Shown one piece after another: positions 1 to 52,839 of a stretch of DNA of 52,839 nucleotides (positions are counted from its first letter, which is position 1; each line of letters opens with the position of its first letter). The stretch is taken from assembly GCF_003852715.1 (NCBI RefSeq), contig NZ_RIAV01000020.1, forward strand, positions 1-52,839. The letters are read 5' to 3'. Below the pieces are notes generated by a model. That model ran no database searches, had not been told where the DNA came from, and worked only from the letters and a program-made list of their open reading frames with translations. The stretch comes from Ectobacillus antri. Its GTDB lineage: Bacteria > Bacillota > Bacilli > Bacillales > Bacillaceae_G. The translations under genes were made by a program, and so were the position numbers.

Positions 1-72
1 TAATTCCATTGATATAACAACCTTTATTTTATCTAAGACTGATTATATCATAGTACAAAAAAAGAGACAACT

Positions 73-157
73 TTAGGCTACGCCTAACCGAAATTCATCT
101 CCCACTTTCACTGGTGCTGACGCACCTTCACGTTTAGAAGTAGGAGACTTCTTTCGG
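73..157 (-). other. Nested palindromic element resembling an IS200/IS605-type right end
   Basis: Several stems nest here. TTAGGC (73-78) pairs with GCCTAA (82-87). CCGAAA (88-93) pairs with TTTCGG (152-157). TCTCCCACTT pairs with AAGTAGGAGA with one mismatch and encloses a GGTGC/GCACC hairpin (113-126). From memory this resembles the structured right ends and omega-RNA scaffolds that follow tnpB genes in Bacillus. No transposase or tnpB sequence lies inside the window on either side. It may be a remnant, or the end of an element that begins outside the window. Confidence 0.4.
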
Positions 158-166
158 AGGGAAGTT

Positions 167-195
167 AAAAAAAGAGCCTGCTTGCGCAGCCTCTT
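167..195 (-). terminator. Terminator after the 27-residue ORF
   Basis: On the minus strand AAGAGGCTGC, loop GCAA, GCAGGCTCTT and then a run of seven T. The stem has one G/G mismatch and overlaps the stop codon of the small ORF upstream. Confidence 0.7.
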
Positions 196-277
196 ATGAA
201 TCCAGTATACATACTCCTATAAATCCAAATAGCATTAGAAAAAACGCGATGTTCATCGTTATTGAAAGTTCTTCCAT
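194..277 (-). CDS. 27-residue single-pass membrane microprotein, unknown function
   Basis: A very short ORF that starts with ATG at 277 and stops with TAA at 196-194. It has a GGGAGA ribosome site a few bases upstream and a terminator directly downstream, so it looks like a real small gene. The product begins MEELSITMN, continues with a hydrophobic stretch from about residue 10 to 24 and ends LDS, consistent with one membrane span. It sits about 110 bp downstream of the BmrD-like exporter gene on the same strand and may be read through from it, or have its own promoter. I do not recognise a family, and partial overlap of stop codon and terminator is the only oddity. Confidence 0.5.
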   Translation of the reverse strand: MEELSITMNIAFFLMLFGFIGVCILDS

Positions 278-386
278 CTCTATCTCTCCCTTACCATATT
301 CTACCTTAATCATATCATGTAGACTTAAATATGGAAGAGATTAGGTGTAAACATTCCATGACAGCTTTTAAAACTTTATGTGAACA

Positions 387-2384
387 TCATCCTGCCGCTT
401 GCGTTTGATACATGCGATAGTAACGCCCTTGCTTTGCCATTAATTCGTCATGTGTTCCCTTTTCCACGATGTGGCCACGATCCAATACTAAGATTTGATC
501 TGCATTTTTAATAGTCGATAAACGATGCGCAATAATAAAAGTTGTTCTGCCTTTTTTCAAAACATCTAAAGCATTTTGAATGATTGCTTCTGTTTCTGTG
601 TCTATACTAGAGGTTGCTTCATCCAAAATAAGAATGGCAGGGTCAAATGCTAACGCCCTTGCAAACGAAATCAGTTGTCGCTCTCCGCTAGAGAGTGTGC
701 TTCCTTTTTCAATTACAGGCTCATCTAAGCCCTTCGGTAAATTTTTGATAAAACGTTCGGCACCAACATCACGAAGCGCCTGCTCGATTTTTTCTCTAGA
801 AATGGACTTATTTTCTAAGCTAACATTTGTTGCGAGTGTTCCCGTAAATAAGAATGGATCTTGAAGTACAATTCCCATATGAGAACGAATCGTTTGCTTT
901 GGCAATTGCGTGACGTCCTGTCCATCGATACATACCTTCCCCTTTTGAAAGTCATAAAAACGAAACAGCACGTTCATAATGGAACTCTTGCCTGAGCCCG
1001 TATGGCCGACAAGTGCGACTGTTTCTCCCGATTTTGCTGTAAATGAAATATCTTTCAATACCACGTTCTCCTCATCATACGCGAACGAAACATTTTCAAA
1101 CGTAATGTCGCCTTTAAAACGCGACACTTTCTCGTTGCTGACTGCTTCTCCCGGCTCATCTAATAATTCAAACACACGTTCAGAAGCGACACGAGCTTGC
1201 TCTAGGTTACCGAGTTGATTTACGATCCCCGTAATTGGCGAGAATAAGCGTGTCAGGTAATCCACAAACGCATAAATAACACCAAGTGACAGCATACTTC
1301 CAGCGGTTAGAGAAGCACCACCGAAATACCAAATAACAAGAACAAATGCAATGTTTCGGAGCACCCCCACCAAATTGTGTGAGGTTGCAGCGTTTAAGCT
1401 CAATAGTTTATTTTGATAATCATAATACTCTTTATTAAGCTGCTCAAAGTCCTTTTGTGTCTGTTTTTCTTGTCGAAATGCTTGAATAATCGTCATACCG
1501 TTGATGGACTCATTAATAGTTCCATTAATGTCCGAAAGGCGTGAACGGATTGCGTGATTATAACCAGATGCCGCCTTGCGATACAACATTATCCATACCA
1601 CTAAAATGGGAACGATAAACACGCAAATGACTGCCAGTTTTGCGTCTAGCAAAAACAATGCAATAAAAATACCGACAATATAAATAGAGCTTGAGAAAAA
1701 CGTCGCTAATACTGTCACATATAATTCACGAATTGCTTCTGTATCATTTGTTACACGCGATACAATTTTTCCGGCTGGTAATTTATCGAAGTAGCGGATT
1801 GGTATTTCTTGAATATGTGCAAACACATCTTCACGCATCCGCTGAATAATACGATTTGATGCCTTTTGCAGGAAAAACTTTTGTCCGTAAGAAAAAAACG
1901 ATGCAACGACAAGCAAAGCGAAATATGCAATACTTAGACGAAGTAAGTACGGAATTTCAGGTTGGTAAAAATCAAAAAGTTCTTGTCTTGTTAGCTTTTG
2001 AGCTTTATATACTTGAACCGCACTGTCATTTTGGATGCTAATTTCATTTCCGTTGACCGTCCTCTTTCCGTCGATTGTAATTGCACTGTTAACAAAGTAA
2101 TAGTCGCGACCAACTTGCATGATGCGCACTTCTTTTCCCTTGTCTTCTTCAGTAAAACGATCTCCCCTTTTATACCAGGAGCCCTTATAAAAGACTGCCT
2201 CATTGTCCTTTACCGTTTCATACCACGGCACTTCAATACCGACAATATGTTTGTCAATCATTTGCTTTGCGACAAACGGCCCTGTAAGCTCCGCTGCCAC
2301 AGCGACACTCAGCATAAGAAGTGCCGCAATAATAGTTCCTTTAACCGTCAAAGCGTATTGCACCAAACGTTTTCCTGTGCTCAT
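387..2384 (-). CDS. bmrD: ABC exporter half-transporter, BmrD/YheH type
   Basis: A 665-residue fused permease-ATPase, the second half of a heterodimeric type IV ABC exporter. TM1 near residues 15-35 is followed by a soluble insertion of about 90 residues (about 50-140) before TM2, a feature of the BmrD/YheH lineage. The nucleotide-binding domain has Walker A GHTGSGKSS near 460, signature LSSGERQ, Walker B ILILDEATSSID with the catalytic Glu, and H-loop IIAHR. Length is close to B. subtilis YheH (about 673). Its ATG overlaps the stop of the upstream half-transporter by 4 bp (ATGA), so the two are translationally coupled. In B. subtilis BmrCD exports several drugs; drug specificity here is inference. 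Confidence 0.88.
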   Translation of the reverse strand: MSTGKRLVQYALTVKGTIIAALLMLSVAVAAELTGPFVAKQMIDKHIVGIEVPWYETVKDNEAVFYKGSWYKRGDRFTEEDKGKEVRIMQVGRDYYFVNSAITIDGKRTVNGNEISIQNDSAVQVYKAQKLTRQELFDFYQPEIPYLLRLSIAYFALLVVASFFSYGQKFFLQKASNRIIQRMREDVFAHIQEIPIRYFDKLPAGKIVSRVTNDTEAIRELYVTVLATFFSSSIYIVGIFIALFLLDAKLAVICVFIVPILVVWIMLYRKAASGYNHAIRSRLSDINGTINESINGMTIIQAFRQEKQTQKDFEQLNKEYYDYQNKLLSLNAATSHNLVGVLRNIAFVLVIWYFGGASLTAGSMLSLGVIYAFVDYLTRLFSPITGIVNQLGNLEQARVASERVFELLDEPGEAVSNEKVSRFKGDITFENVSFAYDEENVVLKDISFTAKSGETVALVGHTGSGKSSIMNVLFRFYDFQKGKVCIDGQDVTQLPKQTIRSHMGIVLQDPFLFTGTLATNVSLENKSISREKIEQALRDVGAERFIKNLPKGLDEPVIEKGSTLSSGERQLISFARALAFDPAILILDEATSSIDTETEAIIQNALDVLKKGRTTFIIAHRLSTIKNADQILVLDRGHIVEKGTHDELMAKQGRYYRMYQTQAAG

Positions 2385-4138
2385 ACGCTCACCCCTCTTT
2401 CTTCACCTTCCACAAGCTGTTGTCTCTCATATTGTTCTTTATACCAACCCTCTTGTGCAAGCAATGTTTCATGCGTACCGGCTTCCGCAATGCTTCCCTC
2501 ATCCATTACAATAATCAAGTCCGCATGTTGCACAGCAGACAGTCTGTGCGTTGTAATAATCGTTGTTTTGTTTTGACGCTCTGCACGAATTCCTTCAATA
2601 ATTTTCGCTTCTGTTTTAGCATCCACAGCTGATAAAGAATCGTCTAAAATTAAAATCTCAGGATCTTTTATCATTGCTCTTGCAATTGAAATGCGCTGTT
2701 TTTGGCCACCGGAAAGGGAAACGCCTTTTTCTCCCACCAATGTTTCAAGCCCTTGCGGTAAAAAAGTAATATCTTTTTTAAAGGCTGCTCGGCTAATCGC
2801 ATGATGCATATCTTCCTGTGTACTTCCATGTGCACCAAACAAAATATTTTCTGCTACTGTTTTTGAAAATAATACATGCTCCTGCGGCACATATCCAATC
2901 CAGCTCAACACGCGATCAACCGGTATGCTTTGAATGGGTACACCTGAAATGAAGATTTGACCCTCTCCAATCGGATATTGGCGCAGTAATTGGCGCACCA
3001 CAGTCGTTTTACCGCTTCCTGTTTTTCCTACAATCCCTAATGTTTGCCCACGTTTTAAAGAAAATGACACTTGTTTTAAGCTTTGTGTATCGGCAGTAGG
3101 ATACATGAAGGATACATTCTGAAATGTAATAGATTCTGGCTTCTCTACATCGACGGGATGCTCTACGTCCTGCACATCTTGCTCATAAGAAAGCGTTTCA
3201 TTCACACGGTCTAATGAAGCATTGCCACGCTGCATGATATTAATAAGTTCCCCAATCGCGAACATCGGCCAGATTAACATTCCTAAATATACGTTGAATG
3301 ATACAAGCTCTCCCAGAGTCACACGGTTTTGAAATACAAGATATGCCCCGTATACAAGACCGATTAAATAACTCATTCCAACTAACAACTTAATGGTAGG
3401 ATCAAACAGTGCATCAATTTTAGCAACGCGCATATTCTTCGCAAATACATCATCAGCCAATGTACGAAAACGTCTTTGATCTTCCTTCTCCTGTACATAC
3501 GCGCGAATCGTCCTTACTCCACCAATCGATTCCAATACCTTATCATTCATATCGCCGAATGCGTCTTGTGCAACGGTGAATCGTTCATGCAGTTGCTTTC
3601 CATATATGTTCATAGCAAGTGCCATAATGGGAAGCGGCAAAATAGCAGCCACAGTCAACTCCCAGCTAATCGTCACACCCATCATAAATAAAATTGTAAG
3701 CATGAACATACTAGAGTCCACCAAGGTTAAAATACCAAATCCCGCGGTCATAGAGATAGCTTTTAAATCATTTGTTGCTCGCGCCATCAAATCACCCGTG
3801 CGATTTTTTTGGTAAAACGTTGGGGTCATTTTTAACAGGTGTCTCATCAGTTTTCCACGCATAATTTTTTCAAGTAAAAATGCGCCTCCAAATAAATTAT
3901 ACTGCCAAAAGTAGGACATGATGTATGACGACACGGTAACTACGCCGAAAATACCGACATACCACCAAATATCCTTGCTTGTCAAAGAGCCTACCTTAAT
4001 TTGATCAATGACCATACCAATCAGTTTGGGAGGCACCATCTCTACAATATTGACTACAAACAACAAAGCTATGGCGATACTATAACGCCTCCAATTTTCT
4101 TGAAAAAACCACATTAATTTTTGTAAGACTGAAAACAT
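2381..4138 (-). CDS. bmrC: ABC exporter half-transporter, BmrC/YheI type
   Basis: A 585-residue permease-ATPase, the same length as B. subtilis YheI. Six membrane segments lie in the first 300 residues. The ATPase domain has Walker A GKTGSGKTT, signature LSGGQKQR, and Walker B ILILDDSLSAVD. The Asp where BmrD has the catalytic Glu marks the degenerate ATP site typical of heterodimeric exporters, so hydrolysis should occur at the composite site that uses the partner's Glu. It is the first structural gene after the leader peptide and attenuator at 4309-4486. Expression is therefore probably induced when ribosomes stall in the leader. Confidence 0.88.
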   Translation of the reverse strand: MFSVLQKLMWFFQENWRRYSIAIALLFVVNIVEMVPPKLIGMVIDQIKVGSLTSKDIWWYVGIFGVVTVSSYIMSYFWQYNLFGGAFLLEKIMRGKLMRHLLKMTPTFYQKNRTGDLMARATNDLKAISMTAGFGILTLVDSSMFMLTILFMMGVTISWELTVAAILPLPIMALAMNIYGKQLHERFTVAQDAFGDMNDKVLESIGGVRTIRAYVQEKEDQRRFRTLADDVFAKNMRVAKIDALFDPTIKLLVGMSYLIGLVYGAYLVFQNRVTLGELVSFNVYLGMLIWPMFAIGELINIMQRGNASLDRVNETLSYEQDVQDVEHPVDVEKPESITFQNVSFMYPTADTQSLKQVSFSLKRGQTLGIVGKTGSGKTTVVRQLLRQYPIGEGQIFISGVPIQSIPVDRVLSWIGYVPQEHVLFSKTVAENILFGAHGSTQEDMHHAISRAAFKKDITFLPQGLETLVGEKGVSLSGGQKQRISIARAMIKDPEILILDDSLSAVDAKTEAKIIEGIRAERQNKTTIITTHRLSAVQHADLIIVMDEGSIAEAGTHETLLAQEGWYKEQYERQQLVEGEERGVSV

Positions 4139-4308
4139 AACTATCCTCTCCTTTCATCTCAGTGTTGATAAAACTAACCGCTATCCAGAGAATCTCCACT
4201 TAATACTAATTTTTGTTGCAATACCATCACACATCTCTCCTTTTACATTTTGTGTATATTGAAATCGCAAAAACGATTGCAATCCAAGAAAAACAAAAAA
4301 TAGAAAAA

Positions 4309-4335
4309 GGCATATCGCCGCTTTGACGATATGCC
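4309..4335 (-). terminator. Attenuator terminator upstream of bmrC
   Basis: On the minus strand GGCATATCG and CGATATGCC form a 9-bp perfect stem followed by TTTTTCTATTTTTTG. It lies between the leader ORF and bmrC, where it would stop transcription of the exporter unless an alternative structure forms. Confidence 0.75.
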
Positions 4336-4348
4336 TAAAAAGCATAAA

Positions 4349-4379
4349 AGCGCACGTTTCGATACACGAAACACGCGCT
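4349..4379 (-). promoter_or_regulatory. Leader hairpin between leader peptide and attenuator
   Basis: AGCGC and GCGCT flank an inner CGTTTCG/CGAAAC stem, giving a second strong hairpin just downstream of the leader ORF stop codon. On the minus strand it is followed by TTTTATGCTTTTT, so it could itself terminate, or act as the switching hairpin of the attenuator. Which role it plays cannot be told from sequence alone. Confidence 0.5.
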
Positions 4380-4414
4380 ATCACTTACAAATATAGAAAT
4401 AAAAGTAAAGTGAT

Positions 4415-4486
4415 TTAGCTATTCACGGTTACGTGTACTATCTGATTTTCAATACTGTTGTTGTTCATGCTTACTTTTGCAATCAT
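4415..4486 (-). CDS. bmrB: BmrB-like attenuation leader peptide (23 aa)
   Basis: ATG at 4486 follows a GGAGG ribosome site at 4496-4500, and TAA lies at 4417-4415. The product starts MIAKVSMNNNSIEN and ends VHVTVNS. The ORF precedes two hairpins and the bmrCD pair. In B. subtilis, bmrB encodes a leader peptide whose translation controls readthrough into bmrCD when ribosome-targeting antibiotics slow the ribosome. Position, architecture and downstream genes match that arrangement, although this ORF is shorter than the B. subtilis one as I remember it. The function is inferred from context; the peptide itself shows no domain. Confidence 0.65.
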   Translation of the reverse strand: MIAKVSMNNNSIENQIVHVTVNS

Positions 4487-4523
4487 AACACGTAACCTCC
4501 TTTTCCATTTTTTCACATAGTTA

Positions 4524-4553
4524 ATTGTATTATTAAACGGACTTTTCTGTCAA
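4524..4553 (-). promoter_or_regulatory. SigA-type promoter of the bmrBCD transcript
   Basis: Minus strand TTGACA (4553-4548), an 18-bp spacer and TACAAT (4529-4524). It lies about 40 bp upstream of the leader peptide start. Confidence 0.6.
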
Positions 4554-4585
4554 TTGTTTTTTTCACATTTTTCGCTTTTAGCTTT

Positions 4586-5437
4586 TCATCCTTCTAATGC
4601 TGTGTTATACCACATTGCTGCGATTGTTCCCTCTCCCGCATGTACACTTAAAACAGATGTTAGCGGAACAATTTCTACACGCAAGTCAGGTTTTACGCGC
4701 AATAACTCCTCTTTCCACGCAATCGCATCTTCCGGACGATTACCATGAATAATGGCCAATTTGCGCACATCATGTGCTGTTATAGCAGCTTTACATTGCT
4801 CCATAACCAGCTTCACAGCTTTTTTCTCCGAGCGAACCTTTTCATATACTTGTATGATTCCCTCTTTAATTTGCAGAATCGGTTTGATGTTTAAAAGTGT
4901 TCCTAGTACAAATTGTGCATTTGTAAGCCGGCCACCCCGATGAAGTTGCTGTAAGTTGCCAATTAAAATATAATTCTCAAGTGTTGGAATAATGGCATGT
5001 AGCCTTGCAATAATTTCCTCTATGCTTTTTCCTTGTTGCTGTAAGTGTAGACCTTCTTCTAATAAAAATGTAATACCCATTGTTAACACTTTACTATCGA
5101 TTACATGATAAGTAATGCCTGTCATATCCGCAGCTTGCACGCTTGATGATAAAGTGCCACTTAACTTATCTGAAACATGCAGTAAAACCACTTCTTCATA
5201 TTGCGCCTTCAGATTTTCAAATAGTGCTGCAAAAACACCAACAGGAGGCTGTGACGTTGTCGCAGCTTTGCCACTTCGCATTTGTTCATAAATCTCTTCT
5301 TGTGTGATAGTAATACCGTCCTCATATATTTCTTCCCCGAAGATAACACTAAGCGGTACAACATAAACATCCGGATGCTCTTTTAAGGCTTGTGTCATAT
5401 ACGTTGTACTGTCAGTAACCCATGCAATTTTCCTCAT
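4586..5437 (-). CDS. DegV family fatty-acid-binding protein
   Basis: A 283-residue soluble protein beginning MRKIAWVTDSTTYM, the DegV/FakB N-terminal motif in which the DST segment contacts a bound fatty acid carboxylate. The family's RGGRL motif is visible as HRGGRLTNAQF near residue 165. In Firmicutes, FakB-type proteins present exogenous fatty acids to the kinase FakA for phosphorylation and phospholipid synthesis. Paralogues are common, so the exact lipid is unknown. ATG at 5437 follows AGGAGGG. It is flanked by the exporter operon leader and a PTS gene terminator and appears monocistronic. Confidence 0.85.
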   Translation of the reverse strand: MRKIAWVTDSTTYMTQALKEHPDVYVVPLSVIFGEEIYEDGITITQEEIYEQMRSGKAATTSQPPVGVFAALFENLKAQYEEVVLLHVSDKLSGTLSSSVQAADMTGITYHVIDSKVLTMGITFLLEEGLHLQQQGKSIEEIIARLHAIIPTLENYILIGNLQQLHRGGRLTNAQFVLGTLLNIKPILQIKEGIIQVYEKVRSEKKAVKLVMEQCKAAITAHDVRKLAIIHGNRPEDAIAWKEELLRVKPDLRVEIVPLTSVLSVHAGEGTIAAMWYNTALEG

Positions 5438-5589
5438 TTATAAACCCTCCTATTAAAACCAGGTGCTAATATCTATGTATATGTTACTACAAAGTATATA
5501 ATATGAGAATTACTTTTTAGAGAAGCACAGTTCTATTTCTATAACAAAGTCTTGTTAAGCAAAGTTATGAGATGTTCAAAAGAAAGCTC

Positions 5590-5604
5590 TGTTAAAGTTC
5601 GTTG
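5590..5604 (+). repeat. Fragment related to the MITE-like element at 14963
   Basis: TGTTAAAGTTCGTTG here matches exactly, in inverted orientation, the right end of the element at 14963-15084 (its 15065-15079). The bases just after it (CTGATTTCTGTTACGAGTG) are also loosely similar to that element. It appears to be a decayed end without a partner inverted repeat. Confidence 0.4.
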
Positions 5605-5683
5605 CTGATTTCTGTTACGAGTGTTCATTTTTCCCGGGCAGTCAGGATAAAGCAAGCACAGCCCCTCGATACAAAACCTATAA

Positions 5684-5708
5684 GAGAAGGAGAAAGAGAC
5701 TCCTTCTC
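5684..5708 (-). terminator. Terminator after murP
   Basis: GAGAAGGAG and CTCCTTCTC form a 9-bp perfect stem directly after the murP stop codon, followed on the minus strand by TTATAGGTTTTG. The T tract is weak. Confidence 0.5.
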
Positions 5709-5710
5709 TA

Positions 5711-7051
5711 TCAAAGATTGTCAGCCATTTCTTCCTTGAATCCAAACAAGTACGTAAAGATAAAACCGAACGTATAAGCAATTACAATACCAGCGATATA
5801 AAATACATATTTATTATCCGTGATTAGCGGCAACAGTGATAATCCAGATACACCGATTCCTAAAGATGCTGTTTTCATAATCGCTTGAAACGCACCACCA
5901 CAAGCAGCACCAAGACAAGCGGTAATGAACGGTTTTCCAAGAGGAAGTGTTACCCCGTACAACAAAGGTTCACCAATCCCTAAAAATCCAACTGGTAGAG
6001 CACCTTTAATAATATTACGTAACTTTTTGTTCTTTGTTTTTACGAAAATCGCAATGGCTGCCCCCACTTGCCCTGCACCTGCCATCGCAAGAATTGGCAG
6101 AATTGGTGTTACTTGAATTTTATTGATAAACTCCATATGAATCGGCATTAAACCGTGATGCAAGCCGACCATAACCAGTGGCAAGAATGTACCAGCAAGA
6201 ACAGCACCTGCAAATGCACCCCCAATATCAAGAACTGCTTTAGTACCTTCTGTAATACCATCAGATAAAATACGTGCAGCAGGTTGAATCGCTAAAATCG
6301 TTAATAGTCCTACCACTAGCACCGTAAGTAACGGCGTGAAAATAATATCTACAGCACTCGACACCGCTTTTCGTACTTGTCTTTCAATTACTGTCATTAA
6401 CCACGCAGCAAAAATAACAGCAAACAAGCCACCTCTTCCCGGCACAAGCGGTTCATCAAATAATTTTACGGTCGCAAGTGCTGGATTAAAGACAAGAATA
6501 CCTGCAATAGCACCTAGTACCGGTGTACCGCCAAATTCTTTCGCTGTGTTCATCCCAACTAATATGCCTAAAAAAGCAAAGAGCCCACCGCCAATTAAAA
6601 GCAAAATCTGTAGCCAGGTTGCATTTGGATCCGCCCCAGCATTTTTAGCAAAATTAGCAATACCGTTAATAATACCAGATGCAACAAGACCTGGAATTAA
6701 AGGAATAAAAATATTACCAACCTTACGCAACAAATTTTTCAATGGCGTACTATTTTTTTGTTTCTTTGCTTCCACGCGGTCCTCATCTACTTCACCAATA
6801 ACAAGCCCCACCATTTTCGATAGCTCTGCTGCAACTTTGTTAACCGTTCCTGGTCCTATCACAATTTGAAGTGTGTCATCTTCAATAACACCCATCACGC
6901 CTTCAACCTGCCTTAAAGCCGATAGGTGAACAGCAGCTTCATCTTTAACATTGATACGTAACCGAGTCATACAATGCGCAATGCTGCGAATATTATTAAT
7001 CCCTCCAAGCTGCTTTGCAATATCCTCGGCCATTCTTTGCTCTTTCTTCAT
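5711..7051 (-). CDS. murP: PTS transporter subunit EIIBC, N-acetylmuramic acid type
   Basis: A 446-residue EIIB-EIIC fusion. The N-terminal EIIB domain carries the phosphorylated Cys in AHCMTRLRI (about residue 27). After a linker near residue 90-110 the EIIC domain spans the rest with about ten hydrophobic segments and the GIGEPLLYG loop. No EIIA domain is present, so a Crr-type EIIA must come from elsewhere. The MurNAc assignment rests on neighbours: a murQ remnant lies directly upstream and an RpiR regulator beyond it, as in the B. subtilis mur cluster. The expected product is MurNAc-6-phosphate. ATG at 7051 follows a GGGGGG ribosome site. Confidence 0.82.
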   Translation of the reverse strand: MKKEQRMAEDIAKQLGGINNIRSIAHCMTRLRINVKDEAAVHLSALRQVEGVMGVIEDDTLQIVIGPGTVNKVAAELSKMVGLVIGEVDEDRVEAKKQKNSTPLKNLLRKVGNIFIPLIPGLVASGIINGIANFAKNAGADPNATWLQILLLIGGGLFAFLGILVGMNTAKEFGGTPVLGAIAGILVFNPALATVKLFDEPLVPGRGGLFAVIFAAWLMTVIERQVRKAVSSAVDIIFTPLLTVLVVGLLTILAIQPAARILSDGITEGTKAVLDIGGAFAGAVLAGTFLPLVMVGLHHGLMPIHMEFINKIQVTPILPILAMAGAGQVGAAIAIFVKTKNKKLRNIIKGALPVGFLGIGEPLLYGVTLPLGKPFITACLGAACGGAFQAIMKTASLGIGVSGLSLLPLITDNKYVFYIAGIVIAYTFGFIFTYLFGFKEEMADNL

Positions 7052-7122
7052 AGCTATCCCCCCTCTTTTTCTCTACAAGCTATATTCCCCTGTTGCATCA
7101 TCCATCTGTTTAAACCATCTCA

Positions 7123-7521
7123 TCACAGGGTGTTTCTTACAAACCCTTCTGCTTGCTGCAATTTTACAGTTGCTTCTTCGTACGAGCATTGCAATAAGAT
7201 CATGACAATTGCTGCCTTTACATTGTGATGAGCTTCTTCATAATGCTGAGCTGCTGTTTCATAGTCCACACCTGTCGCTTCCATAATAATGCGTTTAGAA
7301 CGCTCAACAAGCTTAATGTTCGTAGATTGTACGTCCACCATCAGATTTTTATACACCTTGCCAATTCCAATCATGGATGCAGTAGAAATCATGTTTAGCA
7401 CGAGCTTTTGCGCTGTACCAGCCTTTAGTCTTGTAGAACCCGTTAAAATTTCCATTGTTGTCATCTGGTCTAAATGCGCTGTCTTTTCATTCCTTTTTTC
7501 TGTAGATAAATGTTCTAGCAT
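7123..7521 (-). pseudogene. murQ: MurNAc-6-phosphate etherase with the central domain deleted
   Basis: The 132-residue ORF joins two parts of MurQ in frame. Residues 1-26 (starting MLEHLSTEKRNEKT) match the normal N-terminus. From residue 27 (TGSTRLKAGTAQKLVLNM) to the end it matches the C-terminal third. Full-length MurQ is about 300 residues, so roughly 165-170 residues are missing, including most of the SIS sugar-phosphate fold and the catalytic Glu region. The remaining protein should not cleave the lactyl ether. The reading frame is open and the murP gene follows directly. It may be a genuine deletion allele or an assembly artefact. The ATG at 7521 has a weak ribosome site. Confidence 0.85.
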
Positions 7522-7572
7522 GATTTCACCATCTTTTTTGGAATTTAATCCTATTAAAAATCTAAATTTATA

Positions 7573-7587
7573 TGAAATTTAATTTCA
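7573..7587. promoter_or_regulatory. Palindromic operator, probable MurR/RpiR site
   Basis: TGAAATT-T-AATTTCA is a perfect 7-bp inverted repeat with a single-base centre, about 50 bp upstream of murQ. Its TGAAAT/ATTTCA arms fit the operator style of RpiR-family sugar-phosphate regulators in Firmicutes. It would let the nearby regulator control murQP. Confidence 0.55.
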
Positions 7588-7803
7588 ATATATTTATACA
7601 AAATAATCTCCTTTTAGTGAAAAAAGAACGCCGTGCATTACAAAGAACATACCAGCTCAAAAACACCTCACTATGTGTATATGGATCTGATTATGCACAT
7701 GTATCTCTGAGAACCCGACCATAGGTAGCTACACATCGCTCGTTCTTCTCTGCCATCTAAAAAAACAACGTTAGGTTTTCTAGTTGTACTTATGTAGTCA
7801 TTT

Positions 7804-7832
7804 TTAAAAGCCCAACGCGGTGGGCTTTTTTG
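7804..7832. terminator. Bidirectional terminator between the regulator and murQP
   Basis: AAAAGCCCA, loop ACGCGG, TGGGCTTTT with T or A tracts on both sides. It separates the RpiR-type regulator gene upstream from murQP, which implies that murQP has its own promoter. Confidence 0.75.
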
Positions 7833-7979
7833 TCATAAACATTTTTAGAAAACCTGAAGGCGGACAACGAGAATGGAGCTGCATTTTAACATTATCTAAT
7901 TTAGATTCTTCCATTGCCACTGTTAGCTTGACGGGCATGGTGAGCATGGAGCAGATATCACCAAATCATCTGACTTTTC

Positions 7980-8837
7980 CTATCGACGGAGCCGAACCAC
8001 TTCTTCTCTTGTTTCTGTAAACTTATCTAACACGTTTTTACCAATGCGGTGAAACATCGCTAAGTATAAGGTATCAATAATGTTAAGCTGTGTCATCCGC
8101 GAGGCAATACTGCCAATACGGTGATCCTGCTCTACATCCGGTGTACATAACTTAATGTCCGCTTCTTTATAAAGCGGTGAAGAAGGATCTAATTTTGTAA
8201 TCGCTAAAATCGTAGCACCTCTTTTTTTGGCAAACCTGGCTACTTCTAAAATATCCTTTGTTCTACCTGAAGTAGAGATAACAACTAAAATGTCTCCTGA
8301 TTTTAAGTTAGCCGCTAGGGGCAACATCGTATGAAAGTCTAAAGAAGTTAACGAGGTATAACCAAGCTTGGTAAATTTGTAAGCCGCATCTATGGCGGAG
8401 ACAGCAGAACCGCCAACAGCATAAAATAGTAACTTTTCTGCTTGTAAAAGCGTAGCTACCGCTTTATCTAACTCCTTCTTATCAACCGTTGTTAACGTTG
8501 CTTCAACAGCTGCCTTGTTCACATATGTTACCTTATTAAATAGCTCAAACGGCTCATCCTTTGTTTCCGTAACAGAAAAATCATTAATATTAAATTCAGC
8601 TACTGTCAAATCTCGAACAAGTGCTAATTTAAAGGACTTAAAACTTCCAATCCCAATTGTTTTACAAAAGCGAACCACACTCGCCTCACTAGAACCTGTA
8701 TTTGCCGAAATATCCTTTGTCGTTAAATTAGGTACAATTTCTGCATTTTCTAATATATAAACAGCAATCTTTTTTTCGGCTGGTGAAAAACGATCCATGT
8801 AATTTTCAATCTTAGATAAAATTGTTAAATGTTTCAA
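7980..8837 (-). CDS. murR: RpiR-family (MurR-like) transcriptional regulator
   Basis: A 285-residue protein with an N-terminal helix-turn-helix (about 1-77, including TTKDISANTGSSEASVVRFC) and a C-terminal SIS sugar-phosphate-binding domain (about 110-250, with AVGGSAVSA and VVISTSGRTKD). The family senses phosphosugars, and MurNAc-6-phosphate is the likely effector from the neighbours. It starts with TTG at 8837 behind AAGGAGG with 6-bp spacing. The palindrome upstream of murQ is a plausible target. The gene lies upstream of the remaining mur genes but is separated from them by a terminator and about 450 bp. Confidence 0.8.
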   Translation of the reverse strand: MKHLTILSKIENYMDRFSPAEKKIAVYILENAEIVPNLTTKDISANTGSSEASVVRFCKTIGIGSFKSFKLALVRDLTVAEFNINDFSVTETKDEPFELFNKVTYVNKAAVEATLTTVDKKELDKAVATLLQAEKLLFYAVGGSAVSAIDAAYKFTKLGYTSLTSLDFHTMLPLAANLKSGDILVVISTSGRTKDILEVARFAKKRGATILAITKLDPSSPLYKEADIKLCTPDVEQDHRIGSIASRMTQLNIIDTLYLAMFHRIGKNVLDKFTETREEVVRLRR

Positions 8838-9150
8838 GTTGATCCTCCTTATATATCCTCTCCTTGCATTGTACTACATAACGTATTACATACAAATCTG
8901 TTTATATAAGAAACGAACAAAAACTATATAAGTACAAATACAAAACAATATTCTTTTTTTGATAAGAGGGCAAGATAAATGATATGCGGTTGCAGTTAGT
9001 GTTTAAGGGACGCTCACATACTAGTCAAGATCATATTATTCTAACGAAATATTATGCGCCTTCACTTCTCTTGCAATTTATAATGAACTTTACTTATGGG
9101 AAAATATGTATCTTATAGATAGCATAATTTCAACATTATACTTATAAGAA
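8838..9150. other. Intergenic stretch with nothing recognisable
   Basis: About 310 bp of AT-rich DNA between the regulator start and the terC terminator. I see no ORF with a ribosome site, no strong hairpin and no repeat. Confidence 0.5.
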
Positions 9151-9171
9151 AAAGCCGCGTTACGCGGCTTT
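9151..9171 (-). terminator. Terminator of the terC operon
   Basis: AAAGCCGCG, loop TTA, CGCGGCTTT, followed on the minus strand by TTCTTATAAG. It overlaps the terC stop codon. Confidence 0.8.
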
Positions 9172-9872
9172 TAGCTGGAATGTTGCTTTTGAATTGGCTG
9201 CTCTTCATGATGATTAATTTGTTTCTTCTTTTTCATCGTCCCAAGAATTACTACTGCAGCAACCACAATAATTTCAAATCCATATTTGATAACAGGATTT
9301 GCAAAGTATGTTGCAACGAATGGCTCTTTCACGATCATTTTTGTAGCTGTCCATGCTAATACAGCAGCACCAAACGTAATAATGATTGGGTATCTATCAA
9401 CAAACTTTAAAATAATTGTACTGCCCCATACAACGATTGGAATAGAGATAAGTAAACCCAGCACAACAAGCAAGAAACTTCCGTGTGCCGCACCCGCAAC
9501 CGCCAATACGTTATCCAGCCCCATCAAGGCGTCTGCAATAATGATGGTACGAATGGCTGCCCACATACTATTGCCAGATTGTACATTGTGTTCCTTTTCA
9601 TCCACAAGCAACTTATATGCAATCCAAACAAGCAAGATACCGCCGACAAGCAATAAGCCTGGAATTTTTAATAACCAAACTACCGCTAGTGTGGCAACCG
9701 CACGGATGACAATCGCACCGACAGTACCCCAAATAATAACTTTCTTTTGCTGATCCTTTGGCAAGTTTCTTGCCGCAAGACCGATTACAATGGCATTATC
9801 TCCCGCTAACACTAGATCAATGATAATAATTGACAGTAACGCTGTAAAAAATTCCGCAGAAAACAGTTCCAT
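9171..9872 (-). CDS. TerC family membrane protein, probable Mn2+ exporter
   Basis: A 233-residue integral membrane protein with about seven hydrophobic segments. It carries the TerC signatures DLVLAGDNAIVIGLA and ADALMGLDNVLAVAGA, whose acidic residues are thought to bind metal. In B. subtilis the TerC proteins MeeY and MeeF export manganese, partly to metallate secreted enzymes. I chose ATG at 9872 because GGGGGA lies 9 bp upstream; a start seven codons earlier lacks a ribosome site. It is the last gene of a three-gene unit behind a Mn2+ riboswitch, which supports a manganese role. Confidence 0.85.
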   Translation of the reverse strand: MELFSAEFFTALLSIIIIDLVLAGDNAIVIGLAARNLPKDQQKKVIIWGTVGAIVIRAVATLAVVWLLKIPGLLLVGGILLVWIAYKLLVDEKEHNVQSGNSMWAAIRTIIIADALMGLDNVLAVAGAAHGSFLLVVLGLLISIPIVVWGSTIILKFVDRYPIIITFGAAVLAWTATKMIVKEPFVATYFANPVIKYGFEIIVVAAVVILGTMKKKKQINHHEEQPIQKQHSS

Positions 9873-9961
9873 GTGTAATTCCCCCTTGTACATAATTTTT
9901 GCGAATCGGCTGTAGATTATCGCCGTTCTTTTTTTCCAATGTTATATCTAAAAGGAATATA

Positions 9962-10564
9962 TTAAAATTCCTGAGCTTTTTTTGCCTTGATATAGCGACT
10001 TACTGACATAATAAGTACAATTCCGATAATAATAATACCAATCGGTAATAAGTACTCTTTTGCTACTTCCCCAGCCATCTGCCAATGTTCACCAAGCTTC
10101 ATACCTAAGTAGATATACAATGCTGTAACCGGCAGCATGGCTAAAAATGTATAAATAGAAAATTGCCATACATTCATTTTGGCGACGCCGCAAGGAATTG
10201 ATATCAATGTGCGAATACCAGGTACAAAGCGACCTAAAAATGCGACAGCTGGGCCATGCTTTTCGAAGAAAGCTTCTGCTTTTTCTAATTCTTTTTCTTT
10301 AACGAAAAAATACTTACCGTATTTTTTAATGAGTGGACGACCACCATAATACCCAAGTGCATACAGTGTGAGTGGCCCGGTGGTTCCACCAATCGTACCT
10401 GCAATAACAGCGCCAATAAGATTCATATCGCCTTGATAGACCCAATAACCGACAAGCGGCAATACAAGCTCTGCTGGTACAAATTCAAATGTTAACGCAA
10501 GCACAATACCTGCATAAGAAAATTGTTTAAAAAACTCAATAAAAGACAATATTAATTGCTCCAC
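9962..10564 (-). CDS. DedA family membrane protein
   Basis: A 200-residue membrane protein with the DedA/SNARE-associated domain: EFVPAELVLPLVGY near residue 30, the F.GR.VPG.R motif as FLGRFVPGIRTLISIPCG near 105-125, and about five membrane segments. DedA proteins include lipid scramblases for undecaprenyl phosphate and phosphatidylethanolamine and need the proton motive force. It starts with GTG at 10564 behind GAGGTGAGG. It lies 13 bp after the DUF1232 gene and about 90 bp before terC, so it is probably part of the Mn2+-responsive operon. Confidence 0.85.
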   Translation of the reverse strand: MEQLILSFIEFFKQFSYAGIVLALTFEFVPAELVLPLVGYWVYQGDMNLIGAVIAGTIGGTTGPLTLYALGYYGGRPLIKKYGKYFFVKEKELEKAEAFFEKHGPAVAFLGRFVPGIRTLISIPCGVAKMNVWQFSIYTFLAMLPVTALYIYLGMKLGEHWQMAGEVAKEYLLPIGIIIIGIVLIMSVSRYIKAKKAQEF

Positions 10565-10577
10565 TACCTCACCTCAA

Positions 10578-10850
10578 TTACATATCATATCTTTCACGCA
10601 TCGCCGGCGGTGCCATTTTGACAACATATTGCATTACAAACATAAACACCGTCACATCGTCGAGAATGCCGAAAAATACAAGAAAATCAGGAATCAAATC
10701 CAGCGGCAACACCATATACAAGCCAAACAAACCGGCAGAAATTAGCTTTTTTGACATCGGAACTTCTTTAGAAATAAAGAACTCTTTTAAAAATGGAATA
10801 AATTTGCGAATGTTGAAAATAAAGCGAAACCTTTTCCATAGCTTTCTCAT
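10578..10850 (-). CDS. DUF1232 (YkvA-like) small membrane protein
   Basis: A 90-residue protein with the DUF1232 core: KLISAGLFGLYMVLPLDLIPDF followed by FFGILDDVTVFMFVMQYV. The ILDD and P.D.IPD motifs are typical of YkvA. There are two hydrophobic segments. ATG at 10850 is preceded by AGGAGG with suitable spacing; an upstream in-frame start would run into the attenuator. Molecular function is unknown. It is the first gene after the manganese riboswitch, which suggests a link with membrane metal or cation homeostasis. Confidence 0.8.
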   Translation of the reverse strand: MRKLWKRFRFIFNIRKFIPFLKEFFISKEVPMSKKLISAGLFGLYMVLPLDLIPDFLVFFGILDDVTVFMFVMQYVVKMAPPAMRERYDM

Positions 10851-10881
10851 TATTATTCCTCCTGACACACACGAAAATAAC

Positions 10882-10911
10882 AAAAAGGACCTGGCCACAG
10901 GCGCAGGTCCT
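10882..10911 (-). terminator. Expression-platform terminator of the Mn2+ riboswitch
   Basis: On the minus strand AGGACCTG and CAGGTCCT form the stem, followed by TTTTTG. An alternative pairing of GGTC in the upstream 3' arm with GACC of this stem is possible, giving an antiterminator. Confidence 0.75.
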
Positions 10912-10920
10912 AAAATATAC

Positions 10921-11040
10921 AGACCTTTACCGCCTTATTAGATGGTAAAGGTCTCGCTAACAACTCGAAAGTCGCCAACAAAGCCGAGAGATGTTGCATC
11001 TCTGAAATGACGACTTTGCTGTTAAAGCTACTCCCCTTTA
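10921..11040 (-). promoter_or_regulatory. yybP-ykoY manganese riboswitch
   Basis: The minus strand reads TAAAGGGGAGTAGC at the 5' end and GCGAGACCTTTA at the 3' end, the signature of the yybP-ykoY Mn2+ aptamer; TAAAGG pairs with CCTTTA to close P1. Directly downstream AGACCTTTACC (10954-10944) can instead pair with GGTAAAGGTCT (10931-10921). If Mn2+ stabilises P1, this hairpin is lost and GGTC is free to pair with the terminator arm, giving an ON switch. The downstream TerC gene fits known manganese riboswitch regulons. Confidence 0.9.
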
Positions 11041-11064
11041 AGGGTATTTAACTCATATGTTACT

Positions 11065-11093
11065 ATCATAATGAGTTTTTATGGCAACGTCAA
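11065..11093 (-). promoter_or_regulatory. SigA-type promoter of the Mn2+ riboswitch transcript
   Basis: Minus strand TTGACG (11093-11088), a 17-bp spacer and TATGAT (11070-11065), just upstream of the aptamer. Confidence 0.65.
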
Positions 11094-11360
11094 TTATTTT
11101 GTATAATCTGACTTTTCTTAATTACTGCATGTACTACTTTATTTTTTCGATTTTTTCTTTCCATCTGCACACGGTCTACTTGTATATCCGCAATATGTAT
11201 TAACTTTCTACAAAGATTTAGAAATACGGTAGATAATATACAATTGAAAAAACTATATCAAAATCTGCAAAAAGATAGGTTCCGATGACCAATGGGTGAC
11301 GAGAAGGGTGAAATGCTCTCACTTAGGGGCGCATAAATGGTTTTTATAAAACACATTTTT
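11094..11360. other. Intergenic stretch with nothing assigned
   Basis: About 270 bp between the Mn2+ operon promoter and the permease terminator. It contains a GC-richer patch near 11280-11335 that I cannot assign, and no supported ORF. Confidence 0.4.
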
Positions 11361-11402
11361 CTGCAAAATCCCCCTTGCCCATAGACAAGGGGGATTTTGC
11401 AG
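11361..11402 (-). terminator. Terminator after the amino-acid permease
   Basis: A perfect 17-bp inverted repeat, CTGCAAAATCCCCCTTG and its complement, with an 8-base loop. The GGGGGATTTT part resembles a strong intrinsic terminator. Confidence 0.7.
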
Positions 11403-11424
11403 GTATGAATTCGATAAGTGATTT

Positions 11425-12789
11425 CTAAGCCGTTTTTCGTGGATTTGATTTGTCGCCCTGTTGATGTTTGCTTTTAATAAAAGCACATATGATTAGCACT
11501 CCCAATGTTGTAAAACAAACAACAGTTCCAATCGAAACCCCATTACTGAACGTGGAGCCAAGAAAAATGATCACCAGTCCAACAATGCCGATAATCGTTG
11601 TGGCCGGAAATAATCGCATTTTGAAAGCTGGGATATTTGTGTAAGTCGGACGCAGCTTCAATTGCGCCGCACAAATGCTCAACCAAAGCAACAGCATAGT
11701 GAATCCAGGAATTGTCATCATGGTTCCGATAATGCTCTCTGGAGCAAAGTATGCTAGTCCCGCACCGATTAATAATAACATACCATTCACACCTATAGCT
11801 GCGATTGGCGTACCTGTTCCGCTTACTTTCTTGAACAGTATAGGCGCTTCTCCTTTTTCAGCCAAGGCGAACATCGTTCTTGAAGTCGCGAAAATCCCTG
11901 AGTTGGCAGCCGAAAGCACCGCCGTCAGTAAAATGAAATTCATGATATGAGCGACGCCGGGAATACCAATCGCATCCATTACTTGTATGAACGGGCTTTC
12001 ATTCCCCGCAACTTGATTCCATGGTATTAATCCAGCGATGATCGTGATCGGTAGAATGTAAAACAAAATAACACGTACAACTACTCCTTTAATTACTTTT
12101 GGCAGCACTTTTTCAACATCTTTCGTCTCGGATATTGCTACCCCGATCAGCTCAGATCCCCCAAACGAAAACATTACAATGAAACAAGCGCTGAACACAC
12201 CATGTAGACCATTCGGGAAAAAGCCGCCATGTCCAAGCAAATGTTCAGTAGGTGTCGCTGGCGCGAAGCTTGTGAAGCCCAGTAATACAGCCCCGCCCAA
12301 AAAAATGAACAATACAAGCGCGATAATCTTGATGCTCGCAAACCAAAATTCCATCTCTCCGTAGAATTTCACTTGGAAACTATTGATTCCTATAATTAAA
12401 AGAGCACAAAGGGCACTTAATAACCAAAGTGGAACAGCGGGAAACCAAAATTGTAAAAAGGATCCAGCAGCCAATATTTCCACAATCGTGACAAGCGTCC
12501 AGTTCACCCAGTATAACCAGCCGACAACAAACGACACACGAAATCCGAACGCTTTGTGAACCAGATGCTGTACATTATGCTGCGGGTACACGACAGCCAT
12601 CTCCGCTAAAGCCACCATAACGATCATCAATAAGACCCCGCCCAACAAGTATGAGATGATGACACCAGGACCGGCCACCGCCAGCGTATCTCCGCTTCCT
12701 TTGAAAATACCGGTACCGATCATGCCGGCCAATGCCAAGAATTGAACGTGTCTAGGCAATAGTTCTTTCTTCAATCCATTTTGATTCAT
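11425..12789 (-). CDS. APC-family amino-acid permease, YvbW-like
   Basis: A 454-residue transporter with about twelve membrane segments. The N-terminus GLKKELLPRHVQFLALAGMIGTGIF carries the GMIGTGIF motif of the amino-acid transporter (RocE/GabP/AroP-like) branch. ATG at 12789 overlaps the stop of a 26-codon ORF (ATGA) and has GAGGAAA upstream. Two tandem T-box leaders precede it, so expression should rise when a specific tRNA is uncharged. My reading of the specifier loop is UAC, suggesting tyrosine uptake; UUA (leucine) is the alternative frame. Substrate is inferred from the leaders, not from the transporter sequence. Confidence 0.82.
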   Translation of the reverse strand: MNQNGLKKELLPRHVQFLALAGMIGTGIFKGSGDTLAVAGPGVIISYLLGGVLLMIVMVALAEMAVVYPQHNVQHLVHKAFGFRVSFVVGWLYWVNWTLVTIVEILAAGSFLQFWFPAVPLWLLSALCALLIIGINSFQVKFYGEMEFWFASIKIIALVLFIFLGGAVLLGFTSFAPATPTEHLLGHGGFFPNGLHGVFSACFIVMFSFGGSELIGVAISETKDVEKVLPKVIKGVVVRVILFYILPITIIAGLIPWNQVAGNESPFIQVMDAIGIPGVAHIMNFILLTAVLSAANSGIFATSRTMFALAEKGEAPILFKKVSGTGTPIAAIGVNGMLLLIGAGLAYFAPESIIGTMMTIPGFTMLLLWLSICAAQLKLRPTYTNIPAFKMRLFPATTIIGIVGLVIIFLGSTFSNGVSIGTVVCFTTLGVLIICAFIKSKHQQGDKSNPRKTA

Positions 12790-12866
12790 TCTAGTTTCCT
12801 CTTTTCATTTCTAGTTTTTTTCATAAGATCTGTAAATATATTTCTATAATAATAGCCATCTTCCAT
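12786..12866 (-). CDS. 26-residue ORF with three consecutive Tyr codons, coupled to the permease
   Basis: ATG at 12866 is preceded by AAAGGAGG and TGA overlaps the permease ATG by 4 bp. The product starts MEDGYYYRNIFTDLMKK and ends KRKLE. The three adjacent Tyr codons (all TAT) at positions 5-7 recall amino-acid-rich leader peptides. Because it lies downstream of both T-box terminators and its translation ends at the permease start, it could couple permease translation to Tyr supply. This is inference; no hairpin that would hide the permease start was obvious. It could also simply be a small coupled protein. Confidence 0.5.
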   Translation of the reverse strand: MEDGYYYRNIFTDLMKKTRNEKRKLE

Positions 12867-12951
12867 GACCATCCCTCCTTTCATGCCACCTAAGCATCGC
12901 TGTGTACCTAATGAAGTGAGTCAAACATTAAGCATCAATATGAACGAAAAT

Positions 12952-13192
12952 AAAAAGTCCCCACTGATGTTAATCAGTAGGGACGAATTTATACGCGGTA
13001 CCACCCTAATTATCGACACAATTAGTATGTCGATCACTTCATTGGTCATAACGGCTCTTCACCGTCTTCCCCTTGCCTAAGCTTGAAGAAGAAGCTCCTG
13101 GATTGTAATTCATGCAGTTCTATGTACTGACTTGCACCATCCGTCAGCTCTCTGTAACAGTGAGAACATACACTACTGTATTCCATTCATTG
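12952..13192 (-). promoter_or_regulatory. T-box leader, gene-proximal copy (probably tRNA-Tyr)
   Basis: Minus strand AGGGTGGTACCGCG is the T-box antiterminator sequence, and GTCCCTACTGAT/ATCAGTGGGGAC followed by TTTTTA is the terminator. Stem I contains AGAGAGCTGACGGATGG and the specifier-loop signature AGTA...GAA. After GAA the bases are T-TAC-A. By the GAA-N-codon-purine layout seen in glyQS, the specifier is UAC (Tyr). The variable T-box base (U) predicts a discriminator A, which fits tRNA-Tyr. The copy is about 98% identical to the one upstream. Confidence 0.85.
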
Positions 13193-13224
13193 CCTATCAT
13201 CAATATAGTTTCATTGAAAAACAC

Positions 13225-13465
13225 AAAAAGTCCCTACTGATGTTAATCAGTAGGGACGAATTTATACGCGGTACCACCCTAATTATCGACACAATTAGTA
13301 TGTCGATCACTTCATTGGTCATAACGGCTCTTCACCGTCTTCCCCTTGCCTAGGCTTGAAGAAGAAGCTCCTGGATCGTAATTCATGCGGTTCTATGTAC
13401 TGACTTGCACCATCCGTCAGCTCTCTGTAACAGTGAGAACGTACACTACTGTATTCCATTCATTG
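13225..13465 (-). promoter_or_regulatory. T-box leader, promoter-proximal copy (probably tRNA-Tyr)
   Basis: A second complete T-box displaced by exactly 273 bp from the first, with its own T-box sequence, antiterminator and terminator (stem from GTCCC at about 13231). I count five differences over about 240 bp, all transitions. The specifier region reads GAA-T-TAC-G. With two copies in series, both must be switched on by uncharged tRNA before the permease is reached, which should give a tighter or steeper response. Confidence 0.85.
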
Positions 13466-13499
13466 CTTATATTAATGCTTATATTAATGCTTATATTAA
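13464..13499 (-). repeat. Three tandem copies of a 12-bp unit at the leader 5' end
   Basis: TGCTTATATTAA is repeated three times without interruption, from just inside the predicted transcript start to the first T-box. It may be a slippage product. Confidence 0.9.
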
Positions 13500-13509
13500 T
13501 TATTTACCA

Positions 13510-13538
13510 ATATTAAAGTAGACACATATAAAAGTCAA
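13510..13538 (-). promoter_or_regulatory. SigA-type promoter of the tandem T-box transcript
   Basis: Minus strand TTGACT (13538-13533), a 17-bp spacer and TAATAT (13515-13510), directly upstream of the first T-box. Confidence 0.65.
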
Positions 13539-13868
13539 GTTTTTTTGCTCTTACATGAATCATATTCTCCCCCACATGATCGCCTGCCCAGGCAACCCTT
13601 CGTCCATCATTTCGCTTTGTATTAAACAACTTGATACAATACAACACTTCCTCCGGTATATGCTGTATTGACATTACATTCTGCTAACAAACCTGAATTT
13701 ACTAGCTTCCAGCCATTTGTAGTAAATTTAGTGCTGTGATATCTTCTTCGTTAAGCAACAATTATCTTTTATTCATGTAAGCAGTTAATACTTAGGAAAG
13801 ATTATTCACTTCTTGACTTAATAGGTATAAATCACTTGCTCCATGATGTTTCATCATAATTAAACAAA
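13539..13868. other. Intergenic stretch with nothing recognisable
   Basis: About 330 bp between the permease promoter and the next terminator. No supported ORF, hairpin or repeat was found. Confidence 0.5.
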
Positions 13869-13902
13869 AACGTATCACTAGCAGCGCAGCTAGTGATACG
13901 TT
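13869..13902 (-). terminator. Terminator of the YfhP-like gene
   Basis: AACGTATCACTAGC and its complement form a 14-bp perfect stem with a 6-base loop, followed on the minus strand by TTTGTTTAATT. Confidence 0.8.
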
Positions 13903-13932
13903 ATCTTACAGCAAACTTAGTTTTATAGTACT

Positions 13933-14817
13933 TCATTCATTCTTAACTTTTCCGTTCTTCTCCATGTACTCAAACAAAAACGATTGACCATTCCTGTAAA
14001 AACGCGGATCATAAATACCCAACTGACGTTCGTCATCAACAATAACAACGAACGGCGCCCATTCGTATAATGTTTTCGCTTCTGGTACAGTGCGGAACAG
14101 CCTGTTTAAATCTGCATCTTCTTTAGAAATGAGCGTAGCTTGCACATGTGACGCACTTAGTAAGCTGTCATCAATGAGATCTACGTTCACTCCATTCTTT
14201 CCAATCACTGTATAGTGCCAAGGTATAAAGCTAGCCGACAAAGCTACCTGCTCATACCGTTCTGTATACTTTTCATACAAGATATATCCTTGTGCAGACT
14301 GTACAAGCACATGAAGAGCTATACCAGCAAACGCCCAGCGGTAAATAACAGGTGCGGCATTCTTTCTTTTTCTCGCAATGAGATAGGCAACCAGCAAAAT
14401 TCCCCAGAACACAACGTCCACAATCGGAATTGTCCCAAACGTCACACGCATCTGAGAAAACGGTTCAAAATAGCCAGTGCCCCAAGCATTAAATAAATCG
14501 CTGGTGCTATGAATGAATACAGCGAGTAAAGCTAACCAAAAGAGACGCTGACTTTTGACACGAAATAAAAGACTGCTAAGCGCATAAAACAGCAGTGCCC
14601 AAAGCGGCATCAGAAAAATGGAGTGCGTAATGCCGCGATGCCACATTTGATACAGCCCCTGTGTATCCCAAAGCTGAGAAATGACATCAATGTCTGGAAT
14701 CTGACTTGCGCCAATTGCAGTAAACAAATAGGCGCGTTTCTCGTGTTTAGTCATATGGTCCTTACGGATCGTCCCATACAGACCGAGACCAAATAATGTG
14801 TGCGTAATTGTATCCAT
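13933..14817 (-). CDS. YdjM/YfhP-family membrane-bound metal-dependent hydrolase-like protein
   Basis: A 294-residue membrane protein. The N-terminus MDTITHTLFGLGLYG has the THT..G motif, and ASQIPDIDVI and WHRGITHS supply the Asp and His residues conserved in the family. Four or five membrane segments follow (about 60-185), then a soluble C-terminal domain. The family is called a membrane-bound metal hydrolase, but no reaction is established. I chose ATG at 14817 because AAGGAGA lies 5-6 bp upstream; a start six codons earlier has none. It has a strong terminator and appears monocistronic. Confidence 0.78.
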   Translation of the reverse strand: MDTITHTLFGLGLYGTIRKDHMTKHEKRAYLFTAIGASQIPDIDVISQLWDTQGLYQMWHRGITHSIFLMPLWALLFYALSSLLFRVKSQRLFWLALLAVFIHSTSDLFNAWGTGYFEPFSQMRVTFGTIPIVDVVFWGILLVAYLIARKRKNAAPVIYRWAFAGIALHVLVQSAQGYILYEKYTERYEQVALSASFIPWHYTVIGKNGVNVDLIDDSLLSASHVQATLISKEDADLNRLFRTVPEAKTLYEWAPFVVIVDDERQLGIYDPRFYRNGQSFLFEYMEKNGKVKNE

Positions 14818-14954
14818 ACAAGTCTCCTTCTGCATTGTTTTTCTACTTGTAAAGTATCATAGATGAACTGAATAGTATATGGAAAAGCTTTGATGATAAT
14901 ATGATACTGCGTTCAAAATTTGATATTGCTTGGAAAATAAGATACATCTCATGT

Positions 14955-15092
14955 AAAAGATAGGCTGTGTTAAAGCATAATGTTGATCATTTGCACTTGT
15001 TGATGGGAGTAAAAAGGGCGTGCAGGCTTACTACCTGACCACTCGTGAACAGCAAACGCCCGTACAACGAACTTTAACAAAGCCAAAAGATA
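14955..15092. mobile_element. 122-bp MITE-like insertion with 8-bp target duplications
   Basis: The element at 14963-15084 begins GGCTGTGTTAAAG and ends CTTTAACAAAGCC, a terminal inverted repeat with 12 of 13 matches. It is flanked on both sides by AAAAGATA (14955-14962 and 15085-15092). An internal GGGCGT/ACGCCC pair adds to its fold. It encodes nothing. This fits a non-autonomous element moved by an IS transposase acting in trans; the 8-bp duplication narrows the family but I cannot name it. Confidence 0.8.
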
Positions 15093-15113
15093 GGAAATTT
15101 CTGTCGCCTCAAA

Positions 15114-15140
15114 GAAACCAATTACCCTTGTGAATCGTCT
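15114..15140 (+). promoter_or_regulatory. ECF sigma-type promoter
   Basis: GAAACC (15114-15119), a 16-bp spacer and CGTCT (15136-15140). This matches the GAAAC-N16-CGTC promoters that extracytoplasmic-function sigma factors use for self-activation. It lies about 25 bp before the sigma remnant, just beyond the MITE-like insertion. Confidence 0.65.
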
Positions 15141-15164
15141 AAGTATATAGAAAGGGGCTTAAAA

Positions 15165-15380
15165 ATGGAGGAAATTATAATAGATATACACATGTCCGAT
15201 AACTATGAAACTATTATTAGTCAGGCAATGGATTTATATGGACAAGCCTTACTGGAATTGGTGTATTCATACACACCAAATCGGGATCTTGCAGAGGATT
15301 TAACACAGGAGATCTTTATCAAATGCTATCAAAAGCTGCATCAATATAATGGAAAGGCCAAGTTGGAGAGTTCATTTTAG
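15165..15380 (+). pseudogene. Truncated ECF sigma factor (region 2 fragment)
   Basis: The 71-codon ORF contains only the start of sigma-70 region 2: DLYGQALLELVYSYTPNRDLAEDLTQEIFIK in two stretches, then QYNGKAKLESSF and a stop. Full ECF sigma factors are about 160-190 residues; region 2.3-2.4 and region 4, needed for promoter binding, are missing. ATG at 15165 follows AAAGGGG, and an ECF-type promoter lies upstream. The break leads straight into an ftsW/rodA-type fragment, so one deletion probably removed the rest of the sigma gene, any anti-sigma gene and most of the next gene. Confidence 0.8.
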
Positions 15381-15699
15381 TTAATATCGCTCATTATTAT
15401 GGCTGGATCGTAATGGGATTTCTAATTATCGTTCTTATCCTACTGTTACTACGAATGCTTACAATACTGCGGCAAATAAAAGAAAACTTCGGCAAACAGC
15501 TACTAGTTGGCGTTCTTGCACTGTTTGCCGTTCAATATCTATATAATATCGGCATGATATGGGAATGCTTCCGTTAATCGGTATTACATTACCGTTTGTC
15601 AGCTATGGTTTTCTACCTGCTATGTTCAATGCCTTTCTATTCGGTATCGTACTAAGTGTCTGCCGGCGTCGATATCTCGTTTCAACCTCAAAGCAATAA
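15380..15699 (+). pseudogene. 3' remnant of an FtsW/RodA/SpoVE-family gene, frameshifted
   Basis: Two adjacent frames give the C-terminal part of a SEDS glycosyltransferase. The first frame has a hydrophobic helix, LRMLTILRQIKENFGKQLL, then QYLYNIGM. After a one-base shift near 15557-15560 the second frame reads MGMLPLIGITLPFVSYGFLP, matching the family's GLLP.TGIPLPF.SYGGS segment. The first two thirds of the gene are absent, and the GGSS that normally follows SYG is replaced by FLP. Both the truncation and the shift mark it as dead. Confidence 0.8.
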
Positions 15700-15769
15700 A
15701 CATGTGAAAATGTTCTAGGGTGACACATACTGTTTGGTGCACTTAATTCTACTTTAAACTTTTACCATA

Positions 15770-15804
15770 AAAAAAGAGCTAACTCACTGTGAGCTAGCTC
15801 TTTT
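15770..15804. terminator. Bidirectional terminator
   Basis: AAGAGCTA-A-CTCA, loop CTG, TGAG-C-TAGCTCTT with A and T tracts. It serves the nitroreductase on the minus strand and the ftsW remnant on the plus strand. Confidence 0.75.
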
Positions 15805-15820
15805 GTCACTTCATACTCTC

Positions 15821-16444
15821 TTATTCTGTATATCCTTCACTGCTGCAATTCAAAATACTTTCATGCAGCGGCCTTCGTATGCTTGGGTGTTCACGCTCTT
15901 GCAGACTTTGTACAAGTGTATCTTTCTCTCCACGATAGCCAACTGTGACGACCACATGAAGCTCATATTCATCAGAAATGCCCAACAAACGACGAGCCTT
16001 TTCTTTATCAAACCCTCCAATTGCATGTGTGCTTAATCCTAATATCGTAGCCTGAATTGCTAAATACCCCCAGGATGTTCCTGTATCAAATGCATGCGCT
16101 GAGTTTAAGTCGCCCGTATCCGTTGTTTTACTTGATGCAATAAGGAGCAATATCGGTGCGCTTTCCGCCCATGCACGATTGAACGGGTGTAAGAATTCAT
16201 GAAAAATCTTTAATTGCTTTTCTGTTTTTGCAATAATAAACCTCCACGGTTGATCATTGAACGCAGAGGGAGCCCAGCGTGCTGCCTCTAATATGCTATA
16301 TAGCGCTTCATCAGAAACAGCTTTATCCGAATAAGAGCGCGGAGACCATCGATTTAAGAAAACTGGGCTAACAGGGTGTTCTTCTTTACGTAAATTCTGT
16401 ACCTCCGGTTGCACTTGTTTAGTGGGATTTATTATTGAATTCAT
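15821..16444 (-). CDS. Nitroreductase family protein
   Basis: A 207-residue FMN-binding nitroreductase-fold protein. FLNRWSPRSYSDKAVSD holds the RRSxR-like flavin phosphate motif, ILEAARWAPSAFNDQPWRFI is the typical second FMN contact, and GLSTHAIGGFDKEKARRLLG is the conserved C-terminal segment. Such enzymes reduce nitro compounds, quinones or flavins with NAD(P)H; the natural substrate is unknown. I chose ATG at 16444 because GGAGG lies 9 bp upstream. It lies just downstream of the DUF2325 gene on the same strand and may be co-transcribed with it. Confidence 0.85.
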   Translation of the reverse strand: MNSIINPTKQVQPEVQNLRKEEHPVSPVFLNRWSPRSYSDKAVSDEALYSILEAARWAPSAFNDQPWRFIIAKTEKQLKIFHEFLHPFNRAWAESAPILLLIASSKTTDTGDLNSAHAFDTGTSWGYLAIQATILGLSTHAIGGFDKEKARRLLGISDEYELHVVVTVGYRGEKDTLVQSLQEREHPSIRRPLHESILNCSSEGYTE

Positions 16445-16476
16445 ACCGATCATCCTCCATAAGATGTTATTACTCT

Positions 16477-16773
16477 TTATTTGCAACAAATAAGACCTTG
16501 TTTTTCTACTTCCTTCATCATGGAACACCAAGAACGTCTTGCGAAACAGATGGGAATTGATTGCTCTCTTGCCTTTTTCTTAATCACACTCGAAAGATTG
16601 TGGTTAATGTAATCAGTAAGAACCAATATAATATCGACTTTTTTAGGTATATCCACTTGAACCATTTTTGCTTTTCGTCCGTCAACATGAATGACTTCCT
16701 CAAATCCTTGTTGCTGTAGTTTCTTAGTGATTCCACCTAGGTTATCTCCACCTACAATCAGCATGGATTTCAC
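16477..16773 (-). CDS. DUF2325 domain protein
   Basis: A 98-residue soluble protein, MKSMLIVGGDNLGGITKKL to the C-terminus, with VDGRKAKM, DIILVLTDYINHNLS and the C-terminal IPICFARRSW segment that define DUF2325. The fold resembles a small Rossmann-like domain; members often sit near redox or metal genes. The function is unknown. It starts with GTG at 16773 behind AAGGAGGG. A nitroreductase gene follows 33 bp downstream, suggesting a shared redox-related transcript. Confidence 0.75.
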   Translation of the reverse strand: MKSMLIVGGDNLGGITKKLQQQGFEEVIHVDGRKAKMVQVDIPKKVDIILVLTDYINHNLSSVIKKKAREQSIPICFARRSWCSMMKEVEKQGLICCK

Positions 16774-16826
16774 ATCTAACCCTCCTTAAAAATCTAAAAT
16801 CCAAGTAAACCTTAAAGGATAAAGAA

Positions 16827-16853
16827 GCTTTTCATATACATTAAATGAAAAGC
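16827..16853 (-). terminator. Terminator of the ssu operon
   Basis: GCTTTTCAT and ATGAAAAGC form a 9-bp stem; the minus strand continues TTCTTTATCC. It lies about 125 bp after the ssuD stop codon. Confidence 0.5.
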
Positions 16854-16977
16854 CTCTTTCCTAAACACTTTTTTATTCGTTTCTCCTCATTAGAAGCATT
16901 CTCGATGGATAGGTCCTTTTTATGAAGAAATGGCTATTTTCATCTTCACGTGCTCCATGCATCTCTAGTTTGATACA

Positions 16978-18099
16978 CTATTTTGCAACTTCGGGTGCAT
17001 ATTGATTGGCAATCATTTCGCCGACAGGGTGATTACCATTGGCTGTATGCTTCAGCGGTAAAAGCGGAAATACGAGCTCTGCAAATTGATAGGCTTCTTC
17101 CAGATGCGGATAACCGGATAAGACAAATGTATCAATACCCAAATCTCTATATTCCTTTATTCGTTCTGCGACTTGTTGAGGATTTCCAACAAGTGCCGTT
17201 CCAGCGCCGCCACGAACGAGTCCCACCCCAGCCCAAAGATTTGGACTAATGGTCAGAGCTTCCCTGCCTCCTTTATGCAGACCAAGCATCCTTTGTTGCC
17301 CAACAGAATCCTGTCGCGCCAACGTACGCTGCGCAGCAGCAATTGTATCATCATCCAAATATTGAATTAAGCGGTCAGCTGCCTGCCATGCTTCTTCCTC
17401 AGTCTCGCGTACAATGACATGCAAGCGAATTCCAAATCGCACCGATCTTCCCTCCTGTTTCGCAAGACGGCGCACTTCGTTCAGCTTCTCTTCCACCTGA
17501 GCCGGGGGCTCTCCCCATGTTAAATATACATCCGTATGCTTTGCAGCCACAGCCTGCCCTGCTGGGGAGGAGCCACCAAAATAAATAGGTGGATAGGGCT
17601 GCTGTACAGAAGGAAACAACAACTTGCCTCCTTTTATATTTACATGCTTTCCGGTAAAGTCGACCTCTTTACCTTCCAGCAATTTGCGCCAAATTGTTAA
17701 GAATTCATCTGTGATTTCATAACGCTCATCATGTGTAAGAAACAACCCATCTCCTGCTAACTCGACCGGGTCTCCTCCTGCTACTACATTAATTAACAGA
17801 CGGCCATTAGAAACGCGGTCCACTGTGGATGCCATCCTCGCTGCAACAGATGGCGACATAATGCCAGGACGGACAGCAATTAAAAACTTTAACCGCTCTG
17901 TAACAGCAGCAAGTGAAGAAGCCAGTGTCCAAGGATCTTCACACGATCTTCCTGTCGGAATCAATACACCTGTATAACCAAGACGATCTGCTGCTTGTGC
18001 AACTTGACGGAAATACGAGAAGTCAGCCAGTCGTCCTCCCTTTGTTGTTCCTAAATAGCGGTTATCTCCATGAGTCGGAATAAACCATAATATTTCCAT
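16978..18099 (-). CDS. ssuD: FMNH2-dependent alkanesulfonate monooxygenase
   Basis: A 373-residue member of the bacterial luciferase-like flavin monooxygenases. It begins [18 protein letters not shown], as in SsuD, and contains [15 protein letters not shown] and [14 protein letters not shown]. The enzyme splits the C-S bond of alkanesulfonates, releasing sulfite for cysteine synthesis. It needs reduced FMN from a separate reductase; no ssuE is adjacent, and the nearest flavin enzyme is the nitroreductase at 15821. ATG at 18099 is supported by GTGAGGAG; an in-frame GTG five codons earlier is part of that ribosome site. It is the last gene of ssuBACD. Confidence 0.92.
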
Positions 18100-18131
18100 T
18101 TTCCCACTCCTCACTTTACATATATTTTTAT

Positions 18132-18986
18132 TTAGTCGATGCTCTTCCCTTGATAGCTGTCACGCCATTTGAGCAGCTTTGACTCCAATATGCGAACAAA
18201 GGAATCTGCAAGCTTTCCGCCAAGAGCAAAGATGATAATCCCCACAAACACAACATCTGTACGAGTAAATTGCCGTGCATCCATGATTAGATATCCAATC
18301 CCTTCACTTGCCCCCATGAGCTCAGAAACGACGAGACCGAGCCAAGCTGAACCAAGCGAAAGCCTTACCCCAAGCAGAATATTGGGAAGAGATGCGGGCA
18401 AAATGAGCTTCGTCACCTGCTTCAAGCGGCTGAACTCGAGAATGCGCGTTACCTCAAAAAGCTTTTTATCCACGCCCCGAATACCGAGCAGTGTATTAAC
18501 ATATAGAGGAAAAAAGGCTCCCAGCGCAATAAGAAGCACCTTTGAGAGTTCTCCCAACCCAAACCATAAAATAAATAAGGGAGCCAACGCCAAATGCGGA
18601 ACTGTTCTCAACATTTGTAACGAGGGATCAGCAACCTGCTCTGTCGTACGGGAGAGCCCTGTTAATGTCCCGAGCAGTAGGCCTAAGCTGGCTCCAAGGA
18701 GAAAGCCACTTAATGCACGGGTAACACTGATTTTCAGATGAATCCATAGCTCTCCGGACAGCAACAAAGCTTGAAAAGATTTTACGATATCTATTGGTGT
18801 CGGCAGAACCGTGTTGGATATACCAGCAAATGTGCCAGCCAGTTGCCATACAAGGATAAGTAGCAAAGGTAAAATTAAACCTCGTGTAGCTACTAAAATA
18901 GATGTCCTCACTTTTAAGTTTCTAATAGCTATCTTTTTGGGAAAGTGTCTATCATGATTAACAGAAGGAACAGCAACCTTGCTCAT
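18132..18986 (-). CDS. ssuC: Aliphatic sulfonate ABC transporter permease
   Basis: A 284-residue permease with about six membrane segments and the BPD_transp_1 EAA-like loop ([20 protein letters not shown]). Compared with usual SsuC proteins it has about 25 extra polar residues at the N-terminus. It forms the membrane channel for the SsuA-bound sulfonate, energised by SsuB. It lies between ssuA (11 bp upstream) and ssuD (32 bp downstream). The start ATG at 18986 has AGGTGAT nearby; a later start is possible. Confidence 0.9.
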
Positions 18987-18997
18987 CTCCTATCACC

Positions 18998-20011
18998 TCA
19001 CTTTTTTTCTGCTTGCAGCGCTTTTGTAATATACGAATTGTCGACTACCTTTTCTGTATCTATTTTTTTATTGATTGCCTTCAGTTCATATTGAAAGTTA
19101 GCTGTGTCTTGCTGGGCTTTTATGATTTCTTGTGTAATCGGCAGATTGAAAGATTGGTTGTTTTCAAGCACCCGACTCACAATGTCCTTATCAATTTTTT
19201 TTACATTCGCGTACAGCGTAATCGCTTCTTCACGATTTTCTTTTTCGAATAGACGTGCTTTTTCATACACCTTCAGAAAATGTACAACTAGTTCCGGATG
19301 CTTTTCGGAGAATTTTGTACGAGTGATAATAAAATTTGGCGAATAGACATTCAGTGATTGACCGTTAGCCAAGACTCTCGCCTCTTTTTTTAAGGTTTGC
19401 ACAGAAACAAACGGCTCCCAGATCGCCCAAGCATCTACTGCTCCTGATTCGAATGCGGGCTGTGCTTCATCAGGCTGCAGTTGGATAATCTTCACATCCT
19501 CCGGCTTCAAACCAGCCTTATCAATGGCACGATATAGTAAATTAAAGCCACTGCTTCCTTTTGCTACTGCAACTTTTTTGCCCTTTAAGTCCTCCAGCTT
19601 TTGGATGGGGCTGTCTTTTGCAACCAGAATTGCATTTCCTTTTAATCCATCGCTAGCTACGGCAATTTCTTTAAACGAAATACCGGCAGCCTGCCCTGCA
19701 ACAACAGGAGAATTTCCTACTACTCCAAAGTCCAGACGATCTGCTGCTAGTGCTTCAAAGTGCGGTGGACCACTTTGAAATACAGTCCACTGTACCTTGG
19801 CACCTACCTTTTCAAACTCTTCCTCGAACCATCCCTTTTCTTTGGCAATTAACAAGGGACCTAAACTTTGTTGAATGCCTATATGAACCGTCACAGCTTC
19901 TTTCTTCTCTTGCTTTTCATCCACTGTTGTCACTTTCGAATCGCATCCTCCTATCCCCACCATCACACTAGTTGCCAATGCAATGATAAAGCTCCACGAT
20001 TTTCTTTTCAT
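18998..20011 (-). CDS. ssuA: Aliphatic sulfonate-binding lipoprotein
   Basis: A 337-residue extracellular solute-binding lipoprotein. MKRKSWSFIIALATSVMVG is the signal and IGGC the lipobox with Cys about residue 23. The mature part is a two-lobed NMT1/THI5-like SsuA domain with the GIQQSLGPLLIAKEKGWFEEE opening. It delivers sulfonates to SsuC. I chose ATG at 20011 because GGGAGG lies 8 bp upstream; the ATG three codons earlier is too close to the same site. It is the second gene of the operon. Confidence 0.9.
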   Translation of the reverse strand: MKRKSWSFIIALATSVMVGIGGCDSKVTTVDEKQEKKEAVTVHIGIQQSLGPLLIAKEKGWFEEEFEKVGAKVQWTVFQSGPPHFEALAADRLDFGVVGNSPVVAGQAAGISFKEIAVASDGLKGNAILVAKDSPIQKLEDLKGKKVAVAKGSSGFNLLYRAIDKAGLKPEDVKIIQLQPDEAQPAFESGAVDAWAIWEPFVSVQTLKKEARVLANGQSLNVYSPNFIITRTKFSEKHPELVVHFLKVYEKARLFEKENREEAITLYANVKKIDKDIVSRVLENNQSFNLPITQEIIKAQQDTANFQYELKAINKKIDTEKVVDNSYITKALQAEKK

Positions 20012-20026
20012 TTTCTCCATCCTCCC

Positions 20027-20794
20027 TTAAATGCCTGAGCCTTCAATGAATTGAAGTTCTTCTGTTTTTTCAAATTCATTTAGTACCTTTTTCCTAAACT
20101 CCTGAAACGCTGCACTTGCTTTTTTACGAGGATATGGCAAATCTATAGAAATCATATTACTCACTTGTCCTGGCCTTGCACTCATAATAAAGACGCGATT
20201 TGCCAGATAAATAGACTCATCTAAATCATGTGTAACAAGAATCATCGTCGTTTGCTTCTGCTTCCAAATATCTAACAATACATCTTGTAAATGTGTCCTT
20301 GTGAAGGCATCTAGCGCACCAAACGGCTCATCTAGCAATAAGACCTCTGGATCTCGCAGTAACGCTCTTGCAATTGCAACCCGCTGGGACATCCCTCCTG
20401 ACAATTCTTTCGGATATGCTCTCTCAAAGCCTTTTAACCTCACAATTTCAATTAGTTCATCAACCCTACGACGTACCTTCGCATCCTTAAGCGATAAATC
20501 CGCTGCAATATTTTTTTCTACTGTAAGCCAGGGAAACAGTCGATGCTCTTGAAAAATGAAGCCTTGTTTGATACTCGGCCCTGTAACCTGCTCATTATGA
20601 ATAGCAATTTCTCCCTCATATTCTCGATCCAAACCGGCAATTAACTTCAATAAAGTACTTTTTCCACATCCGCTTGGACCAATAACAGTCACAAATTCCC
20701 CTTGCTTTACATGCAGGTTGATATTTTCTAAAACCTGCGTTCTTTGTTGTGACTTTACAAAAGTCTTATGCAGTGATTGAATAAAAACACTCAT
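20027..20794 (-). CDS. ssuB: Aliphatic sulfonate ABC transporter ATPase
   Basis: A 255-residue ABC ATPase with Walker [11 protein letters not shown]-loop FQEHRLFPW, signature LSGGMSQR and Walker [13 protein letters not shown]. It energises SsuC. It is the first gene of ssuBACD, read from a promoter at about 21053-21025 through a roughly 225-nt leader with two terminator hairpins. ATG at 20794 is close to a run of GGGAAAGGGG; an upstream in-frame ATG is less likely because it lacks a ribosome site. Confidence 0.9.
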
Positions 20795-20861
20795 TCCCCT
20801 TTCCCTCCTCAAACTAGCTTTGTAAGACTGCATGTTCAGAAAAAGCACATCCTATAGGTAC

Positions 20862-20897
20862 GCAAAAAGGCCCTTAACTGTAATAGTTGAGGACCTT
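20862..20897 (-). terminator. Second leader terminator upstream of ssuB
   Basis: Minus strand AAGGTCCTCAACT, loop ATTAC, AGTTAAGGGCCTT then TTTG. Its 5' arm overlaps the 3' half of the motif at 20891-20915. Confidence 0.75.
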
Positions 20898-20915
20898 CGG
20901 TATGCCCAATCGGTC
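20891..20915 (-). promoter_or_regulatory. Unrecognised leader RNA motif, ssu copy
   Basis: Minus strand GACCGATTGGGCATACC followed by GAAGGTCC. GACC can pair with GGTC, and the AAGGTCC end is also the 5' arm of the terminator just downstream, so the two structures exclude each other. The divergent esterase leader has a close relative at 21147-21170 in the same position relative to its own terminator. Confidence 0.45.
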
Positions 20916-20937
20916 ATTTGCCTATTCTGTTTAAATA

Positions 20938-20974
20938 AAAAAGCCCCAGCTCTTTTTTAGAGAACCGGGGCTTT
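20938..20974 (-). terminator. First leader terminator upstream of ssuB
   Basis: Minus strand AAAGCCCC...TCTCT, short A-rich loop, AGAG...GGGGCTTT then TTT. Just upstream, GGCT in AAGGCTGATCAG could pair with the AGCC of the first arm, giving a possible antiterminator. Confidence 0.75.
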
Positions 20975-21024
20975 CAGTCTGTCTGATCAGCCTTCATCTT
21001 GAAAATAAAATTCTATTACGGTTC

Positions 21025-21053
21025 ATCATAAACACACTTTACCCATCTGTCAA
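21025..21053 (-). promoter_or_regulatory. SigA-type promoter of the ssu operon
   Basis: Minus strand TTGACA (21053-21048), a 17-bp spacer and TATGAT (21030-21025). Confidence 0.7.
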
Positions 21054-21097
21054 CTAGGTTTTTAAATTGAAATTTTAAAAAAACCACAAATTCGCAC

Positions 21098-21126
21098 TTT
21101 ACTTATTGGAATAATTTGTTTAAGAT
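21098..21126 (+). promoter_or_regulatory. Promoter of the carboxylesterase gene
   Basis: TTTACT (21098-21103), a 17-bp spacer and TAAGAT (21121-21126), about 20 bp before the leader motif. Confidence 0.5.
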
Positions 21127-21146
21127 GATATTAATTTAATAGTAAA

Positions 21147-21170
21147 GCCGATTGGTCAACCAAAGGCACC
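21147..21170 (+). promoter_or_regulatory. Unrecognised leader RNA motif, esterase copy
   Basis: GCCGATTGGTCAACCAAAGGCACC. GCC pairs with GGC around an inner TTGGT/ACCAA hairpin, and AAGGCACC is also the first arm of the terminator that follows. It shares CCGATTGG, ACC and AAGG, in the same order, with the ssu leader on the opposite strand. Confidence 0.45.
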
Positions 21171-21194
21171 TAATCTTTCTAAGATAGGTGCCTT
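21163..21194 (+). terminator. Leader terminator upstream of the carboxylesterase gene
   Basis: AAGGCACCTA-A-TCTT and AAGATAGGTGCCTT followed by ATTTCATTTT. It lies between the promoter and the start codon, so it is an attenuator rather than a gene end. Confidence 0.65.
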
Positions 21195-21222
21195 ATTTCA
21201 TTTTAACGAAAGGAGTCTGACT

Positions 21223-21993
21223 ATGAGGGCATATTCAGTCCTACAAGGTGCTCACCCATTCTTCTTTAAAGGAAATCATATCGGTGTATTAATTTCACAT
21301 GGTTTTGTTGGGACGCCACAAAGCGTTGCATTTTTAGGGAAATGTATTGCAGCACAAGGCTATACGGTGTATGCTCCAAGACTAAAGGGACATGGGACTC
21401 ATTATAAAGATATGGAAGCATACACATATCATGATTGGCTCAACGGTCTTGAAGACGGCTATCAGCTTTTACGTAAGCATTGCAATAAGATTTTTATAAT
21501 TGGCCAATCTATGGGCGGCACGCTGGCTCTTCACCTCACTAGTAAACATCCATCCATTGCAGGCGTCATTTTAATCAATGCCGCGATGACGAGCATTCCT
21601 GGAATGGACGCGTTTAACTCTATACACAAACCGCGCTTTATTGAAGAAGGAGCACCTGATATCAAAGATAAGAGTGTGTTTGAAATCACTTATGCAAAAG
21701 CACCGATCAAAGCAATACACCAGGTGTTAGGGCTCATGGAAGACACCCGTGCACGGCTCGCAAATATCACATGTCCGCTGTTAGTTTTTAAATCAAAAGA
21801 AGATCATGTAGTTCCTCCTGCTAACAGCGATTATATTATGAATCAAGTTCAATCTCCGCTAAAAGAGACTGTAACATTATATAACTCCTATCATGTTGCA
21901 TCTATGGATTTTGACAAAGAATTTGTTGCAGAAAAGTGCTGCACATTTATCAAAAAATTCCAGATGAATGAGCGAGAAATAAAAATATTGTAA
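21223..21993 (+). CDS. Alpha/beta hydrolase, carboxylesterase/monoacylglycerol lipase-like
   Basis: A 256-residue serine hydrolase. The oxyanion segment is ISHGFVGTPQSV, the nucleophile Ser lies in GQSMGGT (about residue 95), and the other triad members fit SKEDHVVPP (Asp) and NSYHVASMD (His). Length and motifs match the short-chain carboxylesterase YvaK/Est30 group. ATG at 21223 follows AAAGGAG. It is transcribed away from ssuBACD, and its leader carries an attenuator related to the ssu leader. The natural ester is unknown. Confidence 0.85.
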   Translation: MRAYSVLQGAHPFFFKGNHIGVLISHGFVGTPQSVAFLGKCIAAQGYTVYAPRLKGHGTHYKDMEAYTYHDWLNGLEDGYQLLRKHCNKIFIIGQSMGGTLALHLTSKHPSIAGVILINAAMTSIPGMDAFNSIHKPRFIEEGAPDIKDKSVFEITYAKAPIKAIHQVLGLMEDTRARLANITCPLLVFKSKEDHVVPPANSDYIMNQVQSPLKETVTLYNSYHVASMDFDKEFVAEKCCTFIKKFQMNEREIKIL

Positions 21994-22073
21994 CGTATTC
22001 TTGTTTTTATTGCTTTCATGCTTTTAATTCACATTATACCTATATGATTAATTAAATAATGGAGGTGTTTCTG

Positions 22074-22235
22074 CTGGGTAATGTTCTTCGCGATGCCATT
22101 AATCAAAAAAAGCAGCAGTTAATTGAAAAATTAATTGCTTCAGGTGTGTATAAAAAAGATTCCAAGCATCTGTTTGAGTGGACAATCAGCGAACTTGAAA
22201 AAGAGTATAGATTTATTAAGAAAATGAAGCCTTAA
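22074..22235 (+). CDS. Fur-regulated basic protein (Fbp) family small protein
   Basis: About 53 residues. The body QKKQQLIEKLIASGVYKKD and then WTISELEKEYRFI fits the Fbp family (B. subtilis FbpA/B/C), small basic proteins that support the iron-sparing response. GGAGG at 22061-22065 is 8 bp before CTG at 22074, so a CTG start is likely; an in-frame ATG at 22059 overlaps the ribosome site and is improbable. No clear Fur box was seen upstream, so iron control is not shown here. A YezD-like gene follows 38 bp downstream. Confidence 0.7.
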   Translation: MGNVLRDAINQKKQQLIEKLIASGVYKKDSKHLFEWTISELEKEYRFIKKMKP

Positions 22236-22273
22236 GCGTTAGGAAGACACTTGAACTAAGGGAGGAATAAACA

Positions 22274-22417
22274 GTGGCAAAGCTTGATGAAGAAAAATTG
22301 CTATATATTTTTTCGCTGTTGAAAAAAATTAATTTTGGCTCCGTAACTATTACCATTCATAATGATACAATTACGCAAGTCGATCACAATGAGAAATTTC
22401 GTTTGATACAAAAGTAG
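22274..22417 (+). CDS. YezD family (DUF2292) small protein
   Basis: A 47-residue protein starting MAKLDEEKLLYIFSLLKKI, then FGSVTITIHNDTITQVD and NEKFRLIQK. The GSVTITIH...D..Q.D..EK.R pattern matches DUF2292/YezD. The function is unknown. It starts with GTG at 22274 behind GGAGG and probably shares a transcript with the Fbp-type gene just upstream. Confidence 0.7.
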   Translation: MAKLDEEKLLYIFSLLKKINFGSVTITIHNDTITQVDHNEKFRLIQK

Positions 22418-22631
22418 CTCTATATAAGTCAGTTAATTTTCCGTCCCACAATGGCAAAGCATTTTAATAATTACCGACAGTACCTATACATTTGACCACT
22501 TCTTCATAGATTAGTTTATATGTGGAAATTCTAAGTTGCTTGAGCGTGTCGCAAAACTCATCTTCATGCAGAAAATATGCATAAAAAAGTCCGCTTCCTA
22601 ACACCCTATGATAGACGCTAACCCAACATAG

Positions 22632-22829
22632 AGAGGAAGACGGACTATCACTACACATACGCATGTTTTACCAACTTTCTTTCATTATATTGATAGCCTT
22701 AATCTCACAGAAACCGTTCGGAACACAGGACGGCCTTTTCTGTGTCGGAAAGCATTCTTGAAAAGCTTCTTTCTCAAAACATACTTCCATCACATAGGAC
22801 TTCAGCACGGAATACTAGCTGTCATTTGA
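22632..22829 (+). pseudogene. Transposase N-terminal remnant
   Basis: An open stretch with no good start codon reads THVLPTFFHYIDSLNLTE, VRNTGRPFLCRKAFLKSFF and LKTYFHHIGLQHG before TGA. The GRP...AFLKSFFLKTYF pattern resembles the N-terminal part of DDE transposases of IS4/IS5-type elements. Only about 60 codons remain. An imperfect inverted repeat AGTCCG-C-TTCCT / AGGAAGACGGACT lies just upstream (about 22590-22647). The family assignment is tentative. Confidence 0.4.
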
Positions 22830-22955
22830 TACATTATGGGACACGAGAATTAAGTTAATATTAATGAACATTAGAAAGTAACATTTAGAGAATAAACAAA
22901 TCCCATATACAAATAATAAGAGCGATATTTGTTGAATTTGAAAGGAGCCATTTTT

Positions 22956-23597
22956 ATGAAGAAACTATTATTAATAGGGGTTATTTTGTTATTTCCACTA
23001 AACGTGCTGGCTGGGTCAATTAGTGCCTTCGCTGAAACACAAGAGCATTCTATTAGCCAATCTGAGTTAAAATTTAAAAATGAATTTAGGAGACTTTGGA
23101 TTGATCATGTATTATGGACAAGTAATTATATTACAAGTGCAACAGCAGAAGCAGAAGACCAAAAGCAGGTGTTAACAAGGCTACTGAAAAATCAAGAGGA
23201 TATTGGTAATGCTATAAAACCTGTATACGGGGAGAACGCTGGAAACAAACTGACCAATTTGCTTAAGGAACACATTGTTATTGCCGGCAAGATTGTAGAT
23301 GCGGCTAAAACAGGAAAGAAACCCTTGGTGAATCAGCTAAGCAAAGAGTGGTATAGAAATGCTGATGATATAGCGGCGTTCCTTAGCGGTACCAATCCTT
23401 ACTTGAAAAATGAAAATCTAAAAAAATTGCTGTATATGCATCTAAAGTTGGTAACAAATGACCTATCTGCAAGCTTAGCAAAAGATTGGAAGGCAAGAAT
23501 TATTGCGATTGATGAAGGGGTCTCACATATAATCTTAATGGCAGATACTATCTCTGCAGGAGTTGTGAAGGAGTTTCCGGAGAAGTTCAATAAATAA
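22956..23597 (+). CDS. Secreted helical protein of unknown function
   Basis: A 213-residue protein with a signal peptide (MKKLLLIGVILLFPLNVLAG, likely cleaved after ISAFA near residue 26). The mature part is mainly helical and contains LWIDHVLWTSNYITSA, GNAIKPVYGENAGNKLT and EWYRNADDIAAFLSGTNP. Similar Bacillus proteins carry misleading glycosyltransferase labels as far as I recall; no such motif is visible. ATG at 22956 follows AAAGGAG with good spacing. It lies alone between the transposase remnant and the partial spoVR copy. No function is claimed. Confidence 0.7.
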   Translation: MKKLLLIGVILLFPLNVLAGSISAFAETQEHSISQSELKFKNEFRRLWIDHVLWTSNYITSATAEAEDQKQVLTRLLKNQEDIGNAIKPVYGENAGNKLTNLLKEHIVIAGKIVDAAKTGKKPLVNQLSKEWYRNADDIAAFLSGTNPYLKNENLKKLLYMHLKLVTNDLSASLAKDWKARIIAIDEGVSHIILMADTISAGVVKEFPEKFNK

Positions 23598-23767
23598 TCT
23601 TAAGCATCTCAAGTAGAACGCTGGATACCCTTCAAAATTTTGTATATTCGTATATATCAGATTTACATAAGTTATCAATATGAAAAGTTAGTCATACAAA
23701 CTACTCTCAAAGAAAGTATTTTATAAAACAATCCATATATGCGTTACACGATAGTTAAAGTTCCTAA

Positions 23768-23794
23768 CAAAAAAGCTGCTGAATCCTCAGCAGC
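23768..23794 (-). terminator. Terminator after the partial spoVR copy
   Basis: GCTGCTGA, loop ATCC, TCAGCAGC, followed on the minus strand by TTTTTTG. It is shared with the intact copy at 25981-26004 and so belongs to the duplicated segment. Confidence 0.8.
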
Positions 23795-24432
23795 TATACA
23801 AATACTTCCGATGCGACATCTTCCCGTCAAACGTAAACAGCACCGATTTATTCTCAATCACTGTCTCCATATGCACCGTACGCCCCCACAGCTGCTGCAT
23901 ATACGGAATGACCTTCTCCAAATACTTCACGTCAAGCTCAATTCCCTCAAACCAATGCTTTAAATACAGCTCGCCGTTTTTCAAATAATCCCCGTCATTC
24001 ACAGTAATGTACGGAAAACCACCATTCACACGCATGCTCACAAGCTGATCTCGTACATGCTCCCACGACTTATCAACGATTTTATAATCCTTGCCTTGCT
24101 TTTGGAACAGGTACATATCTTCGCGCATAACGAGATCTTTGTTGAGATAATTCCGTAAGAACGAAATATCCGACTCAATTTCCCGCACCTCAAACATTCT
24201 CTCACGACCTGATCCTGGCTTCACGCCATCTTTTTTCATTTCCTCAGTCGGATTGTTATAGCGTTCTTCGATGTCTTCAAAGATCTTCAACCCCAAATAG
24301 TACGGATTAATACTTGTTTTCGATGGCTGAACTACACCTGCATTCAGCTTCGCAAATTCCACTGCTTCCTCGCTTGTCAGGTCCATTTCACGGAGTATGC
24401 GCTGGTGCCAGTAGCTTGCCCAGCCTTCGTTC
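23770..24432. repeat. Partial spoVR direct repeat, left copy
   Basis: About 663 bp that is roughly 90% identical by eye to 25979-26642, in the same orientation, ending abruptly at the bases CCAGCCTTCGTT. The two copies flank a 1.5-kb segment carrying two plus-strand genes. Confidence 0.85.
23787..24432 (-). pseudogene. Partial 3' duplicate of spoVR
   Basis: Matches the last 215 or so codons of the intact spoVR at 26006-27421. Homology begins abruptly at [10 protein letters not shown] (about 24432) and runs through the terminator. An ATG inside gives 199 codons, but no ribosome site precedes it and the N-terminal half is missing. Only about five of roughly 195 residues differ, plus a short C-terminal extension (YSC) caused by loss of the stop, although many nucleotides differ. 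The differences are mostly third-position. It probably arrived from a related genome rather than arising by simple local duplication. Confidence 0.85.
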
Positions 24433-24544
24433 TGTAAAGTTGCTTTAAAACTTAAAATAGATAAAAAAGCAAATGGGTATTTATGTTAAAATAAGAACGG
24501 AATAAAAGCTAAACTTTATCAAATAAATAATAGCGGAGGGAACC

Positions 24545-25369
24545 ATGCCTAAAGTAGAATTAGATAATGTTCATATACATTATGAAGTCAGAGGGGAAGG
24601 TCAACCTATTGTTTTCCTACACGGTTTAGGGGCGAGTTGGAAGATGTGGACACCTCAAATTGAGACTTTTTCTTCAAATTATAAAATGATAATGCTAGAT
24701 TTAAGAGGGCACGGTGAATCTACAAAAACCTTTCCGAATAATCAATTCACCGCAAAAGTGATGGCTGAAGATATAAAAATGTTTTTAGACAAACTTGAGA
24801 TAAGAAAGGTCTATTTAGTTGGATTGTCATACGGATCTGTTACAGCACAGCTGTTTGCCTCTAAGTATCCTAATTATATCGAAAAGCTGGTTTTGTCAAA
24901 TGGATACAGTGAAATTCCTACTAATGTTTCAGGTTGGGTTTTAAAACTGTCCAATGCAATCTTCAAAATGATGCCCTATGATACAATTATTAACTTAATG
25001 ATGAAAGTGTACGGTAAAGATGAATTTACAAAGAAAGTATTACGAGATTCTTTTACCTTTGATAAAGAAATGCTTTTATTAGCCAAAAACTCCGAATTCC
25101 CTACACATACAAACGAATTAAAAAATATTAACGTCCCAACTCTAGTTATGGGTGGCGATAGAAAAGTAATGGGGGTCGATGAACGAAAAGGTTCTCAAAT
25201 TTTATTCAACAATATCCCAAATTCAACACTTGCTTTATTTAAAAATGCTTTTGATCCCATAAGTACAATGGAGAAAGATATTTTTAATGAGATGATTCTT
25301 GACTTTTTAGAAGGGAATCAATTTAAGCAATATAAAGAAGTAAGCATATATACAAAAAACAACTCATAA
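24545..25369 (+). CDS. Alpha/beta hydrolase with an unusual His position
   Basis: A 274-residue hydrolase. VFLHGLGASWKMW is the oxyanion segment, LDLRGHGES follows, and the nucleophile Ser lies in GLSYGS (about residue 98). Near the C-terminus, where related proteins have NAGHP and the catalytic His, this one reads NAFDP. If that alignment is right the triad is broken and the enzyme may be inactive or use another residue. ATG at 24545 follows GGAGG. It lies inside the segment bounded by the two spoVR copies, together with the NUDIX gene, suggesting joint acquisition. Confidence 0.75.
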   Translation: MPKVELDNVHIHYEVRGEGQPIVFLHGLGASWKMWTPQIETFSSNYKMIMLDLRGHGESTKTFPNNQFTAKVMAEDIKMFLDKLEIRKVYLVGLSYGSVTAQLFASKYPNYIEKLVLSNGYSEIPTNVSGWVLKLSNAIFKMMPYDTIINLMMKVYGKDEFTKKVLRDSFTFDKEMLLLAKNSEFPTHTNELKNINVPTLVMGGDRKVMGVDERKGSQILFNNIPNSTLALFKNAFDPISTMEKDIFNEMILDFLEGNQFKQYKEVSIYTKNNS

Positions 25370-25505
25370 AACCTACTTAAGTTATATCCTTATTAGCATT
25401 TATTTCTTTAGTTTATAAACGAATATTAAAAAACAGCATGGATGAAATTCTAAAAAAATCAGTTATTCCAAATAATAAAATTCAGAAGAAAGCAGGCTAT
25501 ACATA

Positions 25506-25946
25506 GTGAAACCTAAGCTTAGGGCAGAAGGAATCGTTTCAAATGCGGATAGAACAATGTTTCTTGTTCAATGTGATTTGGAAGAGAGTTTTTATCGCCT
25601 TCCTGGTGGAAGTATTGAATTTAGAGAGTCAGCTGCTGAAGCCATTGTAAGGGAACTATTAGAAGAATATAATTTGTTAGTGTACGTGGGAGAGCTTGTT
25701 TGTATTGATGACAGTATTTTTGAGTACAACAGTAAAAAGAACCATCATTATACTTTAATACATCATTGTCTTGTTCAAATACCAGGAAATAAAGAAGCTT
25801 TTATACATAAAGAACTGCCAGAAGTAAAACTCGTTTGGCGTACTGTTGACCAGTTAAATCAGAAACCGATGTACCCTAATGGTATACTTAATATTATAAT
25901 TTCTGACACTAATAGCATTACTCATATCCCTATAGCAAAGTCTTAA
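25506..25946 (+). CDS. NUDIX hydrolase
   Basis: A 146-residue protein with the Nudix box GGSIEFRESAAEAIVREL followed by LEEYNL, matching GX5EX7REUXEEXGU except that the Gly near the end is Asn. Such enzymes hydrolyse nucleoside diphosphates linked to another group, with Mg2+ bound by the Glu residues of the box. The substrate is unknown. It starts with GTG at 25506 behind a weak ribosome site. It lies between the hydrolase gene and the intact spoVR, inside the inserted segment. Confidence 0.8.
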   Translation: MKPKLRAEGIVSNADRTMFLVQCDLEESFYRLPGGSIEFRESAAEAIVRELLEEYNLLVYVGELVCIDDSIFEYNSKKNHHYTLIHHCLVQIPGNKEAFIHKELPEVKLVWRTVDQLNQKPMYPNGILNIIISDTNSITHIPIAKS

Positions 25947-25978
25947 TACACAACAATATTTAAGAAAAGAACCTGATG

Positions 25979-26642
25979 AAAAAAGCTGCTGAATCCTCAG
26001 CAGCCCTACAAATACTTCCGATGCGACATCTTCCCATCAAACGTAAACAGCACCGACTTATTCTCAATCGTCGTCTCCATATGCACCGTACGCCCCCACA
26101 GCTGCTGCACATACGGAATGACCTTCTCCAAATACTTCACATCCAGTTCAATCCCCTCAAACCAATGCTTCAAATACAGCTCGCCGTTTTTCAAATAATC
26201 GCCGTCATTCACAGTAATGTATGGAAATCCGCCGTTTACACGCATGCTCACGAGCTGATCGCGCACATGCTCCCACGACTTATCAACGATTTTATAATCC
26301 TTACCTTGCTTCTGGAAGAGATACATATCTTCACGCATGACAAGGTCTTTGTTGAGGTAGTTGCGCAGAAATGAAATGTCAGATTCAATCTCCCTGGCCT
26401 CAAACATCCGTTCACGTCCTGAACCTGGTTTGACTCCATCCTTCTTCATTTTCTCGCTTGGGTTGTTGTAGCGTTCTTCGATATCCTCAAAGATTTTCAA
26501 TCCCAAATAGTACGGATTGATACTTGTTTTCGACGGCTGAACAACACCTGCATTCAGCTTCGCAAATTCCACTGCTTCCTCGCTTGTCAGGTCCATTTCG
26601 CGAAGGATACGCTGGTGCCAATAACTTGCCCAGCCTTCGTTC
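25979..26642. repeat. Partial spoVR direct repeat, right copy
   Basis: The 3' end of the intact spoVR plus its terminator; matches 23770-24432. Confidence 0.85.
25981..26004 (-). terminator. Terminator of spoVR
   Basis: GCTGCTGA, loop ATCC, TCAGCAGC followed on the minus strand by TTTTTTC. Confidence 0.8.
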
Positions 26643-27421
26643 ATGATTTTTGTCTCCAGCTGCGGCCAGAAATACAGCATTTCCTCACGCATCATTGTGA
26701 GAATATCACGCTGCCAGTCCTCCAAGTCTCGTGCATATTGTTCAATAAAGAGCAAGATATCCTTTTCAGGCTGCGGTGGGAATTTCTTTTTTCGTTTTAC
26801 TTTCGGTTCATCTCTCTTTTTATTGCGCTGATCTAAGTCCCATAAATCGTCATATGGGCTTGAGGATTTTGTTTCTTCCTCTTCTTCAAGCTCTTCAAGA
26901 GTCCAAGCAAGCTTAGAACGCATGAGTGACGGATCGATGTGCTCTTGGATCGCAAGCACTGCGTCTAAAAATTTTTCCACTTCCTGCTTGCCGTGTTCAT
27001 GCTCATAATGCTTGACGCGGTCGGCTGTTGCTGCCATACTCTCAACCATATCGCGCTTTGTGTTACTAAAACGCACATTATTTTTAAAGAAATCACAGTG
27101 CGCTAACACGTGTGCGACGATAAGTTTGTTTTGAATGAGCGAGTTTGTTTCCAATAAAAAGGCGTAGCACGGATTTGAATTAATTACAAGTTCGTAAATT
27201 TTACTTAATCCTAAATCATAATGCAGCTTCATTTTATGAAATTGCTTACCAAAGCTCCAATGTGAAAAGCGTGTTGGCATGCCGTAGGCGCCGAATGTAT
27301 AAATAATATCGGCAGGGCAAATTTCATAGCGCATAGGATAAAAGTCCAAGCCAAACCCTTCTGCAATTTCTGTAATTTCATCAATTGCATATTCCAGTGC
27401 TTTATAATCTTCCGCTTTCAC
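26006..27421 (-). CDS. spoVR: Stage V sporulation protein R
   Basis: A 471-residue SpoVR, about the usual length. It shows [11 protein letters not shown] near residue 79, [28 protein letters not shown], and the conserved core [10 protein letters not shown] near 275. SpoVR is needed for proper spore cortex formation in B. subtilis; its biochemical role is not settled. It starts with GTG at 27421 behind GGGGGG. The gene is intact, but its 3' third is duplicated at 23770-24432. Confidence 0.92.
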
Positions 27422-27567
27422 ACCATTCCCCCCTTTTCTCCGTTACTTCAATGTATGAAGCAAACGAGCATTTCATGAGAAAGAGGGTTCATGACTGATT
27501 AATTTGTTGTTTTATCTAGGAATTCAGCCACTTTTCGGTTATTCTCACTATTATTTCGGTCAAACAA

Positions 27568-27590
27568 AAAAGGTCCGCTTAGCGGAACCG
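27568..27590 (-). terminator. Terminator of the ydbST pair
   Basis: Minus strand GGTTCCGC, TAA loop, GCGGACC then TTTTTTG; one base is bulged. Confidence 0.75.
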
Positions 27591-29012
27591 TCATCCGTTT
27601 TTCATATAAGGGAATACAGTAGGTTCTTTTTCATACGAATACCATTTACGTACAGATGTACCTGTACTTTCATCCACATCCACTAATGAAAAAGCATTGT
27701 ACGCGACACCTACTTTTACATATACCTTTATGGTGCATAAGCTAGTTGGTTCTTGTACCATTGTTTTTTGAACAGTGAGCGATTGAATACGATGTCGCTT
27801 TATTATAACAGTCGTACGTCCGAGGAAACGAGTACGAAATATAATTTGCTGATTAGTTATCATCCAGCCTGCATCTTTATATCTTCTATAACCGAGCCAA
27901 AGTCCAAGTAAGTAAAGGACAGGTAAAACATACTTTATAAATGTAAAAAAATAAGCGGTAATAGATAATAGTAAAACGGGAAGTATCGTACGAAACATGT
28001 ATCTTCTACGTGCTCGGTGCGGAAGGCGCTGCAATGCAGTTTGTATCTCAAAATCAGGTAAGAAATGCTTGAATAAGAAAGGTAGCTCCTTTATTTTTAC
28101 AAGCGGAAAGCTGACGATTTTACTGTCCTCTCCCTCATCTGCACCAGCGCTGATTAAACGAACCGAAGCAAATCCGAACCATTGTCTCACTATATTCTCT
28201 TCAATTTTTACCGCTTGTATGCGCCCCAGCGGGATGATCATTTTCTGTTTGTGAAATAATCCTCTAGTTATAATGAGATTGTCTTCTTGTCTAATTAGTC
28301 GAAAATCATAATACTTCTGATATACAATTAAAATACCAATAATCCACATAATAAACACAGAAAACAGTAAAAATCCTACATAAAATAACGGTTGATGTGT
28401 ATATAAGTCCGATAATTTGAGCGGAATGATAATGTAATCACCAAATTCTGTATACAAACCAGCTACAGCTGAAAGAACAATACCTACCGTACCTGAAGTA
28501 ATCGCATAAAATAATAGGTGCCTTGATGATAAAGTGCGCATATAAAGAGACGAATCTTTCCCTGTTGCATGAGAATGTCTTGTAAGAACACTTCGTAATT
28601 GACGGGCCTCTTCTTTCGAAATTGCTCTTAAAACAAGCTCAGGACCTGTCCCCCCTGCTGTCTCTATTTGTAGCTGCACGAGTCCAAACCATCTATGCAA
28701 TATGTTTTCTTGTTCGTTCGTGGATTGAATACGATCAATCGGAATAGAGCGTTTACTGTGAAACAGTAAACCATGTTCAATAATAAGATTTGTCCCGTCT
28801 AACGTATACGTGAAGGTTTTCCAGCTTAGGAAGGAAGAAATTGTAACTCCTACTAAAAACAAGCCGATTAGTACCATTGTGTTCACAAACGTTGAAAAAG
28901 GAAAAGATTTGCTGAAGTTGACTAAAACAATTGTATATAACGGAAATAAACTCCATGTGTATTTACATATGGTAAATGCAATTGCAATAGGATGTAATCT
29001 TTTTTTATACAT
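27591..29012 (-). CDS. ydbT: YdbT-like membrane protein with bPH2 domains
   Basis: A 473-residue membrane protein with at least three bacterial PH-like (bPH2, DUF304) repeats: FTYTLDGTNLIIEHGLLFHS near 67, RLIRQEDNLIITRGLFHKQK near 237 and GWMITNQQIIFRTRF near 385. Two-helix membrane hairpins lie between them. Its start overlaps the end of ydbS by 8 bp. The pair is conserved in Bacillus. It has been linked to resistance to certain bacteriocins; I treat that as a family note, and its basic function is unknown. Confidence 0.85.
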   Translation of the reverse strand: MYKKRLHPIAIAFTICKYTWSLFPLYTIVLVNFSKSFPFSTFVNTMVLIGLFLVGVTISSFLSWKTFTYTLDGTNLIIEHGLLFHSKRSIPIDRIQSTNEQENILHRWFGLVQLQIETAGGTGPELVLRAISKEEARQLRSVLTRHSHATGKDSSLYMRTLSSRHLLFYAITSGTVGIVLSAVAGLYTEFGDYIIIPLKLSDLYTHQPLFYVGFLLFSVFIMWIIGILIVYQKYYDFRLIRQEDNLIITRGLFHKQKMIIPLGRIQAVKIEENIVRQWFGFASVRLISAGADEGEDSKIVSFPLVKIKELPFLFKHFLPDFEIQTALQRLPHRARRRYMFRTILPVLLLSITAYFFTFIKYVLPVLYLLGLWLGYRRYKDAGWMITNQQIIFRTRFLGRTTVIIKRHRIQSLTVQKTMVQEPTSLCTIKVYVKVGVAYNAFSLVDVDESTGTSVRKWYSYEKEPTVFPYMKNG

Positions 29013-29502
29013 CTTCTGTCGCCACCCTTGCCAGCGCCGATAGTTGATTGCGAAGACGTTCTGCCTCTTCCACCGCTACGGCCGGGATTTCGTGTGTAGT
29101 CGCAGCTGTTGTAATTTCTACAGCAGCCAGTCCATACTTACGTAAAAAAGGCCCTTGGCGTATATCTACATGCTGTACGCGAATCATCGGCACTAATGTT
29201 TTTTTTGTTATGAATACACCATGCTGTAAGTCAATCTCTTGCGCTTGAATCGCATAACGCCATCTTTGCCAACGTAGCCTTGGAAAGATAAAGATTGTGA
29301 ATAATATATGTATAAATAAAGTCATGCCAAGTCCTATATGCAGCATTGTCATATCGCGAAATGAAGGAAATATAAGAAAAACAGCGCCATAAATGGCAAC
29401 TATGACAACATTTATCACAATGGCGGTCAAACGCCATACTTGAACAGCACGTTCATCTATGTAATGCTCTAGCCTTGACTGCAAAGGAAACACCTCAATC
29501 AT
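29005..29502 (-). CDS. ydbS: YdbS-like bPH2 membrane protein
   Basis: A 165-residue protein with two N-terminal membrane segments (about 28-75) and one bPH2 domain (IQAQEIDLQHGVFITKK, then RVQHVDIRQGPFLRKYGLA). It is the small partner of YdbT and is translated from the same transcript with overlapping ends. The ribosome site before ATG at 29502 is only moderate (AGAGGTAAG at a long distance), so a slightly different start is possible. Confidence 0.83.
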   Translation of the reverse strand: MIEVFPLQSRLEHYIDERAVQVWRLTAIVINVVIVAIYGAVFLIFPSFRDMTMLHIGLGMTLFIHILFTIFIFPRLRWQRWRYAIQAQEIDLQHGVFITKKTLVPMIRVQHVDIRQGPFLRKYGLAAVEITTAATTHEIPAVAVEEAERLRNQLSALARVATEDV

Positions 29503-29635
29503 AATTTCTGCTTACCTCTATCTAACCATACTTTTTCGGCATTTTATATAACAATTTCCTAACAAATTCTTTCAGGCTTAATTTTGTCTGATTGTCATAC
29601 ACTAATCTCAACTCCTCAAGCAAGGAGGGCTTGTG

Positions 29636-29902
29636 ATGAATATACAACTGACAGAGGGCTACACCGATTACGACAAAGCGCTATACTATACGTATTGCTG
29701 TAATTGGGATCAACTTCTCATTTTAATGGTGCAAACAAAAGACGAAGTGTTTTCAAAACGAATAGAGCATTTTATGCACGCTTATAAGTATGCAAAAGAT
29801 TTAGCCGAGGTCGATAAGCAGCTGCAGCTTATGTTTCAGTATATTGACCATGCAACACAAAAGTCGTATGAAGCATATCAGCACGAGCAAGTACAAATGT
29901 AA
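29636..29902 (+). CDS. YhdB-like small protein
   Basis: An 88-residue soluble protein: YTDYDKALYYTYCCNWDQLL, then LMVQTKDEVFSKRIEHFMHA. This pattern matches my memory of the B. subtilis YhdB family. The function is unknown. ATG at 29636 follows AGGAGGG with 7-bp spacing; the GTG just before it is less well placed. A terminator follows directly. Confidence 0.65.
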   Translation: MNIQLTEGYTDYDKALYYTYCCNWDQLLILMVQTKDEVFSKRIEHFMHAYKYAKDLAEVDKQLQLMFQYIDHATQKSYEAYQHEQVQM

Positions 29903-29909
29903 ACATGTA

Positions 29910-29930
29910 GGGATTCGCATAGCGAATCCC
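29910..29930 (+). terminator. Terminator after the YhdB-like gene
   Basis: GGGATTCGC, loop ATA, GCGAATCCC then TTGTCTGTATATTTT. Confidence 0.75.
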
Positions 29931-29992
29931 TTGTCTGTATATTTTCCCTTTTACGGCTCATACTAAATATAAATGTGTTAGGATGTGATAAT

Positions 29993-30916
29993 TTGAAGCA
30001 ATTATTCATTCTCCTTATAGCGATATGTATAGCCGGTTGTCAATCACAAGGAAATACTGGAAAACAAGAACCAATCGGCGATACCCCTGTTAAACATGCA
30101 CCTTTTTACGGCGTAAAAGATGAGAACGGCCGCATCAATATCTTGGTTCTTGGTGTCGACTCTAGGGGTGAAAAACACTCCCGTTCCGATGCCATTATGG
30201 TCGCGCAATACGACCCTAAGCATCAAAAAGCCAAACTGGTGTCTATTATGAGGGATAGCTATGTTAAAATTCCTTCTTATGCAAAGGGCTACAATAAAAT
30301 CAATACGGCCTATTACTTAGGTGGTCCTGAGCTGCTTCGTAAAACCATTAAAGAAAATTTCGGAATTGACGTGCAGCACTATGTGACAATTGATTTCGAA
30401 GGATTTGTAAAAATTGTAGATGCCGTTGCACCTGAAGGAATTGAGGTAGATGTACCACAGCGCCTTATTGATGATATGGGATTAAAGCTAGCAGCTGGTC
30501 GCCAGCGTTTGCATGGGCGTGAACTCCTCTCGTACGCAAGATTTCGTCATGATGCAGAAAGTGATTTCGGACGTGTACAAAGACAACAACAAGTTTTAAA
30601 TGCCTTAAAAGATGAATTCTCCAATAAGGCAAGCTCATTGGACGGCATGTTCAAACTACCTGGCATGGGACAAGAGTTAATGAAATATGTGGAAACCGAC
30701 ATGAGTACACAAACTATTTTATCCATTGGCGGAAGTATGTTACTTAATCCAATTACAGAAGTACAAACCATGCGTATCCCCGTACAAGCTGGCTATCAGG
30801 ATAAAACCTATAAACATGCAGGTGCTGTACTAGAGCTGGATTTTATTAAAAACCGGGCTGCATTAAAAGAGTTTATCATTGATGAACCAAAGCCTGTAAA
30901 CGAATCAACCAAATAA
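29993..30916 (+). CDS. LytR-CpsA-Psr (LCP) family lipoprotein-like protein
   Basis: A 307-residue LCP protein. The LCP core includes NILVLGVDSRGEKHSRSDAI (the Arg and Asp residues of the lipid-pyrophosphate site), VSIMRDSYVKIP, and YARFRHDAESDFGRVQRQQQ. LCP enzymes attach teichoic acids or other polymers to peptidoglycan. Unlike most LCP proteins, which have a membrane helix, this one has a short signal and a lipobox-like AGC (Cys about residue 16), so it may be a lipoprotein. I chose TTG at 29993 because it makes the signal sequence start cleanly; GTG at 29975 is an alternative. Confidence 0.85.
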   Translation: MKQLFILLIAICIAGCQSQGNTGKQEPIGDTPVKHAPFYGVKDENGRINILVLGVDSRGEKHSRSDAIMVAQYDPKHQKAKLVSIMRDSYVKIPSYAKGYNKINTAYYLGGPELLRKTIKENFGIDVQHYVTIDFEGFVKIVDAVAPEGIEVDVPQRLIDDMGLKLAAGRQRLHGRELLSYARFRHDAESDFGRVQRQQQVLNALKDEFSNKASSLDGMFKLPGMGQELMKYVETDMSTQTILSIGGSMLLNPITEVQTMRIPVQAGYQDKTYKHAGAVLELDFIKNRAALKEFIIDEPKPVNESTK

Positions 30917-30944
30917 AAAAACAAGGCTTTGGCCTTGTTTTTTT
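30916..30944. terminator. Bidirectional terminator between the LCP gene and pgcA
   Basis: AACAAGGC, loop TTTG, GCCTTGTT with A and T tracts on the two sides. The two genes converge here. Confidence 0.8.
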
Positions 30945-32667
30945 ATAGTCTCGCATTTACTTGTTCCATAAATGCTTCTGAGATCTCTGCAAGCTTTACC
31001 TCGCTGCTTTCTAGACTAGTACCCGTCACACCGAAGTAAAACTTCACTTTCGGCTCTGTTCCAGAAGGACGTAAACATACCCATGAACCGTCTTCCAAGA
31101 AATATTTTAATACATTGGATTTTGGCAGTTGAATTTCTTCTGTATCACCATTGATATCTGTGCTGACACTTGTTTTATAGTCCTCCGCCTTTGTAACGCG
31201 AAGCCCTGCAAACTCAACAGGCGGCTGTTGACGGAAAGAAGACAGCAGGTTTGCGATTTGCTCTGCACCGTCTTTTCCTTTTAGAGTTAAGGACTTTAAA
31301 CCTTCACGGTAAAAACCATACTTCTCGAAAATTTCAAGCAGTCCTTCATATAACGTCATGCCACGTTTTTTATAGTATGCTGCAGCTTCAATTGCAAAAA
31401 GGGTTGCTTGTACCGCATCTTTATCACGTACAAAATCTCCGATAAGATAACCATAGCTTTCCTCATATCCGAACTGGAATGTATATTCACCTGTTGTTTC
31501 ATATTCCTTAATTTTTTCACCAATAAATTTAAATCCTGTTAATGTATCAAGTGTTTGTAAACCATAAGCGCTAGCTATAGCACGTCCAATCTCTGACGTA
31601 ACAATGGTTTTTAATACAATACCGTTTGCAGGTAAAATTCCCTTTGCTTTTTTCTGAGAAAGCAAGTACTCAAGTAAAATAGCACCTGTTTGATTTCCTG
31701 TTAACACAACATACTCACCATTTGTATTCTTAACGGCTACACCTAAGCGATCAGCGTCTGGATCTGTTGCAACAAGAATATCAGCATCAATTTTTATACC
31801 GTATTCAATCGCTAAAGTAAAAGCCTCGTGCTCTTCTGGGTTCGGTGATGTAACAGTAGAGAAATTCGGATCCGGTAATTCCTGCTCTGCCACTACAGTC
31901 ACATTCGTATAGCCAAGTGCAGCTAAAGCCTTACGTACCGGCTTGTTAGCTGTTCCATGTAATGGAGAAAACACTATTTTCAGTTCATCATCCGCAAGTT
32001 CAGGGTTAACAGAGATTGTTTTTAACATCTCTACATACTTTTCATCCATCTCTTCGCCAATCATTTTAATAAGGCCTTTTTCTTTTAAAGCTTCTTCAGT
32101 TTCTACAACAAGATCTAACTCATTCTCAACAGCATTTACATAATCAATCACCATATCCGCTTCTTTCGGCGGCAATTGGCCTCCGTCTTCACCATATACT
32201 TTATAACCGTTGTACTCAGGCGGATTGTGACTTGCTGTTACGACAATCCCAGAAAAAGCGCCAAGCGTACGTAATGCAAAAGACAGCTGCGGTGTTGGGC
32301 GAAGCTCCTCAAACACATATGTTTGAATGCCGCGTGAAGCCAACGTTTTTGCGGCTTCCATTGCAAATTCCGGTGATTTATGGCGAGAATCATATGCAAT
32401 TGCTACGCCGCGACGCTTTGCCTCTTCTCCAAAAGACTCAATAAAGCGTCCTAATCCTTCTGAAGCTTTACGTACTGTGTATATATTCATTCGGTTGGTT
32501 CCCGGTCCAATTTCACCGCGCATACCGCCCGTACCAAATTCTAGATTTTTATAAAAGCAATCTTCTAATTCCTTTTCATTTTCGCTGACGCGAAGTAAAT
32601 CCTGTTTTACATCCTCAGCTAGTTGCGGAGCGTTTGCCCAGCGTTCATAAGTTGTTTTCCAATTCAC
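30943..32667 (-). CDS. pgcA: Phosphoglucomutase (alpha-phosphohexomutase)
   Basis: A 574-residue enzyme, close to B. subtilis PgcA (about 581). Four domains are visible: the phosphoserine loop [15 protein letters not shown] (Ser near residue 146), the metal loop [11 protein letters not shown] near 305, the sugar loop [11 protein letters not shown] near 400, and the phosphate loop [13 protein letters not shown] near 540. It interconverts glucose-6-P and glucose-1-P, feeding UDP-glucose for glycolipid and teichoic acid anchors. It starts with GTG at 32667 behind GGGAGAGGA. Confidence 0.92.
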
Positions 32668-32870
32668 GTTTATCCTCTCCCACCTTGAAGTCTTATTGAG
32701 TCAGAATGCTATTTCCTGTGCAATAATTCGACAAGAATCATACTTATCCTGCAAATAAAATTTGTTCTGACTATATGTAAAGAACATTCGTGTATTATCA
32801 TATCATTTTTTACCCGATGCTAGTAGTCAAGGGAAATAATTTCTATTATCAAAATTCACCGCAAATACAT

Positions 32871-32899
32871 TTTACATAAGAAATGACTCGTACTATAAT
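32871..32899 (+). promoter_or_regulatory. SigA-type promoter of bdbC
   Basis: TTTACA, a 17-bp spacer and TATAAT (32894-32899), about 35 bp before the start codon. Confidence 0.65.
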
Positions 32900-32933
32900 T
32901 TAGTTAGTAACAGTAGAAAAGAGGGAAACCTGC

Positions 32934-33365
32934 ATGACGACTGAAAAAAAATTAGAGTATGCACTGTTCACTGCTTGGGCTACTTCTTTAACGGCAACAT
33001 TAGGGAGCTTATATTTTTCTGAATTCATGAAATATGAACCTTGTACACTCTGCTGGTATCAGCGCATTTTAATGTACCCATTCGTCTTGCTTCTTGGTAT
33101 AGCTATGCTCCGCAAAGATTATACAATTGCCGTTTACACACTGCCGCTTGCATCCATTGGTGCGTGTTTTTCCATGTATCATTATGCGCTGCAAAAAATT
33201 CCTGCTTTATCAGAAGCTGGTGCCTCCTGCGGTCGTGTTCCTTGTACGGGGGATTACATTAATTGGTTTGGCTTTATCACGATTCCCTTCCTAGCTCTTA
33301 TCGCTTTTATCGTTGTTGCAGTTACCAGTGGATTTATATTAAGAAAAGGAGCTTTCAAAGCATGA
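32934..33365 (+). CDS. bdbC: DsbB-family thiol-disulfide oxidoreductase
   Basis: A 143-residue membrane protein with four membrane segments. The first redox pair is in CTLCWYQR (about 36-39) and the second in ASCGRVPCTGDY (about residues 97-102). DsbB/BdbC proteins pass electrons from a thioredoxin-like partner to quinone. ATG at 32934 follows GAGGG. Its stop overlaps the ATG of the thioredoxin-like gene (ATGA), so the two form a coupled pair. Confidence 0.9.
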   Translation: MTTEKKLEYALFTAWATSLTATLGSLYFSEFMKYEPCTLCWYQRILMYPFVLLLGIAMLRKDYTIAVYTLPLASIGACFSMYHYALQKIPALSEAGASCGRVPCTGDYINWFGFITIPFLALIAFIVVAVTSGFILRKGAFKA

Positions 33366-33775
33366 AAAAAATGGTTATCTTTACACTGATTCTTGTCGCT
33401 TTACTCGGTGCCATTGCCTTTGTATCTACACAAGAGAAAAAATCTGACAGCAAGGCTGAGTACTATCAAAATTCTGTTTCATTAAATGAATTAGATAAGC
33501 TGGTCAAAGACAAAAAAGATTTAATTGTTTATTTTTATCAAACATCCTGCGTACATTGCGCACGTGTATCACCAGTAATTGTACCGATGACAAAAGACAT
33601 GGGTATTGATATGAAAGTAATCGACCTTCAAAAATATCAAGCAGGCTGGGACAGCTATAAGATTACCGGAACACCAACTGTCATCCATTTCAAAGATGGA
33701 CAAGAAGTAGACCGTATTCAAGGTGAACAAGAAAAAGATACATTTAAACAGTGGTTTGAAAAAAATCGACCATAA
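33362..33775 (+). CDS. Membrane-anchored thioredoxin-like protein, likely partner of BdbC
   Basis: A 137-residue protein with an N-terminal membrane anchor (about 4-21) and a thioredoxin fold. The active site is QTSCVHCARVSP, a CxxC with VH between the cysteines, and the cis-Pro loop is TGTPTVIHF. It is smaller than the usual BdbD, which has a DsbA helical insertion. It probably oxidises or isomerises exported proteins and is recycled by BdbC. ATG at 33362 follows AAAAGGAGC; a longer reading upstream is out of place because it overlaps bdbC. Confidence 0.85.
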   Translation: MKKMVIFTLILVALLGAIAFVSTQEKKSDSKAEYYQNSVSLNELDKLVKDKKDLIVYFYQTSCVHCARVSPVIVPMTKDMGIDMKVIDLQKYQAGWDSYKITGTPTVIHFKDGQEVDRIQGEQEKDTFKQWFEKNRP

Positions 33776-33807
33776 CAAGAAAAACTGCTAGTTCAGCTTG
33801 GCAAAAA

Positions 33808-33836
33808 AACAAGGTGTCACAGGACGCCTTGTTTTC
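33808..33836. terminator. Bidirectional terminator
   Basis: AACAAGGTGTC, loop ACAG, GACGCCTTGTT then TTC. It separates the thioredoxin-like gene from the convergent L,D-transpeptidase. Confidence 0.75.
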
Positions 33837-34587
33837 TTTTATATTGATTAGCAAGAATATGGTTTGGAACTTGCTCATAAACACTATCTTCTTGTACCTT
33901 ATCAATAATATAAAAACCATTACCGATATGATATGTGCCAGCTCCATCATGGGAGAAAACCTCATACGTTTCATTTGGCATAACCTGTTTGATCGGATAA
34001 TAAACTCCATTTAAATCGCGCCAATATAACATGGTGCGATCCATTAAACGGATTCTCCCAACTTGATGAGATTGTACCTTTTTTCCGCCCCAACTTGTTA
34101 CACGATATCCCATCTTATGGGCCATCATTTCCGGCGAAATATAAAATCGTTTAATGACTACCCTTGTATGCAGCGGCACTCTATCATACAACCATTGAAT
34201 GTTACGATCATTCATGCGAATGCATCCATTTGATTCATATGTGCCTACAGAATATTCTTTATTCGTGCCATGAATACCGTATTCTTTATAATTAAGCCCC
34301 ATCCACCTTGTACCGAGAGGATTGTTCCAAGCACCGCCTTCAATCTTCTTTCGATGATATCTCTTATTTTTATACTTATTAGCAATTAAAAACTTCCCCT
34401 CCGGCGTAGGTGTTTCCTTTTTACCTGTTGAAACAGGAAACGTTCGTATATAATTGCCGTTTTCAAAATACCATAGTTGGTTTGTTTCAATGTTAATTAA
34501 AATCAGATGATCTGGAAGTGCTGCTCGTACTTCTAGAGGTAAAAACAGTACCATAATCAATATGAATAAAACCCTCAACTTCTTCAT
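33817..34587 (-). CDS. Secreted L,D-transpeptidase (YkuD domain)
   Basis: A 256-residue exported protein. A signal peptide (about 1-22, ending VRA) is followed by a YkuD domain: LILINIETNQLWYFENG, EGKFLIANKY, then YGIHGTNKEYSVGTYESNGC with His, Ser and the catalytic Cys. Such enzymes make 3-3 crosslinks in peptidoglycan or attach proteins to it. The C-terminal 90 residues look like an additional domain. I chose ATG at 34587 because the signal peptide begins there; longer reading overlaps the SDR gene upstream. The ribosome site is weak, and it lies 7 bp after the SDR stop, so it may be translated with it. Confidence 0.85.
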   Translation of the reverse strand: MKKLRVLFILIMVLFLPLEVRAALPDHLILINIETNQLWYFENGNYIRTFPVSTGKKETPTPEGKFLIANKYKNKRYHRKKIEGGAWNNPLGTRWMGLNYKEYGIHGTNKEYSVGTYESNGCIRMNDRNIQWLYDRVPLHTRVVIKRFYISPEMMAHKMGYRVTSWGGKKVQSHQVGRIRLMDRTMLYWRDLNGVYYPIKQVMPNETYEVFSHDGAGTYHIGNGFYIIDKVQEDSVYEQVPNHILANQYKRKQGVL

Positions 34588-34594
34588 CCCTAGC

Positions 34595-35449
34595 TTACCC
34601 AATAATGGTCCCACCGTTGACATGAAGCATTTGTCCCGACACATAAGAAGAATCAGCTGATGCCAAATATACATAAGCTGGAGCCAGCTCATAAGGTTGA
34701 CCTGGTCGTCCCATCGGTGAATCGCTACCAAATTCAGATACCTTTTTGCTATCAAAACTCGCTGGAATAAGTGGGGTCCATATCGGACCAGGTGCAACAC
34801 CGTTCACGCGAATTCCTTGTTTCATAAGAGATTTTGCCAATGATTTTGTAAACGTAACAATTGCTCCCTTTGTAGAAGAATAATCCAGAAGCTGTTCGTT
34901 TCCCTCATAAGCAGTAATGGAGGTTGTATTAATAATAGCGTCTCCTGCTTTCATGTGCGGCAGAGCCGCTTTGGTTGTACAAAAATAGGAAAAAACGTTG
35001 ATTTTGAATGTTTTCTCCCACTGATCCGCAGTAAGTTCAAGTAAATTTTGACACGGATAGTGCTGGGCAATGTTATTTACCAGAATATTAAGACCACCTA
35101 ATTGCGATACTGTTTGTGCTACTATATTTTTACATTGTGTCTCCTCACTTAAATCGCCAGCCAGCAACAAACATTTCACACCTTGACTCTCCACAATACG
35201 CTTTGTTTCATTTGCATCTTCATGCTCATCTAAATAAGCAATCGCAACATGCGCTCCTTCTTTGGCAAACGCTACGGCCACAGCTCGACCGATACCGCTG
35301 TCTCCACCTGTAATTAACGCATATTTCCCCTGTAATTTCCCTGAACCTGTATAACCCTGATCAAACTGCGGCAGAGGATTCATCAGAGATTCAATCCCTG
35401 GTTGCTTTTTTTGGTGTTGTGGGGGTTGAATCTGCTTCTTATTTGCCAT
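34595..35449 (-). CDS. SDR family oxidoreductase, YhdF/YghA-like
   Basis: A 284-residue short-chain dehydrogenase of the long N-terminal type (QIQPPQHQKKQPGIESLMNP precedes the fold). It has TGGDSGIGRAVA (NAD(P) binding), NNIAQHY, catalytic Ser in NTTSITAYEG, and DYSSTKGA (the YxxxK variant reads Y then SSTK). Relatives are glucose or general alcohol dehydrogenases of stress regulons; the substrate is unknown. ATG at 35449 follows AAAGGAG. Confidence 0.85.
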   Translation of the reverse strand: MANKKQIQPPQHQKKQPGIESLMNPLPQFDQGYTGSGKLQGKYALITGGDSGIGRAVAVAFAKEGAHVAIAYLDEHEDANETKRIVESQGVKCLLLAGDLSEETQCKNIVAQTVSQLGGLNILVNNIAQHYPCQNLLELTADQWEKTFKINVFSYFCTTKAALPHMKAGDAIINTTSITAYEGNEQLLDYSSTKGAIVTFTKSLAKSLMKQGIRVNGVAPGPIWTPLIPASFDSKKVSEFGSDSPMGRPGQPYELAPAYVYLASADSSYVSGQMLHVNGGTIIG

Positions 35450-35657
35450 CGTTCGTTGCTCCTTTCTATTACATAAACTAATACAAGCTTTGCTCATTTA
35501 TATAGAATGTACATAAGAAGTCAAAATATAAAAGGATTGTACATAATAGTTAAAAATGCTTCATACAAAAAGAAACTATGTTGCCGATAAAACTCATCAA
35601 TTTCTTAACGATACCTGTAAGAACAATAAAAAACATTCGATTTTTTTAAAAAAACTC

Positions 35658-35686
35658 TTGCTAAATCAAACATTACCGAATAATAT
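35658..35686 (+). promoter_or_regulatory. Promoter of the purine permease gene
   Basis: TTGCTA (35658-35663), a 17-bp spacer and TAATAT (35681-35686). ACCGAATAAT overlapping the -10 resembles a PurBox half-site, but a second correctly spaced one was not found, and no purine riboswitch was seen. Confidence 0.5.
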
Positions 35687-35732
35687 ATATAACTGTTGTG
35701 ATTATTATTCGTAAAAAAGGAAGGTTACAAGT

Positions 35733-37034
35733 ATGTTTAATTTATCAGAGCATAAATCATCTGTAAAAACAGAAATTATTGCAGGTCTTACAACCTTTTT
35801 AACAATGGCATATATCATTATCGTAAACCCCGTTATTTTAGCGGATGCAGGTGTGCCGTTTCAGCAAGGTTTTACAGCTACAGTAATTGCAGCAGTTATC
35901 GGTACACTATGCATGGCGTTTTTTGCTAATCTGCCAATTGCAATTGCACCCGGCATGGGATTAAATGCCTATTTTGCTTATTCTGTTGTAAAAGCGAATG
36001 AAGATGTAACATTTGCAATTGCATTTTCCGCAGTATTTGTCACTGGTATGATTTTTCTTGTATTATCTTTAACAAAATTCCGTACAAAACTAATGGAAGC
36101 TATTCCTGAAAACTTAAAGCATGCAATTACAGCTGGTATTGGTTTGTTCATCGCTTTTATCGGCCTTCGTTTAACAGGTATCATTACAAAACATCCTTCC
36201 AATCTGGTTGGCCTGGGAGACTTACACTCCGCTCCTGTTATTTTGGCATTGGTGGGGCTTGCAGTAACTATTATGTTAATGTCCCTTAACGTTCGAGGCG
36301 CGTTGTTTATCGGGATGCTAATTACAGGTATTATCGCGTACTTCACAAAACAATTATCCTTTACAAAAGGCGTAATGTCATTGCCACAATTACCAGAGGG
36401 TATTATAGTTGCAAATCCAATTACAGCAATTTCCGATGTAGTTCAATATGGTCTATACGGCGTTGTGTTTTCATTTTTGCTTGTTACATTATTTGATACA
36501 ACAGGTACACTTCTTGGTGTAGCACAGCAAGCTGGTCTTGTGAAAAATGGTAAGTTGCCGAATGGCGGACGTGCCATGATTTCTGACTCTATTTCAACAA
36601 CTGTTGGTGCCATGTTTGGGACAAGCCCGACAACTGCATATATTGAATCCTCTGCTGGCGTTGCTGCAGGTGGACGTACAGGTTTAACTGCACTTGTTGT
36701 TGCTACTCTTTTTGCAGTAGCAGCTTTATTCAGTCCGCTAGTTGGTGCTGTATCTGGCGTTGCAGCAATTACATCGCCATCACTCATTATCGTGGGCTGC
36801 TTAATGATGGGGGCTGTTCGTCATATTGAGTGGAATGATTTTGATGAAGCGTTCCCTGCATTCTTAGTTATTCTCAGTATGCCACTAACATCCAGCATTG
36901 CGACAGGTATCGCCCTTGGCTTTATTTCCTATCCGCTGATGAAGATTGTGAAAGGAAAATTCCGTGCAGTACATCCATTAGTGTATGTGTTCGCTGTATT
37001 GTTCCTATATCAACTTGTATTTTTACCTCACTAA
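35733..37034 (+). CDS. AzgA-type purine (hypoxanthine/guanine) permease
   Basis: A 433-residue membrane protein with about twelve segments. It starts MFNLSEHKSSVKTEIIAGLT and has FLTMAYIIIVNPVIL, the IAPGMGLNAYF motif, and FVTLF-like LFDTTGTLLGVA. These match the NCS2/AzgA transporters PbuG and PbuO of B. subtilis (about 432-440 residues); either could be the orthologue. It imports hypoxanthine and guanine (possibly adenine) with protons. ATG at 35733 follows AAGGAAGG. It is monocistronic with its own terminator. Confidence 0.88.
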   Translation: MFNLSEHKSSVKTEIIAGLTTFLTMAYIIIVNPVILADAGVPFQQGFTATVIAAVIGTLCMAFFANLPIAIAPGMGLNAYFAYSVVKANEDVTFAIAFSAVFVTGMIFLVLSLTKFRTKLMEAIPENLKHAITAGIGLFIAFIGLRLTGIITKHPSNLVGLGDLHSAPVILALVGLAVTIMLMSLNVRGALFIGMLITGIIAYFTKQLSFTKGVMSLPQLPEGIIVANPITAISDVVQYGLYGVVFSFLLVTLFDTTGTLLGVAQQAGLVKNGKLPNGGRAMISDSISTTVGAMFGTSPTTAYIESSAGVAAGGRTGLTALVVATLFAVAALFSPLVGAVSGVAAITSPSLIIVGCLMMGAVRHIEWNDFDEAFPAFLVILSMPLTSSIATGIALGFISYPLMKIVKGKFRAVHPLVYVFAVLFLYQLVFLPH

Positions 37035-37037
37035 GTG

Positions 37038-37062
37038 AAAGGTCGCATATTGCGGCCTTTTT
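37038..37062 (+). terminator. Terminator of the purine permease gene
   Basis: AAAGGTCGCA, loop TAT, TGCGGCCTTT then TT. Confidence 0.75.
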
Positions 37063-37146
37063 ACTATTTCTTTTATAAGATAGACATATAAAATCCGGAT
37101 TTTGATAAGCCACATATAACCGTAACAAAATATATCACAAAAAATA

Positions 37147-37175
37147 TTGACAGATAGAAAGAAAAGTCCGATAAT
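37147..37175 (+). promoter_or_regulatory. SigA-type promoter of the S-box transcript
   Basis: TTGACA (37147-37152), a 17-bp spacer and GATAAT (37170-37175). Confidence 0.7.
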
Positions 37176-37197
37176 TTAAAACAGTTCTATATCAAAT

Positions 37198-37356
37198 TTC
37201 TTATCAAGAGCAGGTGGAGGGACGAGCCCTACGAAGCCCGGCAACCGACCCATTTATGGGCACGGTGCTAATTCTTGCAGCGCGAACGCGCTGAGGGATA
37301 AGAGCTGAAAAGTAATCAGCGACGCCGCCTTTTCTTGTGTAAAGGCGGCTTTTTTG
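37198..37356 (+). promoter_or_regulatory. SAM-I (S-box) riboswitch with terminator
   Basis: The aptamer (about 37198-37303) has CTTATCAAGAG..GGTGGAGGGA, the invariant GAAGCCCGGCAACC, GGTGCTAATTC and closing GGATAAGAG. The terminator is GCCGCCTTT / AAAGGCGGC (37324-37349) followed by TTTTTT. SAM binding turns expression off. The controlled genes are the sugar-type ABC importer that follows. Confidence 0.95.
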
Positions 37357-37395
37357 CGTCTACACCGTTCTTGATAAATCAGGAGGAAAAACAAA

Positions 37396-38505
37396 ATGAA
37401 AAAATGGGCAAAAGCTATCTTACTTACATCCGTATTAACACTTGTAGCGTGCACAAACGAGCAGGATGCTGCACCAACGCAAAAACAAACTTCTACTAAG
37501 CAAGAACAAAAAGCAACAGTATCCACCAACACCGAGATTCCTGACAAAGTACAAAAGCCTTTAAAAATTGCTTTAATTATGCAAATGTCGATTGGTACTT
37601 TCTCATCTCAATATATTGAAGGTGTAAAAAAGCAGGTAGAGGCATTCGGTGGTACGGTACAGGTGTATAACTCCGATAATGATTTAGCCAAAATGGCTAC
37701 AAACTTAGATACGGCTATCAATGCTAAGGTAGACGGTATCTTAATTGACCATGGTCGCTCTGAGGCACTAAAAAACGGTGTGGAAAAAGCTTTGGCCGCA
37801 AACATTCCTGTTGTTGCATTTGATAACGATTTGCGCTTGCCAGGTGTTACTGTTATTGATCAGGATGACTACAGTTTAGCATGGAAATCACTAAAAACAT
37901 TGGCTGAAGATTTGAACGGGACAGGTGAAATCGCTGTACTTTGGGTAGGCGGTTTTGCACCAATGGAAAGACGTAGCACAATGATTGATGCCTTTTATAA
38001 ACGTTACCCAAATATAAAAGAAGTTGCTCGCTTTGGAACGGCTTCTAACAACACGGCTTTGGATACACAAACGCAAGTAGAGGCGTTGCTGAAAAAATAT
38101 CCGAAAAAAGGAGACCTTGATGCTATCTTTGCTACATGGGATGAATTTGCAAAAGGTGCTACTAAAGCTCTAGAGCAAGCTGGTCGAACAGATATTAAAG
38201 TGTATGGAATAGATTTAAGCAATGAAGACTTGCAGCTAATCCAGAAAGAGAATTCTCCTTGGGCAGCTACAGCAGCAACCAATCCAGCAGAAGTAGGAAG
38301 AATTCAAACACGTTTCTTGTATCAAAAGGTTGCAGGAGAAAAAACACCTGACGTGTATAGTTTAGAACCATATCTAGTAAAGAAAGATCAGTTACCATCT
38401 GAAGTTGTTACAATGGACGGTCTAGAAAAGTATATTCCAGGTTGGGGTACTTCACAAGCAGCTTACTCCCCATGGATGAGCAAACTGGAAAAGGAGCAGA
38501 AATAA
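37396..38505 (+). CDS. Substrate-binding lipoprotein of a sugar-type ABC importer
   Basis: A 369-residue lipoprotein: signal MKKWAKAILLTSVLTLVAC with Cys at 19, then a linker rich in Gln and Thr, then a type I periplasmic-binding fold (KIALIMQMSIGTFSSQYIEG) as in RbsB and LuxP-like proteins. It is the first gene of an ABC operon under a SAM-I riboswitch. That context suggests a sugar-containing sulfur compound, such as methylthioribose or a related SAM by-product, rather than ribose. The substrate is inferred. ATG at 37396 follows AGGAGG. Confidence 0.82.
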   Translation: MKKWAKAILLTSVLTLVACTNEQDAAPTQKQTSTKQEQKATVSTNTEIPDKVQKPLKIALIMQMSIGTFSSQYIEGVKKQVEAFGGTVQVYNSDNDLAKMATNLDTAINAKVDGILIDHGRSEALKNGVEKALAANIPVVAFDNDLRLPGVTVIDQDDYSLAWKSLKTLAEDLNGTGEIAVLWVGGFAPMERRSTMIDAFYKRYPNIKEVARFGTASNNTALDTQTQVEALLKKYPKKGDLDAIFATWDEFAKGATKALEQAGRTDIKVYGIDLSNEDLQLIQKENSPWAATAATNPAEVGRIQTRFLYQKVAGEKTPDVYSLEPYLVKKDQLPSEVVTMDGLEKYIPGWGTSQAAYSPWMSKLEKEQK

Positions 38506-39968
38506 TGAGTTTGGCATTGCAGCACATCACACACAGTTACACAAACGTGCCTGTCATTGCAGATATTACATTTACAATTGAGCGGGGTACTGTTCATGCT
38601 CTACTTGGTATGAACGGCGCGGGAAAAAGCACAATTTTACGAATATTAGCGGGAGATTTCTCTCCCCTCTCTGGCTCTATTCAGCTGGACAATAAAACGA
38701 TTCCCTTACAATCACCAAAACAAGCTCATGAAAAAGGTATTGCATTTGTCGCACAAGAAGTAGATCACGCTCTTATGTCAGAACTATCCGTACTTGAAAA
38801 TGTACTTCTCAATCAAATCGTTCGCGAAAAGCGAATTTATTTTTCAACAAAAGCAAAAGAACAAGAAGCAAAGCTCTTACTAAAACGCGTCGGACTGAAC
38901 ATTAATGTAAAACAACCAATCTCACAATGTTCACTTTATGAAAAGCAACTCATTTTAATTGCGAGGGCACTATCTGATGATGTCCAATTTTTATTGTTGG
39001 ATGAACCTACTTCAGCTCTCGGCCCAAAAGAAGCACAACATTTAATAGAGTTGATTCATTCACTGAAGAGACAGGGTGTTGGTATTCTTCTTGTATCGCA
39101 TCGTTTATCCGAAATCAGACAGCTAGCAGATAAAATGACACTCCTGCGTAATGGGCATGTAGTTTGTACTGCTTCTCCCGCCACTATGACGGATGAAGAT
39201 ATTGTTACTGCAATAGCTGGTCCTATAAATCATGCCAAACGCTTAGAAAAAAATCTGGCAACAGCGGAGAATTTATTGGAACATCGTGCACTTCACGTTA
39301 AAGAAGGAGAGGTCCTGGTCATCTATGGCCTCTTGGGAAGCGGTAAATCTAATCTGGCTGAAACACTATTTGGCGCCCGTGACCCTGTTCAAGTTACCAT
39401 CAATGGAACGAAGCAACGCTTTTGTACCCCCTCTGATGCTATTCGTGCGGGTTTGGCATTTGTACCTGAAGAACGGCGCAAACAAGGCCTTTTTCTAAAT
39501 GAAAGTATAAGCAATCATTTGTCACTTCATCGCAAAGGTCTGTTGCGTACAAAAACTGAAGAAAGACACGCCCTAGAGATAAGTGAACAATTTCATATCC
39601 AACCAAGAACCATACATGTACAGGTTGCTAATTTAAGCGGGGGCAATCAACAAAAAGTTTCTATTGCAAAATGGGCTGGCTTCCAATCTAAAGTTTTCAT
39701 TTTGGATGAGCCTACAAAAGGCATTGATGTTGCAGCAAAGCAAGATGTATTTCGTTTTATTACAGACGTTACACAAAGAGGAGCCGCTGTTCTGTATTTT
39801 ACCGCAGAACAAGATGAAGCATTACAAATTGCTGATCGTATTCTCATTATGTGTAAAGGTGAGATTATTACAGAAGTATTCCCGCAGGAAACCGATGCAG
39901 CAGAACTGCTATGGTTAGCGGAAGGAGGAGAAATCATTGGCAGTAACCATTCATACAAAACTCTCTAA
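38505..39968 (+). CDS. Sugar-type ABC transporter ATPase (RbsA-like, two domains)
   Basis: A 487-residue protein with two ATPase domains. The first has Walker A GMNGAGKST, a degenerate signature (CSLYEKQ) and Walker B FLLLDEPTSAL. The second has a degenerate Walker A GLLGSGKSN, signature LSGGNQQKV and Walker B VFILDEPTKGID. This asymmetry is usual for RbsA/MglA proteins. ATG at 38505 overlaps the last base of the binding-protein stop and follows AAAAGGAG. It energises the permease encoded next. Confidence 0.87.
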   Translation: MSLALQHITHSYTNVPVIADITFTIERGTVHALLGMNGAGKSTILRILAGDFSPLSGSIQLDNKTIPLQSPKQAHEKGIAFVAQEVDHALMSELSVLENVLLNQIVREKRIYFSTKAKEQEAKLLLKRVGLNINVKQPISQCSLYEKQLILIARALSDDVQFLLLDEPTSALGPKEAQHLIELIHSLKRQGVGILLVSHRLSEIRQLADKMTLLRNGHVVCTASPATMTDEDIVTAIAGPINHAKRLEKNLATAENLLEHRALHVKEGEVLVIYGLLGSGKSNLAETLFGARDPVQVTINGTKQRFCTPSDAIRAGLAFVPEERRKQGLFLNESISNHLSLHRKGLLRTKTEERHALEISEQFHIQPRTIHVQVANLSGGNQQKVSIAKWAGFQSKVFILDEPTKGIDVAAKQDVFRFITDVTQRGAAVLYFTAEQDEALQIADRILIMCKGEIITEVFPQETDAAELLWLAEGGEIIGSNHSYKTL

Positions 39969-40926
39969 AAAGCCAGCTATTAAACAAGGTCTTTATCAAT
40001 TTGGAACAATCGGCATAATTCTTGCTGTTACAGCCTTTTTTGCTCTTATGAATGAATCGTTTTTGACGTATCAAAATATAAGCGATATTTTGCGTTCTAT
40101 CTCTATTGTAACACTGTTAGCAATTGGTGTTACATTTACTCTTGTGGTAGATGGCTTTGATCTGTCTGTTGGTGCGACTGCCAGCTTGGCTACTGTCACA
40201 AGTGCAGCTGCTCTTGTACTGTACCGACAGGAGCTGTTGGTAGCACTTCTCATCCCATTGCTATGCGGGCTTCTCGTTGGGTTGCTCAACGCCTTTCTTG
40301 TTGTACGCATTAAGCTACCTGATTTATTAGCAACACTCAGCGTGATGTACATCATCAGCGGACTACAATTAACACTTACAAAAGGATCTTCTATATATGA
40401 AGGCATGGCAGGCGCCACCGGACGCTTTATTCCGTCCTTTCTCTTTATTGGTCAAGGCTCTGTCCTCGGTATTCCTGTACCGGTCGTTATCATGTTACTT
40501 GTATCTGCAATTGCTTATGTATTTTTAGAAAAAACCACATACGGTCGCATGTTCTACATGACGGGAAGCAACCGAGAAGCTGCACGATTAGCTGGGATTC
40601 CAACAAATCGCTATCGTTTGTATGCATATGGCATTAGCGGTTTATTCGCAGCTCTCGGAGGGATTGTGCTTACAAGTCGAATTGGGACGGGGCAAGTATC
40701 AGCTGGAGGACCGTTGCTTATGGATGCGGTAGCAGCTGCCTATATTGGCTACGCCATATTTGGAGCCAAAAAACCGAATATAATTGGAACCGTACTTGGC
40801 TCTGTTTTAATCGGTATTATTTTAAATGGCTTGACCATGATGAATGTGCCCTACTATGCACAAGATATTATTAAAGGAAGTATTTTAGTCGCTGCCTTAG
40901 CGTTTTCTTTCGCAAGCAAAAAATAA
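39937..40926 (+). CDS. Sugar-type ABC transporter permease (RbsC-like)
   Basis: A 329-residue membrane protein with about eight to ten segments and RbsC-family features: SISIVTLLAIGVTFTLVVDG near 50, FDLSVGATASL, and GSNREAARLAGIPTNRYRL near 210. It starts with TTG at 39937 behind GGAGGAG and overlaps the ATPase gene by 32 bp. It forms the channel of the SAM-regulated importer. Confidence 0.87.
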   Translation: MAVTIHTKLSKKPAIKQGLYQFGTIGIILAVTAFFALMNESFLTYQNISDILRSISIVTLLAIGVTFTLVVDGFDLSVGATASLATVTSAAALVLYRQELLVALLIPLLCGLLVGLLNAFLVVRIKLPDLLATLSVMYIISGLQLTLTKGSSIYEGMAGATGRFIPSFLFIGQGSVLGIPVPVVIMLLVSAIAYVFLEKTTYGRMFYMTGSNREAARLAGIPTNRYRLYAYGISGLFAALGGIVLTSRIGTGQVSAGGPLLMDAVAAAYIGYAIFGAKKPNIIGTVLGSVLIGIILNGLTMMNVPYYAQDIIKGSILVAALAFSFASKK

Positions 40927-40956
40927 AGAGTCTGGGACAAAAGGCTTTAGCCAAAG

Positions 40957-41015
40957 AAAAATCCGAACTATTGGTCGGAATTCTCTACACAGAATTCGAT
41001 TGAGTTCGGATTTTT
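40957..41015. terminator. Long compound hairpin, terminator
   Basis: AAAAATCCGAACT (40957-40969) pairs with AGTTCGGATTTTT (41003-41015), with an inner AGAATTC pair. It closes the ABC operon. The preceding GTCTGGGACAAAA is reminiscent of intergenic repeats in Firmicutes. Confidence 0.7.
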
Positions 41016-41087
41016 CCTTTATGAGTGTTCGTTATTTTCTATTCTTTCGGCTTTAGAGTTACATGATGCAGTGATGTCCCGGCCTCT

Positions 41088-41939
41088 TTATTTTTCAAGA
41101 AAAGCTAGTAAATCTTCATATAAGCGATCCGCATCTTTATAGCCTTGGTCATACAGTGCAGCTAGTTTTTTTGCATCTTTTTCCATTCTATCAACCTCAA
41201 GAGGCTCTGTTGGACGAATGATAAAGATATTCCCCTTCTTTTCTTCTTCATGAATATATGCGAGTGTTTCATTGTAAACTTGATAGCGTTCAAGCATTGC
41301 GCGTACAAGCTCAGGATAGCGTTTGTACGAACGCTTCGCAACCCAGCCAAACTTGGACCTTTGCTTTTGATAACCTTCGTTTCTTGTTAGCACTAGAACA
41401 ATCTTTGTGTTGCCGTCTGCCTGCGCTTTGCGAATAGGAATTGGGTCAGCAATACCCCCATCAAGCAACTTTCTTCCACGCAACTCTACAATCGGCGCAA
41501 TAAAGGGAAGGGAACTCGATGCGCGTAGCATCAGCATAATTTCCTCTTCTGTTCCATCCTTTTCGAAATAAGCGGGTTTTCCTGTCATAACGTCTGTTGT
41601 TCCAATTACAAAACGTTCAGTGCCTGTACGGTACGCTTCAAAATCAAATGGCACATGTTTGGTAGGAATTTCATTAAAAATGAAATCCATATCAAATAAT
41701 TGTCCTTTGCGGAACAGATTTTTATAGGATAAATATTGAGGGTGTCCGATATACCCAATATTTACACGGCGATTTCGTTCTTTTTGCCTCGCTAAATACG
41801 AGGCTGCATTACAAGCGCCCGCTGAAACACCAATTACATAAGGAAAATAGATATTTTTATCCATAAAAAACTCTAATACGCCCGCCGTATATACACCGCG
41901 CATGCCACCGCCTTCTAATACTAGACCTGTCTGTTCCAT
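41088..41939 (-). CDS. Patatin-like phospholipase family protein
   Basis: A 283-residue hydrolase. The oxyanion GGGMRG (about 10-15), the nucleophile Ser in GVSAG (about residue 40) and the Asp in DGGIADPIP (about 158) form the patatin Ser-Asp dyad. It resembles YjjU-like bacterial patatins that probably act on lipids. ATG at 41939 follows GGTGAAGGAG. It lies after the thiF end in the same direction, but about 120 bp apart, so it is probably a separate unit. Confidence 0.87.
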   Translation of the reverse strand: MEQTGLVLEGGGMRGVYTAGVLEFFMDKNIYFPYVIGVSAGACNAASYLARQKERNRRVNIGYIGHPQYLSYKNLFRKGQLFDMDFIFNEIPTKHVPFDFEAYRTGTERFVIGTTDVMTGKPAYFEKDGTEEEIMLMLRASSSLPFIAPIVELRGRKLLDGGIADPIPIRKAQADGNTKIVLVLTRNEGYQKQRSKFGWVAKRSYKRYPELVRAMLERYQVYNETLAYIHEEEKKGNIFIIRPTEPLEVDRMEKDAKKLAALYDQGYKDADRLYEDLLAFLEK

Positions 41940-42063
41940 AATGCCAACTCCTTCACCTCATGAACTAATGAAAAAACGACTGCACCTTGTCTTGGGCGCA
42001 ATCGTAATGGTTCTACGAATAGTATAACAATCCTTTAACTGGAAAGGAAAGTAATTTGTCCGA

Positions 42064-43068
42064 TTAACTGAAATATCTATGATACATACTCTTCGCTTCA
42101 GCAATGTTCTTTGTTCCATGTATAAATACGCGTCCATCTCGAAAGGCGGTACATTTTTTCCTTTCGGCCATGAAAGAAAGCAAATAATCATTTATAACTA
42201 GCCCGTCCACACGATGCTCTAGAAGTTGCTTATACTCTTCAAGTGGCAACTCTTGCTGTAAGCGAATTTGGACACTATCTCTGCCACATAGCACAACTGT
42301 TTGTGACAACGTTTTATGCAAGTATGGATAATGTGCTTTTGCTCCGCAAGAGGGGCAATTTTCGTTTCGTAATTTGCTGACATCAATTGCACTATACTCA
42401 TTTTTCCATACATCAAAGGACACGATTGTACGTCGTACCTCGTTGTCTGTTAACAGTTTCAATACTTCTGCAACTTGATAAGAAACCGTCATGGCTACCG
42501 CCGGCGAAATGACACCTATCGTATCACATGTCCCCATTCCAAGAGGCACCGTTTCTAGTAAGCAAGTTAAACAAGGAGTCTCTCTTGGCAAAAATGTATA
42601 TGTAATACCTTGACTGCCGATGCAAGCACCGTAAACCCAAGGTATCCGATGCTTTTGGGCGGCGTCATTGATAATAAAACGTGTCTCAAAATTATCCGTA
42701 GCATCTAATATAACATCTACCTTATATAACAATCGCTCTAGTACCGATGGTGTAACATCTTCTACATATGCTTTAATACGAATGTCTCCATTGATTTTCT
42801 CCAACCTGTTCTTGGCTGCAATCGCTTTTGGTATGTGTCTTTTGACATCTTCCTCATCGTACAACAGCTGTCTTTGCAAATTGCTCCAATCCACATAATC
42901 ACGATCCACAATGGTCAAACACCCTACCCCTGCCCGTGCTAGCATTTCAGCACCCATACTACCGAGGGCACCTGCCCCGATAATCAGAACATGTTTGTCA
43001 GCTAACTTTTTTTGTCCGTTTTTTCCAATTGACTGAAACGAAACTTGTCTTGCATACCGATCATTCAC
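42064..43068 (-). CDS. thiF: ThiF/MoeB-family adenylyltransferase
   Basis: A 334-residue E1-like enzyme. [17 protein letters not shown] binds [19 protein letters not shown] and DATDNFETR are the conserved family motifs, and the zinc site is CLTCLL..CPSC. It adenylates the C-terminal Gly of ThiS for sulfur transfer. It starts with GTG at 43068, overlapping thiG by 8 bp. It is the last gene of the thiamine operon seen here; no thiD follows. Confidence 0.9.
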
Positions 43069-43831
43069 CGGTAATCATCCCTTCAAGAGGACTGCTTGCC
43101 GCAGCGTAACGCTTTTTCGGGATACGACCTGCTTCATATCCCATACGTCCCGCCTCTACTGCAAGCTTCATTGCATGCGCCATCATGATTGGGTCATTAG
43201 CACCGGATACTGCTGTATTAAGCAATACACCATCTGCACCAAGTTCCATTGCAAAAGCCGCATCTGCCGGACTACCAATTCCGGCATCCACAATAACAGG
43301 AACCTTTGCTTGCTCGATAATGAAGCGTAGATTCAACGGATTAACTATACCACGTCCTGAGCCGATAGGAGCTGCCGCTGGCATAACTGCATGAACCCCT
43401 AGTTCCTCCAAACGCTTAGCAAGCACCACATCATCAGAAATATATGGAAGTACCGTAAAGCCTTCCGCTAACAATATACGACATGCCTCAAATGTTTCAA
43501 AAGGATCCGGCAGAAGTGTTTTATCATCGCCAATGACCTCGACCTTAACCATATCACAGAGTCCTGAGGCTTTTGCCAGTTTTGCAATTCGTACAGCTTC
43601 TTCCGCCGTTTTGGCACCGGCAGTATTCGGAAGTAATGTATACTTTGTAACATCAAGCTTATCTAATAGATCAGGCTGATGTGCCTCAAAAATATTCATG
43701 CGTCTTACCGCAAACGTTAAAATCTCTGCTTCCGATACTGCAACAGCCTGCTTTTGTACATCGTAATCATGAAACTTCCCTGTTCCTAATAAAAGTCTGG
43801 ACTGAAAAGAAAACTCTCCTATTTTTAACAT
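43061..43831 (-). CDS. thiG: Thiazole synthase
   Basis: A 256-residue TIM-barrel enzyme that condenses deoxyxylulose-5-P, ThiS thiocarboxylate and dehydroglycine (from ThiO) into the thiazole ring. It carries [36 protein letters not shown] with the active Lys, and [24 protein letters not shown] at 43831 is favoured because GGAGG lies 9 bp upstream inside thiS; a TTG two codons earlier is possible. Its reading overlaps thiS at the start and thiF at the end. Confidence 0.93.
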
Positions 43832-43833
43832 CT

Positions 43834-44037
43834 TCAACCGCCTCCCACAAATGTAACAATCTCAATTTGATCTCCATCAAACAATACAGTTTCTAAATAA
43901 GAATTCTTTGACAATATACTTTTATTCCTCTCGACAACAAGCAACTTATGAGCAATATTTAAATGTTCAAGCAATTGCTCAACCGTACGAATATGCTCAG
44001 GTATCATTACATTCTGCCCATTAATTTTCAATAACAC
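43834..44037 (-). CDS. thiS: Sulfur carrier protein ThiS
   Basis: A 67-residue ubiquitin-like protein with the essential C-terminal Gly-Gly (FVGGG). ThiF adenylates it and a thiocarboxylate is formed for ThiG. It starts with GTG at 44037 behind GGAGGGG, overlapping the thiO end by 10 bp. Confidence 0.9.
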
Positions 44038-45113
44038 ACAAACCCCTCCTCACGTACAGACTTTCCTTCCAATAAATCAGCCATATACCTACCGGCCAAT
44101 GGACTTAACAAAATCCCATTTCGATAATGACCAGTACACATATATAAACCTTCTATCTCAGGATGCCTTCCCATATAAGGTGCTCCTGCCTTTGATTGAG
44201 GTCTAAGACCAGCCCAAGCCCGCTCCCATTTCGCCTCTTGTAAGGCAGGAAGAATGGCAACTGCTTTTTGCATCAAAGACTGGATGCTTCCCATTGTTAC
44301 AGTCTTGTCGTATACACCTTCTGTTACTGTGGCCCCAATAATATAGCGTCCGCCTCGCTTAGGAACAATGTAAAAGCCTTCTTCAAATATAGGCACGCTT
44401 AAAATAGATTTATAGGACGTAACAGATAAAACTTCGCCTTTTACGGGATACGTGCCAACATGTTGCATGTGAAGAAACGGTGTGCTCCATGAACCAGCTG
44501 CAACGACAACCTGTGCACAAGATATACGTCCTCTTGATGTAACTACACCTGTTATTGTATTTCCGCTCCTTTCAATTTCTAACACTTCTGTTTCTTCATA
44601 TATAGTTGCACCAGAAGCCGCTGCCGAATAGGCAAAGGCACGTGTCAGTTCATGCGCAATCACATGACCATCTTCCGGATAATAAACCGCTTCATGTACA
44701 AAAGGAGATATTGCAGGTTCTTTGTCGCGAAGCTGTTCTCCGGTCATAATAACAGCCTGTTCTCCAAGGTTTTGCTGCCATGAGACAGATTCTCGTAATT
44801 GCTGCGCTGTCTCCTCGTTGCAGGCAATACGATAAATACCACTTGATTGATATCCAATATCAATACCTGTTTTGTCACGAAGCTTAACAGATAAAGCAGG
44901 AAACATACTGCGGCTCTTTCTTGCCGCTTGAAATAAAGAATCATACATAGTCCACTCTGCTTGCACACCGAGCAAACCGGCAGCTGCACCAGAAGCTTCT
45001 GCACCCAATGTATGTCTTTCCACGACTGCAACACTTGCTCCTCTTTCTGATAAATAATGCGCAATAGAACAACCTATTACTCCACCGCCAATAATAATTA
45101 CATCGTAATTCAT
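44028..45113 (-). CDS. thiO: Glycine oxidase
   Basis: A 361-residue FAD-dependent oxidase: GGGVIGCSIAHYLSERG is the dinucleotide fold, followed by GASGAAAGLLG and a C-terminal GHYRNGILLSPLAG. It turns glycine into the imine used by ThiG. ATG at 45113 follows AGAGGG and overlaps the tenI end by 4 bp. Confidence 0.9.
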   Translation of the reverse strand: MNYDVIIIGGGVIGCSIAHYLSERGASVAVVERHTLGAEASGAAAGLLGVQAEWTMYDSLFQAARKSRSMFPALSVKLRDKTGIDIGYQSSGIYRIACNEETAQQLRESVSWQQNLGEQAVIMTGEQLRDKEPAISPFVHEAVYYPEDGHVIAHELTRAFAYSAAASGATIYEETEVLEIERSGNTITGVVTSRGRISCAQVVVAAGSWSTPFLHMQHVGTYPVKGEVLSVTSYKSILSVPIFEEGFYIVPKRGGRYIIGATVTEGVYDKTVTMGSIQSLMQKAVAILPALQEAKWERAWAGLRPQSKAGAPYMGRHPEIEGLYMCTGHYRNGILLSPLAGRYMADLLEGKSVREEGFVCY

Positions 45114-45718
45114 GTTTCCCTCTTCACCATCTTTCGATAAGAAATTGCTCGTTTCACAGGGGTTTCATTTGATAAGATTCCCGATAAAACTGCGACACCA
45201 GAAGCACCTGCCTGGAGAATATCGGGAACGTGAGCAGGTTGAATACCGCCAATCGCTACAACTGGAATGGATATCGCTTCTGCAACCTTCTGCAATGCTT
45301 TCATGCCACGTGCCGGTATAGCAGGTTTAGACGCTGTAGGAAAAATGTGTCCATATATAAGAGAGTCTGCTCCTGCCTCTACAGCTTTGATTGCTCCGTC
45401 AAGAGAATGAACAGATGCACCTACGTGTAAGAACGGAAAAGATTTCTTAATCTGCTGAACAGGAAGACCTGTTTCACCTAATTGCACCCGCGTAACACCT
45501 GTTAACAAAGCCACATCTATCCTGTCATTTACAACAATCTTGGACACAGGAAAGCCAGCTTTTTTTAGTGCCTCCACACCTTGATAAATTGTCCGTGCAT
45601 CTTTATCACGCTCTCGTATATGTAAATAATCAATATACGCTTGCATCTCCATAGCATGTTTGACTAGCCTTTCCATTGACATTCCGTTTGAAATAACATG
45701 TAGTTCTCTCATACTCAT
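45110..45718 (-). CDS. tenI: Thiazole tautomerase TenI
   Basis: A 202-residue TIM-barrel protein similar to thiamine phosphate synthase, with HIRERDKDA, GASVHS, YGHIFPTASKPAIPARG and VVAIGGIQPAH. In B. subtilis TenI aromatises the thiazole made by ThiG. ThiE is similar, so confusion is possible, but the operon order tenI-thiO-thiS-thiG-thiF matches B. subtilis. ATG at 45718 has only a weak ribosome site; the second ATG two codons later is possible. Confidence 0.85.
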   Translation of the reverse strand: MSMRELHVISNGMSMERLVKHAMEMQAYIDYLHIRERDKDARTIYQGVEALKKAGFPVSKIVVNDRIDVALLTGVTRVQLGETGLPVQQIKKSFPFLHVGASVHSLDGAIKAVEAGADSLIYGHIFPTASKPAIPARGMKALQKVAEAISIPVVAIGGIQPAHVPDILQAGASGVAVLSGILSNETPVKRAISYRKMVKRET

Positions 45719-45721
45719 AAC

Positions 45722-46702
45722 CTATTTCAATACATTTTCAAAAAACGTTTCAGCTGGTAATACTTTCTTGGCCAGGCCTTTTTCTTTTAACCATTCATTT
45801 TGTTGCTGCCATGATGCTGCTGTTTGCGATAAAAACGGCTCTCCTTCAGCCTCCATCTTTCCAAGTAGGATATGCATGCTTTCTTGCTCTACTTCTTTAA
45901 TTAAAGGAAAATTCTCTTTCTCTTGGTTTTTCAAAAGAATTTGCAAAGCCTCGTTTGGATTCTCTCGCATAAATTGATAGCCACGCTCTGCACCACGTAA
46001 AAATGCTTCTACTAATTTACGATCCTTTTTTAATGTCTTATCACCCGTTACCATTACCAGTTCGTAGTAATTGGGAACACCATATTCAGCGGGGCTTAAA
46101 TAAGTTGGCTTATACCCTTCATGCCGCAATACAGGTACTTCATGATTAATATAAGCTCCTGTGACTGCATCCGTTTTGTTTGTAATTAAAGCGGGTACTA
46201 AATCAAACCCGACATCAACAAGCTTTACTTTATCCGGATTACCGCCATCTTCCTTCACCATAGTTCTTAAATACGCTTCACTAAGGGGGGTTCCGGAATA
46301 TCCTACTGTTTTTCCTTCAAGGTCTTTTGGTGAACGAATACCTGCTTTTTCTAAGGAAACAATATGGTTAAGAGGAGAGCGCACAACTGCACCAATTGAT
46401 GTGATTGGTATACCCTCGTTTGCTTTTGCAATGACAACATCAGGCTGATAATATAGTCCAATTGTTACCTTGCCTGCTGCCGCTAATGTAAGCGGGTCTG
46501 TAGGATTGGAAGGATATTTAATATCTACCTCAATGTTTTCCTTTGCAAAATACCCCTTTTCTATTGCTGCGTATAAGTAGCTGTGCACCGCATTTGGATA
46601 CCAATCTAGCATAATAGTTACATGCTTTTTCTTCTCTGTGCTACACCCAACTGATACAAAGATTAAAATGATCCCAAGCATCAATAACAAAAATTTTCTC
46701 AC
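45722..46702 (-). CDS. thiY: Thiamine pyrimidine-precursor-binding lipoprotein (ThiY-like)
   Basis: A 326-residue NMT1/THI5-like lipoprotein. The signal ends in VSVGC (Cys about residue 20) and the mature part begins with KHVTIMLDWYPNAVHSYLYA. ThiY in Bacillus binds formylaminopyrimidine, a thiamine breakdown product, which TenA and others salvage. GTG at 46702 is favoured: GGGGGAA lies just upstream and it overlaps the permease stop by 4 bp. An ATG five codons earlier is the alternative. Confidence 0.87.
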   Translation of the reverse strand: MRKFLLLMLGIILIFVSVGCSTEKKKHVTIMLDWYPNAVHSYLYAAIEKGYFAKENIEVDIKYPSNPTDPLTLAAAGKVTIGLYYQPDVVIAKANEGIPITSIGAVVRSPLNHIVSLEKAGIRSPKDLEGKTVGYSGTPLSEAYLRTMVKEDGGNPDKVKLVDVGFDLVPALITNKTDAVTGAYINHEVPVLRHEGYKPTYLSPAEYGVPNYYELVMVTGDKTLKKDRKLVEAFLRGAERGYQFMRENPNEALQILLKNQEKENFPLIKEVEQESMHILLGKMEAEGEPFLSQTAASWQQQNEWLKEKGLAKKVLPAETFFENVLK

Positions 46703-47442
46703 GAGTGTTTCCCCCATCTAACAAATTTCTTTTCAATGATTGCAATACATACCACCATGACAATTGCCAATATAGATAACAAGACAATTGGTGCAAACAC
46801 ACCAGCTCCATCTAGCTGCGTCATCATTCGTTTACTAAAATAACCCAGTCCTGCTTCCGCTCCGAGCCATTCTCCGATAGCCGCACCAATGACACTAAGC
46901 GGAGCGGCTACCTTCAATCCGGAAAACAAATAAGGAAGCGCCGTCGGGATATATAGCTTTATAAACAGATGACGTTTGGATGCCCCAAAGGTAGTCAATA
47001 GTTCTTTCCATTCTGTTTGTACCGCACGAAATCCATCGTACGTATTGACAGCAACCGGGAAAAACGCAATTAATACTGTCACAACAACCTTGCTCCAAAT
47101 AGAGTAACCGAACCACAGCACAAATAAAGGCGCCAATGCAGTAATCGGTATTGTCTGGGAAGCAATTAAAAGCGGATAAAACACACGCTCTATAACTGGA
47201 TACATGGCCATAAGAGAAGCGGTAAGTATACCGAGAGCAAGAGAAATAGCCAAACCAATTACAACAACTTGGAAGGTAGCTATTAAATGAACCTGAAACA
47301 ATATATCTCGTAACTCCCATATTTTAAAAGCAATCGCAGAGGGCGAAGGAAGAATATACATCGCATCAACAACACGCGCCCCCATTTCCCAACATATACA
47401 CAGCAAGAGAACAGTCCATATGGAAGGCAGATATTGTTTCAT
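46699..47442 (-). CDS. thiX: Thiamine precursor ABC transporter permease (ThiX-like)
   Basis: A 247-residue permease with about six membrane segments and the BPD_transp_1 loop (TFGASKRHLFIKLYIPTALP). It is the channel for the ThiY-bound pyrimidine. ATG at 47442 overlaps the ATPase stop by 4 bp. Confidence 0.87.
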   Translation of the reverse strand: MKQYLPSIWTVLLLCICWEMGARVVDAMYILPSPSAIAFKIWELRDILFQVHLIATFQVVVIGLAISLALGILTASLMAMYPVIERVFYPLLIASQTIPITALAPLFVLWFGYSIWSKVVVTVLIAFFPVAVNTYDGFRAVQTEWKELLTTFGASKRHLFIKLYIPTALPYLFSGLKVAAPLSVIGAAIGEWLGAEAGLGYFSKRMMTQLDGAGVFAPIVLLSILAIVMVVCIAIIEKKFVRWGKHS

Positions 47443-48173
47443 AGTGCCACCCTCTGATAAAGCATTTGTAATATCTCATATTTAAGTCTCAGTACCTCTG
47501 TCCTTTGTAAATCCTCACGCATTCTTTGCCTCGGCAATGGTACAATAAACTCATGCGCAATTCCTGTTCCTCGTTCTGTCATAACCATAATCCTGTCCGA
47601 TAAAAATAAGGCTTCTTCGACGTCATGCGTGATAAATAAAATAGTTTTCTTCCAATTAACACACTGTGTATACAACCACTCCTGCATTTTGATCTTAGTA
47701 ATCGCGTCTAAGGCGCTGAACGGTTCATCAAGTAATAGGACTGGTGCACCTGTTAAAAAGGTTCTAACAAAGGATACCCGTTGCCGCATGCCTCCTGATA
47801 AATTCTTTGGATACTTATTACAGTAATCTGCAAGTCCAAACAGCTCTAAGTACCGAAGCGCATTTTCCTTAGCTTTTTTTGGTTTGACCCCTGTACATTC
47901 CAAAGCAAGAGAAGCATTTTCTGCTACTGTCCTCCAAGGAAATAACAAATCCCGCTGTGGCATATAACCGACCTTTTCCATTAACTGAATTGCTCCTCTA
48001 TACTGCTTTTCAAGACCTGTTAACAAACGAAAAATTGTACTTTTCCCACAGCCACTTGGACCAATAATACTAACAAATTCCCCCTTCTTCACCGTAAAGC
48101 TACAATCTTGTAAAATGAGCTTATCTTCCTCATATGAAAAGGAAACACGATTAAACACCAATACTTCGTTCAA
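47439..48173 (-). CDS. thiZ: Thiamine precursor ABC transporter ATPase (ThiZ-like)
   Basis: A 244-residue ATPase with Walker [11 protein letters not shown]-loop MPQRDLLFPW, signature LSGGMRQR and Walker [14 protein letters not shown] chose TTG at 48173, just before the NEVLVFNRVSFSYEE start, with AAGGAG about 10 bp upstream; it overlaps the tenA end by 23 bp. A longer form would lie inside tenA and lacks a ribosome site. Confidence 0.85.
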   Translation of the reverse strand: MNEVLVFNRVSFSYEEDKLILQDCSFTVKKGEFVSIIGPSGCGKSTIFRLLTGLEKQYRGAIQLMEKVGYMPQRDLLFPWRTVAENASLALECTGVKPKKAKENALRYLELFGLADYCNKYPKNLSGGMRQRVSFVRTFLTGAPVLLLDEPFSALDAITKIKMQEWLYTQCVNWKKTILFITHDVEEALFLSDRIMVMTERGTGIAHEFIVPLPRQRMREDLQRTEVLRLKYEILQMLYQRVAL

Positions 48174-48837
48174 TCTCCCACATCTCCTTACGATACGCCA
48201 TATCCCAAAATAGATATTCAAAGCGACTTGTATTTAAAAAGATCTCTTCTAAGCGCGCCAATTCTGTATCCGATTTTCCTTCAGCCAGCTTATCTAGCAA
48301 TTCCATCATCCACATGCACATCTCACCGTATTCGACAGAGCTATAACTACGGATCCATTCACCGTAGAACACATGATCAGCCGCACCTGGAATGGTATTC
48401 AAACGTTTACCAATCTCCCAATAACTCCACATACACGGCAACAGAGAAGCTGTTAACTCAGCTAAGGTTCCGCTCTGTGAAACTGACAACATATAATTGG
48501 TATAAGCGAGATTCATAGCTGAAGGCTTAGCTCGCTCCATCTCTTCTATAGAAACGCCTAAACGTTTTGCATACTGCTTATGTAAACTCATTTCGCCATT
48601 TAAAATACCATCCATTTGCTTTGCAAACTGTTCCATTATACGAGGATTATGTGCCTTTACAACACCTAACGCATACACTTTGGCATAGTCTAATAAATAC
48701 AAATAGTCTTGCACTAAATAATATTGAAATGTTTCAATCGGCAATGTACCGTCACCGATTCCTCTGACAAACGGATGATTATGACTTTGCTCCCAAATCT
48801 CCTCTGCTTGCTGAAATACATGTTTACAAAAGCTCAT
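48151..48837 (-). CDS. tenA: Aminopyrimidine aminohydrolase / thiaminase II
   Basis: A 228-residue all-helical TenA. MSFCKHVFQQAEEIWEQS, FVRGIGDGTLP, FQYYLVQDYLYLLDYAKVYA, and the Cys in SLLPCMWSYWEIG agree with known TenA enzymes. It hydrolyses aminopyrimidines from degraded thiamine to give HMP. ATG at 48837 follows GAGGAGG. First gene of the operon, after two TPP riboswitches. Confidence 0.92.
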   Translation of the reverse strand: MSFCKHVFQQAEEIWEQSHNHPFVRGIGDGTLPIETFQYYLVQDYLYLLDYAKVYALGVVKAHNPRIMEQFAKQMDGILNGEMSLHKQYAKRLGVSIEEMERAKPSAMNLAYTNYMLSVSQSGTLAELTASLLPCMWSYWEIGKRLNTIPGAADHVFYGEWIRSYSSVEYGEMCMWMMELLDKLAEGKSDTELARLEEIFLNTSRFEYLFWDMAYRKEMWEIERSIGV

Positions 48838-48860
48838 CTCTATTCCTCCTCTATACAAAT

Positions 48861-48886
48861 AAAAGCCGCTTAATACAAGCGGCAAA
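48861..48886 (-). terminator. Terminator of the second TPP riboswitch
   Basis: GCCGCTT, loop, AAGCGGC followed on the minus strand by TTTTATTTG, just upstream of the tenA ribosome site. Confidence 0.8.
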
Positions 48887-48910
48887 AAGACACGATGTTA
48901 TCGTTGTAAG

Positions 48911-48992
48911 CCACTTCCCTTCGCCAGCATTATCCGGATCAGGTCATAAGGGTTAAGGTATAATACCTCTCTCAGCAAAATTGCACCCCTAG
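48911..48992 (-). promoter_or_regulatory. TPP riboswitch, gene-proximal
   Basis: Minus strand AGGGGTGC...GCTGAGAG at the 5' side and ACCCTTATGACCTGATCCGG, then GATAATGCTGGCGAAGGGAA: the THI-box. It has its own terminator (48861-48886). TPP binding turns expression off. Confidence 0.95.
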
Positions 48993-49016
48993 TGATACAT
49001 ATAAATTCATAAGAAA

Positions 49017-49046
49017 AGCCCAACCTTCGCGCACAAAGGTTGGGCT
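49017..49046 (-). terminator. Terminator of the first TPP riboswitch
   Basis: AGCCCAACCTT and its complement AAGGTTGGGCT with a short loop, followed on the minus strand by TTTCTTATG. Confidence 0.8.
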
Positions 49047-49057
49047 TGTAATAATAA

Positions 49058-49152
49058 GTCCTTCGCTTTCCTACGCTGGTATTATCCAGATCAGGTCAAG
49101 GGTCATCGACTTACGGTCGGACTCTCAGCCGGCATCACCAGCTCCCCTAGCA
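49058..49152 (-). promoter_or_regulatory. TPP riboswitch, promoter-proximal
   Basis: Minus strand TAGGGGAGCTGG...GGCTGAGAG, then ACCCTTGACCTGATCTGG, ATAATACCAGCGTAGGAAAGC. It is a second full THI-box with its own terminator. Sequence similarity to the other is limited to the conserved core, so it is not a recent duplicate. This tandem arrangement upstream of tenA is known from B. anthracis. Confidence 0.95.
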
Positions 49153-49170
49153 TCTTATGAAATTAACAAC

Positions 49171-49199
49171 AGTATAACACTGCTTATAGAGATGTGCAA
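49171..49199 (-). promoter_or_regulatory. SigA-type promoter of the thiamine operon
   Basis: Minus strand TTGCAC (49199-49194), a 17-bp spacer and TATACT (49176-49171). Confidence 0.65.
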
Positions 49200-49516
49200 A
49201 TAAAACTAAAAACTTTCTATATAACATTTCATAATATTGTCTGCTCTACAGCAAAATAGCTTTGTATATTCATTTGAACACATAGTTATTTATAAAGAAA
49301 AATATTTATTTTTTGATATAAAAACCCTTTTTTAAGAGAATTTCTTTAAAAAAAATTTTGTTTTTTGTATTTTTCTTTAAAATTACCATATTTATCTTGA
49401 AAAAACGTAATAATACGTTATCATATTTTTATATAACAAAATATTCAAAGTTTACACTTTAATAATATATAATACATGATTTAGTTTATGCGAACTTACA
49501 TAGGGGGCAGAGAAAA
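49200..49516. other. AT-rich upstream region of the wall-hydrolase gene
   Basis: About 315 bp, very AT-rich, with long A and T runs. No ORF, no clear hairpin; it probably holds the promoter of the downstream gene, which I cannot place with confidence. Confidence 0.4.
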
Positions 49517-50650
49517 ATGAATGCAAAAACAATAGCTTTTTCAGCTGTAGCATTAGCAAGTATCCCTTTTATTGCGGATTCAGCTGAAGCAAGCACCACA
49601 AAAACAGGAACTGTTCAGGCAACGTCTTTAAACGTCAGAAGTCAACCTTCAGCAAGCTCCACCATCCTAGCTTCACTACCTCGTAATAGTTCTGTTTCTA
49701 TTACAGGGGAGCAAGGTGATTGGTATCAAATTATTCATAAAAACAGAACCGGCTTCGTACATAAATCTTATATTACTTTACAAAATACAGCTGTTCCTTC
49801 AAAATCAAATCAATATGTAGTGAATGCAACCTCTTTAAATGTTCGCACTGGTCCCAGCACTGGCGCTTCTATTATTGGTTCTCTCATAAACGGAAAATTA
49901 GTAGACGTTTTATCAGAAGAAAATGGTTGGTATAAAATCTCGTACAACACACAAACAGCTTATGTCAAAAAAGAGTTTCTATCTTTGGTATCAGGTTCAG
50001 AAGTAAAAGGGATTACTGACCCAGGACAAGTAAAAGCCATTACTCCTTCACCTTACTATGTAACAGTTTCAGGACTAAGAGTTCGCACCGGCCCAGGAAC
50101 ATCCTATACGATTCAAAGCGTATTAGGAAAAGGTGAGAAAATTACTGTTGTCGGAGAAGTAAATGGTTGGTATAAAGTTAATTATGGCAGCGCGGTTGGA
50201 TTTGTGTCAAAAGATTATGTGCAACCTGCCGGTTCTTCACCAACACAAACAAGTGCTTTTATCTTCCCGGCATCAGCAGGCTATATATCTTCTAAATTTG
50301 GTATGCGTTGGGGCAGCATGCATTACGGCATAGATTTAGCAGCCTCAGGCAATGTACAAATTTTTGCCGCTGCCGATGGAAAAGTAAGTCGATCCTATTA
50401 TTCTTCCAGTTACGGAAATGTAGTGTTTGTAAAGCATACAATTAATGGGCAGTTGTATACTACCGTATATGCGCACTTAAAAAGTCGATCTGTAAAAGAA
50501 GGAGACACTGTAAAATCCGGTCAGATATTAGGTTATATGGGTAATACCGGAAATTCATTCGGGCAACACCTTCATTTTGAATTACATAAAGGAGAATGGA
50601 ACATTTCTAAAACGAATGCCATTGATCCTCTACCTTACATACAACGATAA
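49517..50650 (+). CDS. Secreted peptidoglycan hydrolase: three SH3b repeats and M23 peptidase
   Basis: A 377-residue exported protein. A signal peptide ends near AEA (about 25). Three SH3b repeats follow (starting near 31, 97 and 180), each with SLNVRSQP / TGPS-like and GWYKI-like motifs, for wall binding. The C-terminal M23 domain (about 260-375) has GMRWGSMHYGIDLAAS (His and Asp of HxxxD) and GQHLHFELH (HxH), the zinc ligands of a lysostaphin-like endopeptidase. ATG at 49517 follows GGGGGCAGAG. It probably cuts peptide crossbridges in growth or sporulation. Confidence 0.9.
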   Translation: MNAKTIAFSAVALASIPFIADSAEASTTKTGTVQATSLNVRSQPSASSTILASLPRNSSVSITGEQGDWYQIIHKNRTGFVHKSYITLQNTAVPSKSNQYVVNATSLNVRTGPSTGASIIGSLINGKLVDVLSEENGWYKISYNTQTAYVKKEFLSLVSGSEVKGITDPGQVKAITPSPYYVTVSGLRVRTGPGTSYTIQSVLGKGEKITVVGEVNGWYKVNYGSAVGFVSKDYVQPAGSSPTQTSAFIFPASAGYISSKFGMRWGSMHYGIDLAASGNVQIFAAADGKVSRSYYSSSYGNVVFVKHTINGQLYTTVYAHLKSRSVKEGDTVKSGQILGYMGNTGNSFGQHLHFELHKGEWNISKTNAIDPLPYIQR

Positions 50651-50668
50651 CTTTCAGGAGATAGTATC

Positions 50669-51004
50669 ATGAATCGAAGTCTTATTATCATCACAGAAGC
50701 ACTTGCTTTATTTGGGTTACTTTGCTGTGTATTTGTTCTTCATGCTAATATGTGGTTTTTAGGTACACTTATTGCTTTCGCTCTATGTGAAATATTGCTC
50801 GAATTAGCAAATCAAACATTAAAAAAATCTGTCGTAATCTGCTACCACATTATGTTCTTTCTTGCTTTTCTATTTACAAGTATATATGGAAGTGGGTTAC
50901 AACTTATTTCTTTCTTACCTTTATTCTTTTGGATGACTATTGTAGTTACCTCTAAGTATAAGAACACCTTTGACAACAATCAGGAAGAAATATACATAAA
51001 ATAA
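50669..51004 (+). CDS. Small membrane protein of unknown function
   Basis: A 111-residue protein with about four hydrophobic segments (about 5-25, 28-47, 56-74, 78-97) and a charged tail ending EEIYIK. ATG at 50669 follows AGGAGAT. It lies 18 bp after the M23 hydrolase gene and is followed by a terminator, so they form a two-gene unit. I do not recognise its family. Confidence 0.65.
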   Translation: MNRSLIIITEALALFGLLCCVFVLHANMWFLGTLIAFALCEILLELANQTLKKSVVICYHIMFFLAFLFTSIYGSGLQLISFLPLFFWMTIVVTSKYKNTFDNNQEEIYIK

Positions 51005-51034
51005 AAAATGCCGAATTATTCGGCATTTTTTATT
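51004..51034. terminator. Bidirectional terminator
   Basis: AAAAAATGCCGAA, loop TTA, TTCGGCATTTTTT. It lies between two convergent genes. Confidence 0.85.
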
Positions 51035-51040
51035 TTACGA

Positions 51041-52162
51041 TTAACCACACGCATACATCTCATACAACTTTTGTAAATTATAAATTTTTTCCAACCGCAA
51101 GCGCTCTTCCTCTGTGCACCAATAGAACAACATATCATGAATAGTTCCATAACATTTATTTCTGATGAATGGTGCTATAAACGAAAGAAAGTTATGACCA
51201 AACTGTGAAAATACAAAGCGTCTCATAAATTCTTCTTTCTTCTCATCCGCCTTGCAAATTTTAAGTAATTGTTCAAAGTATGTAACTTGTCTTGGAACTT
51301 GAATTAAGTTAAAGAAAGGAATATAAGATAAAAAAGCAGCCACTATATCATGATAACTACATAAAAATTCATAGTCTGCATATAACATAAGTTCACGACA
51401 TTCGCTTATAAAATCAAATGGGGAATCGTAGTTAGCTATTGAAAAGATATCTGATAGTTGTGCAAGAATAATACGGTGACAAATAACAGCTCTATTATCT
51501 ACACCACACCTTTGCCACTGTTCGATACGTGTCTCATAAAAAGACAAGAGGTCATAGTGAATAATATAATCTATATAAGAATTGCAAATAGGCACAGCTT
51601 CCATAATATGCTCATTTAATGCACTCTTTTCTTTAGGTACAAACAGCAACACAAACGTAATAACCTCTTTACTAGAAAAGAAACTTTCATAGTTTTTCCA
51701 ACTATTAAACTTATATTTTATACGCTCCCATATATCATAATCCTGATCTTGTAAACCTACTGTTTTTGATTTTAAAACGATATAATTCCAAGCTGTTAAT
51801 TCTGTTATAATATCCCATGAACTATGAGTTAATGCCGTATATACAAAGCGTTCTAATCCTTGATTCTTCATTAGCTCATAACCTGCTTCATATTCTTGAA
51901 TTTCCTGGTACAAGCATACAATACGCAATATCACTGGAATTTCATCTTTATGAAACCTTGGTAGCCGTTCTATCATTTGAAGTGCATGTAAAATTAATGA
52001 CCTTATATGATTTTGTTTATAAAATTCTTTTCTCTTCCATAATATAACTTTACTTTTCTCTCCATTTTCATCTACTTCTTGTGGTATGAGCAGAGAAAGC
52101 AGCTCTGTAAAATTTTGTGGCTGAGCAAGTTGTTCATTAATCAAACTCCGATTTGGCAACAT
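51041..52162 (-). CDS. Uncharacterised 373-residue helical protein
   Basis: No domain is recognised. The sequence is mainly helical, rich in aromatic and Leu residues, and contains LRIVCLYQEIQEYEAGYELM near 82-102, which resembles a tetratricopeptide-like helix pair. No signal peptide or membrane segment is evident. ATG at 52162 follows AAGGGGGG. It stands alone next to a tRNA cluster, a place where accessory genes are often found. Confidence 0.65.
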   Translation of the reverse strand: MLPNRSLINEQLAQPQNFTELLSLLIPQEVDENGEKSKVILWKRKEFYKQNHIRSLILHALQMIERLPRFHKDEIPVILRIVCLYQEIQEYEAGYELMKNQGLERFVYTALTHSSWDIITELTAWNYIVLKSKTVGLQDQDYDIWERIKYKFNSWKNYESFFSSKEVITFVLLFVPKEKSALNEHIMEAVPICNSYIDYIIHYDLLSFYETRIEQWQRCGVDNRAVICHRIILAQLSDIFSIANYDSPFDFISECRELMLYADYEFLCSYHDIVAAFLSYIPFFNLIQVPRQVTYFEQLLKICKADEKKEEFMRRFVFSQFGHNFLSFIAPFIRNKCYGTIHDMLFYWCTEEERLRLEKIYNLQKLYEMYACG

Positions 52163-52369
52163 ATGTCCCCCCTTAATTATATTATAACAGCTTTATATAT
52201 TGAATATATATAAACAATAAAAAATAGCACAAAACAGCTTATAACAATGTATCCCTGAGCCATATATAAGTCTTGTAAACTATTTGCTTTAATATACGGT
52301 ACACCCATCTCGTATCACTTGAACTTTTCCTTTACACAAGATAGATTGGAAATAAAAAGTATACGAAAA

Positions 52370-52397
52370 AAAGCCAGTGCGAATGCACTGGCTTTTG
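52370..52397 (-). terminator. Terminator of the tRNA operon
   Basis: AAAGCCAGTGC, loop ATTC, GCACTGGCTTT followed on the minus strand by TTTTCG. Confidence 0.85.
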
Positions 52398-52400
52398 GTA

Positions 52401-52472
52401 TGACCCGTACGGGATTCGAACCCGTGTTACCGCCGTGAAAGGGCGGTGTCTTAACCACTTGACCAACGGGCC
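52401..52472 (-). tRNA. tRNA-Glu (anticodon TTC)
   Basis: Minus strand starts GGCCCGTTGG and ends with ACGGGTCA; anticodon loop CTTTCAC gives TTC. TPsiC arm GGGTTCGAATCCC. No encoded CCA. Confidence 0.95.
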
Positions 52473-52476
52473 TTAA

Positions 52477-52551
52477 TGGCTCCGCAAGTAGGATTCGAAC
52501 CTACGACCTATCGGTTAACAGCCGATTGCTCTACCGCTGAGCTATTGCGGA
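52477..52551 (-). tRNA. tRNA-Asn (anticodon GTT)
   Basis: Minus strand starts TCCGCAATAGCTCAG and ends GCGGAGCCA, with encoded CCA. Anticodon loop CTGTTAA gives GTT. Confidence 0.95.
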
Positions 52552-52560
52552 ATATATAAA

Positions 52561-52634
<74 letters not shown>

Positions 52635-52640
52635 ACATTT

Positions 52641-52714
52641 TGGCAGGGGTAGTAGGAATCGAACCCACACCGGAGGTTTTGGAGACCTCTGTTCTACCTT
52701 TAAACTATACCCCT
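52641..52714 (-). tRNA. tRNA-Trp (anticodon CCA)
   Basis: Minus strand starts AGGGGTATAGTTTAA and ends ACCCCTGCCA with encoded CCA. Anticodon loop CTCCAAA gives CCA. Confidence 0.95.
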
Positions 52715-52720
52715 AATCGA

Positions 52721-52793
52721 TGCCGGCTAGAGGACTTGAACCCCCAACCTACTGATTACAAGTCAGTTGCTCTGCCAATTGAGCTAAGCCGGC
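52721..52793 (-). tRNA. tRNA-Thr (anticodon TGT)
   Basis: Minus strand starts GCCGGCTTAGCTCA; acceptor GCCGGCT/AGCCGGC; anticodon loop CTTGTAA gives TGT. Confidence 0.95.
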
Positions 52794-52839
52794 ATATGAA
52801 AAGACATTTATTTATCATTTTTAAAAGTGGCTCGGGACG

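Follow-up and report, generated by a model that had tools for sequence, protein, structure and literature searches.

To our knowledge, anti-TRAP, the product of the rtpA (yczA) gene of Bacillus subtilis, is the only case in which the sensing of one tRNA at two levels, by a T-box and by a leader peptide on which ribosomes stall, has been worked out. In the work of Chen and Yanofsky from 2003 and 2004, this gene is reportedly preceded by a Trp T-box and a 10-residue leader peptide with three Trp codons, and the details of occlusion by the leader ribosome are said to be given there as well. In the trp and his attenuators of enteric bacteria, too, a run of cognate codons in a leader peptide senses charged tRNA. 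For B. subtilis, anti-TRAP is described as regulated by a T-box and by tRNA-dependent ribosome stalling (PMC11255114). Tandem T-boxes are described as enriched in Bacillota in the accessible text of PMC12452182, where triple arrays are reported and a pseudo-cooperative response is proposed, while a review, in its accessible part, calls the mode of action of tandem T-boxes unknown (PMC7583486). Judged on titles and abstract openings, we found no literature report in which a T-box is followed by a leader peptide for Tyr or Phe.

The window analyzed here is a stretch of 52,839 nucleotides from Ectobacillus antri. It holds an amino-acid permease gene behind two T-boxes and a short open reading frame (Table 1). 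Like rtpA, the gene lies downstream of a T-box specific for the same amino acid as the leader codons (UAC with Tyr codons in the window, Trp with Trp for anti-TRAP and trpS). The leader Shine-Dalgarno (SD) sequence and N-terminus are also similar, with M-[DEY]-[DES]-[DG] followed by cognate codons from position 5, and in both cases the leader ends near the downstream start or runs past it. Unlike rtpA, the window-type loci use Tyr (and Phe) rather than Trp and carry two or three T-boxes rather than one. The downstream gene is an amino-acid permease here and a TRAP inhibitor there, and the window leader overlaps the gene start, whereas the anti-TRAP leader MYDGWWWHSR stops about 20 nt upstream. 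As the downstream gene is an APC permease and not anti-TRAP, the feature is a variant and not an rtpA leader. It is best read as a Tyr (and Phe) version of the combination of T-box and leader peptide that anti-TRAP exemplifies.

The Bacillota arrays of PMC12452182 and PMC7583486 likewise consist of two or three complete T-boxes placed one after another. The arrays named in the accessible parts of these two papers belong to trp and ilv-leu genes, several ABC transporters, thr genes and thrS, with no Tyr permeases among them, and a leader peptide after the array, as in the window, is described there for none.

Table 1 Features of the permease locus in the window
Feature	Position	Strand	Basis
Plausible sigma-A promoter, TTGACT-17-TAATAT	13510..13538	-	9/12 consensus matches
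T-box 1 (distal)	13249..13472	-	RF00230, 141.8 bits, E 1.1e-31; specifier UAC 13380-13378
Terminator of T-box 1	13230..13257	-	Hairpin and T run, pattern scan
T-box 2 (proximal)	12976..13199	-	RF00230, 143.9 bits, E 3e-32; specifier UAC 13107-13105
Terminator of T-box 2	12957..12984	-	Hairpin and T run, pattern scan
Leader Shine-Dalgarno AAAGGAGG	12874..12881	-	Read from sequence; similar SD in relatives
Leader ORF MEDGYYYRNIFTDLMKKTRNEKRKLE, 26 aa	12786..12866	-	MEDGYYYRNIF…; stop overlaps permease start
Three Tyr codons TAT TAT TAT (leader codons 5-7)	12846..12854	-	Sequence; Y-x-[Y/F] at 13/13 permease loci
Permease Shine-Dalgarno AAAAGAGG, within leader ORF	12798..12805	-	Read from sequence
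APC-family amino-acid permease, 454 aa	11425..12789	-	PF00324, 317 bits

Tandem T-boxes of the window

Both T-boxes score above the curated threshold of RF00230 (93 bits) and repeat with a period of 273 nt, in agreement with the sequence-only reading of the locus, which had described two complete copies 273 bp apart. Its count of about five differences between the copies, all of them transitions, was obtained again from the common start to the terminator. A MAFFT alignment over the Rfam span gives 7 differences and 96.9% identity. Each copy has the antiterminator T-box sequence GGGUGGUACCGCG and a competing terminator (13257-13230 and 12984-12957), called from the sequence and by pattern. The promoter upstream, which falls inside the interval of the sequence-only reading (12786-13538), is argued from its position and not from its score, because the region holds three promoter-like sites where shuffled sequences hold 4.3, so that such sites are no commoner than expected.

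The Rfam covariance alignment places both specifier loops as GAA-U-UAC-R, with G as the last base in one copy and A in the other. The T-box leader of the genome's own tyrS (TIGR00234, 463 bits) reads GAA-U-UAC-A and that of its prephenate dehydrogenase gene GAA-G-UAC-A, while a permease paralogue of the same genome has two T-boxes with the Phe specifier UUC and no leader peptide. Because UAC thus stands in the same register before tyrS and the prephenate dehydrogenase gene and the Phe paralogue reads UUC, Tyr is the best reading of both window specifiers, as had been proposed earlier. A UUA (Leu) specifier, for which the covariance model had been suggested as a check, is ruled out by the Rfam register, which yields UAC, and by the leaders of tyrS, the prephenate dehydrogenase gene and the Phe permease. 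The T-boxes make Tyr uptake the probable function of the permease.

In a tree of 21 selected T-boxes, drawn from nine permease genes, most copies group with a neighbor from the same locus. Such groups are formed by copies 1 and 2 of the window, of Terribacillus aidingensis, of T. halophilus, of G518 and of G002, and by copies 2 and 3 of T. saccharophilus and of strain 7505. Their ultrafast support is 88-100, with only some of them starred, and 6 of the 18 inner forks are open. As exceptions, the first copies of the two Gottfriedia genes pair together and copy 3 of T. halophilus goes with G518; for strain 7505 and T. saccharophilus, copy 1 is left unplaced. Repeated within-locus duplication or gene conversion appears to explain the near-identity of the T-boxes, and the tree, with these exceptions, fits the recent duplication or gene conversion that had been supposed from the two window copies. 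The window genome contains 29 T-box matches, 25 of them above the cut-off; among the matches are four further close pairs, one of which lies below the cut-off. Downstream of these other T-boxes, about 190 nt were viewed, with specifiers read automatically for part of them, and no further leader carrying repeated specifier codons came to light.

Leader peptide at orthologous permease loci

The 26-codon reading frame with Tyr at codons 5-7, reported earlier between the second terminator and the permease, reads as described. An alternative ATG at 12872 would make it two codons longer. Counted on whole genomes, there are 13 orthologous permease loci: one in the window genome, ten of the Terribacillus type and two adjacent copies in Gottfriedia endophytica. 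The leader is present at all 13 as M/V-[DE]-[DS]-[DG]-Y-x-[Y/F], which rules out a chance mini-ORF. Codon 5 is Tyr at every locus and a second Tyr stands at codon 6 or 7 (13/13), so the conservation that had been proposed as a check on the Tyr codons is found. Codon 7 is Tyr at 12 of the 13 loci and Phe in the Phe-specifier Gottfriedia copy. Codon 6 is Tyr at nine, Phe at three and His at one. The run of three Tyr codons is not strictly kept, as the Phe and His codons at position 6 are found in four Terribacillus genomes. Three T-boxes precede the gene at four Terribacillus loci and two at another four, the remaining two of the ten lying at contig ends; the window and each Gottfriedia copy have two.

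The ten Terribacillus orthologues come from 159 whole genomes of the family and all belong to one genus. Nine of their leaders were recovered by pattern, and the tenth (L140), which the pattern missed at codon 6, was read by eye. The patterns required TAY or TGG at codon 5, by which no orthologous locus was lost. In the family of the window, 3 of 19 genomes match the permease at E 1e-180, namely the window genome, Gottfriedia G378 with its two copies and G002 with a protein of 63% identity. The searched samples contained one genome per species, and at this sampling the scan, whose species partly coincide with those of the whole-genome count, gave 11 related loci. Eight of these share at least 75% identity (Terribacillus-type and Gottfriedia endophytica) and all eight have the leader; the other three are more distant (35-60%), and at one of them, L036 (60%), a T-box motif was not seen. 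At E 1e-135, permease homologues occur in 80 of 397 genomes. Among 29 such loci viewed, L101-L104 were orthologues with the leader, L119, L126 and L129 were not anchorable, and the other 22 had no leader by eye, although one of these 22, L124, has a lone T-box-like motif.

The 13 loci share an SD, codons 1-4, the Tyr codons and a translation that continues into the permease start or beyond it. From codon 8 on, the peptide drifts, with 6 synonymous and 208 non-synonymous pairwise differences over codons 8-17 in nine of the ten Terribacillus leaders (L137 was excluded), and its length varies from 26 to 41 aa. This pattern bears on the possibility that the leader is a small functional protein, for example a partner of the transporter, with the Tyr codons simply part of it. 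The N-terminus, conserved at 13/13 loci, is what such a protein would share, but the drift of the remainder, the variable length, the lack of a Pfam match to the peptide and the similar N-terminal tetrapeptide found before Trp codons ahead of unrelated genes (see below) make a protein function extremely unlikely.

The two adjacent Gottfriedia copies differ in their T-box specifiers. The Tyr copy combines two UAC T-boxes with the leader MESDYYYL…, its neighbor two UUC (Phe) T-boxes with the leader MESDYYFF…. Specifier and leader codons thus seem to change together, which supports, and does not prove, the sensing of codons by the leader. It falls short of proof because it is a single case in which YYYL and YYFF are separated by two base differences in an A+T-rich stretch, with two Tyr codons persisting in the Phe copy.

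It could also be that the T-boxes alone regulate the permease and that the mini-ORF is an inert remnant inherited from an anti-TRAP-like leader. In favor of this, G002, of the genus of the window, has two Tyr T-boxes and no recognizable leader before its 63%-identical permease, and the Phe permease paralogue mentioned above has two T-boxes and no leader either. An inert remnant would, however, hardly retain its SD, its start and its Tyr codons in each of three lineages against a drifting remainder, nor would Phe codons be expected beside Phe T-boxes, and we regard this explanation as quite unlikely. Leader conservation and the UAC specifiers together support the earlier suggestion that two tRNA-level switches and perhaps a translation-level sensor for the same amino acid may lie on one transcript.

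Similar leaders with tryptophan codons

Within one Bacillus genus, anti-TRAP is encoded by 25 of 44 genomes. In 23 of the 25, a leader lies between a T-box motif and the gene; the other two loci, L143 and L206, have neither. The T-boxes were called by motif in the 23, and Rfam confirmed all four that were tested. Codon 5 is Trp in every one of the 23 leaders, with starts that include MDDGWWC, MYDGWWWHSR (L186), MEEGWPEWP and MESDWRR, and the SD stretch before them is typically AAGGAGGTGRYGGCC. An order-wide search matched anti-TRAP in 38 of 199 genomes at E 0.001, two of which were above the cut-off; the loci used were L142, which has a T-box and a leader, and L143. Anti-TRAP was not matched at E 0.001 in the window genome.

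Two trpS loci carry similar leaders, which start with MEDGWWW in one case and MEDGWWR in the other; the Trp T-boxes ahead of them score 134 and 136 bits. Of the 41 genomes in the family concerned, two have this form, and both leaders read into or past the trpS start. At all 25 anti-TRAP and trpS loci that have a T-box and a leader, the specifier context is that of Trp.

Over the stretch that begins with AAGGAGG and ends with codon 4, the window leader differs from the trpS leader L262 by one gap and two mismatches, after which the window continues with TAT TAT TAT and L262 with TGG TGG TGG. L262 is the closest of five leaders compared with the window; the Gottfriedia and MESDW-type starts match less well. 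Within the 3.49 Mb window genome, the window leader is the sole site that matches the 18-mer core with one mismatch or none; the next four sites have three mismatches, and a reversed control gives four sites within three mismatches. As far as its sequence goes, the window leader is of the anti-TRAP kind with the codons exchanged, whether through common descent or through a strong shared constraint. The close match to the anti-TRAP leader was absent from the sequence-only reading.

Such leaders were also sought more widely. The pattern [AG]TGGA-x4-GR-x-TAY-TWY-TAY, run on 397 genomes, has matches in 121 of them, and by a reversed control most matches of this Tyr-start pattern are due to chance. 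Thirty loci (L071-L100) were viewed, two of which, both from Terribacillus, have a T-box motif just upstream together with an SD. L079 has a T-box motif 189 nt upstream and no SD. The leader start without fixed codons matches in 145 of the 397 genomes. Among the matches listed, 50 loci corresponding to 46 distinct sites were viewed, and three of these 46 sites combine a T-box with a leader (two from Terribacillus and one trpS). The T-box motif at L222 looked like chance. Four anti-TRAP matches were also recovered by this search. Because the SD variant of the window itself escapes the leader-start pattern, further variants may have gone unnoticed too. A tryptophan-type transporter (L018/L154) has a Trp T-box, a strong extra SD and the sequence ATG-AAG-TGA, which is possibly a decayed leader, and its sole close relative, L155 (96%), shares this arrangement.

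Proposed mechanism and its meaning

We infer from the above that the feature is a Tyr version of the anti-TRAP module of B. subtilis, in which stalling at Tyr codons would free the translation of the permease, and we place the probability of this reading at roughly three in four. Uncharged tRNA-Tyr would prevent termination at the two successive T-boxes, so that the transcript reaches the permease. The leader, M-E-D-G-Y-Y-Y…, would then be translated across the ribosome-binding site of the permease. With ample Tyr-tRNA, ribosomes would complete the leader and repeatedly cover the SD and start of the permease, keeping its translation low. With charged tRNA-Tyr scarce, ribosomes would stall at codons 5-7, the SD would be exposed and the permease would be made. 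The permease SD falls within the leader, 40 nt downstream of the last Tyr codon, so that it should stay accessible while a ribosome is stalled at codons 5-7. That the leader is translated, that ribosomes stall on it, that the effect on the permease is a positive one and that the cargo is Tyr are all inferred from the sequences compared here.

No hairpin hiding the permease SD is conserved in the seven regions folded (the z-score of the window fold is -0.37), so the regulation would have to rest on occlusion alone. Unlike in the enteric trp and his attenuators, no terminator was found by pattern scan between leader and permease (12866-12789), and the leader is thus not expected to act on transcription in the manner of trp or his. 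Taken together, the lack of a stable SD-hiding structure and of a terminator after the leader gives no indication of structure-based translational control or of classical attenuation. At least two of the three bases of the leader start codon are paired in 15 of 30 distinct leaders folded.

The leader TGA of the window overlaps the permease ATG at 12789, placing the leader stop at +4 of the permease. This ATGA, pointed out by the sequence-only reading, is thus present in the window, but it is not conserved: at 12 of the 13 loci the leader runs 38 nt (Terribacillus and the Gottfriedia Phe copy) or 53 nt (the Gottfriedia Tyr copy) into the permease gene, in a frame relative to the permease that differs from that of the window. 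A start/stop overlap as the key feature is ruled out by this lack of conservation. The ATGA of the window could permit reinitiation, with a regulation of the opposite sign. If termination and reinitiation at ATGA coupled the two genes, translation of the leader would raise the permease and Tyr shortage would lower it. The overlap in the window and the strong leader SD would suit such coupling, which is nevertheless unlikely as a shared mechanism, because the other stops lie inside the gene in another frame; the predicted sign also opposes that of the T-boxes. Nor do the anti-TRAP leaders favor it, as their stops, among the loci listed, range from -24 to +47 relative to the gene start, and three of them (L190, L194 and L198) run in frame into the gene.

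Ribosome stalling near the 5' end stabilizes Bacillus mRNAs. A stalled leader ribosome might accordingly act mainly by protecting the mRNA from nucleases or exposing it to them, instead of freeing the permease SD. We consider this very unlikely, since it would not account for leader translation continuing into the permease start or beyond it at 13/13 loci.

Beyond the Tyr version of the module favored here for the window, we think it rather probable that a portable translational sensor exists, of which the anti-TRAP leader is one example. This would consist of a conserved initiation cassette, typically AAGGAGGTGRYGGCC-AUG followed by GA-rich codons, that is placed after T-boxes and whose cognate codons are swapped together with the specifier. 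If so, the sensor would carry Trp codons before anti-TRAP and trpS, Tyr codons before the permease and Phe codons before its tandem copy, and each gene would sense one and the same tRNA twice, in its transcription and in its translation. The matching Tyr, Phe and Trp leaders would make the module a general device that can be re-targeted, and the adjacent gene copies differing in both specifier and leader codons would represent a natural experiment. The portable sensor would also offer a testable reason for the presence of two or three T-boxes plus a leader on one transcript.

Repeats and tandem regulatory elements

Between the putative promoter and the first of the two Tyr T-boxes upstream of the permease in the window lies a 12-nt unit in about three exact copies (TGCTTATATTAA as read on the plus strand). 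Four more close T-box pairs are found with Rfam in the genome of the window, one of which (C1) scores under the Rfam cut-off. The Phe pair on C12 lies 5' of a paralogous permease, and no leader is present there. The window also contains two tandem TPP riboswitches, both exceeding the Rfam threshold; in the DNA that separates them we spotted, by eye, an inverted repeat that is GC-rich and has T's after it.

Coordinates of the features by contig
Feature	Genome, contig	Position	Strand
12-nt repeat	window	13500-13464	
T-box pair	G000:C10	65602-66074	
T-box pair	G000:C8	62095-62772	
T-box pair (Phe)	G000:C12	117828-118490	
T-box pair	G000:C1	374354-374791	
TPP riboswitch	window	49158-49051	minus
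TPP riboswitch	window	49000-48899	minus
Trp T-box locus L018/L154	G000:C23	259514-259842	
Permease locus L042	G002:C3	203260-207600	

Possible decayed or minimal leaders

A Trp T-box precedes a gene resembling a sodium:neurotransmitter symporter, a name judged by eye, in the window genome (L018/L154) and in G003 (L155). At both loci the T-box is followed by a strong extra SD with the two-codon ORF ATG-AAG-TGA and then by the SD of the gene itself; this is possibly a decayed or minimal leader. At L042, in the genus of the window, two Tyr T-boxes lie upstream of a 63%-identical permease, and downstream of them come AAAGGAGG and the stretch ACGGAAGATTCG. The latter resembles the leader start with ACG replacing ATG and might be a leader remnant.

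Leaders running into the downstream gene

At two trpS loci, L262 (G224) and L263 (G577), a Trp T-box is followed by a leader (MEDGWWW and MEDGWWR, respectively) whose translation frame extends over the trpS start. The reading frame of the L262 trpS is broken after about 100 codons. At the anti-TRAP loci L190, L194 and L198 the leader is in frame with the gene, no stop lying between them; if read through, the anti-TRAP protein would be N-terminally extended.
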